From positions 1-45,681 of the forward strand of contig JAKEGJ010000007.1 of the NCBI GenBank assembly GCA_022627495.1: a DNA stretch of 45,681 nucleotides. Direction: 5' to 3'. This document shows positions 1 through 45,681 of this stretch, in pieces. The notes under the pieces are model-generated. The model was not told the origin of the DNA. It searched no databases and saw nothing but the letters and a program-made list of their open reading frames with translations. Each line of letters starts with the position of its first letter. Position 1 is the first letter of the stretch. The DNA comes from Microcaldota archaeon (GTDB lineage Archaea; Micrarchaeota; Micrarchaeia; Anstonellales; Bilamarchaeaceae). The position numbers and the translations under genes are program-made.

Positions 1-380
1 CCCGCGCCGGCGGCTGTAGTCCAGTACCCCGTGGCGGTCGAGTGTTCGCCCGAGGCGGTTGATTCGTAGCCCATCGCAGTAGAATAATTGCCGGTTGCAT
101 CCGTCCCGTAGCCCATCGCTATCGAATAATTGCCCGAGGCGTAGCACATCGCCCCGATTATTGCAGACGGGCCGGAGCTCACGTTGACGTGGAGCTTGGC
201 CGCAGGGCTCGCGCTGCCCACGCCGAGTGCCCCTGGGAAAGAGTAGTTCGCGTTCTGGAACGTGCGGTCGGCGATGACTGTTCCCCCGATTTCCGCAGCA
301 CCGTGGCCGGGATTCGTCTCAACCGCAAAACCTACCCCTACGAGGATAAAAATCGCTACAATCGCCAGAATATTTTTCAT
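1..380 (-). CDS. Secreted YadA-head-like beta-roll protein, 5' part only
   Basis: The gene starts at 380 and runs off the left edge, leaving about 126 codons. Residues 1-19 look like a signal peptide (MKNILAIVAIFILVGVGFA). A segment reading GVGSASPAAKLHV is of the kind that often precedes phage-tail or adhesin repeats. From about residue 80 there are roughly 14-residue repeats of the form ATGNYSTAMGYES, the pattern of the left-handed beta-roll in YadA/Hep_Hag trimeric adhesin heads. A likely TATA element on the minus strand (cttataaac, near 476-484) lies upstream. The role is inferred as a surface or secreted repeat protein; the missing C terminus prevents saying how it is anchored. It could instead be a tail-fibre-like protein of a provirus, but no other virus genes are visible. 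Confidence 0.75.
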   Translation of the reverse strand, partial: MKNILAIVAIFILVGVGFAVETNPGHGAAEIGGTVIADRTFQNANYSFPGALGVGSASPAAKLHVNVSSGPSAIIGAMCYASGNYSIAMGYGTDATGNYSTAMGYESTASGEHSTATGYWTTAAGA

Positions 381-601
381 TCCAATCCCTCGACTCTCAA
401 GTAATTGGCAAGAATCCTGCGGACGCCGTCCGCTTCGTCCTTCCCAACCGTTATTGTGAATCTCAATCTAATGTTTATAAGTCTAGCTCCTTTTGCATCA
501 TGAGATTCCGGCTTGGGATGGACCCGGTGGCGGTGCCTAATAATAATTAAAATAATAAGAAATTCGCCGCTTCTGTGTCAGGTTGTGCATTGTCTGTGGG
601 C

Positions 602-1546
602 CTAACGGCCGGGATTCCTGCAGCAGCGGGTTCCCATGGAGTAATCGTAGTAATTCGCTGCATGTGCGTCGGTCTTACGCCCGCAGCCCTGCGCTCCTGC
701 GCCGCTGAACGCATCGCCTGCGAAAGTCCCGTGCAGGCCGTCAGGCTTCTGGACCGAATCATCCACCCACTCAGACAGGTTGCCGTCGAGGTCGAAAATG
801 CCCTCCGGCGTTACGCACCCCGGCCTCTGCCCTGTCCGCTCAAGGTAATCCGGGTCCTGGAGCAATGCCTGGTCGTTGAAGTGCTTCCCAGCCCTTTTCA
901 TATGCGGGACACCCGGGAAATGCTTGTCGAGTATGTGCGGGTTGCGCTTGTCCACGTTGCATGTGCCTGGTGCGGGTTCGTTTCCATGCGGGAATTTCCT
1001 GCTTCCGCCCCCGCTGCATGCCGCTTGCCACTCAGCAAGCGTGCAGAGTCGTTTACCCGCGTTGCCGCACGCTTTCATCGCGGTCTCCTGGCTGAGGTGG
1101 CCCTGGGGGAAGACGTTGGGTGCCGAACGCGCCGAAAGATTGTCCATGCGGCTTGGCGGCGCCTTGAAATGCGGGTATTGCGTGCCGTCCTTTGAAACAA
1201 GGTGTATCTCGTAGCGGTCTATGCAGAAACTGCCCGACCTTGCCATCTCCTCCGGGCATCCGCGGCCGGGTGGAAACGGTGCAGGCGAAACCGTCCCGGT
1301 TCCGGGTTTTGGGTTCAGGGTTTTGCCGGACGCTGCGTCGCGGGCTCCTCCGGCATCCCTTGCGCTTCCTTTGTCTTTTAGCGGGATGAGGTGGGGGACG
1401 CCCTTCTGCTCATCCGGCGCGGATTCGGAATATCCCTCGTCTTTGCGGTTGCATGAGAGCGCGAGTGAGGATGCCAGGGCGGCAAATGCGCAGACGCGTG
1501 CCGCATTCCCGGCGGTTTGGCGCTGCCTGATTTGGAGAAACGTCAT
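602..1546 (-). CDS. Secreted formylglycine-generating-enzyme-like (SUMF1/FGE) domain protein
   Basis: This 314-residue protein has a hydrophobic N-terminal segment ending in LALSCNRK, which could be a lipoprotein or secretion signal. A Pro/Gly/Ala-rich linker follows, then an FGE-sulfatase-type domain from about residue 95. Landmarks are CPEEM, FCIDRYE, ETAMKACGNAGKRLCTLAEWQ, DGNLSEWVDD and a terminal GTRCC. The family includes real formylglycine-generating enzymes, which oxidise a sulfatase cysteine, and many non-enzymatic carbohydrate- or ligand-binding members. The cysteine-rich C terminus does not prove the active Cys pair. Part of the linker (GKTLNPKPGTGT) is encoded by a GAAAC-like repeat at 1297-1324. 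No sulfatase gene is in the window. Confidence 0.75.
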   Translation of the reverse strand: MTFLQIRQRQTAGNAARVCAFAALASSLALSCNRKDEGYSESAPDEQKGVPHLIPLKDKGSARDAGGARDAASGKTLNPKPGTGTVSPAPFPPGRGCPEEMARSGSFCIDRYEIHLVSKDGTQYPHFKAPPSRMDNLSARSAPNVFPQGHLSQETAMKACGNAGKRLCTLAEWQAACSGGGSRKFPHGNEPAPGTCNVDKRNPHILDKHFPGVPHMKRAGKHFNDQALLQDPDYLERTGQRPGCVTPEGIFDLDGNLSEWVDDSVQKPDGLHGTFAGDAFSGAGAQGCGRKTDAHAANYYDYSMGTRCCRNPGR

Positions 1547-1621
1547 GTGTAGAATGGTATGGATTAGTGTTTATAATACTGAACTCGGAACCAGGAACTG
1601 AAAACTGGGTAAGAGAACTTT

Positions 1622-1930
1622 CGGGCCTGTCGTGAAATCTGACGATTTCACTTCTTGCCCGTTTTCCATAAGGCAAGACACAAGACTCGAAACTGTAAAC
1701 AACGTGAAAACGGGCCTGGGGCTTCCATGTGCTTATCGCACATGTGCCCCACGCCCTAGGTACAACTAAGGTTTTACACGGGCCTGGGGCCTCCAAGAAC
1801 TGCGGTTCTTGTGCCCCAGCCCCTAGATACGACTGAGGTAATACACGGGCCAGTTGCGGCGTTCCGCCGCGTCCTGCCCGATTTTCATGCGGCAAAACAG
1901 GAAACGGAAAACTGGGAACAGAAGAAAATC
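1622..1930. repeat. Four-unit tandem array of structured repeats (A-B-B-A) beside tRNA-Lys
   Basis: Four consecutive units each begin gggcc on the plus strand: 1622-1711 (A), 1712-1779 (B), 1780-1846 (B) and 1847-1930 (A). Every unit forms a hairpin with an outer gggc/gccc stem. The inner stems differ but stay paired: GTGAAATC/GATTTCAC, CATGTGC/GCACATG, CAAGAAC/GTTCTTG and GCGGCG/CGCCGC. The B units share the tail ctag-tac-act-aggt-tacac. The A units share a ggcaa-aca-aaactg tail that merges into GAAAC repeats. The next gggcctgggg, at 1931, is the 3' end of tRNA-Lys. No protein is likely here. It could be a repeated non-coding RNA read downstream of the tRNA, or a palindromic DNA repeat. Confidence 0.7.
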
Positions 1931-2059
1931 GGGCCTGGGGAGATTTGAACTCCCGACACATGGATCTCCACCTTTTAGGAAAAGGCGGGGCCAAAACTGG
2001 CTTGCTATCCTTTTCCTTTGTTAAGAGTCCATCGCTCTACCAAGCTGAGCTACAGGCCC
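1931..2059 (-). tRNA. tRNA-Lys(CUU) with one intron
   Basis: Folding by eye gives acceptor GGGCCTG/CAGGCCC, D stem GCTC/GAGC, anticodon stem ATGGA/TCCAT with anticodon CTT, and T arm GGGAG-TTCAAAT-CTCCC. The mature length is about 73 nt. An intron of about 56 nt sits at the canonical 37/38 site (about 1966-2021) and contains a GGAAAAGG/CCTTTTCC hairpin. CCA is not encoded. A TATA-like gtttaaatt lies about 35 nt upstream, near 2092-2100. Confidence 0.92.
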
Positions 2060-2110
2060 ACAAAAAGCATAGGGATTGATATCAGAAACCAATTTAAACT
2101 ATTGCGGCAT

Positions 2111-2140
2111 CGGAAACCGGAAACGGAAAACCGGAAACCC
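2111..2140. repeat. Degenerate GAAAC-CGGAAAC repeat tract
   Basis: A purine-rich repeat of GGAAAC/CGGAAAAC words lies just upstream of tRNA-Lys and runs into the 3' end of the lipoprotein gene. Similar tracts occur at 1581-1609, 1894-1919 and 14682-14715, and inside the coding sequences of glyS (3516-3542) and the FGE-like gene (1297-1324). Confidence 0.7.
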
Positions 2141-3168
2141 TACTGGCCCGCGCCCATCGCGCCGATGGTATACGCCTGCCCGTCGCCGCTTATCCGGATC
2201 GTGCCGTTCTTGTAGTTCTCGTACCACCGGATGCCGTACTGCTCCATCAGCCGCTTGTACGGGTCCCTCGAGCCGCCGTTTGCCGCGGATTCGTCGCTGC
2301 TGCCGCTTAGTATCATGACATCGGGCTTTGCGGTTATCAGGAATATGCCTATGCTGCTCGTTCCGGAGCCGACGCCGTAATATGGCGCCTGAATTATCGG
2401 CGCCTTTATGAGGCCGGTTTTCTGGTTTATCAGCCGCCCCTGCGCGCCCGTCTGGATGCCGGACGTGAGAAGCATCGAGAAGTTCCTGTCCGTCACCCTC
2501 GTGACTATCGCGTCGTTGTTCACGTCGTCGAACTTGTTCGAGACCGGCGGGTTGATTATTGTGAGATTGAACCCGTTCAGGTCCGCGCTGAACCCGTCCT
2601 CTATCACCCGGACGGTTTTCGCGCTGGCGTTCATGCGGTCCACTATGGTCCTGTATTCGAGGTCCCCGAAATCCAGGCCGCTCCACCAGAACTCCTCGAC
2701 CTTGAAATTGTCCGCGACCGCGGTTATTCCGCCGTAATGCCTCGGGTCGGCGTTCGTGGAAACCAGCACCTCTATGTCGTCGACGTTCCTCGATTTGAGG
2801 AAGTTCACGACCTTGCCGCCCTTCTCTGCTGACCCCGCATCGAACAGGATGTCGCAGTCGCCTTTCTTGATGAGAATCGCATCGCCCTGCAGGAGCGGGC
2901 CGCCGACCTCGATGAAGTAGACGCCGAAAAGCTGGTCCGGGTCGTACGTGTATTCAAGGTCCTTGACCACCGTAACCGGCGGGGGCTCCTCCTCCTCGGT
3001 CTCGTTCTTCTCGGTTGTCTGGTTCTTCTGCTCCTCGATGATGATGTTTATCGGCGGCTTCACCGTTTCATTGGTGGTGTTGTTCTGCTGCACCGGAGGC
3101 TGCTCGCCGCCTATGCAACCATAAGCCAATGCCAGGGCCAGCGCCGCGAAAAGGATGAAGAGCCTCAT
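2140..3168 (-). CDS. Lipoprotein with a ComEC-like metallo-beta-lactamase fold and degenerate metal site
   Basis: The start at 3168 is preferred over an upstream ATG because it gives an ATGA overlap with the glyS stop and begins directly with a lipoprotein signal (MRLFILFAALALALAYGC). A Gln/Asn/Glu/Pro-rich stalk with NxT sequons follows. The domain from about residue 80 resembles the secreted hydrolase part of ComEC/Rec2 proteins: DAILIKKGDCDILFDAG, then VLVSTNADPRHYGG. Active members carry HxHxDH at that place; here only DxxH remains, so metal binding and hydrolysis are doubtful. It is probably translationally coupled to glyS. It is likely anchored outside the membrane, and its function is unknown. 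Confidence 0.72.
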   Translation of the reverse strand: MRLFILFAALALALAYGCIGGEQPPVQQNNTTNETVKPPINIIIEEQKNQTTEKNETEEEEPPPVTVVKDLEYTYDPDQLFGVYFIEVGGPLLQGDAILIKKGDCDILFDAGSAEKGGKVVNFLKSRNVDDIEVLVSTNADPRHYGGITAVADNFKVEEFWWSGLDFGDLEYRTIVDRMNASAKTVRVIEDGFSADLNGFNLTIINPPVSNKFDDVNNDAIVTRVTDRNFSMLLTSGIQTGAQGRLINQKTGLIKAPIIQAPYYGVGSGTSSIGIFLITAKPDVMILSGSSDESAANGGSRDPYKRLMEQYGIRWYENYKNGTIRISGDGQAYTIGAMGAGQ

Positions 3169-4682
3169 AATGCCACTTTCCCGAGTTTCATGCATTCCTT
3201 GATTTTATCAGCGCAATCCGATATTTTAATCCTTTCCTGCTTCCCGTCGTTCCGGTACCGTATCGTGACCGTACCGTCTTTGAGCGTGTCGTAGTCTATC
3301 GTCAGGGCGTAAGGCACGCCGATTTCGTCGGCCCGCGCATACCTCCGGCCTATGCTCCCGCTGTCCCGGTAGGTCGCGTCGAGGCCGGACGAGCGGAGCA
3401 TGGCGGCCACCTCCTCGGCTTTCGCGTCCAGCCCGTCCCTGCACATCAGCGGGAAAATCGCCACATGGTACGGGGCGATTGCAGGCGGGAAGTCAAACCA
3501 CTCCCATTCCTTTGCGGTTCCCAGTTTCCAGTTTCCGGTTTCGTCTTTCTCGTCCTTGTCGCGGAAGCAGTGCTCGAGGATGCAGTAGATGAGCCTGTCC
3601 ACGCCCATCGACAGCTCGAAGACGTGCGGCATGATTTTCTTCTTCTCAGATTCGACGAATACGGAGAGGTCGGTGCCGCTGTGCTTCGAGTGCTGCGTCA
3701 GGTCGAAATCCGTCCGATAAGCATTGCCTATCGTCTCGATGTGGCCGTACGAGGTCTCCACCTCCATATCTATGTTGCCTTTCGAATAATGCGGAATCTC
3801 ACCCTGCCCGAGCACCCGGAAGACCATCCGTTTAGTGTCGATGCCAACCCGCCGGTAGAACTCCCATTCGCGGACCAAAAAGTAGGCCATTATCTGGTTC
3901 GCCGCCACGCCCTCTGCGACAAGCGCGGCCGCGTCCATCTCCCGGGGCTTGTCATCTATTTTCATCAGCATTTTTTCCCCGGCTACGCCTTCAAACCCGC
4001 CGTACGACTGCTCGGCGGGGCTGAAAAAGTATTCCAGCTCCATCTGCGTGAACTCGCGCATGCGGACCAGGCCCTTCCTGGGCGAAATCTCGTTGCGGAA
4101 GCTTTTTCCCACCTGGCCGACTGCCAGGGGCAGCTTGGTGCCGTGGTTCCGGAAAATCCTCGGGAATGACGTGAATATGCCCTGCGCGGTCTCCGGCCTA
4201 GCATATGCGGCCGCCCTCTCCCCGCCGATTCCGGTCTGGAACATAAGGTTGAACATGTGCGCCTTCCCGAAGTCGCCGCCGCAGCGGGGGCACTTGATGC
4301 CCTTTGTTTCGATGACGCCATCGAGGGTTTCGAGTTTCCCGTCCCACCTCTCTCCGTGCAGGCTGTAGTGCTTCTCCTCCACCATCGTGTCCGCGCGCAT
4401 CCTCGTCTTGCATTTTTGGCATTCGACTATCGGGTCCGCGAAACTGCCCACGTGGCCGGAAGCCACAAGCACAGCCTCAGGAGTCACGATGCTCGTCTCG
4501 ATTTCGTGGAAGCCCTCCGCCTTGATGAACGCCTCGCGCCAGAGGTTCTCAATCTTGTGCTTGATTAAGACGCCCACCGGGCCGTATTCGTAAAACCCGG
4601 CCGTGCCGCCGTACGGCTCGTTGCTTGGGAAGAAGAATGACCTTTTCAGCGCTAGCTCGAAAATTCTTTCATGCAATTGCAT
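3165..4682 (-). CDS. glyS: Glycyl-tRNA synthetase, archaeal/eukaryotic dimeric type
   Basis: This 505-residue class II synthetase charges tRNA-Gly in the cytoplasm. The N terminus FFFPSNEPYGGTAGFYEYGPVG is typical of the alpha2 GlyRS family. CQKCKTRMRAD and CPRCGGDF supply a Cys4 zinc-ribbon insertion. RPETAQGIF and the RNEISPRKGLVRMREFTQ region are motif-2 landmarks, and MGVDRL is motif 3. The C-terminal part (APYHVAIFPL, YRDSGSIGRRYARADEIG) is the anticodon-binding domain. An unusual insertion near residues 378-390 (DETGNWKLGTA) is encoded by a GAAAC-type repeat tract also found in intergenic DNA. The gene is divergent from the HEPN-like gene and overlaps the downstream lipoprotein gene by ATGA. 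Confidence 0.97.
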   Translation of the reverse strand: MQLHERIFELALKRSFFFPSNEPYGGTAGFYEYGPVGVLIKHKIENLWREAFIKAEGFHEIETSIVTPEAVLVASGHVGSFADPIVECQKCKTRMRADTMVEEKHYSLHGERWDGKLETLDGVIETKGIKCPRCGGDFGKAHMFNLMFQTGIGGERAAAYARPETAQGIFTSFPRIFRNHGTKLPLAVGQVGKSFRNEISPRKGLVRMREFTQMELEYFFSPAEQSYGGFEGVAGEKMLMKIDDKPREMDAAALVAEGVAANQIMAYFLVREWEFYRRVGIDTKRMVFRVLGQGEIPHYSKGNIDMEVETSYGHIETIGNAYRTDFDLTQHSKHSGTDLSVFVESEKKKIMPHVFELSMGVDRLIYCILEHCFRDKDEKDETGNWKLGTAKEWEWFDFPPAIAPYHVAIFPLMCRDGLDAKAEEVAAMLRSSGLDATYRDSGSIGRRYARADEIGVPYALTIDYDTLKDGTVTIRYRNDGKQERIKISDCADKIKECMKLGKVAL

Positions 4683-4736
4683 GCTACCGCCTATGCATCG
4701 GCGGTTTTAAATCATTTTCCGAAGATAGGGGCGGGT

Positions 4737-5174
4737 ATGGAGGATGCGCCAACCTTCGGCGAAGCGGCAATCGTCTCGCCAGACCGAATCAGCGCCATGA
4801 ACGCGCTGGCACTCGCCTCGGACCTGCTCGCCTCAGCGCAGGAGCGCTATGCCCGGAACGACTTCTCCGGGGCGTTCGAGGATTCCCTCAACTCGGTCAG
4901 GGCGGCCTCGGCCGCGCTCCTCATGCAGGACGGATACGTCGGCGACAGCCTGGATGCGACAACCGCATTCCTCCAAAAGCGCTACCCCGGCATATTCCCG
5001 GTCGAGGAATGGCTGAGGCTTGAGAACACGCCGATCGAAAACGGCCCCGGCTTGTATAATATGATATTCTCGGCCATGGGAAAGTTTAAGAAAAGCCGGG
5101 AGCAAGTAGCTAGGCAGGCGATTCGGGTGGCAGGCGTGTTCATTTCGGCCGCCCAATCGGAGATGGGATTATGA
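4737..5174 (+). CDS. HEPN-like helical protein
   Basis: The ORF is open from 4671, but the ATG at 4737 has a good ribosome-binding site (ggggcgggt) and a TATA-like tttaaat near 4707, so a 145-residue protein is called. It is mostly helical: ALASDLLASAQERYARNDFSGAFEDSLNSVR, then AASAALLMQDGY. That spacing recalls HEPN domains, which are often RNases or nucleotide-transfer partners. The RX4-6H catalytic motif is not evident, so RNase activity should not be assumed. The stop overlaps the next start as ATGA, so it is probably co-translated with the lipoprotein. The HEPN assignment is tentative. Confidence 0.6.
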   Translation: MEDAPTFGEAAIVSPDRISAMNALALASDLLASAQERYARNDFSGAFEDSLNSVRAASAALLMQDGYVGDSLDATTAFLQKRYPGIFPVEEWLRLENTPIENGPGLYNMIFSAMGKFKKSREQVARQAIRVAGVFISAAQSEMGL

Positions 5175-5884
5175 AGTTCCTCGCATTCATCGCCGCGTTT
5201 GTGCCATTGCTTGTTCTTATCGGATGCATCAGTTTCGGTGAGCGGATGGGAAACGGCACGGGCAATGAGAGCGCCAATACGACCGTTCCGCCGGCAGGCA
5301 ACGTGACGGAGAATCAGACCGGCAACGCGACCCAGAACGACACGAACCAGACCCCTCCGATTCCTCCGCCCAAGCTCTATGAGAGATACATGGCGAAGGG
5401 CTTCAGCTTCGAATATCCAATCAACATGTCGGTGCAGGAATCCCGCGGCTCGTACGGCGGCATATTCACCGGCACGCACCAATTCGACGGCCAGACCGGC
5501 GAGATGCTTGTCGTTTCGTTTGTGAACACCACCTCCGTATTCGGCCCGAACCGGGAAGCGATTCTCCGGAACAACCCCACGAAGGCAGCATCGGACTTCC
5601 TTCAGGAAGACGAGGTTTCAGACCCGGCCGGTTCCTTCCTGAGCAGCGCATACGATGTCGGCGAACTCTCCAATTTCGGAGTCGCCAGGGACGGGTTCGT
5701 GGCCGAGGCGCCCTTCAAAATCCGCTTCAGCGAAGGCGGCAAGAGCTATACCGGCTACGCGATGGACATCTACGTTCCCGAGCGCTCGCTCCTTGCCAAG
5801 GTGCGGATAATCGCGCTGGATTCGGGCAAAGCCGAGGATATCCGCGACAACTTCCTCTTATCCTTGCGGATAGAGTCGCCGTGA
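5171..5884 (+). CDS. Lipoprotein with Asn/Thr-rich stalk, function unknown
   Basis: The 237-residue product begins with a signal ending in LLVLIGC, a lipobox-like cysteine. About 45 residues follow rich in Asn, Thr and Pro with repeated N-x-T/S sequons, a likely glycosylated stalk. The remaining globular part starts YMAKGFSFEYPINMSVQ and ends LLSLRIESP, a layout loosely like PsbP/Mog1-fold proteins; this is only an impression. The start overlaps the HEPN-like gene by ATGA. It is exported and membrane-anchored by inference. No enzyme motif is visible. Confidence 0.7.
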   Translation: MKFLAFIAAFVPLLVLIGCISFGERMGNGTGNESANTTVPPAGNVTENQTGNATQNDTNQTPPIPPPKLYERYMAKGFSFEYPINMSVQESRGSYGGIFTGTHQFDGQTGEMLVVSFVNTTSVFGPNREAILRNNPTKAASDFLQEDEVSDPAGSFLSSAYDVGELSNFGVARDGFVAEAPFKIRFSEGGKSYTGYAMDIYVPERSLLAKVRIIALDSGKAEDIRDNFLLSLRIESP

Positions 5885-5957
5885 GGGTTCCGCGCCCCGA
5901 AAGAGGTTAAAAGCCTCTCCACGTATTCATCATCCACCACCAACCAAGGTCATTCTT

Positions 5958-8684
5958 ATGGATGTAGACAAAAACGCACTCAGGAAGCAGTTCGCAGCCG
6001 AATGGGAAAAGCATTACAAAATCAAGGTCCTTGCCGAGCGCGGCTTCATCCGCCAGAAATGCGGCAAGTGCTCGCGCATGTTCTGGGCCAAGGAGCAGCG
6101 CGGGCTCTGCGGCGACCCCTCCTGCATAGGCTACCAGTTCATCGGCGCCACGCCTGTTAAGAAGAAGCTGGGCTACATCGACACGTGGAAGGCAATCGAG
6201 AAATACTTCATCCAGAGCGGACACGGATACGTGAAGCCTTACCCGACGGTTGCAAGGTGGCGTGACGACCTGTATTTCACCATCGCATCCATCAACGACT
6301 TCCAGCCCTACGTCGTGAACGGCGAGCTGGAGCCGCCCTTCAACCCGCTAATCGTCCCCCAGCCGTGCATCCGCTTCTCCGACATAAGCAATGTGGGCGT
6401 TAGCGGAAGGCATTACACGAATTTCGTGATGATTGGCCAGCACGCCTTCAACACCGACAAGACCGGCCTGTTCTACTGGAAGGAGGAAGCGCTCACCCAC
6501 GACCTCAACTACCTTAAGGCGCTCGGGATACCGGAGGAGGAAATCATATTCCAGGAGGACGTCTGGGCCGGGGGAGGCAACTTCGGCCCGTGCATAGAGT
6601 ATTTCTGCCGCGGCCTTGAGCTTGGCAACTGCGTGTTCATGCAGTACGAGGTCACGCCGCAGGGCCCCAAGGAGCTGCGCACAAAGGTCATAGACATGGG
6701 CGCCGGCCTTTCGCGGCTGGCATGGATAACATCCGGCGAGCCGACAAGCTACGAGACGGTCTTCGGCCCGGTCATTGAGGAGATGAAGCACGAGGCGGGC
6801 GTCAAGGTGGACAAGGACCTCTTCCTGCGCTTTGCGAAAATCTCGGGCAGCCTGAACGAGGACGAGGTGCCTGACCTTGAGAAGGAGAAGGAGCGCATCG
6901 CGGAAATGCTTGGTGTGAGCAAGAAGGAGCTTTTCAATTCGCTTGAGCCCCTGCAGGCCCTGTATGCATCGGCGGACCACATGTGCACCGTGCTTTTTAC
7001 AGTGACAGACGGCATGCTGCCGAGCAACGCCGGAGGCGGCTACAACCTCCGCATGCTGTTGCGCCGCGTCTTCGGGTTCGAGGAGCGTTTCGGCTACTCG
7101 CTCGATTACGGCAAAATCGTCGAGGCGCACGCGGATTTCCTCGAGTACATATTCCCGCATCTGCATATGGGCGTGGACACGACCATCGATGTGATTGGCG
7201 AGGAGAAGAAGCGCTACAAGGCCACGAAGGAGAAGGCCGGGGCGATGGTCCAGAACCTTGTCCGAAAAGCCCGGGGCGGGAAAGAGGGCACTACGAACAA
7301 GGAGCGCTTCGGCGGCGGGAGAATCGGGAAGGAAGAGCTGATAACGCTTTATAAGAGCCACGGCATCCCGCCCGAAGCGGTCATCGAGGTCGCATCAGAA
7401 AACGACGTCGAAGTCGAGATGCCGGGAAATTTCTATTCGCTTGTGCGCGCAGGGGAAGGCGAGGAATCGTCGCCGGAAAACGCCCCGTCGGTGAAAGTCC
7501 TGTTTTCGGATATCGCGACGCTTCCCAAGACTCAGGCGCTCTACTACGGCACGGAAAGCGCGTTCAAGGCGAAGGTTCTGGGGCTCGTGCACGGGAAATA
7601 CCTGGTCCTGGACCAGACCGCGTTCTACCCCGAAGGCGGAGGCCAGACGTTCGACACGGGCACGCTTGACGGCGTGGAAGTTCGGCAGGTGACCAAGCAG
7701 GGCGGCGTCGTCCTCCACGAAGTGGGGGACGTTTCATGCTTCAAAACCGGGCAGCACGTCGAAGGCGTGGTGGACCTCGAGAGGAGAAAGACAATCGCTC
7801 GCCACCATACGGCCGCCCACATACTGAACGCTGCCTGCCGCTCGGTGCTGGGGCCGCACATATGGCAGGGCGGCTCGGGGAAAGACGAGGAGAAGGCCCA
7901 TCTGGATTTGACGCATTACCGGAAAATCAGCAACGACGAAATTGCTGCAATCGAGCACAAGGTCAACGAATACATAATGTCGAACCTGCCCATCCAGACG
8001 CACGTACTTCCCCGCAACGAGGCCGAGGCCAAATACGGCTTCACGATTTACCAGGGCGGCGCGGTGCCGGGAAAAGAGCTGCGCATCGTGAGCGTAGGGG
8101 ACATAGACAGCGAGGCCTGCGGCGGCACGCACGCCATGAACAAGGCTACGGGCGAGATAGGCCCTTTCAAGATAGTGAAGCGCGAGAGCATCCAGGACGG
8201 CATCGAGCGCATAACCTACAAGTGCGGCCATGTGGCGGTTGATTATGTCCAGGAGCGCGAGAAGCTCCTGCACGAAGCAGCTTCGGTCGTGAGCGTTTCC
8301 GAAGGCGAGCTGGTCCGGACAATTGAGCGCTTCTTTTCCGAATGGAAGGCCCAGCGTAAGAAAATCGAGTCTTTGGGCGAGCTCCTGGTCAGGGAGGAGG
8401 CCCGGGAGATTATCGAATCCTACCCCGGCCATCCTGTCATGAAAGTGCTCGATTTGGACGATGCCGCGTTGCGCAAGCTGGCCCTAAAGGTCGCGGAGAG
8501 CGACAAGGCGGCGGCGGTCCTGCTCGGCAAATCAGGCACGATTGTCTGCGCTGCTGGCAAGAATTCGGGCATGAGTGCGAAATCGCTCCTGGATAAGGCG
8601 CTTAAAGAGCTTGGCGGCTCTGGCGGCGGAAGCGAGAGGATTGCCCAGGGCAAGGCGCAGAAGATCGGGGTAATCAAGCTCTGA
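5958..8684 (+). CDS. alaS: Alanyl-tRNA synthetase, archaeal type
   Basis: At 908 residues this is a full-length archaeal AlaRS. It begins with the archaeal N-terminal Cys motif (CGKCSRMFWAKEQRGLCGD). The class II catalytic core follows (GHGYVKPYPTVARWRDDLYF, GVSGRHYTNFVMIG, EVWAGGGN-like DVWAGGGNFGPC). The editing domain carries HHTAAH and CGGTH, which together form the zinc site that clears Ser- and Gly-tRNA-Ala. The C-terminal domain ends in GGGSERIAQGKAQ, the glycine-rich DHHA1 signature. It is a single gene between a lipoprotein gene and a convergent zinc-finger membrane gene. Confidence 0.98.
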   Translation: MDVDKNALRKQFAAEWEKHYKIKVLAERGFIRQKCGKCSRMFWAKEQRGLCGDPSCIGYQFIGATPVKKKLGYIDTWKAIEKYFIQSGHGYVKPYPTVARWRDDLYFTIASINDFQPYVVNGELEPPFNPLIVPQPCIRFSDISNVGVSGRHYTNFVMIGQHAFNTDKTGLFYWKEEALTHDLNYLKALGIPEEEIIFQEDVWAGGGNFGPCIEYFCRGLELGNCVFMQYEVTPQGPKELRTKVIDMGAGLSRLAWITSGEPTSYETVFGPVIEEMKHEAGVKVDKDLFLRFAKISGSLNEDEVPDLEKEKERIAEMLGVSKKELFNSLEPLQALYASADHMCTVLFTVTDGMLPSNAGGGYNLRMLLRRVFGFEERFGYSLDYGKIVEAHADFLEYIFPHLHMGVDTTIDVIGEEKKRYKATKEKAGAMVQNLVRKARGGKEGTTNKERFGGGRIGKEELITLYKSHGIPPEAVIEVASENDVEVEMPGNFYSLVRAGEGEESSPENAPSVKVLFSDIATLPKTQALYYGTESAFKAKVLGLVHGKYLVLDQTAFYPEGGGQTFDTGTLDGVEVRQVTKQGGVVLHEVGDVSCFKTGQHVEGVVDLERRKTIARHHTAAHILNAACRSVLGPHIWQGGSGKDEEKAHLDLTHYRKISNDEIAAIEHKVNEYIMSNLPIQTHVLPRNEAEAKYGFTIYQGGAVPGKELRIVSVGDIDSEACGGTHAMNKATGEIGPFKIVKRESIQDGIERITYKCGHVAVDYVQEREKLLHEAASVVSVSEGELVRTIERFFSEWKAQRKKIESLGELLVREEAREIIESYPGHPVMKVLDLDDAALRKLALKVAESDKAAAVLLGKSGTIVCAAGKNSGMSAKSLLDKALKELGGSGGGSERIAQGKAQKIGVIKL

Positions 8685-8697
8685 GCGCAACGTCTTT

Positions 8698-9375
8698 TCA
8701 GACAGGGGTGCCGGAGCCGTGGCAGCAGTAGCAGTCGTACGAGCCGCCCATCCTGACATTTGCGTAGGTTGTGTAACCGCGTTCCTTGCAGAGCATCGGG
8801 CATTTATCATACTGGTTGTACAGGGTTGTGGCGTAGCTCATGGCAAGGGTGCAGCCCCGTATGCCTGAAATGGGCGCAAGGCCTGGGGGCGGATTTTGGG
8901 GCAGCGCCGGCATCTGCGGAAAAGAAATGTGAATGCTGTCAAGCCCTGCCTTATCTATCACGTTGTCTGCGGCTCCTTTCAGCATTGTCGTCGCATCGGG
9001 GAACATGCCCGCGAGCGCCATCATCGCGACAGGGACCGCCACAAGCACTTTTGATTCGGCCCTTGCGATTTCACCGCTTCTTTTTATCGCCTGCCAGGCT
9101 CCGGAGAGCATGTCGAGCCCAAATTTTGCAATAAGCATGACTGCCAGGATGACCGCACCTGCTTTCAGGTAGTCGATGACGCCCATTTCGGACCTTCCCT
9201 TCGCCTTGAGCCCCTCCCAGTCCACGGATTCGCAGGCGTGGCTTTCAGGTTTCCGATGATACTCGCAGAGCATTTTCCCGCACAGCAAGCACCTTTTCAG
9301 GCTTTCCAAATTAGCGCTGCCGGAGCGGCAATACCCGCAAATGAGCTTCTTCCTTCCGCTTCTGTCCCCCACCAT
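8698..9375 (-). CDS. AN1-like zinc-finger membrane protein
   Basis: The N terminus (residues 13-49) has the spacing of an AN1-type zinc finger: CGYC, CLLCGKMLCEYH, then HAC. A hydrophobic segment follows (AGAVILAVMLIAKFGLDML) and a second near VLVAVPVAMMALAGMF. The C-terminal part has six cysteines including CPMLC and CYCCHG, possibly a second metal or disulfide-bonded domain on the other side of the membrane. AN1 fingers fused to membrane segments are known in archaea, mostly uncharacterised. It ends convergently 13 nt from alaS. A TATA-like tttataac element near 9398-9406 lies just upstream of the start. Confidence 0.65.
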   Translation of the reverse strand: MVGDRSGRKKLICGYCRSGSANLESLKRCLLCGKMLCEYHRKPESHACESVDWEGLKAKGRSEMGVIDYLKAGAVILAVMLIAKFGLDMLSGAWQAIKRSGEIARAESKVLVAVPVAMMALAGMFPDATTMLKGAADNVIDKAGLDSIHISFPQMPALPQNPPPGLAPISGIRGCTLAMSYATTLYNQYDKCPMLCKERGYTTYANVRMGGSYDCYCCHGSGTPV

Positions 9376-9434
9376 AGTGTTAATTTATGTTTCAAAAGGT
9401 TTATAACTATTTAGGGGGATTTGGAAATCCTTGG

Positions 9435-10154
9435 CTAGCCTTTGAACTTAGTTTTCGGCTTCTTGAGGAACTCGAACTCCTTCGGGTTCGCGTGGAATGC
9501 CGAAAGCAAATCCTTGCAGTCGAACCCGTACCTCAGGTTGAGTTCAGCAGGCGCAAGCTGCTCGCTTTTCTGCACGATGTAATTCGAATTCTGCACTATT
9601 TCGCCGTCCTTGAGGTAGTAGTATGCCGCGCCCCGGTTCTCCTCGAAATCCGAATAGACGGACTCGAACCTGTCATAGACCAGGTTGGAGAGTATGAGCG
9701 TATCGGGGCCGTTGTTTATCGAGACATGGCCGTATCCTGGCGGAAGCAGCACCACGTCGCCCTCCTTCGCACGGACGACTATCGTGTCTACGCTGCCGTT
9801 CCTGTTCCTCTTCTGCATAAGGAAGACCGCGCTCCCCCGCAGAACCTGGTACGCCTCAGGATACGCGAGGCCGTCCTCGCTTCCGGGGTGGTAATGCCCG
9901 AACGTCTTGGCGTATTCGCCTTTCACCGCCGCCGGCGGTATCACCGTGATGTCGAAGCGGATGTCGTCGCTGACATAGACGCTCCGGTACATGTAATATA
10001 GGTCCATCGTGGCGGTCTCATCCACGTTGCCCATCATGACGTTCTTCATCTGGGCGATTGTGCGCACCGACTTTGGGTGTTGCCCCCCGTTCACAAACAG
10101 GACGCTTCCGACCAGTTCAATCTTAAGCGGCTTCTCATAAAGGACCATGTCCAT
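9435..10154 (-). CDS. pgiA: Glucose-6-phosphate isomerase, archaeal cupin type
   Basis: The 239-residue protein has the cupin metal-site pattern of archaeal PGI: FGHYHPG, then EAYQVLRGSAVFLMQ, then GDVVLLPPGYGHVSINNG. These supply the His, His, Glu and His ligands. The enzyme interconverts glucose-6-phosphate and fructose-6-phosphate, normally with Fe or Mn. The gene overlaps the end of the upstream small helical protein by about 20 nt; a second in-frame ATG at 10148 is also possible. Together with tpiA at 39384 it supports sugar-phosphate metabolism in this organism. Confidence 0.9.
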   Translation of the reverse strand: MDMVLYEKPLKIELVGSVLFVNGGQHPKSVRTIAQMKNVMMGNVDETATMDLYYMYRSVYVSDDIRFDITVIPPAAVKGEYAKTFGHYHPGSEDGLAYPEAYQVLRGSAVFLMQKRNRNGSVDTIVVRAKEGDVVLLPPGYGHVSINNGPDTLILSNLVYDRFESVYSDFEENRGAAYYYLKDGEIVQNSNYIVQKSEQLAPAELNLRYGFDCKDLLSAFHANPKEFEFLKKPKTKFKG

Positions 10155-10542
10155 TCTCCACCACCCCCTTCATCCTCTTGAATTCCGCGATTTTGGCGAG
10201 CGGCTTCTTCACAAGCAGTTTCTGCTTCTCAAATTTATAAAACAGCAGCTTGAGGAACAGCAGGAACTCGCTCCTCCGGATTCCCCTCGCGTCGAACTCC
10301 TTCTGCAGCTTCTGGATGGTCTTGAAGGATGCTATGAAGTATGACATCTGTATGGTGTTGTTCCCGTTCCAGCCCCGGATTTCCTCGTACATCAGCATCC
10401 GGATTATGCCCAGGTGCGCCCGGAGCCGCTTCGAGGCTGCGTCGTTCCCCTCCACGCCGCTGCTGATTTTTTTCAGCATGTATGCCAAGGTCTCCCAATC
10501 TGCATCAGCCATGCTGTCGCTTATGCTGCTAGGAGGATTCAT
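10135..10542 (-). CDS. Small helical protein of unknown function, upstream of pgiA
   Basis: I do not recognise this protein. The ORF is open from 10614, but the upstream codons look non-coding. The ATG at 10542 (MNPPSSISDSMADADWE) is chosen; an ATG at 10512 is an alternative, and no strong ribosome-binding site separates them. The product (about 135 residues) is predicted to be all helical, with a basic C-terminal half (FLLFLKLLFYKFEKQKLLVKK). It overlaps pgiA by 20 nt, so the two are likely one operon. Confidence 0.55.
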   Translation of the reverse strand: MNPPSSISDSMADADWETLAYMLKKISSGVEGNDAASKRLRAHLGIIRMLMYEEIRGWNGNNTIQMSYFIASFKTIQKLQKEFDARGIRRSEFLLFLKLLFYKFEKQKLLVKKPLAKIAEFKRMKGVVENGHGPL

Positions 10543-10617
10543 GCGGTTAGGAAATATGACGAAAAGGTTTTTACAGCATCCGTCCCGCAAAAGGGATTGC
10601 CATCCGCATTGCATGGC

Positions 10618-11037
10618 TCATTCCCAGGGGAAAACAAGGCATCTTTCGAACGGCCTGCACGAGAAATCAGCATTTCCGGCATAGACGAATGTTTTCGCCT
10701 CCTTCGCACCCGCAGTCATCGCGAGCTTCCTCACTGCCGCAAGCGTCTTCCCGCTGTTGCTCACATCATCCACAATGAGGACGCGCTTCCTGTTCAAAAA
10801 AGCGAGATCGCCGGACTGGATTTCCGGCTCATCATGCACGACATTGGCAGGCTTGGAGTCGTCATAGCGCGAAGCGCGTACGCAAATGAGCCGGGAGCCG
10901 AGCCGATACGCCGCCACGGCAGCGAGGACCGCACCGCCGCGTTCAATCCCCAAAACGCATCCGGGCGCAAATTTTTTCATGGATTCCCATGGAGCGGATT
11001 CGATTATTTCGGAAAAAGAGACCGGAATAGGTTTCAT
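10618..11037 (-). CDS. Phosphoribosyltransferase-family protein
   Basis: The real gene starts at 11037, where ATG overlaps the upstream stop as ATGA; the longer open frame upstream is antiframe to the transporter gene. The 139-residue protein has the type I PRTase signature VLIVDDVSNSGKTL near its middle, preceded by GCVLGIERGGAVLAAVAAYRLG. The family transfers phosphoribose from or to PRPP in purine and pyrimidine salvage; the hood that sets base specificity is too short to read. Coupling with an ECF-like S component suggests uptake and salvage of a base or vitamin precursor, which is an inference. Confidence 0.85.
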   Translation of the reverse strand: MKPIPVSFSEIIESAPWESMKKFAPGCVLGIERGGAVLAAVAAYRLGSRLICVRASRYDDSKPANVVHDEPEIQSGDLAFLNRKRVLIVDDVSNSGKTLAAVRKLAMTAGAKEAKTFVYAGNADFSCRPFERCLVFPWE

Positions 11038-11531
11038 GCGCGCGCAGCCAGGATTGCCCGGAGGTGCGGGGCGAGGCTCGAGGCGATGGTGGCGCAGAGG
11101 ATGTTCCCCAGGAAAAGGGAGAGGGCTATCATCCCCACGACCTGCACGGGCATTCCAACAAGGAAAATGTCCGTCAGGACGACATAAGGCAGCTGGATGG
11201 CGAACGCGCCGAGCGCTGCCTTGAACGGCGTGGTCTTCGTGTATAAATATGCTGCCGCAACTCCGAGGACGAAGTTCCCGCCGATTATCCATGGGTTGTT
11301 TATCACAATGAGGGCGTTGTAGGACGATGTGAGCGCGCCAACGGCCCCGCCCACGATTGGCCCGAAGATGAAGCTGGCCAGGAATATGCCAATCTGGAAG
11401 AAATGGATCTGCAGGCCCGCAAACGGGAATATCGCGAGCGCGAGCAGGAAGGTCACGAGCGTGAGCGTGGCGAGCGCGCCGATTCGCAGGTAGGAGTTCA
11501 CCGGCACGAACCTGTCTGAAAACGGGAACAT
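11034..11531 (-). CDS. ECF-transporter-like S component (membrane protein)
   Basis: The start at 11531 (MFPFSDRF) is preferred to the ATG at 11585, because a TATA box (tatataaat, about 11553-11566) lies about 25 nt before it, giving a leaderless transcript and placing the longer start upstream of transcription. The 165-residue product has five or six hydrophobic segments and the pattern LQIHFFQIGIFLASFIFGPIVGGAVGAL, like substrate-binding S components of energy-coupling-factor vitamin transporters. The ATPase and T subunits are not in the window and would be shared. Substrate unknown; the coupled phosphoribosyltransferase hints at a base-like compound. Confidence 0.7.
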   Translation of the reverse strand: MFPFSDRFVPVNSYLRIGALATLTLVTFLLALAIFPFAGLQIHFFQIGIFLASFIFGPIVGGAVGALTSSYNALIVINNPWIIGGNFVLGVAAAYLYTKTTPFKAALGAFAIQLPYVVLTDIFLVGMPVQVVGMIALSLFLGNILCATIASSLAPHLRAILAARA

Positions 11532-11549
11532 GAAAGGGATTTCGCCAAC

Positions 11550-11567
11550 CGTATTTATATATCTGTA
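11550..11567. promoter_or_regulatory. Divergent promoter of the S-component and DUF362 genes
   Basis: The near-palindromic tatttatatatc provides a TATA box in both directions. On the minus strand it stands about 25 nt before the ATG at 11531 (leaderless). On the plus strand it stands about 45 nt before the ATG at 11604, which has its own ggtgat ribosome-binding site. Confidence 0.65.
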
Positions 11568-11603
11568 TTGAGTGGCATAATCCAACTCTATTTTGGTGAT
11601 GAT

Positions 11604-14345
11604 ATGTCAGAACATCGGGGGAATGTTTCCGGAAAGATGTCAAGGAAGAGCTTTTTGAAGACGGCAGGCGCGGGAGCAGCTGCGGCAGGGCTTGCTGGCG
11701 CCGGCATTGCGAGGGCCTCTGAAATTCCGGGCGCGGCCGCCCCCTCAACGAATTCCGTGCAGAAGGATACCAGCGGTTCCCTGATAGGTGCCGTCAGGAT
11801 GGATGCCGGAAAATCCTACTCCGGCGTGCCCGAGATTCTTGCCAAGTTCGCGAAAAGCGGCGAGGCCGATACTGAGTCCTGGGAAAAAATAAAGGCCAAG
11901 ATCGACTATACCTATGAAATCATCCACCTGGCCCTGAAGGAGGTCGTCCTCCAGGAGTCGCTCAAGAAAGACCTGAAGGAAGAGATACGCGCCGGAAAGA
12001 AGCTGCTGTTCAAGCCCAACATCGTGAACGCGCTTGTTTTCGACATGTCGGGTTTCGGCGGCCCGGGAATGGGGGTCCTTGCCTGCACGGACTGGGCATT
12101 CCTCGCGGCTCTCATGCGCTGGTTCCACGACAAGCTCGGCATCGACTACACCTCCATGGTTGTCGGTGAAGCGAGCACTACTATTCCCTCGATATCCGCC
12201 ATGGTGGACGGCCAGTTCGATATCCTGAGCGGGGAGCAGGGCGGTGGAGACTACGACAAATTCACGCCGGAGGCCCTCATCGAGGGAAGGGTGCCGATGC
12301 CGGCGCAGTTCCCCGGATTCCCCTTCCCCAATTTCTATATCGGGTATCCATTCTATTTCGTGAGGAAATACCTTGCAGAATCGCACGATCCGGCCCATAC
12401 CGACGACCCGATGTCCGGATACTATTACAGCCTGACGGGAAATAAGGCTGGCGCTGACGGCATGCCCAGCCCTGATGGCAATTACATCCCCCCGGGAAAG
12501 AGGCAGTACCTCAGCGTCGAGGACCTGAATTTCTCCGAGTCGCCGGACCGGGGCAGGGTGGTAATGGTCCCTGACGGCGGAGCCAATTTCCCCGAAGGGG
12601 TTGAATTCCACAAGATAGTCGTTGGCGACCCGTCAGACCGTTCCAACTATCCCGGCTGCGTTCTAATCAACGTGCCGAAACTGAAGGTGCACGACGACAC
12701 GATGATAACGAACGCATTCAAGAACATCGGAATCGGCATGGTTCCCACGGGGGCGACCAATCCCGACCCGGAGAATCCCTACGAATTCAAATACTCGCTC
12801 CCGCACGACTTCCCCGCGACTTACAAGGGGCTGCTGCCGCATACGATATGGCAGGTGCAATTCATGGAACACCCGGCCGACCACGCCCTGCTCGATGAAT
12901 TCTATTTCCTTTACGGCGGCATGCCCGACTATTCCATACCGCCCCGGCAGACAGCCGGCCTTGCAGGCACCATGGTCGACACCAACCTGGCCGTCAGCAG
13001 GAATTTCGGGGCATCCGAAGGCAAAAGCATGGTGAAGCATACGTTGCATGTGGCGGACTGCATAATTACCGCCAACGTCGACCACACTGGCCAGATGGGG
13101 CCTGTCGGGGTCAGCGAAGGCCTCGCCCTAGTCTCCCTGGACCCGGTGGCCATGGACTCCTTCTGCGCGAATTACATGTCCAAGAACGTGCCCAGGGCTA
13201 TTGCCAACCAATACGGCCTTCAATTCGCGATGGGCGTTCCAATCCCGCGCTGGAGCAGCTCTTACCAGTGGATTTCCGGGATGGCCGAGGATGGCAGCCC
13301 CACCTACAGCTACGGTGCCATCGTCACGGATTCCGGCCTTGACTCGCCGGTCATGAAAAATGTCGAACTGTTTTATGCGCAAGCCCGGGGCCTGGGCTCT
13401 ATGGGCTACCATATCATCGGCAACGACAAGACATCAACGACCAATTCTTCCCTGATATCGAAGGATGGCCATCTCGGGAAGGCCGAGCATAATGCATTCG
13501 TCGAGATAATCTCTCCGGCGATGTATTTCGACTATGCCAACATCCTTTGGTGGCTCCAGAACACATCAGTCTCCTACGCAGCCGCGACCGATGCGATACC
13601 GGGGAGCCAATCCTCCTTTGCCGCGGAGTTCATGTCCTACGATAGCGTGCAGGACGGGGGCAATGGCGATTCTTTCCTGGATTTCAGCGAGAAAGGGAAG
13701 AAAGGATACTACGATACGGTTCTTGCTGTAAGCTCGACCGGGTTGAACCTGGGTGCAAGGCCGCAGGACCTTTTTGAGCACGGGTTCTTCTTCATAAATT
13801 CGAGGTTCCTGAAATATTCCCACCCATCCTGGAACGTCGGGGGCATCGACCCGGTCGGAACATACCTTGACGGTCTGGCGGTGTCTACGGCCCTGGGCCT
13901 GGCATACGGTGGCGAGCAGATTGATTTCTTCTTCCGAATTCCCTTCGGCGCCGGCTCGGACGGGATTGCCAAATGGCCGAGCCTGCAGTTCGCGAGATAC
14001 CTGACCGACATGTTTCTCATATACGGGACGGGCGGCATGTATTCCTATGCAGTCTCAGGTGCCGCGATTATCAGCCGGGCATTCGGGATTCCGGTTTCGT
14101 TCAGGCTGTACGTCCCGGATAGCGTGCCCTATGCGCCCGGAGCCCCCTGCAATCCCTACGGGCTCAACTTCGGCGCCAACTGGGCCAGGGTGATGTACCC
14201 GCAAGGCGGCATAGATTCGCTGCGCATCGTCGAAATCAATCCGGGGGACCCGGATTACGCGAAGAAGGTATTCACGCTGGAACTGCTGGGGCCTGACGGC
14301 AACGTCCTGATGAACCCCCAGACTGGCCAAGAGATGAGGTGGTGA
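11604..14345 (+). CDS. Large Tat-type secreted DUF362-domain protein
   Basis: The ATG at 11604 has a ggtgat ribosome-binding site and gives 913 residues. A Tat-like signal (SRKSFLKTAGAGAAAAGLA) has Arg-Lys instead of Arg-Arg; cleavage would follow GIARA. The next 500 residues match DUF362 proteins: LLFKPNIV, VLINVPKLKVHDDTMITNAFKNIGIG and LVSLDPVAMDSFCANY. This family often binds Fe-S clusters, but no CxxCxxC motif is seen. The last 350 residues (FFFINSRFLKYSHPSWNV, FGAGSDGIAKWPSLQFARYLTDMF) are an extra domain I cannot name. Folded export by Tat suggests a cofactor-bearing redox protein outside the membrane. A 42-residue ORF follows directly. Confidence 0.8.
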   Translation: MSEHRGNVSGKMSRKSFLKTAGAGAAAAGLAGAGIARASEIPGAAAPSTNSVQKDTSGSLIGAVRMDAGKSYSGVPEILAKFAKSGEADTESWEKIKAKIDYTYEIIHLALKEVVLQESLKKDLKEEIRAGKKLLFKPNIVNALVFDMSGFGGPGMGVLACTDWAFLAALMRWFHDKLGIDYTSMVVGEASTTIPSISAMVDGQFDILSGEQGGGDYDKFTPEALIEGRVPMPAQFPGFPFPNFYIGYPFYFVRKYLAESHDPAHTDDPMSGYYYSLTGNKAGADGMPSPDGNYIPPGKRQYLSVEDLNFSESPDRGRVVMVPDGGANFPEGVEFHKIVVGDPSDRSNYPGCVLINVPKLKVHDDTMITNAFKNIGIGMVPTGATNPDPENPYEFKYSLPHDFPATYKGLLPHTIWQVQFMEHPADHALLDEFYFLYGGMPDYSIPPRQTAGLAGTMVDTNLAVSRNFGASEGKSMVKHTLHVADCIITANVDHTGQMGPVGVSEGLALVSLDPVAMDSFCANYMSKNVPRAIANQYGLQFAMGVPIPRWSSSYQWISGMAEDGSPTYSYGAIVTDSGLDSPVMKNVELFYAQARGLGSMGYHIIGNDKTSTTNSSLISKDGHLGKAEHNAFVEIISPAMYFDYANILWWLQNTSVSYAAATDAIPGSQSSFAAEFMSYDSVQDGGNGDSFLDFSEKGKKGYYDTVLAVSSTGLNLGARPQDLFEHGFFFINSRFLKYSHPSWNVGGIDPVGTYLDGLAVSTALGLAYGGEQIDFFFRIPFGAGSDGIAKWPSLQFARYLTDMFLIYGTGGMYSYAVSGAAIISRAFGIPVSFRLYVPDSVPYAPGAPCNPYGLNFGANWARVMYPQGGIDSLRIVEINPGDPDYAKKVFTLELLGPDGNVLMNPQTGQEMRW

Positions 14346-14347
14346 AA

Positions 14348-14476
14348 ATGAAGCCAAATTCCAAATCAACGAACCCGGTCCTTGCCAAGGGGCCGCCGAT
14401 ATTCGGGCCGAAACCGGACCGCGACTCGATTGCGCAAGCGGCCAAGAACCTCACCGAGGCCCTGAAGCGCAAGTGA
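14348..14476 (+). CDS. 42-residue basic protein following the DUF362 gene
   Basis: The ATG at 14348 comes 2 nt after the DUF362 stop, with ggtgg as ribosome-binding site inside the previous gene. The peptide begins MKPNSKSTNPVLAKGPP, contains FGPKPDRDSIAQAAKNL and ends ALKRK. It is Pro- and Lys-rich with a short C-terminal helix and is not recognised. The tight spacing supports a real gene translated with the Tat protein, perhaps a small partner. Confidence 0.55.
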   Translation: MKPNSKSTNPVLAKGPPIFGPKPDRDSIAQAAKNLTEALKRK

Positions 14477-14535
14477 ATCCCTTTGATTTATTTTAAAAAA
14501 ATTGCCGAACTGGAGAAATAAGATTATGTCCCTTG

Positions 14536-14660
14536 CTGGAACTTCGCGCACTTGAACGACGTTTCGTTCACAATCGCGATGCATTGCATCGCGGTGCCCA
14601 TTGTTCAAAGAACAATAGGGGGGCGCAAATTGTTCGGTTTGCCGAACAATTACGTTCCAG
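14536..14660. repeat. Four perfect hairpins enclosed by an outer stem
   Basis: An outer pair CTGGAAC (14536-14542) and GTTCCAG (14654-14660) encloses four adjacent hairpins with short loops: 14553-14570 (TGAACGA stem), 14573-14595 (CGCGATGC stem), 14597-14620 (ATTGTTC stem flanked by ccc/ggg) and 14628-14651 (AATTGTTCGG stem). The third hairpin is shared with 24560-24583. No ORF fits. The region can fold as a multibranch RNA or DNA cruciform and lies between the DUF362 operon and the convergent tRNA-Gln, followed by a GAAAC tract. Confidence 0.75.
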
Positions 14661-14681
14661 GCGGGCTATTTTCCCCGAGGC

Positions 14682-14715
14682 GAAACCGGAAACACAAAAC
14701 CCGAAACTGGAAACC
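14682..14715. repeat. GAAAC-type degenerate repeat tract
   Basis: The words gaaaccggaaac and gaaactggaaac recur here between the hairpin locus and tRNA-Gln. This is the same low-complexity family as near tRNA-Lys and inside glyS. Confidence 0.65.
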
Positions 14716-14753
14716 CATTAGCCTCTAGTGACGGCACATGAAAAGAAGATATT

Positions 14754-14944
14754 AGCCCCGAGCGGATTCGAACCGCTGTCAATGGATATCCTCAAAGCCT
14801 TTTGTTTGCCTCAGGGTTTTCCCAGGGATTTTGCCCGGGGAACCTCCTTGGCCAAAAGGCCTTTCCAGAGTCCACTATCCTTGACCGTTGCCGGCCCTGC
14901 CGGCAAATCATGGCTGCCAGGCCAGGGCTCTAGACGACGGGGCT
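14754..14944 (-). tRNA. tRNA-Gln(CUG) with two introns
   Basis: Acceptor AGCCCCG/CGGGGCT, T arm AGCGG-TTCGAAT-CCGCT and anticodon stem GTGGA/TCCAT with anticodon CTG are clear. The gene is 191 nt, against about 73 nt mature. One intron of about 77 nt is at the 37/38 site (about 14788-14864). A second of about 41 nt must interrupt the D loop (near 14888-14928), because the D stem halves GTCT and GGAT flank a long insertion and only its removal restores a GGTCAA-type D loop. Exact D-loop junctions are uncertain by a few bases. Confidence 0.85.
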
Positions 14945-14984
14945 AGGGATTAACATGGGAGATTAAGGGCAAAAGGAATAAAAG

Positions 14985-15596
14985 CTAAACATTATGCTTG
15001 ACGACCACAAGAGTCATGCCCTCTTTCAGCACGAAATCCGGCTTCGGCTCCACGAACTTCCCTTCCATTATTATGGAAATCACGGCGAAATCGTTCTTCT
15101 CGTTGGCCTCCTTGACCGTCTTGTCCACGAGCGGCCCCGCAACTTCCTTCTCGAACATCTCCACGTTCGAATACGACGGGTCGAGCATCATGGAAATCAT
15201 GGGATTGAGAACGGCGTTCGCAAGCTCGCGCGCAAGCGTCGTCTCCGGTATCAGGGGAATCACGCCCAATTTCTCCATCAGCCTCGAATACCTGGCTTCG
15301 GACGCCCTCGATATCACCCTGCGCGCATTCATGTGCCTGGCATAGACGGAAACAAGGAAATTCGTCTCCTCGCTTCCTGTCACCGCGAAAACGAAATCCG
15401 TCTTGTCCAGCTTCAGCTCCTCAAGCAGCTTCGGGTCGCTCACATCGCCGCAGATGACCGCCGCATTCGTCTCTCCGGCGACCTCGTCGCAGACTGCGCG
15501 GTTCTCGTCGACGATGGTGACCTTGAACCTTTTGCCCTCAAGAATCCGGTTAAGCGCCCTGCCGACCCTTCCGGCTCCGAAAATCACGATGTTCAT
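14985..15596 (-). CDS. trkA: TrkA-type potassium uptake regulator
   Basis: The 203-residue protein has an RCK-N domain with the NAD-binding GAGRVG motif at residues 7-12 and the acidic strand end IVDENRAVCDEV. The RCK-C domain occupies about residues 130-203 (DFVLKEGMTLVVVKHN). It gates the TrkH channel in response to nucleotides at the inner face of the membrane. It is a single-domain form, so two or four copies would assemble. It follows trkH with one base between stop and start, a typical trkH-trkA operon. Confidence 0.95.
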   Translation of the reverse strand: MNIVIFGAGRVGRALNRILEGKRFKVTIVDENRAVCDEVAGETNAAVICGDVSDPKLLEELKLDKTDFVFAVTGSEETNFLVSVYARHMNARRVISRASEARYSRLMEKLGVIPLIPETTLARELANAVLNPMISMMLDPSYSNVEMFEKEVAGPLVDKTVKEANEKNDFAVISIIMEGKFVEPKPDFVLKEGMTLVVVKHNV

Positions 15597-15597
15597 A

Positions 15598-17055
15598 TCA
15601 TCTCCTCACGAGAAACGCTATCAATGCCAGGCTCGGGAATATCTCTACCCTTCCAACATACATCAGGATTATTAATAACGTCTTCCCCGCCCACCCGATT
15701 GCGGGTATGCTCACCGTGGAAAGGCCTACGTTTCCCATTGCGGTTGCTACAAGGAAGAGTGAATCCTCTGTGCCGTAGCTGGCCGCCATGAACGCGCCTG
15801 CGGCTGCGAGGAATATGAAGAGATAGGCGAAGACGAAAATCGCGCTTTCAACAATCATCCGGTCGGGTATCGGCAGGCCGTTGATTTTCACCATCTGGAT
15901 GGAGCCCTTGGGCAGGAACGCCTCCTTTATCTGCCGCCAGACCGCCTTGAATATCACAAGCACCCGCCACAGCTTGATTGCGCCGGTAGTGGAGCCCGTC
16001 ATGCCCCCGCTAAGCATCAGTATTATCAGGAGATAAATCCCGAAGGCATGGATTGCCTGCAGGTTGCCGATGCCGAACCCTCCCCCAGCTATCGCAGCCA
16101 CGGCGTTGAGGAAGAAGTTGAACGCGCCGTCATGGGCGAGGCCTACGGCAAGCAGGACGGCGAGTGCCAGTATCCCGGCATACGCGAGGAACTCCTCATC
16201 CGTCACCGCCCTCTCCCAATGGCCCTTCCAGGCGTTCCGGAAGAACAGCACGCTCGTCGCGCCGGCGAACATCATCGAAGCGAGCACAACGCGCTGTATT
16301 GCGCTCACGTCGTAATTATCGAAGGGGAAAAAGCCGCCGTTCGATATGCCGGCGAAAGTCAGGTTGATGGCATCGAAAGGGCCGAACCCCACAATCATGG
16401 CGATGACGATGAATACTGCAGTCAGGCCGATATAGACGCCGAATGTCGTCTTTACCGTGGAAGCTATGCCAAGCTCCGTTTCGCTCCTGCCTTCGGCCTT
16501 GAGGAAGCTTATGGCTTCCCTGCCCTTCGTAGTGCTCAAAATCAGGACGACTATGCCCAGGCCTCCCACCCATTGCGTGATGCTCCGGAAGAATATGACC
16601 GAACCCGGGATTACCGAGACGCTCGGCAGGGCGGAAAGCCCGGTCGACGTCCATCCGGACATGCTCTCAAAGAGCGCATCCACTACGGGCACCCCGAAAT
16701 ACAGGTATGGCAATACCGAGAGGAACGGGACCACGAGCCATGCAATCCCGGTCAGGGCAAGAACCTCGCCCAGGGTGAGCGTCTCCACCTCCTTCCTCAT
16801 GGATTCTGTGTTGAAGACCTTCCTGTAGCTGAATTCCGTATCCGGCTTGTACAGCGAGCGCAGGGCTGTCTTCGTGTTCTCAATCATGTTTCCGGCTATC
16901 TGGGGCAGTGCAGGCAAGCCCATAATGAGTATTGTGGCGAGAATCGGCACCCAGCCGTCGTCTCCGGCAATCAGGCTGTAGGCGAGCGACAGCGTGAGGG
17001 GTAATGATGCGTAGAACATGACCGCCCCCAGTTTCCGGAGTATCTCCATCAACAA
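15598..17055 (-). CDS. trkH: TrkH/KtrB-type potassium transporter membrane subunit
   Basis: The 485-residue membrane protein shows the repeated pore layout of the TrkH family: SMSGWTSTGLSAL in the first pore loop, then IAGGGFGIGN, GGMTGSTTGAIK and AMGNVGLSTV in later loops. These glycine-rich loops form the selectivity filter. It imports K+ together with TrkA, encoded one base downstream. About ten hydrophobic helices are visible. The region 17056-17165 is a divergent promoter region with hisS. Confidence 0.95.
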   Translation of the reverse strand: MLMEILRKLGAVMFYASLPLTLSLAYSLIAGDDGWVPILATILIMGLPALPQIAGNMIENTKTALRSLYKPDTEFSYRKVFNTESMRKEVETLTLGEVLALTGIAWLVVPFLSVLPYLYFGVPVVDALFESMSGWTSTGLSALPSVSVIPGSVIFFRSITQWVGGLGIVVLILSTTKGREAISFLKAEGRSETELGIASTVKTTFGVYIGLTAVFIVIAMIVGFGPFDAINLTFAGISNGGFFPFDNYDVSAIQRVVLASMMFAGATSVLFFRNAWKGHWERAVTDEEFLAYAGILALAVLLAVGLAHDGAFNFFLNAVAAIAGGGFGIGNLQAIHAFGIYLLIILMLSGGMTGSTTGAIKLWRVLVIFKAVWRQIKEAFLPKGSIQMVKINGLPIPDRMIVESAIFVFAYLFIFLAAAGAFMAASYGTEDSLFLVATAMGNVGLSTVSIPAIGWAGKTLLIILMYVGRVEIFPSLALIAFLVRR

Positions 17056-17165
17056 TACTACTTATGGTGGGATTTTATGCTTTGGCAAGCCCGCGATGGC
17101 CGCTATCCCCGGCGCCTCTGCCGCCATTAATCCCATTTTTTAACCCATGATGAGGAATTCATGCC

Positions 17166-18404
17166 ATGAAGCTCACACCTAAAGGCATGCGGGACATCGG
17201 TCCCGAGGACATGTTCGTGCGCGAGGAGGCCATAGAGCGCATCAGGCAGACGTTCCGCAGCTTCGGATACAGGCCGCTCGAGACGCCCGCAATGGAATAC
17301 CTTGAGACGCTCCGGGCGAAAGCCGGGCCTGAAGTCGACAAGCAGATATTCGTGATTGAAGGCAACGAGTACGGCCTGCGGTTCGACCTCACCGTCCCGC
17401 TCGCGCGATATGCCGCAGCGACGGATGCCCCAAAGCCTTTCAAACGCTACGCCATCGACGTCGTCTGGCGCAAGGAAGAGCCGCAGCGGGGCAGGTTCCG
17501 CGAGTTCTACCAGGCGGATGTGGACATCGTCGGCAGCTCGTCCATGCGGTGCGAGGCCGAGCTCCTCGGAATAGCGAGCGACATCTGCGGCTCATTCGGG
17601 TTCCCGAAGCGTCGCATCCTGCTGAACAACCGCAAGATTCTCGATGGAATCGCCTCCAAGCTCGGAATCGAAGGCGATGCCAAGGGCGAGGTCTTCCGCG
17701 TACTTGACAAACTGGACAAGATAGGCGAGGGCGAGGTGGAGAAGCTGCTCCGCGAGATAGTCGGAGAAAAAAAGGCCGGCGAGCTGCTCTCCATAATCCG
17801 CAGCAAGGGCGACAACAACACGCGGCTTGCGCTTGCCGCAAAATACAGCGAGGCGGGCGCGAAAGAGCTTGCCGAAATCCTATCACTGTGCGATTTCGAA
17901 GTGGAAATCGACCTCTTCCTTGTCCGGGGACTCGGCTATTATACCGGCCCTGTCTTCGAGATAAAACTGAGCGAAGGCATAGGGACAGTGATTGCGGGCG
18001 GGAGGTATGACGGCCTGCTCGGCATATACGGCCAGGATTCGCCCGCTGTCGGCATATCTGTCGGCATCGAGCGCCTCGTGACGCTGCTGGCCGAGCAGAA
18101 GAAAGCTCTAATCAAGAAAACCGATAGCCGCGTGTTCGTGGCCTCTGTGAAGCCGGAGTTCTACCCCTATGCGGCCGAAGTTGCGGCTGCGTTCCGCAAA
18201 GCAGGCATCGCCTGCGAGACCGACCTGAATGAGCGCAGCCTGCGCAAGCAGTTCGATTACGCCAATTCCCTCGGAATCCCGTTCGCAGCGGTCGTGGGGG
18301 AGCGCGAGAAGAAGGAAAATGCGGTCACGCTCCGCGATATGGGCGGGGGCAAGGAAGAGGTCCTTCCGATTGGCGCGGCAATCTCGCGGGTCTTGGGGCG
18401 GTAA
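17166..18404 (+). CDS. hisS: Histidyl-tRNA synthetase
   Basis: The 412-residue class II enzyme attaches histidine to tRNA-His. Seen are KLTPKGMRDIGPEDM at the N terminus, RFDLTVPLARY and RYAIDVVWRKEEPQRGRFREFYQADVD (motif 2), the histidine-binding RGLGYYTGPVFE and GGRYDGL, and motif 3 at VGISVGIERL. The C-terminal anticodon-binding domain contains VFVASVKPEFYPYA and ACETDLNERSLRKQF. The next gene begins 4 nt after the stop, so the two are probably co-transcribed. Confidence 0.97.
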   Translation: MKLTPKGMRDIGPEDMFVREEAIERIRQTFRSFGYRPLETPAMEYLETLRAKAGPEVDKQIFVIEGNEYGLRFDLTVPLARYAAATDAPKPFKRYAIDVVWRKEEPQRGRFREFYQADVDIVGSSSMRCEAELLGIASDICGSFGFPKRRILLNNRKILDGIASKLGIEGDAKGEVFRVLDKLDKIGEGEVEKLLREIVGEKKAGELLSIIRSKGDNNTRLALAAKYSEAGAKELAEILSLCDFEVEIDLFLVRGLGYYTGPVFEIKLSEGIGTVIAGGRYDGLLGIYGQDSPAVGISVGIERLVTLLAEQKKALIKKTDSRVFVASVKPEFYPYAAEVAAAFRKAGIACETDLNERSLRKQFDYANSLGIPFAAVVGEREKKENAVTLRDMGGGKEEVLPIGAAISRVLGR

Positions 18405-18408
18405 TCGG

Positions 18409-18930
18409 ATGAACGCCCTACGCATACCCCTAATCTACCTCCGCGACAAGCAGGCCTTCCGGAAGGAGGGCGGCATGCTCCGGCTTATCGGCAAGCCGCT
18501 CGATTTCGCAAAAGACGCAAAAAAAAGCGGTTGCCAGCTGATACACATAATCGACACCGACGCCCTCTCCGGCCTCCAGAACAACCTGGATGTCTATGAC
18601 GGCCTCACATACATCATAAACGTCGAGGTGGAGTGCGCCCCGTCACCAGTCATCGTCATGAAGCTCCTCTCCCTGAAATGCCGGGTCGTTGTACCCCCCT
18701 CAGCCGATATCGCCTCCATGAAGGAGAAAAAGCTGCTTGTGGCAAAAATTCCGGCCGGATATGGCGGTGACGCAGACGGGTTCCATGACGTCATTCTTGA
18801 GGATGCGGACGATTCTGCAGTCATGCGGTTCGCAACGCTCGGCAAGCGCGTTATAATACATGAGAAGGACGAAAATAAGATGAGCGGAAAAACGAAGGGG
18901 AAAATATTCGGGATAATCACTTCTTCATGA
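18409..18930 (+). CDS. Half-length HisA/TIM-barrel-like protein of unknown function
   Basis: The ATG at 18409 lies 4 nt after hisS. The 173-residue product begins IPLIYLRDKQAF and has PLDFAKDAKKSGCQLIHIIDTDALSG. This recalls the first beta-alpha units of HisA/HisF (substrate strand, then xxxHxVDLD). Only about half a barrel is present and the catalytic aspartates of HisA are not clear (IIDTDA could supply one). It may be a degenerate or dimeric half-barrel. The gene overlaps the convergent KaiC-like gene by 14 nt. The HisA relation is my inference from pattern. Confidence 0.55.
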   Translation: MNALRIPLIYLRDKQAFRKEGGMLRLIGKPLDFAKDAKKSGCQLIHIIDTDALSGLQNNLDVYDGLTYIINVEVECAPSPVIVMKLLSLKCRVVVPPSADIASMKEKKLLVAKIPAGYGGDADGFHDVILEDADDSAVMRFATLGKRVIIHEKDENKMSGKTKGKIFGIITSS

Positions 18931-19933
18931 TTTTCTTCTTGGCTTCCGCGAGCCTTGCAGCGAGCGCGGGTGTCATCTTGACCGGCCCCGACTTTCCTCC
19001 GGGCGCGGGCTTGGCCTGGGCTTTGGGCGCAGGCGCTGCCTTAGCGGAAACGGCGGCCGGTTTGGCGGCAGGCGGCGCGGCCGGGGGCTTTCCTTCAGGC
19101 GGCGGGGGCGGGGCCCTCAGCGTTTTCAGCGGCCTGGACTCCCTCTCCGGCTCCCCTGCGGCTTCCGGAGGGGCTGCTGCGGGCCGCGGCGCCGGGGATT
19201 TCGCCCTCAATGGCTTATCCTCGGCAATCGGCGTCCGCTCGGTTATAAGCGCGAATCCCCGGTTATCGAGCGTCACCGGGCATGCCCTTGACGAGTGGGC
19301 CACGCCCTTCATCTTGACTACTTCGACATAGCGGTCCCTCTCGAGCCTCTTGTCGTCGTAGCGGAAGAAGAGGTTTATCCAGCCGTCCGTGAAGCTCTCG
19401 ATGCCGTATTCCGAGCTGGGCCTCGCGCCCGAGTGGATTTTCAAATCCTCGGATACGATTAGCGTGGTTACGTTCCATCTGTGGAGGTTGTCGATGAATT
19501 TCAGGAAGCCCGTCTTGCGCTCCTCATCGTTCTTGAAGAACTGGGCTATCGGCATCACGGAGTCGATGACAACCCTCTTGACGCCGGTCGTGTTGATGAT
19601 TTCCTGTATGGCGGCCGCCTGGTTGACTATCTGGTCCACTTCGTGGATGGGGTAATCCAGCAGGATGAACTTCCGGTCGCGCTCGAGCGCTTGGAAGTCC
19701 CAATCGTATCCGCCCATGTGGAAGAGGAAGTCCCGCCTTGTCTCCTCGATGGCGATGTATATGCCCGGCTCGTCGGATTCGACAGCCCCGTTGTACAGGA
19801 ACTGGGCCGCGAACGTGCTTTTGCCGGCGCCTGTCGGGCCGCTCACCGTCACCACCGAACCCTGGAGGAACCCTCCTCCGAGCAACGAATCCAATCCCGG
19901 AATGCCGCTTTTTATGAATTTCCGCTCCATCAT
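18917..19933 (-). CDS. KaiC/RadA-like RecA-fold ATPase with Ala/Pro-rich tail
   Basis: Residues 1-230 form a single KaiC-like domain: GIPGLDSLLGGGFLQGSVV, Walker A GPTGAGKST, catalytic EE in YIAIEETRRDF, and Walker B RVVIDSV. The remaining 100 residues are a low-complexity Ala/Pro/Lys tail ending LAARLAEAKKKIMKK, which may be a flexible tether. Archaea carry many such ATPases in signalling, motility (FlaH-like) and unknown roles. The gene follows a 164-residue conserved-looking gene by about 29 nt; the pair probably works together. The start MMERKF has an aggtga ribosome-binding site. Confidence 0.85.
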   Translation of the reverse strand: MMERKFIKSGIPGLDSLLGGGFLQGSVVTVSGPTGAGKSTFAAQFLYNGAVESDEPGIYIAIEETRRDFLFHMGGYDWDFQALERDRKFILLDYPIHEVDQIVNQAAAIQEIINTTGVKRVVIDSVMPIAQFFKNDEERKTGFLKFIDNLHRWNVTTLIVSEDLKIHSGARPSSEYGIESFTDGWINLFFRYDDKRLERDRYVEVVKMKGVAHSSRACPVTLDNRGFALITERTPIAEDKPLRAKSPAPRPAAAPPEAAGEPERESRPLKTLRAPPPPPEGKPPAAPPAAKPAAVSAKAAPAPKAQAKPAPGGKSGPVKMTPALAARLAEAKKKIMKK

Positions 19934-19962
19934 AAGTCACCTGAACATCATTGCCGGATTCA

Positions 19963-20457
19963 TCACTTTTTCTTCTCCTTCTTGAGTATCTTCCTGCCCA
20001 TTTCTGCCCTCCGCCTCAAATTCTCCTGCAGCTGGAGGAGCTCCTCGGGCTTTGAGAGCTTGGTCAGGATGTACTTCTTGTATTCCGCGGTCGTCGCTGA
20101 CATGGTGCTCAGCAAATCGTGCGCCTGGCTTAGGGGAAGCTTTATCTCGTCCGGCCGGAGGATTTCGACCGTGTACGGGCTGTTGGACATGCAAATGCCG
20201 GCTAGTGTGGTGAAATCCTTCGTCAGCACCTTCACCTCGATGTTGCTCGACCAGTTCTTGCCTTCCTCGCCGCCTTTCGGCTCGTCTATCTCTCCAACCG
20301 CGAAAACCACGCCCTGCTTCTGGATTATGGTGTTCACGAACCCGGTTCCGAGTTCTGCGACCAGTTCCTTGGTCTTTGCATGGATGTCGAAATAGAGCAT
20401 GGCGAGCACGCCTCCGCTCGCTATGGTGTCCTTTGTGAGCTTTTCAACGTCAGACAT
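19963..20457 (-). CDS. Partner gene of the KaiC-like ATPase, function unknown
   Basis: I do not recognise this 164-residue protein. The first 100 residues look alpha/beta (GGVLAMLYFDIHAKTKELVAELGTGFVNTII, VVFAVGEIDEP). The C-terminal third is a long charged helix ending KILKKEKKK, possibly a coiled coil. It is cytoplasmic by composition. It is the first gene of the KaiC-like operon, with a TATA-like tattttaaa (about 20491-20500) that is shared with the divergent nop5 gene. Confidence 0.65.
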   Translation of the reverse strand: MSDVEKLTKDTIASGGVLAMLYFDIHAKTKELVAELGTGFVNTIIQKQGVVFAVGEIDEPKGGEEGKNWSSNIEVKVLTKDFTTLAGICMSNSPYTVEILRPDEIKLPLSQAHDLLSTMSATTAEYKKYILTKLSKPEELLQLQENLRRRAEMGRKILKKEKKK

Positions 20458-20533
20458 ATGGCAACCTCTGCTCCTATTTTCCGTGTTAATGCTTTAAAAT
20501 ACCGTCATGGCATCTTCTACGCAGGTGCTATTT

Positions 20534-21496
20534 ATGCGTGATAAAAGACCTCAAGGCAGCAACCGTGGTTTTCGTGGAAGGCCGTCGTTTGGCCGCGGCC
20601 CTCCGGGCGGAGACCGCAATGAGCGTGACGAGCGGTTCGACAAGCGCGCCCGCTTCATGAAAAAAGCCAGGGCGACAGTGATGCAGGCCCTCCGAAGCCG
20701 CGACATGCTCCTTGCGAGCGTGACGCGCTCGATTGAGGATCTTGACAAATCCATCAACCTCCTCGGGGAGCGCTACGAGGACTGGTACGGCATCTATCTT
20801 CCGGAACTGAAGGCCGAGGACAAGCTCCAGTTCTGCACAGCCTCATTGGCGATTGACAAGGATAACCTGGATGAGCAGGGGCTCGCGTCCATACTCGGCC
20901 AGAAAAGGGCCTCCGAGCTGATGATTGCATCGAAAAACAGCCTCGGCGCCAAGCTCTCCCAGAAAGACCATTCCGAATGCCTTTCGCTTGCGAGGGCGAT
21001 TATATCGCTGGAAAAACTCCGAAAGGACTATGAGGATTACCAGAAGGAGCTGGCGAACGAGCTGTGCCCGAACATGTCATATGTCGGCGGGCCGGACATC
21101 GCGGCGAAACTCGTATCCCATGTGGGCTCGCTTTCGAGGCTGGCCATGCTTCCGGCCAGCGCCATACAGGTGATTGGCGCCGAGAAGGCGCTCTTCAAGC
21201 ACCTGAAGAACAAGAGGGTGCCCCCGCCCAAGCACGGCATCATCTTCCAGCATGCGCGCATCTCGTCTTCTCCGAAAATGGTCCGCGGGAAAATCGCCCG
21301 CGCGCTCGCGAACGCGCTCTGCCTCGCGGCCAAGGCCGATGCGTTCAGCAAGCGCAGCATCTCGGCCGATTTGAAGAAGAAGTTCGACGACCGCTATGCG
21401 CAGATAATGAAGGAATACGAGGCGGCGAAGGCGGCCAAAGCCCAGCCGCCCGGCGCAGCGCCCGCGAACCCGCCCGCCAAGCCGCCGGCAGCATGA
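20534..21496 (+). CDS. nop5: Nop5 (Nop56/58) core protein of box C/D sRNPs
   Basis: The ATG at 20534, behind ggtg and about 38 nt from the TATA element, is preferred over the ATG at 20507. The 320-residue protein begins with an Arg/Gly-rich segment. A coiled-coil region follows, then the NOP domain: LSRLAMLPASAIQVIGAEKALFKHL and PPPKHGIIFQHARI. Nop5 bridges fibrillarin and L7Ae on guide RNAs for 2'-O-methylation. In many archaea fibrillarin lies next to it; here the neighbours are a phosphoesterase and a GNAT gene instead. The C-terminal tail is Ala/Pro-rich rather than the common Lys-rich tail. Confidence 0.93.
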   Translation: MRDKRPQGSNRGFRGRPSFGRGPPGGDRNERDERFDKRARFMKKARATVMQALRSRDMLLASVTRSIEDLDKSINLLGERYEDWYGIYLPELKAEDKLQFCTASLAIDKDNLDEQGLASILGQKRASELMIASKNSLGAKLSQKDHSECLSLARAIISLEKLRKDYEDYQKELANELCPNMSYVGGPDIAAKLVSHVGSLSRLAMLPASAIQVIGAEKALFKHLKNKRVPPPKHGIIFQHARISSSPKMVRGKIARALANALCLAAKADAFSKRSISADLKKKFDDRYAQIMKEYEAAKAAKAQPPGAAPANPPAKPPAA

Positions 21497-22128
21497 TTCC
21501 CATGCGGATACTTGCATTCTCCGACCTCCACGAGGAGGAAGCAGCGCTGGAGTCGCTTGCCAATCGCTCGGAGGAATACGACCACGTTTTCATCTGCGGC
21601 GATTCATCGCACACCGAACACTTCGCCGAAGCGGTTCTCGATGCGTTTCCCAATGCCTTCATCATCCCCGGCAACTGGGACAGCGAGCGGGCGAACGCCC
21701 TCCTGTCCAGGGCCCCGGGGTGGGTGCACGGCAGGCGCGTGGAAATCGGCGACGGCCTAAACGTCGTGGGATTCGGCTTCAGCCCCCCCACGCCATTCGG
21801 CACCTACGGAGAAATGAGTGAGGCGGAGATATACGCGCAGATGTCGAAGCTGCCTATAGATGGCAACACGCTCCTCATGCTCCACTGCCCGCCCAAAGGG
21901 CATTTCGACCTCGTGCACCTGGTGCGGCGCATCGGCAGCGAATCCATCCTGCGGATAATCGAAGAGAAGCGGCCGCTTGCGGCTTTTTTCGGCCATGCCC
22001 ATGAAAACATCGGAACATCGAAGCTCGGAAACACGGAACTCGTGAAGCTTCCTCCGGCCAACTCGATGCGCGCCGCTTCGCTCACCATCACGGATAAAAG
22101 AATTACCACCCAATTCATAACGTTGTGA
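21493..22128 (+). CDS. Calcineurin-like metallophosphoesterase
   Basis: Start by ATGA overlap with nop5 at 21493 (a second ATG at 21502 fits too). The roughly 211-residue protein shows the family metal-site motifs in order: FSDLH, CGDSS, GNWDSE, HCPPKG and GHAHEN. GNWD replaces the usual GNHD or GNCD. Substrate unknown; small archaeal members often hydrolyse phosphodiesters or nucleotides. It is translationally coupled to nop5 and to the GNAT gene downstream. Confidence 0.88.
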   Translation: MIPMRILAFSDLHEEEAALESLANRSEEYDHVFICGDSSHTEHFAEAVLDAFPNAFIIPGNWDSERANALLSRAPGWVHGRRVEIGDGLNVVGFGFSPPTPFGTYGEMSEAEIYAQMSKLPIDGNTLLMLHCPPKGHFDLVHLVRRIGSESILRIIEEKRPLAAFFGHAHENIGTSKLGNTELVKLPPANSMRAASLTITDKRITTQFITL

Positions 22129-22529
22129 GCCCCATGCTTTCAATCACAGTCAGGACGGTCCGGCCTTCCGAAATCGACACGGCCAAGGATTTCATCCGCA
22201 GCGTCTTCCCGCACGCCATGGTCCAGGTGACCGAGGACGACACGCTATTGCTTGCCGAGTTCGACGGGAAGCCCGTCGGGTTCGCGCACATCGTCGACGA
22301 CGGGGACCGGATAATCCTCCAGGGGATAGGGGTTGACAAATCGATGCGGGGCCAGGGCGTCGGGACAATCCTGCTCGAGCATATACTCGACACCCTCGCT
22401 GACACCGACCGGCCGATTTATCTGAAGATGAAGGTCATGAACCCGGCAGTGGACCTCTACGCCCGCTACGGCTTCATGCTGAAAAAGTTCGGCGACGTCA
22501 ATGTGCTTGTGAAAAGCCCGAACTGCTGA
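22125..22529 (+). CDS. GNAT-family N-acetyltransferase
   Basis: The 134-residue product has the acetyl-CoA-binding pattern GIGVDKSMRGQGVGTILLEHIL (motif A) and the late YARYGFMLKK segment. It acetylates an amine or a protein N terminus; the substrate is unknown. It can start at GTG 22125, which overlaps the phosphoesterase stop as GTGA, or at ATG 22134. It is the last gene of the nop5 operon. No terminator is clear, but AT-rich DNA precedes tRNA-Pro. Confidence 0.9.
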   Translation: MSPMLSITVRTVRPSEIDTAKDFIRSVFPHAMVQVTEDDTLLLAEFDGKPVGFAHIVDDGDRIILQGIGVDKSMRGQGVGTILLEHILDTLADTDRPIYLKMKVMNPAVDLYARYGFMLKKFGDVNVLVKSPNC

Positions 22530-22644
22530 AATTGTCGCCATTTTTAATCCTTTGGCGCGCAAATCCATCTAGGCCCTTTGGATATTTATCCTCAGGAAGT
22601 TTTGATGAAAATTTTATCGCAAGAAACATCTTGGGAAAATTTTC

Positions 22645-22797
22645 GGGGAAATGAGCTAACCTGGTATGCTGTCAGCTTTGGGTCAAACCTTTGGCCCCGG
22701 TAATCCTCATGGCAAAGCTTTGATGGAAAGCCCTGAGGTCCGACCGGGCCGCATTTGAAAAAAAGCTGGTTGTCTGAGTTCAAATCTCAGTTTCCCC
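22645..22797 (+). tRNA. tRNA-Pro(UGG) with one intron
   Basis: Acceptor GGGGAAA/TTTCCCC, anticodon stem TCAGC/GCTGG (one U-G pair), loop TTTGGG with anticodon TGG, and T arm CTGAG-TTCAAAT-CTCAG. The D stem AGCT/TGCT has one mismatch. An intron of about 81 nt (about 22683-22763) is at the 37/38 site. An AT-rich element (aaaattttat, near 22609) about 33 nt upstream can act as TATA box and also pairs with a copy at 22635-22642. Confidence 0.88.
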
Positions 22798-22971
22798 ATT
22801 TGCCGGGCCTACCCCGGGTTTTGGTGTTGCAGTGCGTGGGCTTCGCCAACTGCGCATTTGCGCATATCGGCATCAATCCTGCCGCGCCAAGCCTGAAAAG
22901 TCCGCGTACGCAAGTGTTTTTTCGGTGAAAATCGGCGTATCCTTTATATACTTATCGTGAAAAAAACCATC

Positions 22972-24159
22972 ATGGCAACCAGTATCCGAAAGATTAGAGT
23001 CCCCCCTATAGAAATCAAGTCTGCCTTCTCGGAGGACGAGAGGGTGAGGGAAAAGCGGCCGGAACGCAAGAAAGACCGGAAGGGCATCGCGTCATTCCAC
23101 AGGGCCCCGGACCGCTACAGCTTCGCGCACCTTGCCAAAGTGCTGACTGGCGGAGAGCGCCTGGCCATGCTCAGCGCGGTCGACCGGCTGAAAGGCCGCT
23201 CGCGCGTCCTGGTCGAGCTCGCCCTTTTCTCGAACTTCGCCTTCGTGCGCCTTGCCGCGGTCTCGCACCTGTCCAACGACCCCGAGGCGCTAATCGACAT
23301 CGCGAAATTCTGCCACTACGAGGACACCCGCGCATCTGCGGTGGACGAGCTGTCCAACAAGGGCTCGGCTCTCGTGGAAGTCGCCTGCTCGTCTCTTTTC
23401 GGCGTAACGAGGATGGATGCCGTCCGCCTGCTGGTCGAGCCGGAGGCCCTCTCCGAAGTCGCCGCGCGCTCCCCGCACCGCGATTCTCGCACTGCGGCGA
23501 TGGAAAAAATCTCCGAAAACGCGCAGGCCCTCCGCAAGGTGGCCGAGCAGTCTTCGTTCCGGAGCGTGCGCATGAACGCCGTGGACACGCTCTCATCAGA
23601 CATAGACTCCCTCTGCTCGCTCGTGCTCTCAAAGCACAGCGAAGTGAAGAAGGCCGCGGCCGCGAAGCTTTCGGCTTTCGTGGAGGAGCTTGACGACGTT
23701 GAAGCGCTGATTGAGATAGCGAAAATCTCGCCCAGCGAGGATGCACGGTACATCGCTGTCGGCAGGCTGTCTAACGACCCGTTCTCGCTTCGGACCGTCA
23801 TATCGGACTCCGAATACGGCGACGCGAAGACGACCGCGCTGATGCTACTTTCGGACATGGTCGCCGACCTTGACGACTCGGAAGTGCTTTCCGATGTCGC
23901 CATGCTCTCGCCGTATCCGGACTGCAGGTCCGCGGCTGTCGAGCGCCTGGTCGGCCAGAGCAACGCGCTCCTTTCAGTGGCCTCAAAATCCAAGTTCAAG
24001 GACTCGCGCGAACTGGCTCTTGTAAAGCTGAAGGGGGATGTGGACGCCCTTAAAAGCGTCTCCAAGCTCTCGAAATACTCGGACACGCGCAAGAAGGCCC
24101 ACTCGATGGTGGCCAAGCCCGAAGTGTTCGCATCCGAGCTGGCAAGGATACTCGGCTGA
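22972..24159 (+). CDS. HEAT-like alpha-solenoid protein
   Basis: The start at ATG 22972 is 26 nt from the TATA box cctttatata, so the message is probably leaderless; the upstream GTG at 22957 is rejected. After a basic N terminus (about 55 residues) the 395-residue protein is built of roughly 25-30-residue helical repeats such as EALIDIAKFCHYEDTRASAVDELSN and ALRKVAEQSSFRSVRMNAVDTLSS. The recurring S-x-x-x-D-x-R-x-x-A-V pattern resembles HEAT or PBS-lyase-type repeats used as protein-binding scaffolds. No catalytic motif is visible. Partner unknown. Confidence 0.75.
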   Translation: MATSIRKIRVPPIEIKSAFSEDERVREKRPERKKDRKGIASFHRAPDRYSFAHLAKVLTGGERLAMLSAVDRLKGRSRVLVELALFSNFAFVRLAAVSHLSNDPEALIDIAKFCHYEDTRASAVDELSNKGSALVEVACSSLFGVTRMDAVRLLVEPEALSEVAARSPHRDSRTAAMEKISENAQALRKVAEQSSFRSVRMNAVDTLSSDIDSLCSLVLSKHSEVKKAAAAKLSAFVEELDDVEALIEIAKISPSEDARYIAVGRLSNDPFSLRTVISDSEYGDAKTTALMLLSDMVADLDDSEVLSDVAMLSPYPDCRSAAVERLVGQSNALLSVASKSKFKDSRELALVKLKGDVDALKSVSKLSKYSDTRKKAHSMVAKPEVFASELARILG

Positions 24160-24195
24160 ACGCTCCCTTTTAATCCTTTTTTCCAAATTTCACTC

Positions 24196-24414
24196 ATGCC
24201 CCCAGCCAAGCGCAGGGCCAGCAAGGCCAGGACAAGCCGGCGTGCAGCCGGCTCCGTGCAACCTGGGATGATTGAAGAGCTCTTTTCTGTGAAGCAGGAG
24301 CTGCGCGAAGCGATGGGCCAGCTGCAGAACGACGGGGACGTGGAGCTCGTTCTCGCGCTCATGCAAAGCAGGCGAAGCGGCAAGCCAGGCAGCCGGAGGA
24401 AAGCCCGGGACTGA
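24196..24414 (+). CDS. Small basic protein, unknown
   Basis: The 72-residue product starts with a Lys/Arg/Ala-rich segment (PPAKRRASKARTSRRAAGS), has a helical middle (MIEELFSVKQELREAMGQL) and a basic end. It may bind nucleic acid, judged only from charge. A TATA-like cttttaatc (about 24167-24176) stands about 25 nt before the ATG. An antisense frame also crosses this locus, so the call is moderate. Confidence 0.5.
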   Translation: MPPAKRRASKARTSRRAAGSVQPGMIEELFSVKQELREAMGQLQNDGDVELVLALMQSRRSGKPGSRRKARD

Positions 24415-24535
24415 ACCCGCCCGGTTAATAATACCCATTTTCGAATTGCCATATGGATGATCCAAAGCCCCGATGAGCGGACTAAATTACCCAAGCTAGT
24501 GAGGGGCGGCGGGGACTGGTTCATACTTTTAGGAA

Positions 24536-24583
24536 CGGCAATGAACTTTTTTCATTGCGCCCATTGTTCAAAGAACAATCGGG
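24536..24583. repeat. Tandem hairpins sharing an element with the 14.6 kb locus
   Basis: GCAATGAA (24538-24545) pairs with TTCATTGC (24551-24558). Directly after it, ccc-ATTGTTC-aaa-GAACAAT-c-ggg (24560-24583) repeats the third hairpin of the 14536-14660 locus with 20 identical bases. Downstream, gtcaaaactgatta resembles the tail of the tRNA intron elements. The surrounding 24415-24653 holds no convincing gene. Confidence 0.65.
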
Positions 24584-24653
24584 AAGTTTGGTCAAAACTG
24601 ATTATTGAAAAGAAGGAAGCCCCGGCCGAATCCCGGGCCGCTCATCTCTCACT

Positions 24654-25256
24654 TCAGAGGGACTTCGCGAACTGCTCCGAGGTCATCATTTTCGCGTACA
24701 GCGGCAGTATCTTCATCATGGCCTCGTAGTTGGCATCCGTGAACCCGCTTGTCGCATCCTTGAGCACGGTCGCGTTGTAGCCCTTGTTGGCCGCGCGCTT
24801 CACCGTTGTTGCCACGACATGTTCGGTGCACTGCCCGCTCACATACACGTGCTCCACGCCGTTCGCGCGTAGGATGAGGTCCAGGTCCGTGCCCTCGAAG
24901 CCGTCCGAGCCGTAGTTGAGCACTATACGCTCCTTCCCAGCGGGCTTCAGCGCACTGATTACATCCGCGTCCCAGGTGCCCACCAGCCCCTTGTTGGCGT
25001 CCTTGGCGCCCTGCATCAGGGGGTAGTGCTGATTCTTGGGCATCTCCGGATAGCCCGGCCGCCATGCTATGTTTACGAACACCGTCAGCATGCCCCTTCC
25101 CCTGGCCGCCGCGAGCGCCTTCTTCGCGTTCGCTATGGAGTTGTTCTTCTTCACCTGGGGGTAAAGCATCTTCCCCCATATCCCCCTCGGGTCCGCGACG
25201 CTGTTCTGCCAGTGCAGCATGAGCAGCGCCGATTTCTTCACATCAATTTTTGCCAT
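24654..25256 (-). CDS. Isochorismatase/nicotinamidase-fold protein with altered active site
   Basis: The 200-residue protein has the cysteine hydrolase fold: VSGQCTEHVVATTVKRAANKGYNATVLKDATSG is the hallmark segment with the nucleophilic Cys and following cis-peptide region. In active members the first strand ends in D (as in VIDMQN); here it reads LLMLHWQNS, so the catalytic Asp is replaced. That argues against ordinary nicotinamidase activity unless another residue substitutes. It is a monocistronic gene at the end of the metal region. Substrate unknown. Confidence 0.8.
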   Translation of the reverse strand: MAKIDVKKSALLMLHWQNSVADPRGIWGKMLYPQVKKNNSIANAKKALAAARGRGMLTVFVNIAWRPGYPEMPKNQHYPLMQGAKDANKGLVGTWDADVISALKPAGKERIVLNYGSDGFEGTDLDLILRANGVEHVYVSGQCTEHVVATTVKRAANKGYNATVLKDATSGFTDANYEAMMKILPLYAKMMTSEQFAKSL

Positions 25257-25361
25257 AGATATCCCCTGCGCGGATAATCTAGGGAATCTATAAAACAGTT
25301 ATGGTGGGCCAGCGGGGCAACCGGCATATATGAAGCCATTATGCGCAGGCGACAACCCGCA

Positions 25362-25895
25362 TCACCGGAGCCGGCCGAAGATTGCGGAGAGCTCCTCGCT
25401 GCCCGTTATCCCGCAGACCTTCTCCATCTTCCCGCCCTTCTCGACCGCGATGCAGGGCATGCCGGTGAAATTATACCTTTGCGCATCGGAATCGCAATAG
25501 CGGATGTCGTAGCGACGGACCGAAGCATCCGCCCCGCTGGAAATGAACGCGTCGATTTGCGCATCCTGCGCGATGCAGCGGGGGCAGAAAGGCGAGTAGA
25601 AATAGCTGATTTTCGTTTCCGAATTCGGGTTAGACACCTGCTCCGGGCATGGTTTCATGCCGATTTCGCCCGATATCAGGCCCGCCAGAAGGACCAGGCA
25701 GGCAAAAGCGCACGAATAGCCGGCTGTTCTGGCGAGCTGCCCCGCTCCCCTCCGGCTTGAGATGAAAAAAAGCAGGGCAGAGCTTCCGGCCATTGTGGCT
25801 GCCGACAGATAGGCATGCAGGGCATAGGCTGAGGCGATGGACAGCATGAGCAGGGACGCCGCTAGGGCGAGCACCGCATTGTCGGAAAGTTTCAT
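25362..25895 (-). CDS. Membrane-anchored thioredoxin-like protein
   Basis: The ATG at 25895 has a strong ribosome-binding site (ggaaggggg), so the upstream in-frame ATG is not used. The 177-residue product has two or three hydrophobic segments in its first 80 residues. A thioredoxin-fold domain with the redox motif FCPRC follows, then the cis-Pro-like GMPCIAVEKGGK. The CxxC domain would follow the last membrane segment. It may exchange disulfides for exported or metal-binding proteins. A second thioredoxin-like gene (30620) also lies in this metal region. Confidence 0.75.
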   Translation of the reverse strand: MKLSDNAVLALAASLLMLSIASAYALHAYLSAATMAGSSALLFFISSRRGAGQLARTAGYSCAFACLVLLAGLISGEIGMKPCPEQVSNPNSETKISYFYSPFCPRCIAQDAQIDAFISSGADASVRRYDIRYCDSDAQRYNFTGMPCIAVEKGGKMEKVCGITGSEELSAIFGRLR

Positions 25896-25977
25896 CGAAA
25901 ACCCCCTTCCATACCCTCCATCCAACCTCGCTGCAACTATAATCCCGTATGCGAATAAGCCGTCTCCGGCCTGTTGC

Positions 25978-26733
25978 TCATTCGGGCCTTCTTTGCCTTG
26001 TTTCCAAATTGTCCAATGGCGCGACATCCGGCCTCTTGGACTTGTAAACCGATATGAACGGCATTCCGGAGAATTCCTTTTCCACGCCAGTCATTTCCTC
26101 CCTCTTGAGGGGCGGGACGGAAGAGGGGCGTAAAGGGGTGTCCAGCTGTATCTCATCCGCGCCTATCTCACGGACAATCCCGGCCATTGCACAGGCGGAT
26201 TCCTTGTTAGCCTCAATAAACATCATCTGAAGCGCGAGTTTGCCGGAGAACTCTTTCCGAAAAGACATCAGCCCTTCCAGAACGGACTCCAGGGTTATCC
26301 CGTTCGCCGGGCGGTTTATTTCCTGGAATGTCCTCTCGTCTGACGCGTCCAGCTTAGCGGACACGATATCTGCTTTGGAGAGTGCGCTGCGAACCTCCGG
26401 AAGGTGCAGCATGGACGAGTTCGTGAGAACCGCCACGGGAAGGGCGTATTTTTTTGCCGAGATTATCATTTCACCGATGCGCGAATTGAGCGTGGGTTCG
26501 CCTGTTCCGGAAAACGTGATGATGTCAGACGTACTTTTATCTGCCGTAGCCAGCCCGCGTTCCACGTTCTGCAAATCCACGTATTCCTCTCTTTTTGTCG
26601 TTTTGACTCTCGTTCTTCCCAACTGGCAGTAGGTGCAGTCAAACGAGCAAATCTTCCCCTTCCTGCATATCGGGTCCACGCCCAGGGAGCGGCCGAATCT
26701 CCAGGAGGGCACGGGTCCGTAAATGGTTTTCAT
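25978..26733 (-). CDS. Radical SAM protein of the COG0731 type
   Basis: The ATG at 26733 has aggggt upstream and places YGPVPSWRFGRSLGVDP at the N terminus, as in related proteins; an ATG at 26766 abutting the previous stop is an alternative. The cluster motif is CSFDCTYCQLG, and TFSGTGEPTLN is the glycine-rich SAM-binding motif. COG0731 includes wyosine-synthesis relatives, but small members like this (251 residues) are mostly uncharacterised. Its place in an operon with DUF134, SpeH-like and His-rich proteins suggests work on a metal cofactor rather than tRNA; that is inference. Confidence 0.85.
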   Translation of the reverse strand: MKTIYGPVPSWRFGRSLGVDPICRKGKICSFDCTYCQLGRTRVKTTKREEYVDLQNVERGLATADKSTSDIITFSGTGEPTLNSRIGEMIISAKKYALPVAVLTNSSMLHLPEVRSALSKADIVSAKLDASDERTFQEINRPANGITLESVLEGLMSFRKEFSGKLALQMMFIEANKESACAMAGIVREIGADEIQLDTPLRPSSVPPLKREEMTGVEKEFSGMPFISVYKSKRPDVAPLDNLETRQRRPE

Positions 26734-26766
26734 CAGAGAACCCCTGCCCTGCTGGGCGGGGAACAT

Positions 26767-26919
26767 CTACTTGTGGTGTTTGCTCCCCTTTGTCTTATGG
26801 TGGGTGCTGCTTTTGTGCGTACTGTGCCGTGCTCCGCCTTTGTGCACGCATTTGCCCTTGACATGCTTATGCCCTTTGTGCCCGGGCCCCCTGCCCTTCA
26901 ATCCAGCCGTCTTTGTCAT
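26767..26919 (-). CDS. His/Lys-rich 50-residue peptide, likely metal-binding
   Basis: This gene is short but well supported: it has a ggtga ribosome-binding site, starts 7 nt after the SpeH-like gene, and ends next to the radical SAM frame. About a fifth of its residues are His and more than a fifth Lys, with one Cys: GHKGHKHVKGKCVHKGG and HSTHKSSTHHKTKG are typical. Such composition suggests binding or storage of Ni, Zn, Co or Cu, or binding to anionic partners. No family recognised. Confidence 0.7.
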   Translation of the reverse strand: MTKTAGLKGRGPGHKGHKHVKGKCVHKGGARHSTHKSSTHHKTKGSKHHK

Positions 26920-26926
26920 AAACAAT

Positions 26927-27319
26927 TCACCACTTTCCTATTTTCGTTACAGTCACTCCTTTCGAATCCCCTCTCTTATAAATCATCCCGTGATAGCTCT
27001 CCATCCCAAAATACGAATCGATGAGGCCGAGTATCCTCTCCGGTTCGAACAGCTTGCACGAATAAAGGTCGAAATATATCTCGTTCTTGTCTGAAAAGAA
27101 ATGCAATGAACAGTGGCTCGTGGTTATCATCTGCACGAAACTCTGCCCGGGGAAATCCAGGTCCTCCGCCCCGGAATAGGCGAGGGGGCCGAGCGCTTTC
27201 ATGTCTGCGGCTAAAAGCAGGTCTTTCATGAAGGAAGCGGCCATTTCCCCCGATATCTCCTTCAGGGGCTTTACCCTGGCATTTACCGTCAGATGCAGGT
27301 GGGATAGTTTGTTTTCCAT
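26927..27319 (-). CDS. S-adenosylmethionine decarboxylase-like (SpeH-fold) protein
   Basis: The start at 27319 follows a gggagag ribosome-binding site. The 130-residue protein carries TTSHCSLHFF then EIYFDLYSCKLFEPERILGLIDSYFG. This matches the SpeH pattern ESHxSIHxxPE, then DVFTCG, then an amphipathic helix. In real enzymes the Glu-Ser bond is cut to form the pyruvoyl group; here it is Thr-Ser, though Ser, His and the later Cys remain. It could be an active variant or a repurposed SAM-binding protein. In this operon a non-polyamine role is plausible. Confidence 0.65.
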   Translation of the reverse strand: MENKLSHLHLTVNARVKPLKEISGEMAASFMKDLLLAADMKALGPLAYSGAEDLDFPGQSFVQMITTSHCSLHFFSDKNEIYFDLYSCKLFEPERILGLIDSYFGMESYHGMIYKRGDSKGVTVTKIGKW

Positions 27320-27329
27320 GTCTCTCCCT

Positions 27330-27473
27330 TCAGAAGCCAAGTTCGCCCAGCATCTTTTTTTCCTCGTCCTTGCTAAATGCCCTTCCAACCCGGTATCCGG
27401 GCATTATGCCCCTCCCCCTGCAGTTCCAATTTCCTCCCGCCCATGCGGGCCCCGTCCCATCTCTTCCCGGCAT
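27330..27473 (-). CDS. DUF5320-like small Gly-rich protein
   Basis: Start ATG 27473 overlaps the DUF134 stop by one base (tgatg) with ggtggag as ribosome-binding site. The 47-residue product opens MPGRDGTGPAWAGGNWNCRG, the usual opening of small proteins next to NifX-like and MinD genes, and ends DEEKKMLGELGF. The longer relative at 30280 opens the same way. Function unknown; perhaps a small partner or metal-site peptide of the cluster. Confidence 0.7.
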   Translation of the reverse strand: MPGRDGTGPAWAGGNWNCRGRGIMPGYRVGRAFSKDEEKKMLGELGF

Positions 27474-27778
27474 CACTCCACCTCTTTTTTTATGTAGTAT
27501 TCTCCCCCTTTGATTTTGATGGCCTGGCCCTTTACCAGGGCTTCGGCGACCTTCTTTCTGGCTGATGTTAGAAGCCGATGCAAGGTGGGCTGGGAAATAT
27601 TCATTTTTTTTGAAGCCGCCGTTTGCTCGAGTTCTTTAAAATCAACCAGCTTCAGCGCTTCCAGCTCATCGACAGTGACCTCCGATTCGCTGAGCTCCCT
27701 CAACGGAACTCCGGCCGGCTTGAAGTAGGTGACCTCTGGTTCGCAGGCAACCCTCCTGCATTTTTTCGGTCGTGACAC
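27473..27778 (-). CDS. DUF134 helix-turn-helix protein (COG1342)
   Basis: This 101-residue protein starts with GTG almost at the predicted transcription start. Its N terminus RPKKCRRVACEPEVTYFKPAG and VTVDELEALKLVDFKELEQTAASKKMNISQPTLHRLLTSARKKVAEAL are typical of DUF134, a sigma-region-4-like helix-turn-helix family. It leads the second metal operon. The palindrome GAATATATATTC sits between its TATA box and start codon, and the same arrangement precedes the NifX/MinD operon. It is therefore a candidate autoregulator of both; that is inference. Confidence 0.9.
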   Translation of the reverse strand: MSRPKKCRRVACEPEVTYFKPAGVPLRELSESEVTVDELEALKLVDFKELEQTAASKKMNISQPTLHRLLTSARKKVAEALVKGQAIKIKGGEYYIKKEVE

Positions 27779-27783
27779 AAGAT

Positions 27784-27810
27784 GAATATATATTCATAAT
27801 TGTATTTAAA
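27784..27810 (-). promoter_or_regulatory. Promoter-operator of the DUF134 operon
   Basis: On the minus strand a TATA box tttaaata (27803-27810) is followed after 7 nt by the perfect palindrome GAATATATATTC (27784-27795), just before the GTG start at 27778. The palindrome lies where transcription should begin, a position typical of repressor sites. The same arrangement and spacing occur at 30540-30566. Confidence 0.75.
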
Positions 27811-27820
27811 CTTTTTGGTT

Positions 27821-28690
27821 TCAATCTTGGGTTTCTTTTTGCCGGATGAGCCTAATCAGCTTTTTCGCCATCTTTTTCAGTTCCCTGGCGGCGGGCCCTT
27901 TCCCGAGCGACGGGGGAGTGCCCGATGCGAGCATGCGGGGGACATTCTCATCATATGGAATCCTAGCAGCCAGCAGGCCGCCGAATCTCTGTATGATTTC
28001 TTTCTCATATTTTTCCGATATGCCCTGCTTGTTCATGACTATGGAATATGGAATGGAAAAATGCCTCACCACCTCAAGTGCCCGCTCCAGATTGGCGATG
28101 CTTGCCGGAGTCGGTTCGACTATCCCGATCGCATGGTCAGAGCCGCTGACGGCTGCTATCACCGGACAGCCTATGCCTGCCGGCGCGTCTATGAGGATAT
28201 CCGGTATCCCCCTGCGCGAAACAATCTCCTGGGTTATGCGTTTAATCTCGAAAACCACCTTTCCGCTCCCCGCTTCCCCCGGAATCAGCCGGCCATAGAC
28301 GAGGGGGAATCCGGCGGTTTCCGAAACCATGATCTCCCCGCTATTTTTGGGCACGAGTTTGATTTCCAGCTCCGGGAACGCGATTCCGCATGCCCCGCAG
28401 CCTTCACACCTGGTCTCGATTATCCTGAGCTTTCCGCCTTCGAGGGTGATGGCGCCGAATTCGCATACCTTCGAGTAGTCGCGGCATACGGGCGCGTTGT
28501 TCCCTATCACAGCGAGCTTGGAGGCAGAGAACGTGTCCCTGCTTTTTTCCTTGCCCTTGAAAAGGAGGAACTGGTTCGGGCAGTCCACATCCGCATCGAC
28601 AAGAATACAGTGACCGAGTTCAAGGGCGATGGCAGATGCCACGCAGGATTTTCCGGTTCCCCCCTTTCCGCTGAGCACAACGATCTTCAT
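27821..28690 (-). CDS. MinD-superfamily ATPase with degenerate inserted ferredoxin domain
   Basis: The 289-residue protein begins with the deviant Walker A KGGTGKS and has DADVDCPNQF and later DAPAGIGCPV, as in COG1149 ATPases. The inserted ferredoxin-like segment is reduced: CEGCGACGIAFPE keeps three cysteines of one cluster motif, the fourth position is not Cys, and only Cys at VCRDYSKVC is added nearby. Homologues partner with NifX-like proteins in Fe-S or Mo/Cu cluster handling. It overlaps the upstream MinD gene by ATGA and is the last gene of the first metal operon. Confidence 0.9.
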   Translation of the reverse strand: MKIVVLSGKGGTGKSCVASAIALELGHCILVDADVDCPNQFLLFKGKEKSRDTFSASKLAVIGNNAPVCRDYSKVCEFGAITLEGGKLRIIETRCEGCGACGIAFPELEIKLVPKNSGEIMVSETAGFPLVYGRLIPGEAGSGKVVFEIKRITQEIVSRRGIPDILIDAPAGIGCPVIAAVSGSDHAIGIVEPTPASIANLERALEVVRHFSIPYSIVMNKQGISEKYEKEIIQRFGGLLAARIPYDENVPRMLASGTPPSLGKGPAARELKKMAKKLIRLIRQKETQD

Positions 28691-29517
28691 TTAAGGAGCC
28701 TCCTTGCGAAATCGGATATCTTCCTGGACAGGGGGTGCTCCGGAAGCGCCCGGATGATGGGCACGCCCAAAACATAGCAGTCTATCATGTCGCGGTCGTA
28801 CGGAATCTCCAGCGCCGCGCCATTTATCTTCCGCGAAGATATTGTGCTGCGGTTGACGATTACGCCATGCGGAATGCCAAGCTTCCCAAGGACCTCTTCA
28901 ATAGCCGCCAGGTCGCTCTCCCCGAAAAGGGTCGGCTCGGTCACGGCAAAGGCCCGGTCGCACCCTTCCAGAGCCCTCACTACAGGGCAATGCGCGCCGG
29001 CTGATGTGTCCACTATGAATATCTCGCCCCGGCCTTCTTCGAATCCCCGCTGCTTTACTGCTTCGACCATCTTCTCGGAAAGCGGTTCTGAAGGTTTCAG
29101 TTTCCCCGAAAAGAGCTCCAGGCCGTGCTTCTTGGACCTGTATGTCCAACCTATGGCCTTGCTGCTTCCGCTGATGGCGCCATAAGGGCAGGCAAGGACG
29201 CATGCCTTGCATCCGCTGCAGAGGGATTGCGCGGTCTGGGGTGTCTTCCCCCTTGGCATATACAGCGCATTGAACTGGCATTTTGCCACGCACGTGCCGC
29301 ATTTCATGCAGCGGTCCTGGTCTATGGCGGGAATGAATGAGCGGACCTCCTGCTTTTTGCCGAGTGTTGCGCTAAGCAGGATGTGGGCGCTCGGGCAGTC
29401 GGTGTCGCAGTCGAGATAAGTCACTTTCCTGCCCAAATCCGCCAGGGCAAGCGCGATGTTGACTGCAAGAACTGTTTTGCCGGTTCCCCCTTTCCCGCCG
29501 GTTATCCCCAAAATCAT
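28687..29517 (-). CDS. MinD-superfamily ATPase with two 4Fe-4S motifs
   Basis: The 276-residue COG1149-type ATPase has GKGGTGKTV, DCDTDCPSAH and DTSAGAHCPVV for nucleotide binding. Inserted near residues 65-110 are two complete ferredoxin motifs, CMKCGTCVAKCQ and CSGCKACVLACP, so it should bind two 4Fe-4S clusters. In Desulfovibrio such pairs (ORP3/ORP4-like) occur with the orange protein. The pairing of a full-cluster and a reduced-cluster paralogue suggests a heterodimer with division of labour. It follows the NifX-like gene by 12 nt. Confidence 0.93.
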   Translation of the reverse strand: MILGITGGKGGTGKTVLAVNIALALADLGRKVTYLDCDTDCPSAHILLSATLGKKQEVRSFIPAIDQDRCMKCGTCVAKCQFNALYMPRGKTPQTAQSLCSGCKACVLACPYGAISGSSKAIGWTYRSKKHGLELFSGKLKPSEPLSEKMVEAVKQRGFEEGRGEIFIVDTSAGAHCPVVRALEGCDRAFAVTEPTLFGESDLAAIEEVLGKLGIPHGVIVNRSTISSRKINGAALEIPYDRDMIDCYVLGVPIIRALPEHPLSRKISDFARRLLK

Positions 29518-29529
29518 GAATATGACCTT

Positions 29530-29874
29530 TCAGTGGCGGCAGACGTTTTCTACCGTTTCAAGCTTCCCTTCCAGGTACTGCCTTGCCATCTCGCGCGCAG
29601 CGCCGCTGGCGAACACCACCCGGATTCCGGCCGATTCCAGGGCTTCTATGGCATTCGGGCCTGCAGCCCCGGTTATCACAACGTCGACTTTTTGCGATAT
29701 TATGAATTTGGGGACCGCCCCGGGCTTATGGGTGCCGCAGAAAGGGTTTTTGACCAGCTTTTCGCTTATGATTCTGCCTCCGTCGGTCTCAAAAATGACA
29801 AAGCAGGCGCACCTCCCGAAATGCGTAACCATTCCGCCATCTTCTCCGGATTCGGCCGACACAGCAATCCTCAT
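29530..29874 (-). CDS. NifX/NifB-C-terminal-like protein (COG1433), second copy
   Basis: The 114-residue RNase-H-like fold protein has VTHFGRCACFVIFE near the start and VVITGAAGPNAIEALESAGIRV, the two landmarks of the dinitrogenase iron-molybdenum cofactor family. In orange protein this fold carries a Mo-Cu sulfide cluster. FGRCACF supplies two cysteines, and a CRH tail ends the protein. The start overlaps the first NifX-like gene by ATGA. It likely carries or inserts a metal-sulfur cluster; the metal cannot be read from sequence. Confidence 0.9.
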   Translation of the reverse strand: MRIAVSAESGEDGGMVTHFGRCACFVIFETDGGRIISEKLVKNPFCGTHKPGAVPKFIISQKVDVVITGAAGPNAIEALESAGIRVVFASGAAREMARQYLEGKLETVENVCRH

Positions 29875-30275
29875 CGGCGTCTACCCCCCCGCCCTTCGCT
29901 CATTTCCCGGATTAAGCCTGCATTGCGCTGGGCTGTCGGCCGGTCGATTGGAACGAGATTTCCCTGAAGAAGGCTTTCTACTGCTTTTTTCACATTTCCG
30001 GCATCCAAATACACCTTGATGCCTGATGCAAGCAGGACCGCAAGCGCATTGGGGCCGCAGCTGCCCGTGACTACCGCATCCGCTTTGGATTCCGCAACCG
30101 CCTGGGCCGCGGATATCCCCGCGCCCCCGCCCGCACCTGCGCCCGGGTTATCCATTACCCGTACCGCCCACTCTTTTTCAGCCGTATCGACTATGGTGAA
30201 ACTGGGGCACCTTCCGAAGTTAGGGAAAATATTGTCATCCAGCCCGCCCTTTGATGTCGAGACCGCAACCTTCAT
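29871..30275 (-). CDS. NifX/NifB-C-terminal-like protein (COG1433), first copy
   Basis: The ATG at 30275 has ggtgag upstream and begins MKVAVSTSKGGLDDNIFPNFGRCPSFTIVD, the standard family opening. AVVTGSCGPNALAVLLASGIKVY follows. A Gly/Ala stretch (GAGAGGGAGIS) sits where the cofactor loop is expected. The basic tail GRGGRRR is extra. The protein is about 20 residues longer than its neighbour, so the two may form a mixed complex. It lies in the DUF5320-NifX-NifX-MinD-MinD operon. Confidence 0.9.
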   Translation of the reverse strand: MKVAVSTSKGGLDDNIFPNFGRCPSFTIVDTAEKEWAVRVMDNPGAGAGGGAGISAAQAVAESKADAVVTGSCGPNALAVLLASGIKVYLDAGNVKKAVESLLQGNLVPIDRPTAQRNAGLIREMSEGRGGRRR

Positions 30276-30279
30276 GCGC

Positions 30280-30510
30280 TCACCCATTTTCAAGTTCGGC
30301 TATCCGTTTCCTGACGGACTCCAGCTCGTGTGCAAGGCTGTCTGCGTAGGCCTTCAGTTCCGCAGAATTCCCCTCGGCGCCCTGTAGCCGGGCAAATCCG
30401 AACCGGCCGCCTGCGCAAAAGCCGCGGCGAAATCCCGTTCCACACCGGCCTCTGCCCCACCCAAATCCTCCCATGCCCCATCCGGGCCCCGTTCCATCTC
30501 CTTTTGGCAT
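30280..30510 (-). CDS. DUF5320 protein
   Basis: The 76-residue protein opens MPKGDGTGPGWGMGGFGWG, has Gly/Arg/Phe-rich repeats with two cysteines, and closes with a coiled-coil helix (LKAYADSLAHELESVRKRIAELENG). This matches DUF5320 proteins found beside NifX-like genes. Role unknown; the helix probably oligomerises and the Gly-rich part may wrap a cluster or partner. It is first in the operon behind the GAATATATATTC promoter, with a 5' leader of about 25 nt. Confidence 0.88.
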   Translation of the reverse strand: MPKGDGTGPGWGMGGFGWGRGRCGTGFRRGFCAGGRFGFARLQGAEGNSAELKAYADSLAHELESVRKRIAELENG

Positions 30511-30539
30511 TCAAATCACATCCTTTTGTTTTTTATATT

Positions 30540-30569
30540 GAATATATATTCGTAATGATATTTAAATAT
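30540..30569. promoter_or_regulatory. Promoter-operator of the DUF5320/NifX/MinD operon, shared with the CcdA gene
   Basis: On the minus strand TATA box tttaaata (30559-30566) is followed after 7 nt by GAATATATATTC (30540-30551), the same layout as at 27784. The TATA region itself is the palindrome ATATTTAAATAT (30558-30569), so it can also serve the divergent gene starting at 30620. One regulator could thus control both directions. Confidence 0.72.
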
Positions 30570-30619
30570 TTCCTAATTTAATCCATGTCAGGAATGTCAT
30601 GCCTGAAGGTGTGAATCAT

Positions 30620-31798
30620 ATGAAAACGGCGTTGCCCCTACTGATTATCCTTTGTGCCGCGACCTCTTACGCGATAGAAATCGAGCTATTTTACGGCGAA
30701 GGCTGCCCCCACTGCGCATCGACCTCGGCCCTTCTGGACACCATGAAGGACGAGTACAACCTGTCAATATCCAAACATGAAGCATACTATAACTACGAAG
30801 AGCGCACCAGGCTGATTGCCTATTATGAGCGGTTCGGATATGATGTTAGCAAGGGCGGTGTTCCGACCACGATAGTTGGCGGGACCGCGATGGTTGTCGG
30901 CGAATTGAGTGAAAGCCAATGGAAGATGCTTTTTGATGCATGCCAGGAAGGACGCTGTCCGACGGGAGTATACACGTATAGCACGTTCACCCTCCGTATC
31001 GGGAACCAAAGCGCCGCGGCGAACCTGACGGGCAACGGCACCGCGGTGGCAAATGCTACTGCACCGGCAAACGACACTCGGATGGACCCGCTTCAGGAAT
31101 TAAACGGTGCGGCGGCAATAACCCTGCCGGTGCTGATAGGCGCGGCTTTGGTCGATTCCATCAACCCATGCACCATTGCCGTAATGGTCCTGCTTTGCGG
31201 GGCGATACTGTGCGCCAAAGGGCGCAATAGCGCGCTTTTAGCGGGGCTGATATTCTCTTTCGTCATTTTCTTCATGTATGTCCTTTATGGGCTTGGCATA
31301 ATGAAAGCCATAGCCGCGCTCGAACTCACAAGGGCGTTTTATACGCTTGTGACGCTCGGGGCGCTGGCATTGGCTTTGATGGAAATCAATGCGTATTTCA
31401 ACTACAAGCCTGGATTCCTGGCGGTCGAGATGCCAATGTTCCTGCGGCCCTACGCGAAAAAAATCACCGCCAGCGCAACCTCTCCTGCCGGTGTAGCTGT
31501 CGCGGCGGTGTTCTGCTCACTTTTCCTCCTGCCCTGCTCCTCGGGCCCATACCTCCTTGTGCTGGGCATGCTTGCCAAGGCGGCCACGATGCAGACAATC
31601 GGGTATCTCGTATTGTATAATCTGTTCTTCATACTCCCGATGGTCGTGATAACAGTCGCAGTCTACCTGGGGAAAACGACGATAGAAAAGGTGAACGAAA
31701 CCAAGGAAAAATACATCCGGCTCATCCACCTCGTTTCAGGCATAATCCTGTTCTTCCTGTTCCTTCTCATGCTGGGGCAGGCGACCGGATGGTACTGA
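30620..31798 (+). CDS. Thioredoxin-like domain fused to a CcdA/DsbD-type membrane domain
   Basis: The ATG at 30620 has ggtg upstream and yields a signal peptide (MKTALPLLIILCAATSYA). The next 110 residues are a glutaredoxin-like domain with GCPHC and the cis-Pro segment VPTTIVGG. A stalk with NxT sequons leads to six or more membrane helices of the CcdA family, with DSINPCTIAVM and LLPCSSGPY carrying the conserved Pro-Cys pairs. It would move electrons across the membrane to exported thiols. It is divergent from the NifX/MinD operon and may share its operator. Confidence 0.9.
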   Translation: MKTALPLLIILCAATSYAIEIELFYGEGCPHCASTSALLDTMKDEYNLSISKHEAYYNYEERTRLIAYYERFGYDVSKGGVPTTIVGGTAMVVGELSESQWKMLFDACQEGRCPTGVYTYSTFTLRIGNQSAAANLTGNGTAVANATAPANDTRMDPLQELNGAAAITLPVLIGAALVDSINPCTIAVMVLLCGAILCAKGRNSALLAGLIFSFVIFFMYVLYGLGIMKAIAALELTRAFYTLVTLGALALALMEINAYFNYKPGFLAVEMPMFLRPYAKKITASATSPAGVAVAAVFCSLFLLPCSSGPYLLVLGMLAKAATMQTIGYLVLYNLFFILPMVVITVAVYLGKTTIEKVNETKEKYIRLIHLVSGIILFFLFLLMLGQATGWY

Positions 31799-31858
31799 CG
31801 CAATAAGCGCTGCAGAGGTGGCGGAGGCGCGCCAAAAAAAGCTGGCCGTCCTGGGGCG

Positions 31859-32152
31859 TCACATAAGCTCTGGTGGTATCGGGATATACGGTGCCTCGCA
31901 TTTTGGGCAGGGGATTGGGAACGTTGCCTCTTTAGGCAGATTCCATGTGTATTTGCATTTCCCGCAGACTGCCTCTGCCGATATGAATCTCGCTTCGGCG
32001 ACCCTTTTGACAGCGCATCTCTTCGAGCAGAAATGCTCAGAACCCGCGGCAAGCTTGATGCAGATAATGTCTATGGCGAGGGATTTTTTGCATGCGCTGC
32101 ATTTTCCCCCCGCTATCCGCGTTTTTCCGCAATTAGAACAAATGAGACCCAT
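31859..32152 (-). CDS. Multi-zinc-ribbon protein
   Basis: The ATG at 32152 follows gaggtggag. The 97-residue protein has CSNCGK, CSACKK, FCSKRCAVKR, CGKC and CPKCEAPY, ten cysteines in five pairs, enough for two zinc ribbons plus a FCSxxC (TRASH-like) motif. Such small proteins can be metal sensors or chaperones. It lies 42 nt downstream of the znuB-like gene, on the same strand, so it is probably part of that transcript. Role in zinc handling is inferred from this. Confidence 0.7.
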   Translation of the reverse strand: MGLICSNCGKTRIAGGKCSACKKSLAIDIICIKLAAGSEHFCSKRCAVKRVAEARFISAEAVCGKCKYTWNLPKEATFPIPCPKCEAPYIPIPPELM

Positions 32153-32194
32153 CTTTCTCCACCTCACAATGTTTCTTTCTTATCCGTTCCGGAT

Positions 32195-33022
32195 TTAATG
32201 AAGATTCGCCTCCCTTGCGGCATTGACCCTGAGCTTATGCAATATCATGGCGGAAACGAACGCCCCGACAAGGACCAGCACTATTGCCCCCCCCGCCGCC
32301 GCGTCAAAATAAAAAGCGGCGGTAAGGCCGACAACGGTCGATGCCAGGGCAATGGCCGCCGCGAGGAACAGAGTGTTTTGGAAACTTCGTGATATCAGGA
32401 GGGCGGCGGACGCGGGAAGGACGATGTATGATGATACGAGCAGGACGCCCACGACCCTCATGGACACGACTACGGTGACGGCCGTAAGCACTATCAGCAT
32501 CGTATTCAGCTTCTCCACGGGCAATCCGCCGGCGCGGGCGGATTCCTCGTCGAATGTGATGTAGAAAAGCTCCTTGTAGAAAAGCCACACCAAGGCAACC
32601 GTAACCGCGCATAGCACACTTATGAATGCAAGGTCCGTCTCGTTCACTGCGAGTATGCTCCCGAAGAGATATGAGAAAAGGTCCATGCCAAATCCTTTCG
32701 ACATGCTAATCAGCGTGATGCCTACAGCGAGCCCGAAGGAGAAGAATATCGCAATTGCGGCATCGCCATGGACCTTCATGTCCTTGAGGCGCTGTATCCC
32801 CAGCGCCGAAAGCACGGTGAACACCAGCGCGCTAAGGAGCGGATAAATATTGAAGAACATGCCTCCAGCTATACCGGCGAAAGCGATGTGGGCGAGGCCG
32901 TCCCCCATTAGGGACATTCTGCGGAGAACAAGGAAAAGGCCTATCACCGAGCAGACAATGGCTATCAGCGTTCCGGCGATAAACGCACGCTGCATGAAAC
33001 CGTACTCCAACATGTCGAGCAT
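32195..33022 (-). CDS. znuB: ABC transporter permease of the zinc/manganese (ZnuB) family
   Basis: The ATG at 33022 follows the znuC-like stop by 2 nt. The 275-residue protein has eight or nine hydrophobic helices and family landmarks: FVLRRMSLMGDGLAHIAFAGIAGG, then MRVVGVLLVSSYIVLPASAALLIS. It imports a divalent metal with the ATPase and binding protein encoded upstream. Family members carry Zn or Mn; the neighbouring regulators make zinc or nickel plausible. Confidence 0.92.
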   Translation of the reverse strand: MLDMLEYGFMQRAFIAGTLIAIVCSVIGLFLVLRRMSLMGDGLAHIAFAGIAGGMFFNIYPLLSALVFTVLSALGIQRLKDMKVHGDAAIAIFFSFGLAVGITLISMSKGFGMDLFSYLFGSILAVNETDLAFISVLCAVTVALVWLFYKELFYITFDEESARAGGLPVEKLNTMLIVLTAVTVVVSMRVVGVLLVSSYIVLPASAALLISRSFQNTLFLAAAIALASTVVGLTAAFYFDAAAGGAIVLVLVGAFVSAMILHKLRVNAAREANLH

Positions 33023-33024
33023 AC

Positions 33025-33813
33025 TCACTCCACCCCATCCTGGCAATGGCCCGGGCAGCCGGCATGCCCGTGCCTGACAATCTTCATCCGGTCTGCATAG
33101 GCGCAGATCAGGTCTGCCGGGTTCACCCCCTTTGATACGTCATGGAGCACCACGCTGCGGTTCACGCACGCCAGCTTGTTCACATGCGCGCTGACAACCC
33201 CGATGTCATGGGAAATCAGGATGATGGTTATCCCGGCGCTGTTGAGCCTTTTCAGTATGGCGTAGAACCTTTTCTGGGCATATCGGTCGACGCCCACTGT
33301 GGGCTCATCCAGAATCAGCAGCTCCGGCTCTGCTACCAAAGCCCTTGCCATGAATACCCTCTGCTGCTGGCCACCCGAAAGCTCGCTGATGCGCTTATCC
33401 CTATGCTCCAGCATCCCGACCTCGTCAAGCGCCTTTTCAATCAACTCGCGGTCCTTGGCGCCAAGCTGTTTCATGATGCCTGCCCTGGGTATCCTTCCCA
33501 TCGCTACGACTTCCGATACCGAGGCAGGGAAGTTCTGGTCGAAATTCGTCACCTTCTGGGGCACGAACCCGACCCTGGCCCTTGCGTCGGCGCTTGCAGG
33601 CGGGGCTCCGAACAGCCTGACTAAGCCGCTATCCGGCTTGAGGAGGCCGATAATGATCCTGATGAGGGTGGTCTTGCCCGAGCCGTTCGGGCCGATTACT
33701 CCCAGGAAATCGCCGCGCTTCACCTCGAGCCCCACATTCTCAAGGACAATGTGGGCTCCGTACGAGAAGGTGACCCCCTTTATCCATATTACCGTGTCCT
33801 TATCCATTCCCAT
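33025..33813 (-). CDS. znuC: ABC transporter ATPase of the ZnuC family
   Basis: Start alternatives are GTG 33837, ATG 33813 and ATG 33807; 33813 is used because ggataaggtc precedes it. The roughly 262-residue protein has Walker A GPNGSGKT, Q-loop VPQKVTNFDQN, signature LSGGQQQRV, Walker B LLILDEPTVG and the switch His in ILISHD. The C-terminal end is His/Cys-rich (KIVRHGHAGCPGHCQDG), which could bind the transported metal; that tail is unusual. Confidence 0.93.
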   Translation of the reverse strand: MGMDKDTVIWIKGVTFSYGAHIVLENVGLEVKRGDFLGVIGPNGSGKTTLIRIIIGLLKPDSGLVRLFGAPPASADARARVGFVPQKVTNFDQNFPASVSEVVAMGRIPRAGIMKQLGAKDRELIEKALDEVGMLEHRDKRISELSGGQQQRVFMARALVAEPELLILDEPTVGVDRYAQKRFYAILKRLNSAGITIILISHDIGVVSAHVNKLACVNRSVVLHDVSKGVNPADLICAYADRMKIVRHGHAGCPGHCQDGVE

Positions 33814-33827
33814 GACCTTATCCTGGG

Positions 33828-34793
33828 TTATCCACACTCTAAACCATTTTTAATGTTGGCCAGATTCCCTTCCATAAGCGATATGTAGTCCTCACCCGCT
33901 GCATTCTCTTCGGGCGTCAACCCATGCACTGAATTGAACGCGAGCACCGAGCCGTTTATCTCCTTGGCGATGGTCTGCGCCGAGCGGGGGTCTATCATGC
34001 TCTCAAAGAAAACCACGCTTACGTTGCTTTCTTTTGCCAAGTCGATTATCGCTGCAAGGTCCGATGGGGAAGGCTCGGCTTCCGGGTCCACCCCGCTGAT
34101 GGCTATCTGGTTGCAGCCATACCTTTTGCAGAAATAGCCGAGCGTGGCATGTGTCACAAGGATGTCGTGTTTTGTGCAGTTCGACATCGTTGTCCTAATC
34201 TCATTATCGAGCGAATCCAGTCTCGCGTTGTATGAAGCGGCGTTGTTTTCGTAATACTCCTCCCCATCGGGGTCTGCCTCTATCAGGGCATCGCGGATAT
34301 TGTTGACCTGGATTTTAGCCAGGACCGGGTCGAGCCAGAAATGCGGGTCGAAGCCGCCGGCATGCGAATGTTCAGTTCCCTGCTCTTCATATTCTTCATG
34401 CTCATCATGCCCTTGCGAACTTAGGAGGGTTATGCCAGCGCTGGTGTCGGCTACGATCAAGTCCTTCCTTTCAACGCCCTTCACAATGCTATCAGCCCAA
34501 GGCTCCATGCCCGCGCCGTTATATAGGAAGACATCCGCTTCTGATAGCTTCCGTATGTCAGAAGCAGTAGGTTCGAATTCATGCGGTTCAACACCCATCG
34601 GGATGAGTGTCGTAACCTCGACACGGTCCCCCCCGACATTTTTCGCAAAATCATAAATGGGGTAGAAGCTGGCGACAACTATTATCTTTCCTTCTTCATG
34701 CTGCGGAGTGCTTTCGGTGCAGCCCGCGAGCATTATCGTGAAAGCGAGCAATGCGCCTACCATTAACATTACGGTTGTTTTCGCGCCAGACAT
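33828..34793 (-). CDS. znuA: Zinc-type ABC transporter substrate-binding lipoprotein
   Basis: The ATG at 34793 gives a lipoprotein signal ending LAFTIMLAGC. The mature part has the cluster A-I fold landmarks VVASFYPIYDFAKNVGGDRV, GVEPHEFEPT, DPHFWLDP, VTHATLGYF and FESMIDPRSAQ. These hold the three His and one Asp that bind the metal. A His/Glu-rich loop (GHDEHEEYEEQGTEHSHAGG) is the zinc-trapping loop seen in ZnuA rather than manganese proteins. It heads the znuA-znuC-znuB-zinc-ribbon operon and is divergent from the NikR-like genes. Confidence 0.93.
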   Translation of the reverse strand: MSGAKTTVMLMVGALLAFTIMLAGCTESTPQHEEGKIIVVASFYPIYDFAKNVGGDRVEVTTLIPMGVEPHEFEPTASDIRKLSEADVFLYNGAGMEPWADSIVKGVERKDLIVADTSAGITLLSSQGHDEHEEYEEQGTEHSHAGGFDPHFWLDPVLAKIQVNNIRDALIEADPDGEEYYENNAASYNARLDSLDNEIRTTMSNCTKHDILVTHATLGYFCKRYGCNQIAISGVDPEAEPSPSDLAAIIDLAKESNVSVVFFESMIDPRSAQTIAKEINGSVLAFNSVHGLTPEENAAGEDYISLMEGNLANIKNGLECG

Positions 34794-34898
34794 ATCATCA
34801 CGCCCAATCCATGAAGACAATCATTAATAAATTTTTATGTCCAGATTATTAACTATTCGCGGCCTTTAGGCCTTTCTTATTAACCGGGTTGATCTGCC

Positions 34899-35045
34899 AT
34901 GGAAAAAAAACTCGTGAAAAGAGGCAATGAGAGCCTGGCGATAGGGCTCATGCGGGCCGTCGGTTCGGTTGCATGCCCATGCCCGCTTTGCATGCTCTCA
35001 AGCGCAGGATTCATCGCCAATGGCTTGCGTGAGGAGCTGTCATAG
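34899..35045 (+). CDS. 48-residue CPCPLC peptide
   Basis: The ATG at 34899 opens a short ORF ending 8 nt before the NikR-like ATG. The product has VGSVACPCPLCMLSSAGFIANGL, with three cysteines spaced C-x-C-x2-C in a hydrophobic stretch. The motif suggests metal or cluster binding. It lies between the divergent znu promoter and the NikR-like gene. An AT-rich promoter region (ttattaac, about 34877-34884) precedes it. Not recognised as a named family. Confidence 0.6.
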   Translation: MEKKLVKRGNESLAIGLMRAVGSVACPCPLCMLSSAGFIANGLREELS

Positions 35046-35053
35046 GTGTGGAT

Positions 35054-35434
35054 ATGGAAATCGTCAGCATCTCGATGGATAAGGAAACGCTGTCTGAGCT
35101 GGACCGCATCCAGGCGCGCCTCGGCTTCAAGAGCCGCTCGAGGCTGCTCTGCGCGACGTTGGGCTCGCTTCTCAACGAATACCGGTCGCTTGAATCCCTG
35201 AAAGGCCATACCGACGCGGTTTTCATGGTTACATACCGCCCTGCGGAAAAGCATGGGATTTCTGACCTCCTCCATGAATTCGAGGACAGCATAAAAACCG
35301 TCATCCACCAGCACCATGTCGGCATCTGCCTGGAGGTGCTGATTGTGTGCTCGGATGCGGAGCGCATCAGGCAGCTGTTCGCCTTGCTGAAGAAGGATAA
35401 GGGCGTCCGTTCGGTGAGCTGTTCCGTCCTGTAG
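35054..35434 (+). CDS. NikR-like metal-responsive ribbon-helix-helix regulator
   Basis: The ATG at 35054 (after ggtg) gives 126 residues. The N-terminal 45 form a ribbon-helix-helix DNA-binding domain (IVSISMDKETLSELDRIQAR, KSRSRLLCATLG). The rest matches the NikR ACT-like domain: LLHEFEDSIKTVIHQHHVGICLEVLIV provides His, His-x-His-like and Cys ligands similar to NikR's nickel site. It would repress transport genes when metal is bound. Divergent znuABC is the obvious target, so it may sense Zn, Ni or Co. Confidence 0.85.
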   Translation: MEIVSISMDKETLSELDRIQARLGFKSRSRLLCATLGSLLNEYRSLESLKGHTDAVFMVTYRPAEKHGISDLLHEFEDSIKTVIHQHHVGICLEVLIVCSDAERIRQLFALLKKDKGVRSVSCSVL

Positions 35435-35492
35435 CGCCCCGATGAAGCGGGATATCCATCCTGATTCGCAAAAAATGGCTTAGGTGATGAAA

Positions 35493-35891
35493 ATGAAAGG
35501 ATATGCAGTAAATCTGGAGAAAGAGACGAGCAAAAACACGGATTTCAGAAGGGTTTTGTATACCGGAAAATACAGCCAGCTTGTGCTGATGAGCATAAAG
35601 CCCGGAGATGAAATCGGGCAAGAGACGCACGATGACCGGGACCAGTTCTTCCGGTTTGAGGGCGGGGAAGGCAAGGTCGTTATCGATGGAAAGGAACACC
35701 TCGTTAAAGACGGGGATGGGGTAATCGTCCCTGCCGGGGCCAGACACAACGTAATCAACACGTCAAAAAAGGCCGACCTCAGGCTTTACACAATTTACTC
35801 CCCGCCAGAGCATCAGGATGGCACAGTCCGCCGGACAAAGGCTGAAGCAGAAGCCAAAGAAGAGCATTTCGACGGCCGGACTTCGGAATGA
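35493..35891 (+). CDS. Small cupin protein
   Basis: The ATG at 35493 has ggtgat upstream. The roughly 132-residue single cupin has motif 1 IGQETHDDRDQFFRFEGGEGKVV and motif 2 DGVIVPAGARHNVINTS, each supplying part of a metal site (His, Gln/Glu, His). Its C terminus is charged (KAEAEAKEEHFDG). Small cupins can be isomerases, dioxygenases or sensors; none can be chosen here. It ends 24 nt before tRNA-Thr, which is on the other strand. Confidence 0.85.
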   Translation: MKGYAVNLEKETSKNTDFRRVLYTGKYSQLVLMSIKPGDEIGQETHDDRDQFFRFEGGEGKVVIDGKEHLVKDGDGVIVPAGARHNVINTSKKADLRLYTIYSPPEHQDGTVRRTKAEAEAKEEHFDGRTSE

Positions 35892-35915
35892 CTGCGGCGT
35901 CTAAAAAAGTATAAA

Positions 35916-36171
35916 GCCCCCGGAGGGATTTGAACCCCCGACTTCCTCCTTCCACCTTTTGGAAAAAGGTGGATCAAAACTGATTGTCGGCAAACCCGGC
36001 AGGGTTTGCAAACGACCGGTTTTTGATTAAACTTTTTCCAAAAAAGTTTACGAGAGAGGCGCTCTGCCATCGCTCCCGCCTTTTTTTGGACGCTGGCCAA
36101 AAACGCGAAGCGTTTTTCATCAATGCGTTTTGGGCCGCCTTTTCCTAAAAGGCGGACTGAGCTACGGAGGC
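35916..36171 (-). tRNA. tRNA-Thr(CGU) with two introns, overlapping a stop codon
   Basis: Acceptor GCCTCCG/CGGGGGC (one G-U), D stem GCTC/GAGC, anticodon stem CCTCT/GGAGG with anticodon CGT, and T arm GGGGG-TTCAAAT-CCCTC. The gene is 256 nt. An intron of about 87 nt interrupts the D loop (about 36069-36155) and one of about 98 nt is at 37/38 (about 35951-36048). Both contain related CTTTT-AGG-AAAAG hairpins. The first tRNA base is also the G of the TAG stop of the GGDEF gene, and TATA-like tttataac (about 36199-36206) lies within that gene. Confidence 0.87.
36015..36049 (-). repeat. Intron hairpin element, copy in tRNA-Thr
   Basis: These 35 bases match 37844-37878 in the tRNA-Gly intron at 31 positions, including a self-pairing AAACTTTTT/AAAAAGTTT arm followed by a tCAAAAACcGG-type segment. 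Related elements with CCRCC/GGYGG arms occur at 1968-2000, 35952-35982 and 36125-36155. Confidence 0.75.
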
Positions 36172-37535
36172 TAGCTGGAAGGAGTATTCCCCCTAGCTGT
36201 TATAAACATTTCTGAAGCGCCGGGCCGGTATACCGAGTATCGCTGGTCCTGACCCAGGCCATTTACCGAATATGCGACGATGTTCCTGCCCTGGCTTTTC
36301 GCCATGTACATGGCCAAATCTACGTCATGGACGATGTCCGCCATGTTTATGTCCAGGGCCCTGGTGCTTGTCCTCGTGATTATCGTGTCGGCATCTCCCA
36401 CTCCTACGCTCACGGTAATCCCGAGCCTCCTGCCGCCTATTTCCAGCAGAGTCTGCTCTATGCATGCACGGAGCCGCTCAGCGATTATAAGCGCCTCCTG
36501 GAGCTCTGTGCGCGGCAGTATCGCAGCAAACTCCTCTCCGCCGTACCTGTAGCAGAGGTCGACATCTTCATTGTGGCCGTTTGCCCTCCTTTCGATGACA
36601 TCCCCTATTGGCGTGCCGCGCAAGCACTTGCCGATGGCCTTGGCCACTGTCTTCAAAACCTGATCCCCCGTATCGTGGCCGTATCTGTCATTGAATTGCT
36701 TGAAGAGGTCCACATCGAAAATGAATATCGAGAAATTCGGGCCGCCGCGCATGTAGTTTTTAAGGGCCACTCCGAGCTGGGTCTCGAACTCAAGCCTCGT
36801 GGCGAGGCCGGTCAGCGGGTCGAACCGCGCATCCACGATGCGTGAGAGCAGCCTCGCCCCGCATGCCACGAGGAGGGCCGCTTTCTGCACTGCCAATGTG
36901 CCGGTCTGCTTGATGTCCTGGACCTCGAGCCTCTCGCCCTTTAGCGTCAGGACGCCCAGCTTCTTCGTTTCACTTTCGGGGTCGCCCGCATTGTGGCTCA
37001 TGAAAAGTGGGACGGTGCATACCTGGCGGGTTCCGTTCTTTATGCTGTGCCTTGAATATGCGGTATCGCCGGGTATCATGTTGAATCGGTACAAGATGTT
37101 TTTCGTCTTGTGCTTCTTGGTCATGCGCGGAATGGTGAAGAGCATCCAGCGGTTGTCAAAAGCGGCCCTGATCATCTCTCCTGTGGCGCCGCCTTCGAAT
37201 CCGGCGACGTAGCCGCCGTCCATCCTATTCATCGTCATGTAATGCTCGAGCGCATTCGGCTCTCCGTGAGCCGACAGGTGGATGCTCGCTTGGTCCGCCC
37301 CCAGCTCTTTCATGAGGGCAACCACCGCATCCTGCACCGGCGTAGTCCTGACATTGACCGTGCAAGTGAGCCGGTATAGCGCCATTTCGAGAGGGGTGAG
37401 CGCCAGACTTTTCTTATCCTCGTTCCTGTCTATGCCTTCGATAAGAGGGGGGATGGACGGCCGGGCCGAATGCTTAACCTGGCCGGGCTCGCCCTGAGCC
37501 GAGATTCCAGCTAAGCGTTTGAATCCTTGAGCCAT
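36171..37535 (-). CDS. GGDEF-domain protein (putative diguanylate cyclase) with N-terminal GAF-like region
   Basis: The ATG at 37535 follows an agga site and a TATA box (tttataaac, about 37578-37586); the upstream ATG at 37661 would precede it. The 454-residue protein has a GAF-like region (residues about 50-240) and a GGDEF domain: DPLTGLATRLEFE, FDVDLFKQFNDRYGHDTGDQVL and the active-site RYGGEEF. A 15-20-residue insertion (GTPIGDVIERRANGHNEDV) sits before the active site, and the inhibitory RxxD motif is absent. The enzyme type makes c-di-GMP from two GTP. No EAL, HD-GYP or PilZ protein is in the window. Its last codon overlaps tRNA-Thr. Confidence 0.88.
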   Translation of the reverse strand: MAQGFKRLAGISAQGEPGQVKHSARPSIPPLIEGIDRNEDKKSLALTPLEMALYRLTCTVNVRTTPVQDAVVALMKELGADQASIHLSAHGEPNALEHYMTMNRMDGGYVAGFEGGATGEMIRAAFDNRWMLFTIPRMTKKHKTKNILYRFNMIPGDTAYSRHSIKNGTRQVCTVPLFMSHNAGDPESETKKLGVLTLKGERLEVQDIKQTGTLAVQKAALLVACGARLLSRIVDARFDPLTGLATRLEFETQLGVALKNYMRGGPNFSIFIFDVDLFKQFNDRYGHDTGDQVLKTVAKAIGKCLRGTPIGDVIERRANGHNEDVDLCYRYGGEEFAAILPRTELQEALIIAERLRACIEQTLLEIGGRRLGITVSVGVGDADTIITRTSTRALDINMADIVHDVDLAMYMAKSQGRNIVAYSVNGLGQDQRYSVYRPGASEMFITARGNTPSS

Positions 37536-37791
37536 ACTATCTTTCCTGGTGCCCCTGCTGATTTGTGGCAACTTAAGTTTATAAACGTTATTCTTTTTCC
37601 GGCTGTTTTCACGTCGTAATATGCCTACAGCTATTGGCGGAAAACCGGGTATCCGCACCAATAAAGCAATGCGGAAAATGGGTTTTGGGTGCGGGCGGGG
37701 CGGATTAGCTGTAAAAATGCACCAAACCGGAAAAATCGGCGCATCCGCTGATGGAGTGAATCCGGATTGGTAAAAAAGAAGAAAAGCTGAT

Positions 37792-37918
37792 GCGGTCGCC
37801 GGGATTTGAACCCGGGTTATAGGCTTTCCTCAATGGCATTATCGCCAGTTTTTGATCAAACTTTTTCCTAAAAAGTTTGTTGGAAGGCCTAAGTCCTACC
37901 AGGCTAGACTACAACCGC
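37792..37918 (-). tRNA. tRNA-Gly(UCC) with one intron
   Basis: Acceptor GCGGTTG/CGACCGC, D stem GTCT/GGAC, anticodon stem TAGGC/GCCTA with anticodon TCC, and T arm CCGGG-TTCAAAT-CCCGG. An intron of about 55 nt (about 37826-37880) is at the 37/38 site and holds an AAACTTTTT/AAAAAGTTT hairpin. A TATA-like ctttaaaaa lies about 35 nt upstream and is shared with the divergent kinase gene. Confidence 0.92.
37844..37878 (-). repeat. Intron hairpin element, copy in tRNA-Gly
   Basis: Partner of 36015-36049 (31 of 35 bases identical). It occupies most of the intron, so the intron itself may have spread or been copied between tRNA genes. Confidence 0.75.
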
Positions 37919-37989
37919 GATTAGCTATATCATTCAGTGTGGGATGGGTTTTTAAAGAGGATTTATCATATTATAATAGGTGTGTATTT

Positions 37990-38628
37990 GTGGTATTAGC
38001 CCAATCGTCATCGGCGTATGCAAGACCGCTCATCATGGTATGCGGAAAGTACGGATGCGGCAAGACCACCGCCGCCCGCGCCCTTGCGAAGGAACTTTCT
38101 GGCTTCCATTACGTGGGCATTGACGAGATGCGCCAGGAGATGGGGCTGGTCCCCTACCGCAGGGAAGACAATCCCATGTTACTGGACTTGATGGACCTCT
38201 CCGTCTTGCATGCGCTTAGGGGGGGCCACGGGGCCATCGTCGACCGCCCGCACCAGACCTACTGGAGCCGGGCCCGTTCATATGACGCGGCGCTCCTGTT
38301 CGACATCCCCGTCCTCCTGGTGGAGTGCGTATGCCCCGAGGCGACCGCAAAAGAAAGGATTGCGGCGAGGCCATCGAGCGACAGCGTCCATTTGCCGTCC
38401 AACGACCCGGAAATCACTGAAAGGATACGAAAAAGCTGGGAAGACGTCCAGGGGGATTTCGGCCATAATCCCGGGCTTGCCCGCATCGTGAGTTATATCC
38501 GTTACTTCTCCCACATCCCCCGGAGCGTTCCAGTGAATATCACGGAAGCCCTTTGCGATTTCACAGCGCGCGTCTGCAAGCTGCTGGACGGCATCCGGGC
38601 CGAAGAAATGGAAAAAACGGAAAAATAA
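37990..38628 (+). CDS. P-loop kinase of the AAA_33/Zeta-like type
   Basis: The open frame reaches back into tRNA-Gly, so a later start is needed. GTG 37990 has aggtg 7 nt upstream; ATG 38035, directly before the P loop, is the alternative. The 212-residue protein has Walker A CGKYGCGKTTAARAL, the lid-type EATAKERIAARPS and DEMRQEMGL after strand 2, the pattern of small-molecule or polynucleotide kinases in the AAA_33/APH-like group. Substrate unknown. It is convergent with the small MscS-related gene. Confidence 0.78.
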   Translation: MVLAQSSSAYARPLIMVCGKYGCGKTTAARALAKELSGFHYVGIDEMRQEMGLVPYRREDNPMLLDLMDLSVLHALRGGHGAIVDRPHQTYWSRARSYDAALLFDIPVLLVECVCPEATAKERIAARPSSDSVHLPSNDPEITERIRKSWEDVQGDFGHNPGLARIVSYIRYFSHIPRSVPVNITEALCDFTARVCKLLDGIRAEEMEKTEK

Positions 38629-38637
38629 AGAAAAAAA

Positions 38638-39297
38638 TCAGAGCTTGAGGTTCTTCCTTCCGCTCTTGATTATCTCCTTCGCGTCATCCTGACCGCCCAG
38701 CCCGAACGCTATGCCCAGGGCGAGCGCAAGGCCGAAGGCCGCGGCCTGGATGATGGTTAGGAAGACGCCGGTAATCAGCGTGGTGTTGAAGCCCGCGGTG
38801 GCAAGGCCCATCGTCAGGCCTATATAAATCATGACGAGCTTCGCCGCACGCGCCCCCAGCCTGACCATCGCAGACTTGCTGTTCAGGTCGATAATCGCCT
38901 CTTTCAGGTACTCGCCGAAAAGCACCGCCACGAGGACGATGACCGCCGCGCCTATCAGGACCGGGATGTACAGGAGCACCGTAGTCAGGTAGTCCGTGAT
39001 GGTCCCGAGGGCCATCAGCGACACCGCGGCCTGGATGAATACCAGGAGGACGTAATACTTAACGATTTTAACAAGCACATCGCTAATCCTCACGCTTCCG
39101 AGGGCGTCTTCGACCTTGTGCGTCTTGAGGAACTCCTCAAGCTTAATCATCTTCAGGATGCGCGCGAATATCCTGCTCACGATGAAGGATACTATCCATC
39201 CTAGGACGAATACCAGGATAGCGGCTATCAGCCCCGGCAGCAGCTTCGCGGCGCCATCGGCCGTGTTCTGTATGGCGGCTGTCGCGGAATCCATCAA
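38638..39297 (-). CDS. Membrane protein with MscS-type TM-helix repeats
   Basis: The 219-residue protein has five hydrophobic helices and two copies of the conserved TM-helix pattern found before MscS channels: LLPGLIAAILVFVLGWIVSFIVSRIF near the start and TVLLYIPVLIGAAVIVLVAVLFGEYLK. The third segment GLALALGIAFGLGGQDDAKEII resembles the MscS pore helix with its GxxxG-like packing. The C-terminal cytoplasmic beta domain of MscS is missing. It is probably a small mechanosensitive or related channel; the gating role is inferred. Confidence 0.8.
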   Translation of the reverse strand: MMDSATAAIQNTADGAAKLLPGLIAAILVFVLGWIVSFIVSRIFARILKMIKLEEFLKTHKVEDALGSVRISDVLVKIVKYYVLLVFIQAAVSLMALGTITDYLTTVLLYIPVLIGAAVIVLVAVLFGEYLKEAIIDLNSKSAMVRLGARAAKLVMIYIGLTMGLATAGFNTTLITGVFLTIIQAAAFGLALALGIAFGLGGQDDAKEIIKSGRKNLKL

Positions 39298-39383
39298 TAT
39301 CGTCTGGTTCAGTTCAACTATACAATCACCCCTGCCGCTATCGGGGTTGCGATAATTTTAAACCTATGCCCGCGGCAAGGGGA

Positions 39384-40040
39384 TTATTCGAAAGCCGATG
39401 CGAGGCCAGAAAGGAACGCCTTCGGGTCCTTCGCCTTGACGAAAGCGCTAGCAAGGAGAACGCCTTCGGCCCCGAGTTCGAGCGCCTTCCTGGCATCCTC
39501 CGCGTTGCTGACTCCGGCCCCGCAGAGGACCTTCACGTTGTGATTGACCTCCGTTACCGCCTTCACGGAATTTATGACGATTTCCGGCCTGGCTTTGGAA
39601 ACGCTGATGCCGCTGCCGATAAGTTCGGGCGGCTCGACTGCTATATATGTCGGGCTGAAAGAGGCTATCCCGGCTGCCTCCTTCGTGGTCGCGGCGCAGA
39701 CCAGGCTCTCGAGGTGCTGCTCATGAAGCCGGTCAATCGTCGCCTTGATCCTGGAGGGGTCCGCCACCCTCTTTTCCGAGTGGTTCACGAGCGACCCCCT
39801 GGCCTTTGCGGCCTTTATCATCTCCGCGTTGATGGCGCCCGTGTGCGCTCCTGCCGGCTCCGGGTCGGCATGCTGGGCGAAGACGTCTGAGAACCTTTCT
39901 GCGGCCTCATGGAGTAGCACCGTGGGCGGGCAGACGATGATGCGCACCCCCGTCTCGTCCACGACCTCTTTCGCGATGTCGCTGAATTGGAGCGCCTTCT
40001 GTATGCTTTCAGGGTATGTCTTGAGGTTCAGGACAATCAT
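39384..40040 (-). CDS. tpiA: Triosephosphate isomerase, archaeal type
   Basis: The 218-residue protein is short, as in archaeal TIMs. Catalytic residues are visible: Lys in VLNLKTY, His in LVNHSEKR and Glu in YIAVEPPELIGSG. The phosphate loop is VLCGAGVSNAED, then GAEGVLLASAFVKAKDP. It interconverts glyceraldehyde-3-phosphate and dihydroxyacetone phosphate in glycolysis and gluconeogenesis. It is a single gene upstream of tRNA-Ser in position but on the same strand. Confidence 0.96.
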   Translation of the reverse strand: MIVLNLKTYPESIQKALQFSDIAKEVVDETGVRIIVCPPTVLLHEAAERFSDVFAQHADPEPAGAHTGAINAEMIKAAKARGSLVNHSEKRVADPSRIKATIDRLHEQHLESLVCAATTKEAAGIASFSPTYIAVEPPELIGSGISVSKARPEIVINSVKAVTEVNHNVKVLCGAGVSNAEDARKALELGAEGVLLASAFVKAKDPKAFLSGLASAFE

Positions 40041-40081
40041 GGATGGCTATAGGACGAGAATGGTTAAAAAATGAATAATAC

Positions 40082-40198
40082 GCCGACGCCAGGATTTGAA
40101 CCTGGAATCCCAGGGGGATCGGTTTTCTCAATAAACCGGTTCGAGATTCGTCAATCCATATGGATTTCCGACGCACTACCGGGTTATGCGACGTCGGC
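40082..40198 (-). tRNA. tRNA-Ser(UGA) with a non-canonical intron
   Basis: Acceptor GCCGACG/CGTCGGC, D stem GCAT/GTGC, anticodon arm GGTTT-ATTGAGA-AAACC with anticodon TGA, long variable arm ATCCC-CCT-GGGAT, and T arm CCAGG-TTCAAAT-CCTGG. Between D arm and anticodon stem is an extra segment of about 34 nt (about 40138-40171) with an AATCC-ATAT-GGATT hairpin. Its removal gives a normal 83-nt class II tRNA. The intron thus lies near position 26/27, not 37/38. A TATA-like gttaaaaag stands about 34 nt upstream. Confidence 0.85.
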
Positions 40199-40239
40199 AT
40201 TAAAAGCGATTTTTGATGTTAGGCACCAACCCTTTTTAA

Positions 40240-40818
40240 CTATTCTGAGAACTCCTCGGCTTCGTAGACGAAGAATTCCATCCCCTTCGTGTCCCGCCAG
40301 GCCTCAGCCCCCAGCCCCGCCTTCATGCACAGGTGCGAGAGGAACTCCTCCTTTTTGGGAAGCTGCTCCCAGACGACCGGAAGGAACGTCGCGCGATTCC
40401 AGCCCTTCTGTATTATCAAGCCATGCTTGCCCGGGACAAGCTTTTTCAGGAGGTCTGCCGCATCCTTGACCGGAAACGGCTTCGGGGCGCTCAGGACCGA
40501 GATGGAGAACGTGACTTCGGGAAGCTCCTCCTGCCGCATGGGGTAGAACCTGGGGTCTTCAAATGCCGAACTCAGCGCGTTCTCAATCACGTCCATGACC
40601 AGCGGGCGGTGCGCCTCGAGGCTCCCGATGCAGCCCCGCAGCCGCTCCCCCACATGCAGGGTGACGAAGCACGCGCCGTTCTCGGTTAGCTTCTTGGAAG
40701 GCACGTCTTTCGGCTGCACGTCCAGCTTGCGGCCGCCGGCCAGATGCGCCTTCACGGCGTTCCTGGCCAGCTTCAGCAGATACTCCTTCTCCTTCTTTTC
40801 AAGCGCCATATCGTTCAT
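40240..40818 (-). CDS. amrA: AMMECR1-domain protein of the AmmeMemoRadiSam system
   Basis: ATG 40818 overlaps the upstream stop as ATGA; the longer frame is rejected. The 192-residue protein has the AMMECR1 core GACFVTLHVGERLRGCIGSLEAHRPL (with the LRGCIG motif) and EVTFSISVLSAP, then GLIIQKGWNRATFLPVVWEQLP. The conserved Cys in RGCIG may be catalytic or redox-active. The family is universally linked to MEMO and a radical SAM enzyme; the biochemical role is not settled. Confidence 0.95.
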   Translation of the reverse strand: MNDMALEKKEKEYLLKLARNAVKAHLAGGRKLDVQPKDVPSKKLTENGACFVTLHVGERLRGCIGSLEAHRPLVMDVIENALSSAFEDPRFYPMRQEELPEVTFSISVLSAPKPFPVKDAADLLKKLVPGKHGLIIQKGWNRATFLPVVWEQLPKKEEFLSHLCMKAGLGAEAWRDTKGMEFFVYEAEEFSE

Positions 40819-41087
40819 CTCCGTCGCTTGCGATAAATATTCCGTACCCAGTATCCCTTGAGGATTCTGAAGGTCATCGTGGAGAGGAGGAAGCCGAACG
40901 CCGGAATCAGCGCGTTTTGGAGGGGCTGGGGCGCGCCGATGCTCATGAGTATCAGCACAGATAGCGCGTATGTGAACGCTGCGATGACCGCCTTCCGGGT
41001 GATGCTTGTCTCCCATGCCTTGTCCGCCTCGACGCGCGCGTTGCGCTCCTTTATCGCCTCAATCTCAGCTATGACTTCTCCGGCCAT
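40815..41087 (-). CDS. Small two-helix membrane protein in the AmmeMemoRadiSam operon
   Basis: The 90-residue protein has a charged N terminus (EIEAIKERNARVEADKAWETSITRK) and two membrane helices separated by GAPQPLQNALIPAFG, then a basic end WVRNIYRKRRR. Its start directly follows the MEMO stop (TAG-ATG) and its stop overlaps amrA as ATGA, so it is tightly embedded in the operon. This layout suggests it recruits the system to the membrane; it is not a standard member of the three-gene set as I know it. Confidence 0.8.
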   Translation of the reverse strand: MAGEVIAEIEAIKERNARVEADKAWETSITRKAVIAAFTYALSVLILMSIGAPQPLQNALIPAFGFLLSTMTFRILKGYWVRNIYRKRRR

Positions 41088-41876
41088 CTACCTCTCCTCG
41101 TAGAACGCGTAGCAGCCGTATCCGACCACGCTCGATTTCGGGCCGGCGGTATCCCCGGAATTCCGGTAATCGAGGAGTACGCCTTTCCATTTTTTCTTCT
41201 TTGCGATGTGCATCAGCGTCAGAATCGCGGTCTTGCCGCATGCGTCACCTTCACGCCCGAATTCGGGTATGTCGAGCGAGGGCACCGCCTTGTTCGCGAT
41301 GCTGTCTATTTTCCTGGCGGTGTCGTAGTCGTTGTAGTGGCTCAGGTCGGAACTCGCTATAACAACTGTTTTGGCATCCAACTCCTTGATGATGCGTTCG
41401 GCAAGCTCCGCAGGCTCCACCTGGCCGCAAAGCAGGGGCCACACTTCGATATCCCTGTCCCCGCATATCACCTGCAGGAACGGGAGCTGCACCTCCAGGC
41501 AGTGCTCCGGCCCGTGCGCCTGGGGGAAAACGCTCACGGGCCAGCCGCTCGCGCTAATTGCCCTCACCCTCCCAAGCGGAGTTTCCCAGAGCCCGTATCC
41601 GGACTCGCACGCGCCGGGGAACGTTGCGTAGTGCGAAGGCCCCAGAATTATCGCCTTGTCGAATTTCGCCTTCGAGAGCGCCTTGTAGCCGTATGCGGCG
41701 ATGGGGCCGGAATATATGTATCCGGCATGGGGCACCACAATCCCCCTGACCTTCCCTTTCACATCCACGTCTCCTGCGAGCCGCAGGTACCTCTCTATAA
41801 TCGTCCTCAGTTCCTGCGCATCATCGGGATAGAATGCCCCCGCCACCGCCGGCTCCCTGACTTCCATACCGGTCAT
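41088..41876 (-). CDS. amrB: MEMO-family protein of the AmmeMemoRadiSam system
   Basis: ATG 41876 overlaps the radical SAM stop as ATGA (41867 is a second choice). The roughly 262-residue protein has REPAVAGAFYPDD, VVPHAGYIYSGP, ILGPSHYATFPGACES and IASSDLSHYNDYDTA, matching the MEMO fold related to LigB-type dioxygenases. The His residues of PHAGY and PSHY plus the later Cys of CGKTAI form a putative metal site. Human MEMO1 binds metal ions. Function in archaea is unknown. Confidence 0.95.
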   Translation of the reverse strand: MTGMEVREPAVAGAFYPDDAQELRTIIERYLRLAGDVDVKGKVRGIVVPHAGYIYSGPIAAYGYKALSKAKFDKAIILGPSHYATFPGACESGYGLWETPLGRVRAISASGWPVSVFPQAHGPEHCLEVQLPFLQVICGDRDIEVWPLLCGQVEPAELAERIIKELDAKTVVIASSDLSHYNDYDTARKIDSIANKAVPSLDIPEFGREGDACGKTAILTLMHIAKKKKWKGVLLDYRNSGDTAGPKSSVVGYGCYAFYEER

Positions 41877-42940
41877 TTCCAAACGCCCTTTATGGCGGCT
41901 TTGCAGAACCTGCACTTGCCGTCGATGATATTGATGTTTTGAATGTCATATCCCCTGCGGGTGACAAGCTCCTTGCCGCATTTGGGGCAAATCGTCGATT
42001 CGTAATCAGAATAGCTAAGGGGGACATTGCCGCAATAGACGTGCTTAATTCCGGCCATCTTACCAATTTCCCGGGCCTTGATTAGGATTTCCGGAGGCGT
42101 CGGCTCCTTGTCGCGGAGCTTGTAATCCGGGTGGAACGCGGTCACATGCCAGGGCATCTCCGGGTCCACGGACGCGAGGAACTCCGCCTCGGCCAGCAGC
42201 TCCTTCTCGTCATCGTTCCAGTCCGGAATTATCAGCGTTGTGATTTCCACCCAGATTCCGAGCTTTTTCGCGTATTGAATGGAATCCTTGATTGGCTCGA
42301 AATCCGGCACCTTGCACAGTTCTGTATAGAATTTTTTGTTGTACGCCTTGAGGTCGATATTCGCAGCGTCGATATGCCCCTTTATCGCGTCCCAGCACTC
42401 GTGCGATTCGTAGCCGTTAGTCACATAGACGCCTTTGAGGCCCTTCTTCCTTGCGAGCTTCATAACTTCTATTGCGTACTCCGTGAATATTGTGGGCTCG
42501 TTGTAAGTGAACGAGATGGATTTGCATCCGCTGCGGATGGCCTCGTCCACGACGCGCTCCGGCGGCCATTCCTCGCACATGTCCACGAGCTTCTGGAAAT
42601 ACGACCGCCACTTCTGCGGGTCCTTCTGGCGTGCCTCATGGGGCGCCTGGCTGATGTCCCAGTTCTGGCAAAAGGAGCATGAAAAATTGCATCCGAAGGT
42701 CCCTATCGAAAAGCTCCTGCTCCCTGGCAGGAAGTGGAACAGCGGCTTCTTCTCTATAGGGTCGACATGCACCGCGCACGGCTTTCCGTATACGGTCAGC
42801 CTCAGCTTTCCGCCTTCATTCACGCGCACCCCGCAGAATCCTGCCTGGCCCTCCGCTATCCTGCAGTATCTCCTGCATGCCTGGCACTGGATTAATCCAT
42901 CGCCCAAATCCTTCGCAAGCATCTTCGCGGAAGGCCTCAT
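41873..42940 (-). CDS. amrS: Radical SAM enzyme of the AmmeMemoRadiSam system
   Basis: The 355-residue enzyme has an N-terminal Cys-rich segment ([19 protein letters not shown]), the cluster motif [23 protein letters not shown] and [14 protein letters not shown]-terminal zinc-ribbon follows ([23 protein letters not shown]). This matches the AmmeMemoRadiSam radical SAM family, distant relatives of pyruvate-formate-lyase activase. It opens the operon and overlaps amrB by ATGA. Substrate unknown. Confidence 0.96.
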
Positions 42941-42998
42941 GAACTGGCCTTCTCAGCATAAGTTAAAGTTCTTTCCGAGCCATACCAATCTGATTCAT

Positions 42999-43868
42999 AT
43001 GCCTGCGAAAAGCACGAGCACTTTAAAGTCCGGTCTTGCGCAGATGCTGAAGGGTGGCGTCATCATGGACGTCACTAACGCCGACCAGGCGCGCATCGCT
43101 GAAAAGGCCGGCGCAGTGGCCGTCATGGCGCTGGAGCGGGTCCCGGCGGATATAAGGGCGGCAGGCGGCGTTGCCCGGATGGCCGACCCGCTTAAAATAA
43201 AGGAAATCCAGGGGGCGGTAACCATTCCTGTGATGGCCAAATGCCGGATAGGCCATTTCGTGGAGGCGCAGGTGCTCGAGGCATTGGGCGTGGACTTCAT
43301 CGACGAAAGCGAGGTGCTGACGCCGGCAGACCCGCATTTCCATGTGCAGAAGAAAAGCTTCACGGTTCCATTCGTCTGCGGCGCGCGCAACCTGGCCGAG
43401 GCCCTCCGCAGGATAGACGAGGGGGCTGCGATGATACGCTCCAAAGGAGAGGCCGGGACCGGCAACATAGTCGAAGCCGTCCGCCACATCAGGACGATAA
43501 ACAACGAGATAGGCGCCCTGGCCGGGGGCGACCCCAGAACGCTTGCCAAGGAGTTCCGGGTGAGCGAGGGCATCGTGGCGCAGACAGCGTCGCTCGGCCG
43601 ACTTCCGGTCGTTAATTTCGCAGCAGGCGGCATCGCCACGCCTGCCGATGCTGCGTTGTGCATGCAGCTCGGGGTGGACGGCGTGTTCGTGGGCTCTGGG
43701 ATATTCAAGAGCGCTGAGCCGGCGAAGCGGGCGAAGGGCATCGTGGATGCGGTCGCGCACTTCAACGACCCGAAAAAGGTCGCCAGGGCGAGCGAAGGCC
43801 TGGGAGAGCCCATGCGGGGGCTCGAAATGTCGGCGCTCGAGACGAAAATGAGCGAGCGAGGCGCTTAG
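42999..43868 (+). CDS. pdxS: Pyridoxal 5'-phosphate synthase, synthase subunit PdxS
   Basis: ATG 42999 lies about 32 nt after TATA-like gttaaag, so the earlier open frame is not used. The 289-residue protein has the family start [29 protein letters not shown] with the Schiff-base lysine, [12 protein letters not shown] with the second lysine, and [16 protein letters not shown]. PdxS joins ribose-5-phosphate, glyceraldehyde-3-phosphate and ammonia into PLP. The ammonia comes from PdxT, encoded 325 nt downstream. Confidence 0.98.
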
Positions 43869-43876
43869 GTGTTTTG

Positions 43877-44209
43877 TTGAGGGTCTGGGACATCGCCCCA
43901 AAACGGCTCTGCCGCAGCCATCTCCTGGGCGAGCACCGCGAGGTGCACGCCATATGGTCAATCCTCACTAAAGGCAAGAAGGGATATTCCCGCCACCCGG
44001 AGACGCTCCGCTGGAAGGGAAGGCTGAAGGCTCTGCACCTGCGCCATGAGGCGCTCGTCGCGGAATTTCAAAAGCGCGGCTATTCGCATTATAGCCCTCT
44101 CGATAAGAGGCTGGCTTGGGGCGAGGCGGTGCAGTCGGTCTATATCGACCGGCCAAATGAGCAGCTGATGATACTCAAAAGGAAGAAGTGCGGATGCGTA
44201 TGGAAATAG
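43877..44209 (+). CDS. Pyrimidine-dimer DNA glycosylase/endonuclease V-type protein
   Basis: A TTG at 43877 follows aggtg by 5 nt and gives RVWDIAPKRLCRSHLLGEHRE at the N terminus, in line with relatives; TTG 43874 is possible. The 110-residue protein has SHLLGEHREVHAIWSIL (with the Glu of T4 endonuclease V's active site), GYSRHPETLRWKGRLKALHLRHEALVAEF, and a basic end. The T4 enzyme cuts at UV dimers using its N-terminal Thr; here the residue after Met is Arg, so the nucleophile differs. It overlaps pdxT and follows pdxS by 8 nt. Confidence 0.75.
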   Translation: MRVWDIAPKRLCRSHLLGEHREVHAIWSILTKGKKGYSRHPETLRWKGRLKALHLRHEALVAEFQKRGYSHYSPLDKRLAWGEAVQSVYIDRPNEQLMILKRKKCGCVWK

Positions 44210-44805
44210 GCGTTCTGGGATTCCAGGGTTCTGTTGCCGAGCACATCGCGGCCACGAAAGAGGCCGCCCGTAAGCTTGGCATATCCTGCCGCGTATCCGA
44301 TGTCCGCACCTCAGCCGGCCTTGAAAGGCTCGACGGCCTGATTATCCCTGGCGGCGAGAGCACCACGATGTACAAGCTGTGCGAGCGCGAAGGGATGCTC
44401 GAGCGGATGCGGGAGGTGCCCGCGCTGTTCGGCACGTGCGCCGGTGCAATCCTGCTCGCAAAAAAAATCCACAATGAAGAAGAGGGCCAGAAGACGCTCG
44501 GCCTGATGGACATCGTCGTTGAACGGAACGCCTACGGTACGCAGACCGAGTCGTTCGAAGAAAATCTGGAAGTGCAACTGGGCCCCCCGGACTCGGAACC
44601 GGTAACAATGAGCGCAATTTTCATACGCGCCCCTAAAATCCGCTCCGCAGGGGAAAACGTAACCGTCCTGGCAAACAGGGGCGGTGAAATCGTCGCCTGC
44701 GGGCAGCGCGAAGGGGGGCGGTTCTACCTGGCGGCGTGCTTCCACCCTGAGCTTTCAACGACGCTCATCCACGAGCATTTTCTGCGCCGCCTGCTGTCTG
44801 GATAG
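44194..44805 (+). CDS. pdxT: Pyridoxal 5'-phosphate synthase, glutaminase subunit PdxT
   Basis: ATG 44194 has ggaag 8 nt upstream; ATG 44200 (MEIGVLGFQG) is equally possible. The roughly 203-residue class I glutaminase has GLIIPGGESTTMYKL, the nucleophile in FGTCAGAILL, ERNAYGTQTESFE and CFHPELS with the catalytic His-Glu. It releases ammonia from glutamine for PdxS. Its start lies inside the end of the repair gene, so pdxS, the repair gene and pdxT form one operon. Confidence 0.96.
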   Translation: MRMEIGVLGFQGSVAEHIAATKEAARKLGISCRVSDVRTSAGLERLDGLIIPGGESTTMYKLCEREGMLERMREVPALFGTCAGAILLAKKIHNEEEGQKTLGLMDIVVERNAYGTQTESFEENLEVQLGPPDSEPVTMSAIFIRAPKIRSAGENVTVLANRGGEIVACGQREGGRFYLAACFHPELSTTLIHEHFLRRLLSG

Positions 44806-44872
44806 CTTAAAAACCTAACTAATCATATACGGTTAGTTTCTACTTAATTGAAAGAATCAAGGTGATGCTAAT

Positions 44873-45388
44873 ATGGGTATCAGACCAGGAAGAGCCATCA
44901 GGGATGCCGACAAGGTCGCATGGACGCGCTTTTCTCGGAGCAAGCCGAGGAAATCCTTCATCAAGGCGATGCCGCATGCGGATCTGCACCAGTTCAGGAT
45001 GGGCTTCATGAAGCCGGATTACGACCTGGTCATGAGCCTTAAAAGCGAAGAGCCCGTCATAATCCGGGACAACGCCATCGAAAGCGCCAGGCAGAGCATG
45101 AACAAGCACCTGGAGAAGATGGCGCCCGGCGCGTTCTATTTCCATGTCCGCGTCTACCCCCACCACGTCATCCGGGAGAACAAGATGATTGCGGGCGCGG
45201 GCGCAGACCGTCTGCAAAAGGGAATGCGGCAGGCATTCGGCAGGCCGACCGACCGCGCAGCAAGGCTCAAGACGGGCACGAAGCTGTTCACCATCCACTC
45301 CTATAAGGCGAACGCACCCCACATGAAGGTGGCATTCGCGCGCGCGGTGCGCAAATTGTCGGGCAAGTTCCGGGTTGTTGTCGGTTAA
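44873..45388 (+). CDS. rpl10e: Ribosomal protein uL16 (archaeal L10e)
   Basis: The 171-residue protein begins GIRPGRAIRDADKVAWTRFS, has HADLHQFRMG, FYFHVRVYPHHVIRENKM, GADRLQKGMRQAFGRPTDRAAR and HMKVAFARAVRKL. It is a basic large-subunit protein near the peptidyl-transferase centre and tRNA elbow. It stands alone here, 67 nt after pdxT, with a TATA-like sequence before it. The basic residues and length agree with archaeal members. Confidence 0.97.
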   Translation: MGIRPGRAIRDADKVAWTRFSRSKPRKSFIKAMPHADLHQFRMGFMKPDYDLVMSLKSEEPVIIRDNAIESARQSMNKHLEKMAPGAFYFHVRVYPHHVIRENKMIAGAGADRLQKGMRQAFGRPTDRAARLKTGTKLFTIHSYKANAPHMKVAFARAVRKLSGKFRVVVG

Positions 45389-45529
45389 GCCCCGGCAAGC
45401 CGTATAGCCTGGTTTCCTTCCGCACAATCAAGTTGCCGCATTATCTTAATTTTCGCTCTTTGTGTTAGGTTGTGGTCATATCTTTATAAACTTATCCGTG
45501 CATAATAACCTACGGGAGAGGTGAGGTTC

Positions 45530-45681
45530 TTGGCTCACGATAAAATCAGGGTAGATGAACCGCTAATCAGCACGGATGTGGACAGTCTTATTCGGACAAT
45601 CGCAGAGAGGAAGAGGGTCCCCCTAAACGACCTTCGCCAGCTCTGCAGGATTGACAAGAAGACCATGGACAAGTGGATCGC
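45530..45681 (+). CDS. Helix-turn-helix protein, 5' part only
   Basis: A TTG at 45530 with gaggtgagg upstream, or GTG 45521, opens a frame running off the right edge (about 50 codons). It reads DEPLISTDVDSLIRTIAERKRV, then LNDLRQLCRIDKKTMDKWI, a helix-turn-helix of the kind found at the N terminus of archaeal regulators. A TATA box (ctttataaac, about 45482-45491) lies about 40 nt upstream. The remainder is outside the window. Confidence 0.6.
   Translation, partial: MAHDKIRVDEPLISTDVDSLIRTIAERKRVPLNDLRQLCRIDKKTMDKWI

Follow-up and report, generated by a model that had tools for sequence, protein, structure and literature searches.

The window analysed here is a stretch of 45,681 nucleotides from a Microcaldota archaeon (assembly GCA_022627495.1, contig JAKEGJ010000007.1). 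It contains two operons arranged in tandem on the minus strand (Table 1), and all ten genes predicted for them in a preliminary description were found in place. Start codons likelier than those first proposed were assigned to NifX1 (ATG 30275), the SpeH-like protein (ATG 27319) and the radical SAM protein (ATG 26733). The second DUF5320-like peptide is present as an open reading frame, but its family match (E 0.04) is below the cut-off. The DUF134 protein scores 108.5 bits against the 27-bit cut-off of PF02001 and is a member of the family. Both MinD-type proteins are CbiA/ParA-type ATPases with ferredoxin inserts, as revealed by Pfam and NCBIfam, whereas the His-rich peptide matched no family in profile searches of these two collections. 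The functional neighbourhood is wider than first described, spanning 25362 to 31798, and takes in two thiol-redox membrane proteins, the larger of which has no Pfam match above cut-off.

Table 1. Genes and promoter features of the two operons and flanking thiol-redox genes.
Feature	Position	Strand	Description	Evidence
CcdA/DsbD-like membrane protein with thioredoxin-like part (CPHC)	30599..31798	+	Divergent from operon 1, possibly sharing the TATA region	
Operator 1	30540..30551		Palindrome GAATATATATTC; in operon sense, TATA 30559-30566 lies 7 nt upstream	
DUF5320a	30280..30510	-	Operon 1, gene 1; small, Gly/Trp/Phe/Arg/Cys-rich	Pfam DUF5320, E 5.7e-7
NifX1	29871..30275	-	NifX-fold, short Arg-rich C-terminal tail, IssA/ORP-like	PF02579, E 7.8e-21
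NifX2	29530..29874	-	NifX-fold without long tail, C-terminal Cys-x-His	PF02579, E 1.2e-18
MinD-ferredoxin ATPase 1	28687..29517	-	Two complete [4Fe-4S] motifs	Pfam/NCBIfam, alignment
MinD-ferredoxin ATPase 2	27821..28690	-	One of two [4Fe-4S] clusters lacks ligands Cys I, III and VIII	Alignment
Operator 2	27784..27795		Palindrome with TGAATATATATTCA core; in operon sense, TATA 27803-27810 lies 7 nt upstream	
DUF134 protein	27473..27778	-	Predicted autoregulatory repressor; predicted recognition helix SQPTLHR	PF02001, E 2.7e-31
DUF5320b-like short peptide	27330..27476	-	Overlaps the end of the DUF134 gene	Weak DUF5320 match, E 0.041
SpeH-like protein	26927..27319	-	Predicted pyruvoyl-dependent decarboxylase (AdoMetDC fold)	PF02675, E 3.3e-11
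His/Lys/Gly-rich peptide	26767..26925	-	Pattern GH-x-GH-x-H...C-x-H	
Radical SAM protein	25978..26733	-	Cx3Cx2C; cluster-specific subfamily	PF04055, E 5.8e-14
Membrane-anchored thioredoxin (CPRC)	25362..25895	-	Likely end of operon 2	Thioredoxin, E 1.8e-5

The promoter arrangement proposed earlier, consisting of TATTTAAA (TTTAAATA on the coding strand), 7 nt and GAATATATATTC, matches exactly at both operons. If the window alone is considered, two exact copies of GAATATATATTC are a modest signal. These are, however, the only copies in the 1.45 Mb genome, and the palindrome is not common at unrelated promoters; the same 12-mer read backwards does not occur in the genome at all. GAATATATATTC is read as a single operator common to both operons, and it is almost certainly that of the DUF134 protein.

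The NifX-fold and MinD-ferredoxin core

The locus was compared with 301 genomes of the phylum, labelled with G-numbers, nearly all of which are probably metagenome-assembled. A core consisting of DUF134, DUF5320, one or two NifX-fold proteins and two MinD-ferredoxins recurs in several genera, and is kept in G030, G131, G147, G153, G167, G089, G022 and G027. NifX1 and NifX2 are the only NifX-fold proteins of the genome under study. The solved structure nearest to NifX1 is MTH1175 (1eo1, E 2.3e-17), followed by the D. gigas orange protein (ORP; 2wfb, E 8.7e-15), while NifX2 is nearest to TM1816 (1t3v/1o13), ORP ranking sixth. MTH1175 has been placed in the clade of IssA, the thioferrate store of Pyrococcus furiosus (PMC5524996). 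The NifX1 orthologs carry Gly/Arg/aromatic C-terminal tails similar to those of IssA, which are clear in G030, G131, G153 and G167 and shorter in G147; the tail of the window protein is short and Arg-rich and lacks the aromatic and Gly richness of its orthologs. Because of these tails, iron-sulfur storage or assembly would fit the locus at least as well as an ORP function.

A true archaeal ORP complex would be formed by the MinD-ferredoxins, with the NifX-fold proteins carrying a cluster of the Mo-Cu-S (or Mo-Fe-S) type, and would perhaps have the role in cell division proposed in Desulfovibrio. We regard this as unlikely, although the D. gigas protein falls only slightly behind the IssA-clade structure as a match to NifX1, the MinD-ferredoxin ATPases are paired, and one regulator would serve two operons, as in the orp system (PMC3897727). 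NifX1 is slightly nearer to MTH1175 and NifX2 much nearer to TM1816, the NifX1 orthologs have cationic tails, the regulator is of a different type, and the recurring neighbours are iron genes rather than Mo/Cu genes. The ORP-like system initially suggested is thus retained as a recurring NifX/MinD-ferredoxin metal-cluster unit, whereas closest kinship to ORP and orp-type control are weakened.

Redox, iron and lineage-specific neighbours

Homologs of the CcdA/thioredoxin-like protein (29-61% identity) are found beside DUF134 or the operator in 7 other genomes, and a thiol-redox partner occurs in 8 genomes. The membrane thioredoxin has a homolog (55% identity) in G136, divergent from an operon carrying DUF134, SpeH-like and His-rich genes. 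The membrane thiol-redox genes are overlooked partners of the regulon. Links to iron are also observed. For instance, DUF134 and DUF5320b are followed by DtxR/FeoA-FeoB in G151, a DUF134-NifX pair lies near Dps on a Klebsiella plasmid, and in Peptoclostridium the gene for MrpORP, an Fe-S carrier (PMC6345978), lies behind DUF134-NifX and two genes for ATP-binding proteins.

Alternatively, DUF134 could sense a soft metal and induce both sequestration, by DUF5320, the His-rich peptide and NifX, and export, by an ArsP-like permease. In G019, G162 and G181 operators lie ahead of NifX and a split ArsP-like permease, the His-rich peptide contains Cys, and bacterial DUF134-NifX pairs are found on mobile plasmids, all of which would suit a general toxic-metal response. 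Such a response nevertheless seems improbable, as ATP-dependent MinD-ferredoxins, radical SAM and TrmO are unlike detoxification, and FeoB and DtxR in G151 indicate iron supply.

The radical SAM protein, earlier regarded as a new addition, is not one: all four of its close relatives (53-61% identity) in the 301 genomes sit in DUF134/NifX/MinD clusters, and none were found elsewhere. A related arrangement, in which DUF5320, radical SAM, DUF134 and MBL genes are grouped, occurs on a clostridial plasmid. In nitrogenase cofactor synthesis of the NifB kind, a radical SAM protein is fused to or grouped with a NifX domain and nif genes; the protein studied here features no NifX domain and matches no named NCBIfam maturase above its cut-off. 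In contrast, the SpeH-like and His-rich genes are as unusual as originally supposed, recurring jointly in a single other species (G136), where the only homolog of the His-rich peptide holds the same place. There they lie behind DUF134-DUF5320b, under the same operator. DUF5320b homologs (60-63% identity) are encoded directly behind DUF134 in G134 and G151. G136 encodes the peptide but not this radical SAM enzyme, and we therefore rejected, as the main reading, that the enzyme acts on the His-rich peptide as a RiPP substrate.

The SpeH-like protein scores 43.9 bits against PF02675 (cut-off 25), and Ser68, His73 and Cys88, which we take to correspond to the catalytic Ser/His/Cys of T. maritima AdoMetDC, are invariant in the alignment. 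A profile search of PDB sequences returned no match for it, and its fold is therefore shown by a structure search, in which the model (pLDDT 91) aligned to T. maritima AdoMetDC with TM scores of 0.72/0.79. Against the bacterial AdoMetDC equivalog TIGR03330 it reaches 24.4 bits (cut-off 75.65). We rejected the notion that it is the ordinary SpeH of the cell, since a second SpeH paralog is encoded on C21, in a neighbourhood that most family members share, and the copies in the operons group separately as a clade (support 100/98). As for co-occurring spermidine synthases, G000 shows only weak, long Spermine_synth-like proteins. A different decarboxylase gene, PvlArgDC, lies behind DUF134 in G043.

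That operon 2 beyond DUF134 is a chance neighbourhood, its SpeH-like, His-rich and radical SAM genes being unrelated to the NifX/MinD machinery, is also unlikely. G030, of the same genus, has the full core without any of the three, and G136 has the SpeH-like and His-rich pair without the radical SAM gene. Both the position and the separate clade of that pair in G136, as well as the presence of the radical SAM gene inside the cluster in 4/4 genomes, argue against chance.

DUF134 and its operator across genomes

TGAATATATATTCA is present in 30 of the 301 genomes, and DUF134 in 26 of these 30, compared with 18 of the 271 others (Fisher p 9.6e-22); the backwards control pattern was found in 1 genome. 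Among 36 sites in total, 25 are at DUF134 loci, mostly just upstream of the DUF134 gene and typically directly after the TATA box or across the start codon. Another 7 lie elsewhere in DUF134 genomes, with DUF5320 genes and the permease-NifX operon among the targets. The copies in four genomes without detected DUF134 (G085, G021, G013 and G104) were judged to be background, those in G085, G021 and G013 apparently lying within coding sequence. No clear operator was recognisable at the DUF134 genes of G004, G040, G116 and G156, and no DUF134 turned up in viral contigs or phages when these were searched. In a control search, DUF134 was detected in Methanosarcina acetivorans. The gene stands alone or beside unrelated genes in several genomes (e.g., RuBisCO in G103), and the regulon is therefore not an iron-sulfur one in every genome.

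At the promoter of DUF134 itself, the palindrome takes the form NNN(T/C)AT-ATnnn and covaries with a residue of the predicted recognition helix, a result obtained computationally, as were the operator and its distribution. Gln in the helix (SQPT) goes with T at half-site position -3, and at least 26 Gln-type genes have exact GAATAT half-sites. Arg (SRPT, SRGT, SRQT or ARTT, bacterial helices included) goes with C, in the half-sites GAACAT, GTGCAT, TGGCAT or TGACAT. G022 holds both helix/operator pairs. Only two archaeal genes are of the Arg type, which means few independent changes, and among bacteria the correlation cannot be separated from phylogeny. Three of the four variant operator sites lie in DUF134-less genomes, a rate similar to the background of TGAATATATATTCA. 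Since the single-sequence AlphaFold model of DUF134 is of low confidence (pLDDT 54) and was not relied on, the helix assignment rests on an HTH-like profile match and the N-terminal position. Under such a code, a Gln-to-Arg change is predicted to shift preference toward GAACATATGTTC.

It is very improbable that another regulator binds the palindrome, or that it is a core promoter part, with DUF134 nearby by chance: although it lies around the start site in an AT-rich archaeal promoter and is also found in four DUF134-less genomes, its presence follows DUF134 (p about 1e-21), variant operators accompany variant helices even within one genome, TATA-less bacterial DUF134-NifX genes also have related palindromes in front of them, and unrelated 14-bp copies are a background of about 1% of genomes, a level the variant operator shows too.

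A candidate iron-sulfur regulon and known systems

Taken as a whole, gene content and operators suggest that the locus is probably an autoregulated iron-sulfur (metal-sulfide) homeostasis regulon, with DUF134 as the regulator. That DUF134 represses and dimerises is what we infer, as are its ligand, the cluster chemistry and the substrates of the enzymes. DUF134, probably as a dimer, would occupy GAATATATATTC in both operons, downstream of the TATA box and ahead of the start site. There it would prevent initiation at the NifX/MinD operon and at its own, until a signal releases it. That signal would most likely be iron, sulfide or Fe-S status, which is a guess, as DUF134 has no evident ligand-binding domain apart from a few Cys. 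NifX1 may hold anionic iron-sulfide species, as IssA does, with DUF5320a supplying cationic segments rich in Gly, Arg and aromatic residues. The tasks of reducing and mobilising the iron-sulfide and of passing it to client proteins would fall to NifX2 and the two MinD-ferredoxin ATPases, the radical SAM protein may mature or modify a component of the system, and the CcdA/thioredoxin proteins may provide thiol reductant across the membrane. A lineage-specific cassette would consist of the SpeH-like gene, for a polycation or dcSAM product, and the His-rich gene, for a peptide that binds metal.

On this reading, DUF134, a widespread family listed in Pfam as of unknown function and without a functional study in the literature searched, gains a predicted DNA target, recognition code and regulon. 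Orphan NifX-fold, DUF5320, MinD-ferredoxin, radical SAM and CcdA/thioredoxin proteins of DPANN archaea would be joined in one regulated unit, and the locus opens a route to asking how widespread thioferrate-type storage is. More speculatively, DUF134 proteins of both domains might repress iron-sulfide storage genes, with a single helix residue revealing the target (Gln for T:A, Arg for C:G). In the archaeal lineage studied here, the regulon would then have gained a pyruvoyl-dependent decarboxylase, the polycationic or dcSAM-derived product of which acts alongside Gly/Arg-rich proteins to stabilise or modify an anionic store of metal sulfide. A PvlArgDC recruited independently in G043 would be consistent with this.

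The SpeH-like protein shares the fold and Ser/His/Cys spacing of the Class 1 AdoMet decarboxylases SpeH/SpeD, from which ADC/ODC offshoots are described (PMC10407285), but falls below the equivalog cut-off, is a second, divergent paralog and has no adjoining speE. As in the Desulfovibrio ORP system (orp1/orp2, MrpORP), likewise anaerobe-associated, a small NifX-fold protein and two MinD-type ferredoxin ATPases are encoded in two operons with one regulator. There, control involves sigma54, DVU2106 and IHF and the operons are divergent (PMC3897727), whereas the archaeal locus features tandem operons, DUF134 and a TATA-adjacent palindrome, NifX proteins not closest to ORP, and additional DUF5320, radical SAM, SpeH-like and CcdA/thioredoxin partners. 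IssA shares the NifX globular domain (IPR003731) and, with the NifX1 orthologs, Gly/cationic/aromatic C-terminal tails; in contrast, NifX1 itself has a short Arg-rich tail and is clustered with MinD-ferredoxins and DUF134. The same core genes, DUF134-NifX-MinD-MinD(-MrpORP), are found on a plasmid of Peptoclostridium acidaminophilum, where two palindrome copies (TGACATATGCCA/TGGCATATGTCA) lie upstream, but this bacterial cluster has an Arg-type helix, C at -3 and neither a SpeH-like nor a His-rich gene.

Operator and predicted regulator

Among named organisms, the source genome (1.45 Mb, 82% complete) is closest to Micrarchaeota-type DPANN archaea; its contig C7 is the window. Both operons start alike, with TTTAAATA followed after 7 nt by GAATATATATTC, in agreement with the palindromic operator proposed in the preliminary description.

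Features of the locus and their coordinates
Feature	Position	Strand
Operon 1: DUF5320a, NifX1, NifX2, MinD-ferredoxin 1, MinD-ferredoxin 2	30510-27821	minus
MinD-ferredoxin 2	27821-28690	minus
Operon 2: DUF134, DUF5320b-like peptide, SpeH-like, His-rich peptide, radical SAM	27778-25978	minus
Membrane-anchored thioredoxin (CPRC), downstream of radical SAM gene	25362-25895	minus
Membrane protein with thioredoxin-like and CcdA/DsbD-like parts, divergent from operon 1	30599-31798	plus
Zinc-type ABC transporter (ABC-3 permease, ATPase, ZnuA), near operon 1	32195-34820	minus

Across the whole genome, the 12-mer GAATATATATTC is restricted to these two operon starts. Among 301 genomes of the phylum, DUF134 is found in 44 and TGAATATATATTCA in 30, of which 26 also encode DUF134 (Fisher p 9.6e-22). 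The operator read backwards, a control likewise palindromic and of equal composition, occurs in 1 genome. These figures argue against the concern that the palindrome might be common at unrelated promoters. DUF134 loci hold 25 of the 36 operator sites, usually directly upstream of either DUF134 itself or a DUF5320-DUF134 pair; they typically lie immediately 3' of the TATA box, some overlapping the start codon. Seven further sites map away from DUF134 loci in DUF134 genomes, some of them preceding DUF5320 genes in G081, G140 and G141 and, in G019, a split ArsP-like permease with NifX; in G162 and G181, these permease-NifX genes and DUF134 belong to one operon. Several DUF134 genes lack the exact motif but carry, at the same position, a palindrome that is related to it or has one mismatch. 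The operator is very probably the DUF134 target. No functional study of DUF134/UPF0251 was found in the open-access literature (titles, abstracts and term counts), and no solved relative by sequence search.

As a separate observation, a RuBisCO large subunit gene lies right after operator-DUF5320-DUF134 in G103 (L051, 2026-3938).

Recognition helix and half-site

The recognition-helix position is predicted from a low-confidence model and from the HTH-like match in the profile search. In almost every archaeal DUF134 protein of the compared set, this helix starts with S-Q-P-T, and the half-site has T at position -3 (GAATAT). Arg-type proteins are present in two archaeal genomes: G089 (SRPT, palindrome GAACATATGTTC) and G022, in which one paralog (SRGT) is paired with GTGCATATGCAC and the other (SQPT) with GAATATATATTC. 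Plasmid-borne bacterial genes are Arg-type without exception. In most of them position -3 is C, typically with the site present twice around the promoter. TGGCATATGCCA, or forms with one to two mismatches, occur in Citrobacter, Klebsiella, E. coli, Aeromonas, Providencia and Dongshaea; Selenomonas has TGACATATGTCA, Peptoclostridium TGACATATGCCA and TGGCATATGTCA, and Phocaeicola the imperfect GAACATTTGTTC. In Salinivibrio kushneri, the site is upstream of a separate NifX gene. In classic side-chain contacts, Gln reads A and Arg reads G. Covariation of the Gln/Arg helix residue with T/C at -3 suggests a DUF134 recognition code, kinship lowering the count of independent switches.

DUF134-NifX pairs with TGGCATATGCCA-type sites (L210, L212, L213, L214, L219) are carried by many plasmids of enterobacteria and Aeromonas, where genes for PaaI thioesterase, Dps or a SLAC1 channel are frequent neighbours.

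Core cluster and partner genes

The NifX/MinD/DUF5320/DUF134 core cluster is conserved among genomes. DUF134-DUF5320-NifX-NifX-MinD-MinD form an uninterrupted run in G030 and G167; in G131, the operator precedes DUF5320-NifX-MinD-MinD, with DUF134 nearby. Clusters of G022 and G027 have a single NifX, and others additionally contain a radical SAM gene with an MBL-like gene (G147), MBL (G089) or TrmO (G153). Only 4 of the 301 genomes encode a close relative (53-61%) of the radical SAM protein, in each case within this cluster, and Peptoclostridium has a related one (37%) together with DUF5320, DUF134 and MBL. Consequently, this gene, initially regarded as a new addition, is an old and widespread one. 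A second Peptoclostridium locus reads DUF134-NifX-ATPase-ATPase-MrpORP.

The SpeH-like and His-rich genes are indeed unusual additions. The pair is known otherwise from G136 (same genus), which features the operator, DUF134, DUF5320b-like, SpeH-like (61%) and His-rich genes; the peptide is found in these two alone of 43 family genomes. Both SpeH-like copies form their own clade (support 100/98), separate from a paralog adjoining transketolase and thiolase genes in most family genomes. The modelled SpeH-like structure (pLDDT 91) resembles the AdoMet decarboxylase of T. maritima (TM 0.72/0.79), and Ser68, His73 and Cys88 are invariant in the family alignment. AdoMet, arginine and ornithine are candidate substrates, since DPANN SpeD homologs include candidate arginine and ornithine decarboxylases (PMC10407285). 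In G043 (L044, 641-1750), the operator, DUF5320 and DUF134 are accompanied by PvlArgDC (pyruvoyl-dependent arginine decarboxylase), translationally coupled to DUF134 through overlapping stop/start codons, a suggestive but single case of another pyruvoyl enzyme at DUF134.

Recurring DUF134 neighbours are iron-related and thiol-redox genes. G151 (L119, 4116-6848) carries, one after another, the operator, DUF134, DUF5320b, a fused DtxR/FeoA gene and FeoB, and the neighbourhood on a Klebsiella plasmid includes Dps. Homologs of the divergent CcdA/thioredoxin protein lie beside DUF134 or the operator in 7 other genomes, and a homolog (55%) of the CPRC thioredoxin is encoded divergently to the G136 operon that holds the DUF134, SpeH-like and His-rich genes.

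Iron-sulfide reading and known systems

In its best reading, the locus is probably an autoregulated unit for iron-sulfide storage and assembly. In the window, MinD-ferredoxin 2 retains the ligands of only one of its two [4Fe-4S] clusters; Cys I, III and VIII, which would bind the other cluster, have been lost. NifX1 is closest to MTH1175, a solved structure assigned to the IssA clade (PMC5524996). The Desulfovibrio orange protein ORP is next, and an ORP (Mo-Cu) system is a possible alternative; a soft-metal response is likewise possible. Regarding iron-sulfide storage, NifX1 orthologs of full clusters have C-terminal tails such as FGMGPGGGFGRGMGGGFGRGGGRGFGRGPGGGY, which resemble in character the tail with which the P. 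furiosus storage protein IssA is described to bind thioferrate (PMC5524996); DUF5320a is similar in composition to these tails. The NifX and MinD-ferredoxin cluster is already known as a kind of system; what is new lies in the assignment of the regulator and its operator code, in the tails resembling that of IssA and in the partner genes.
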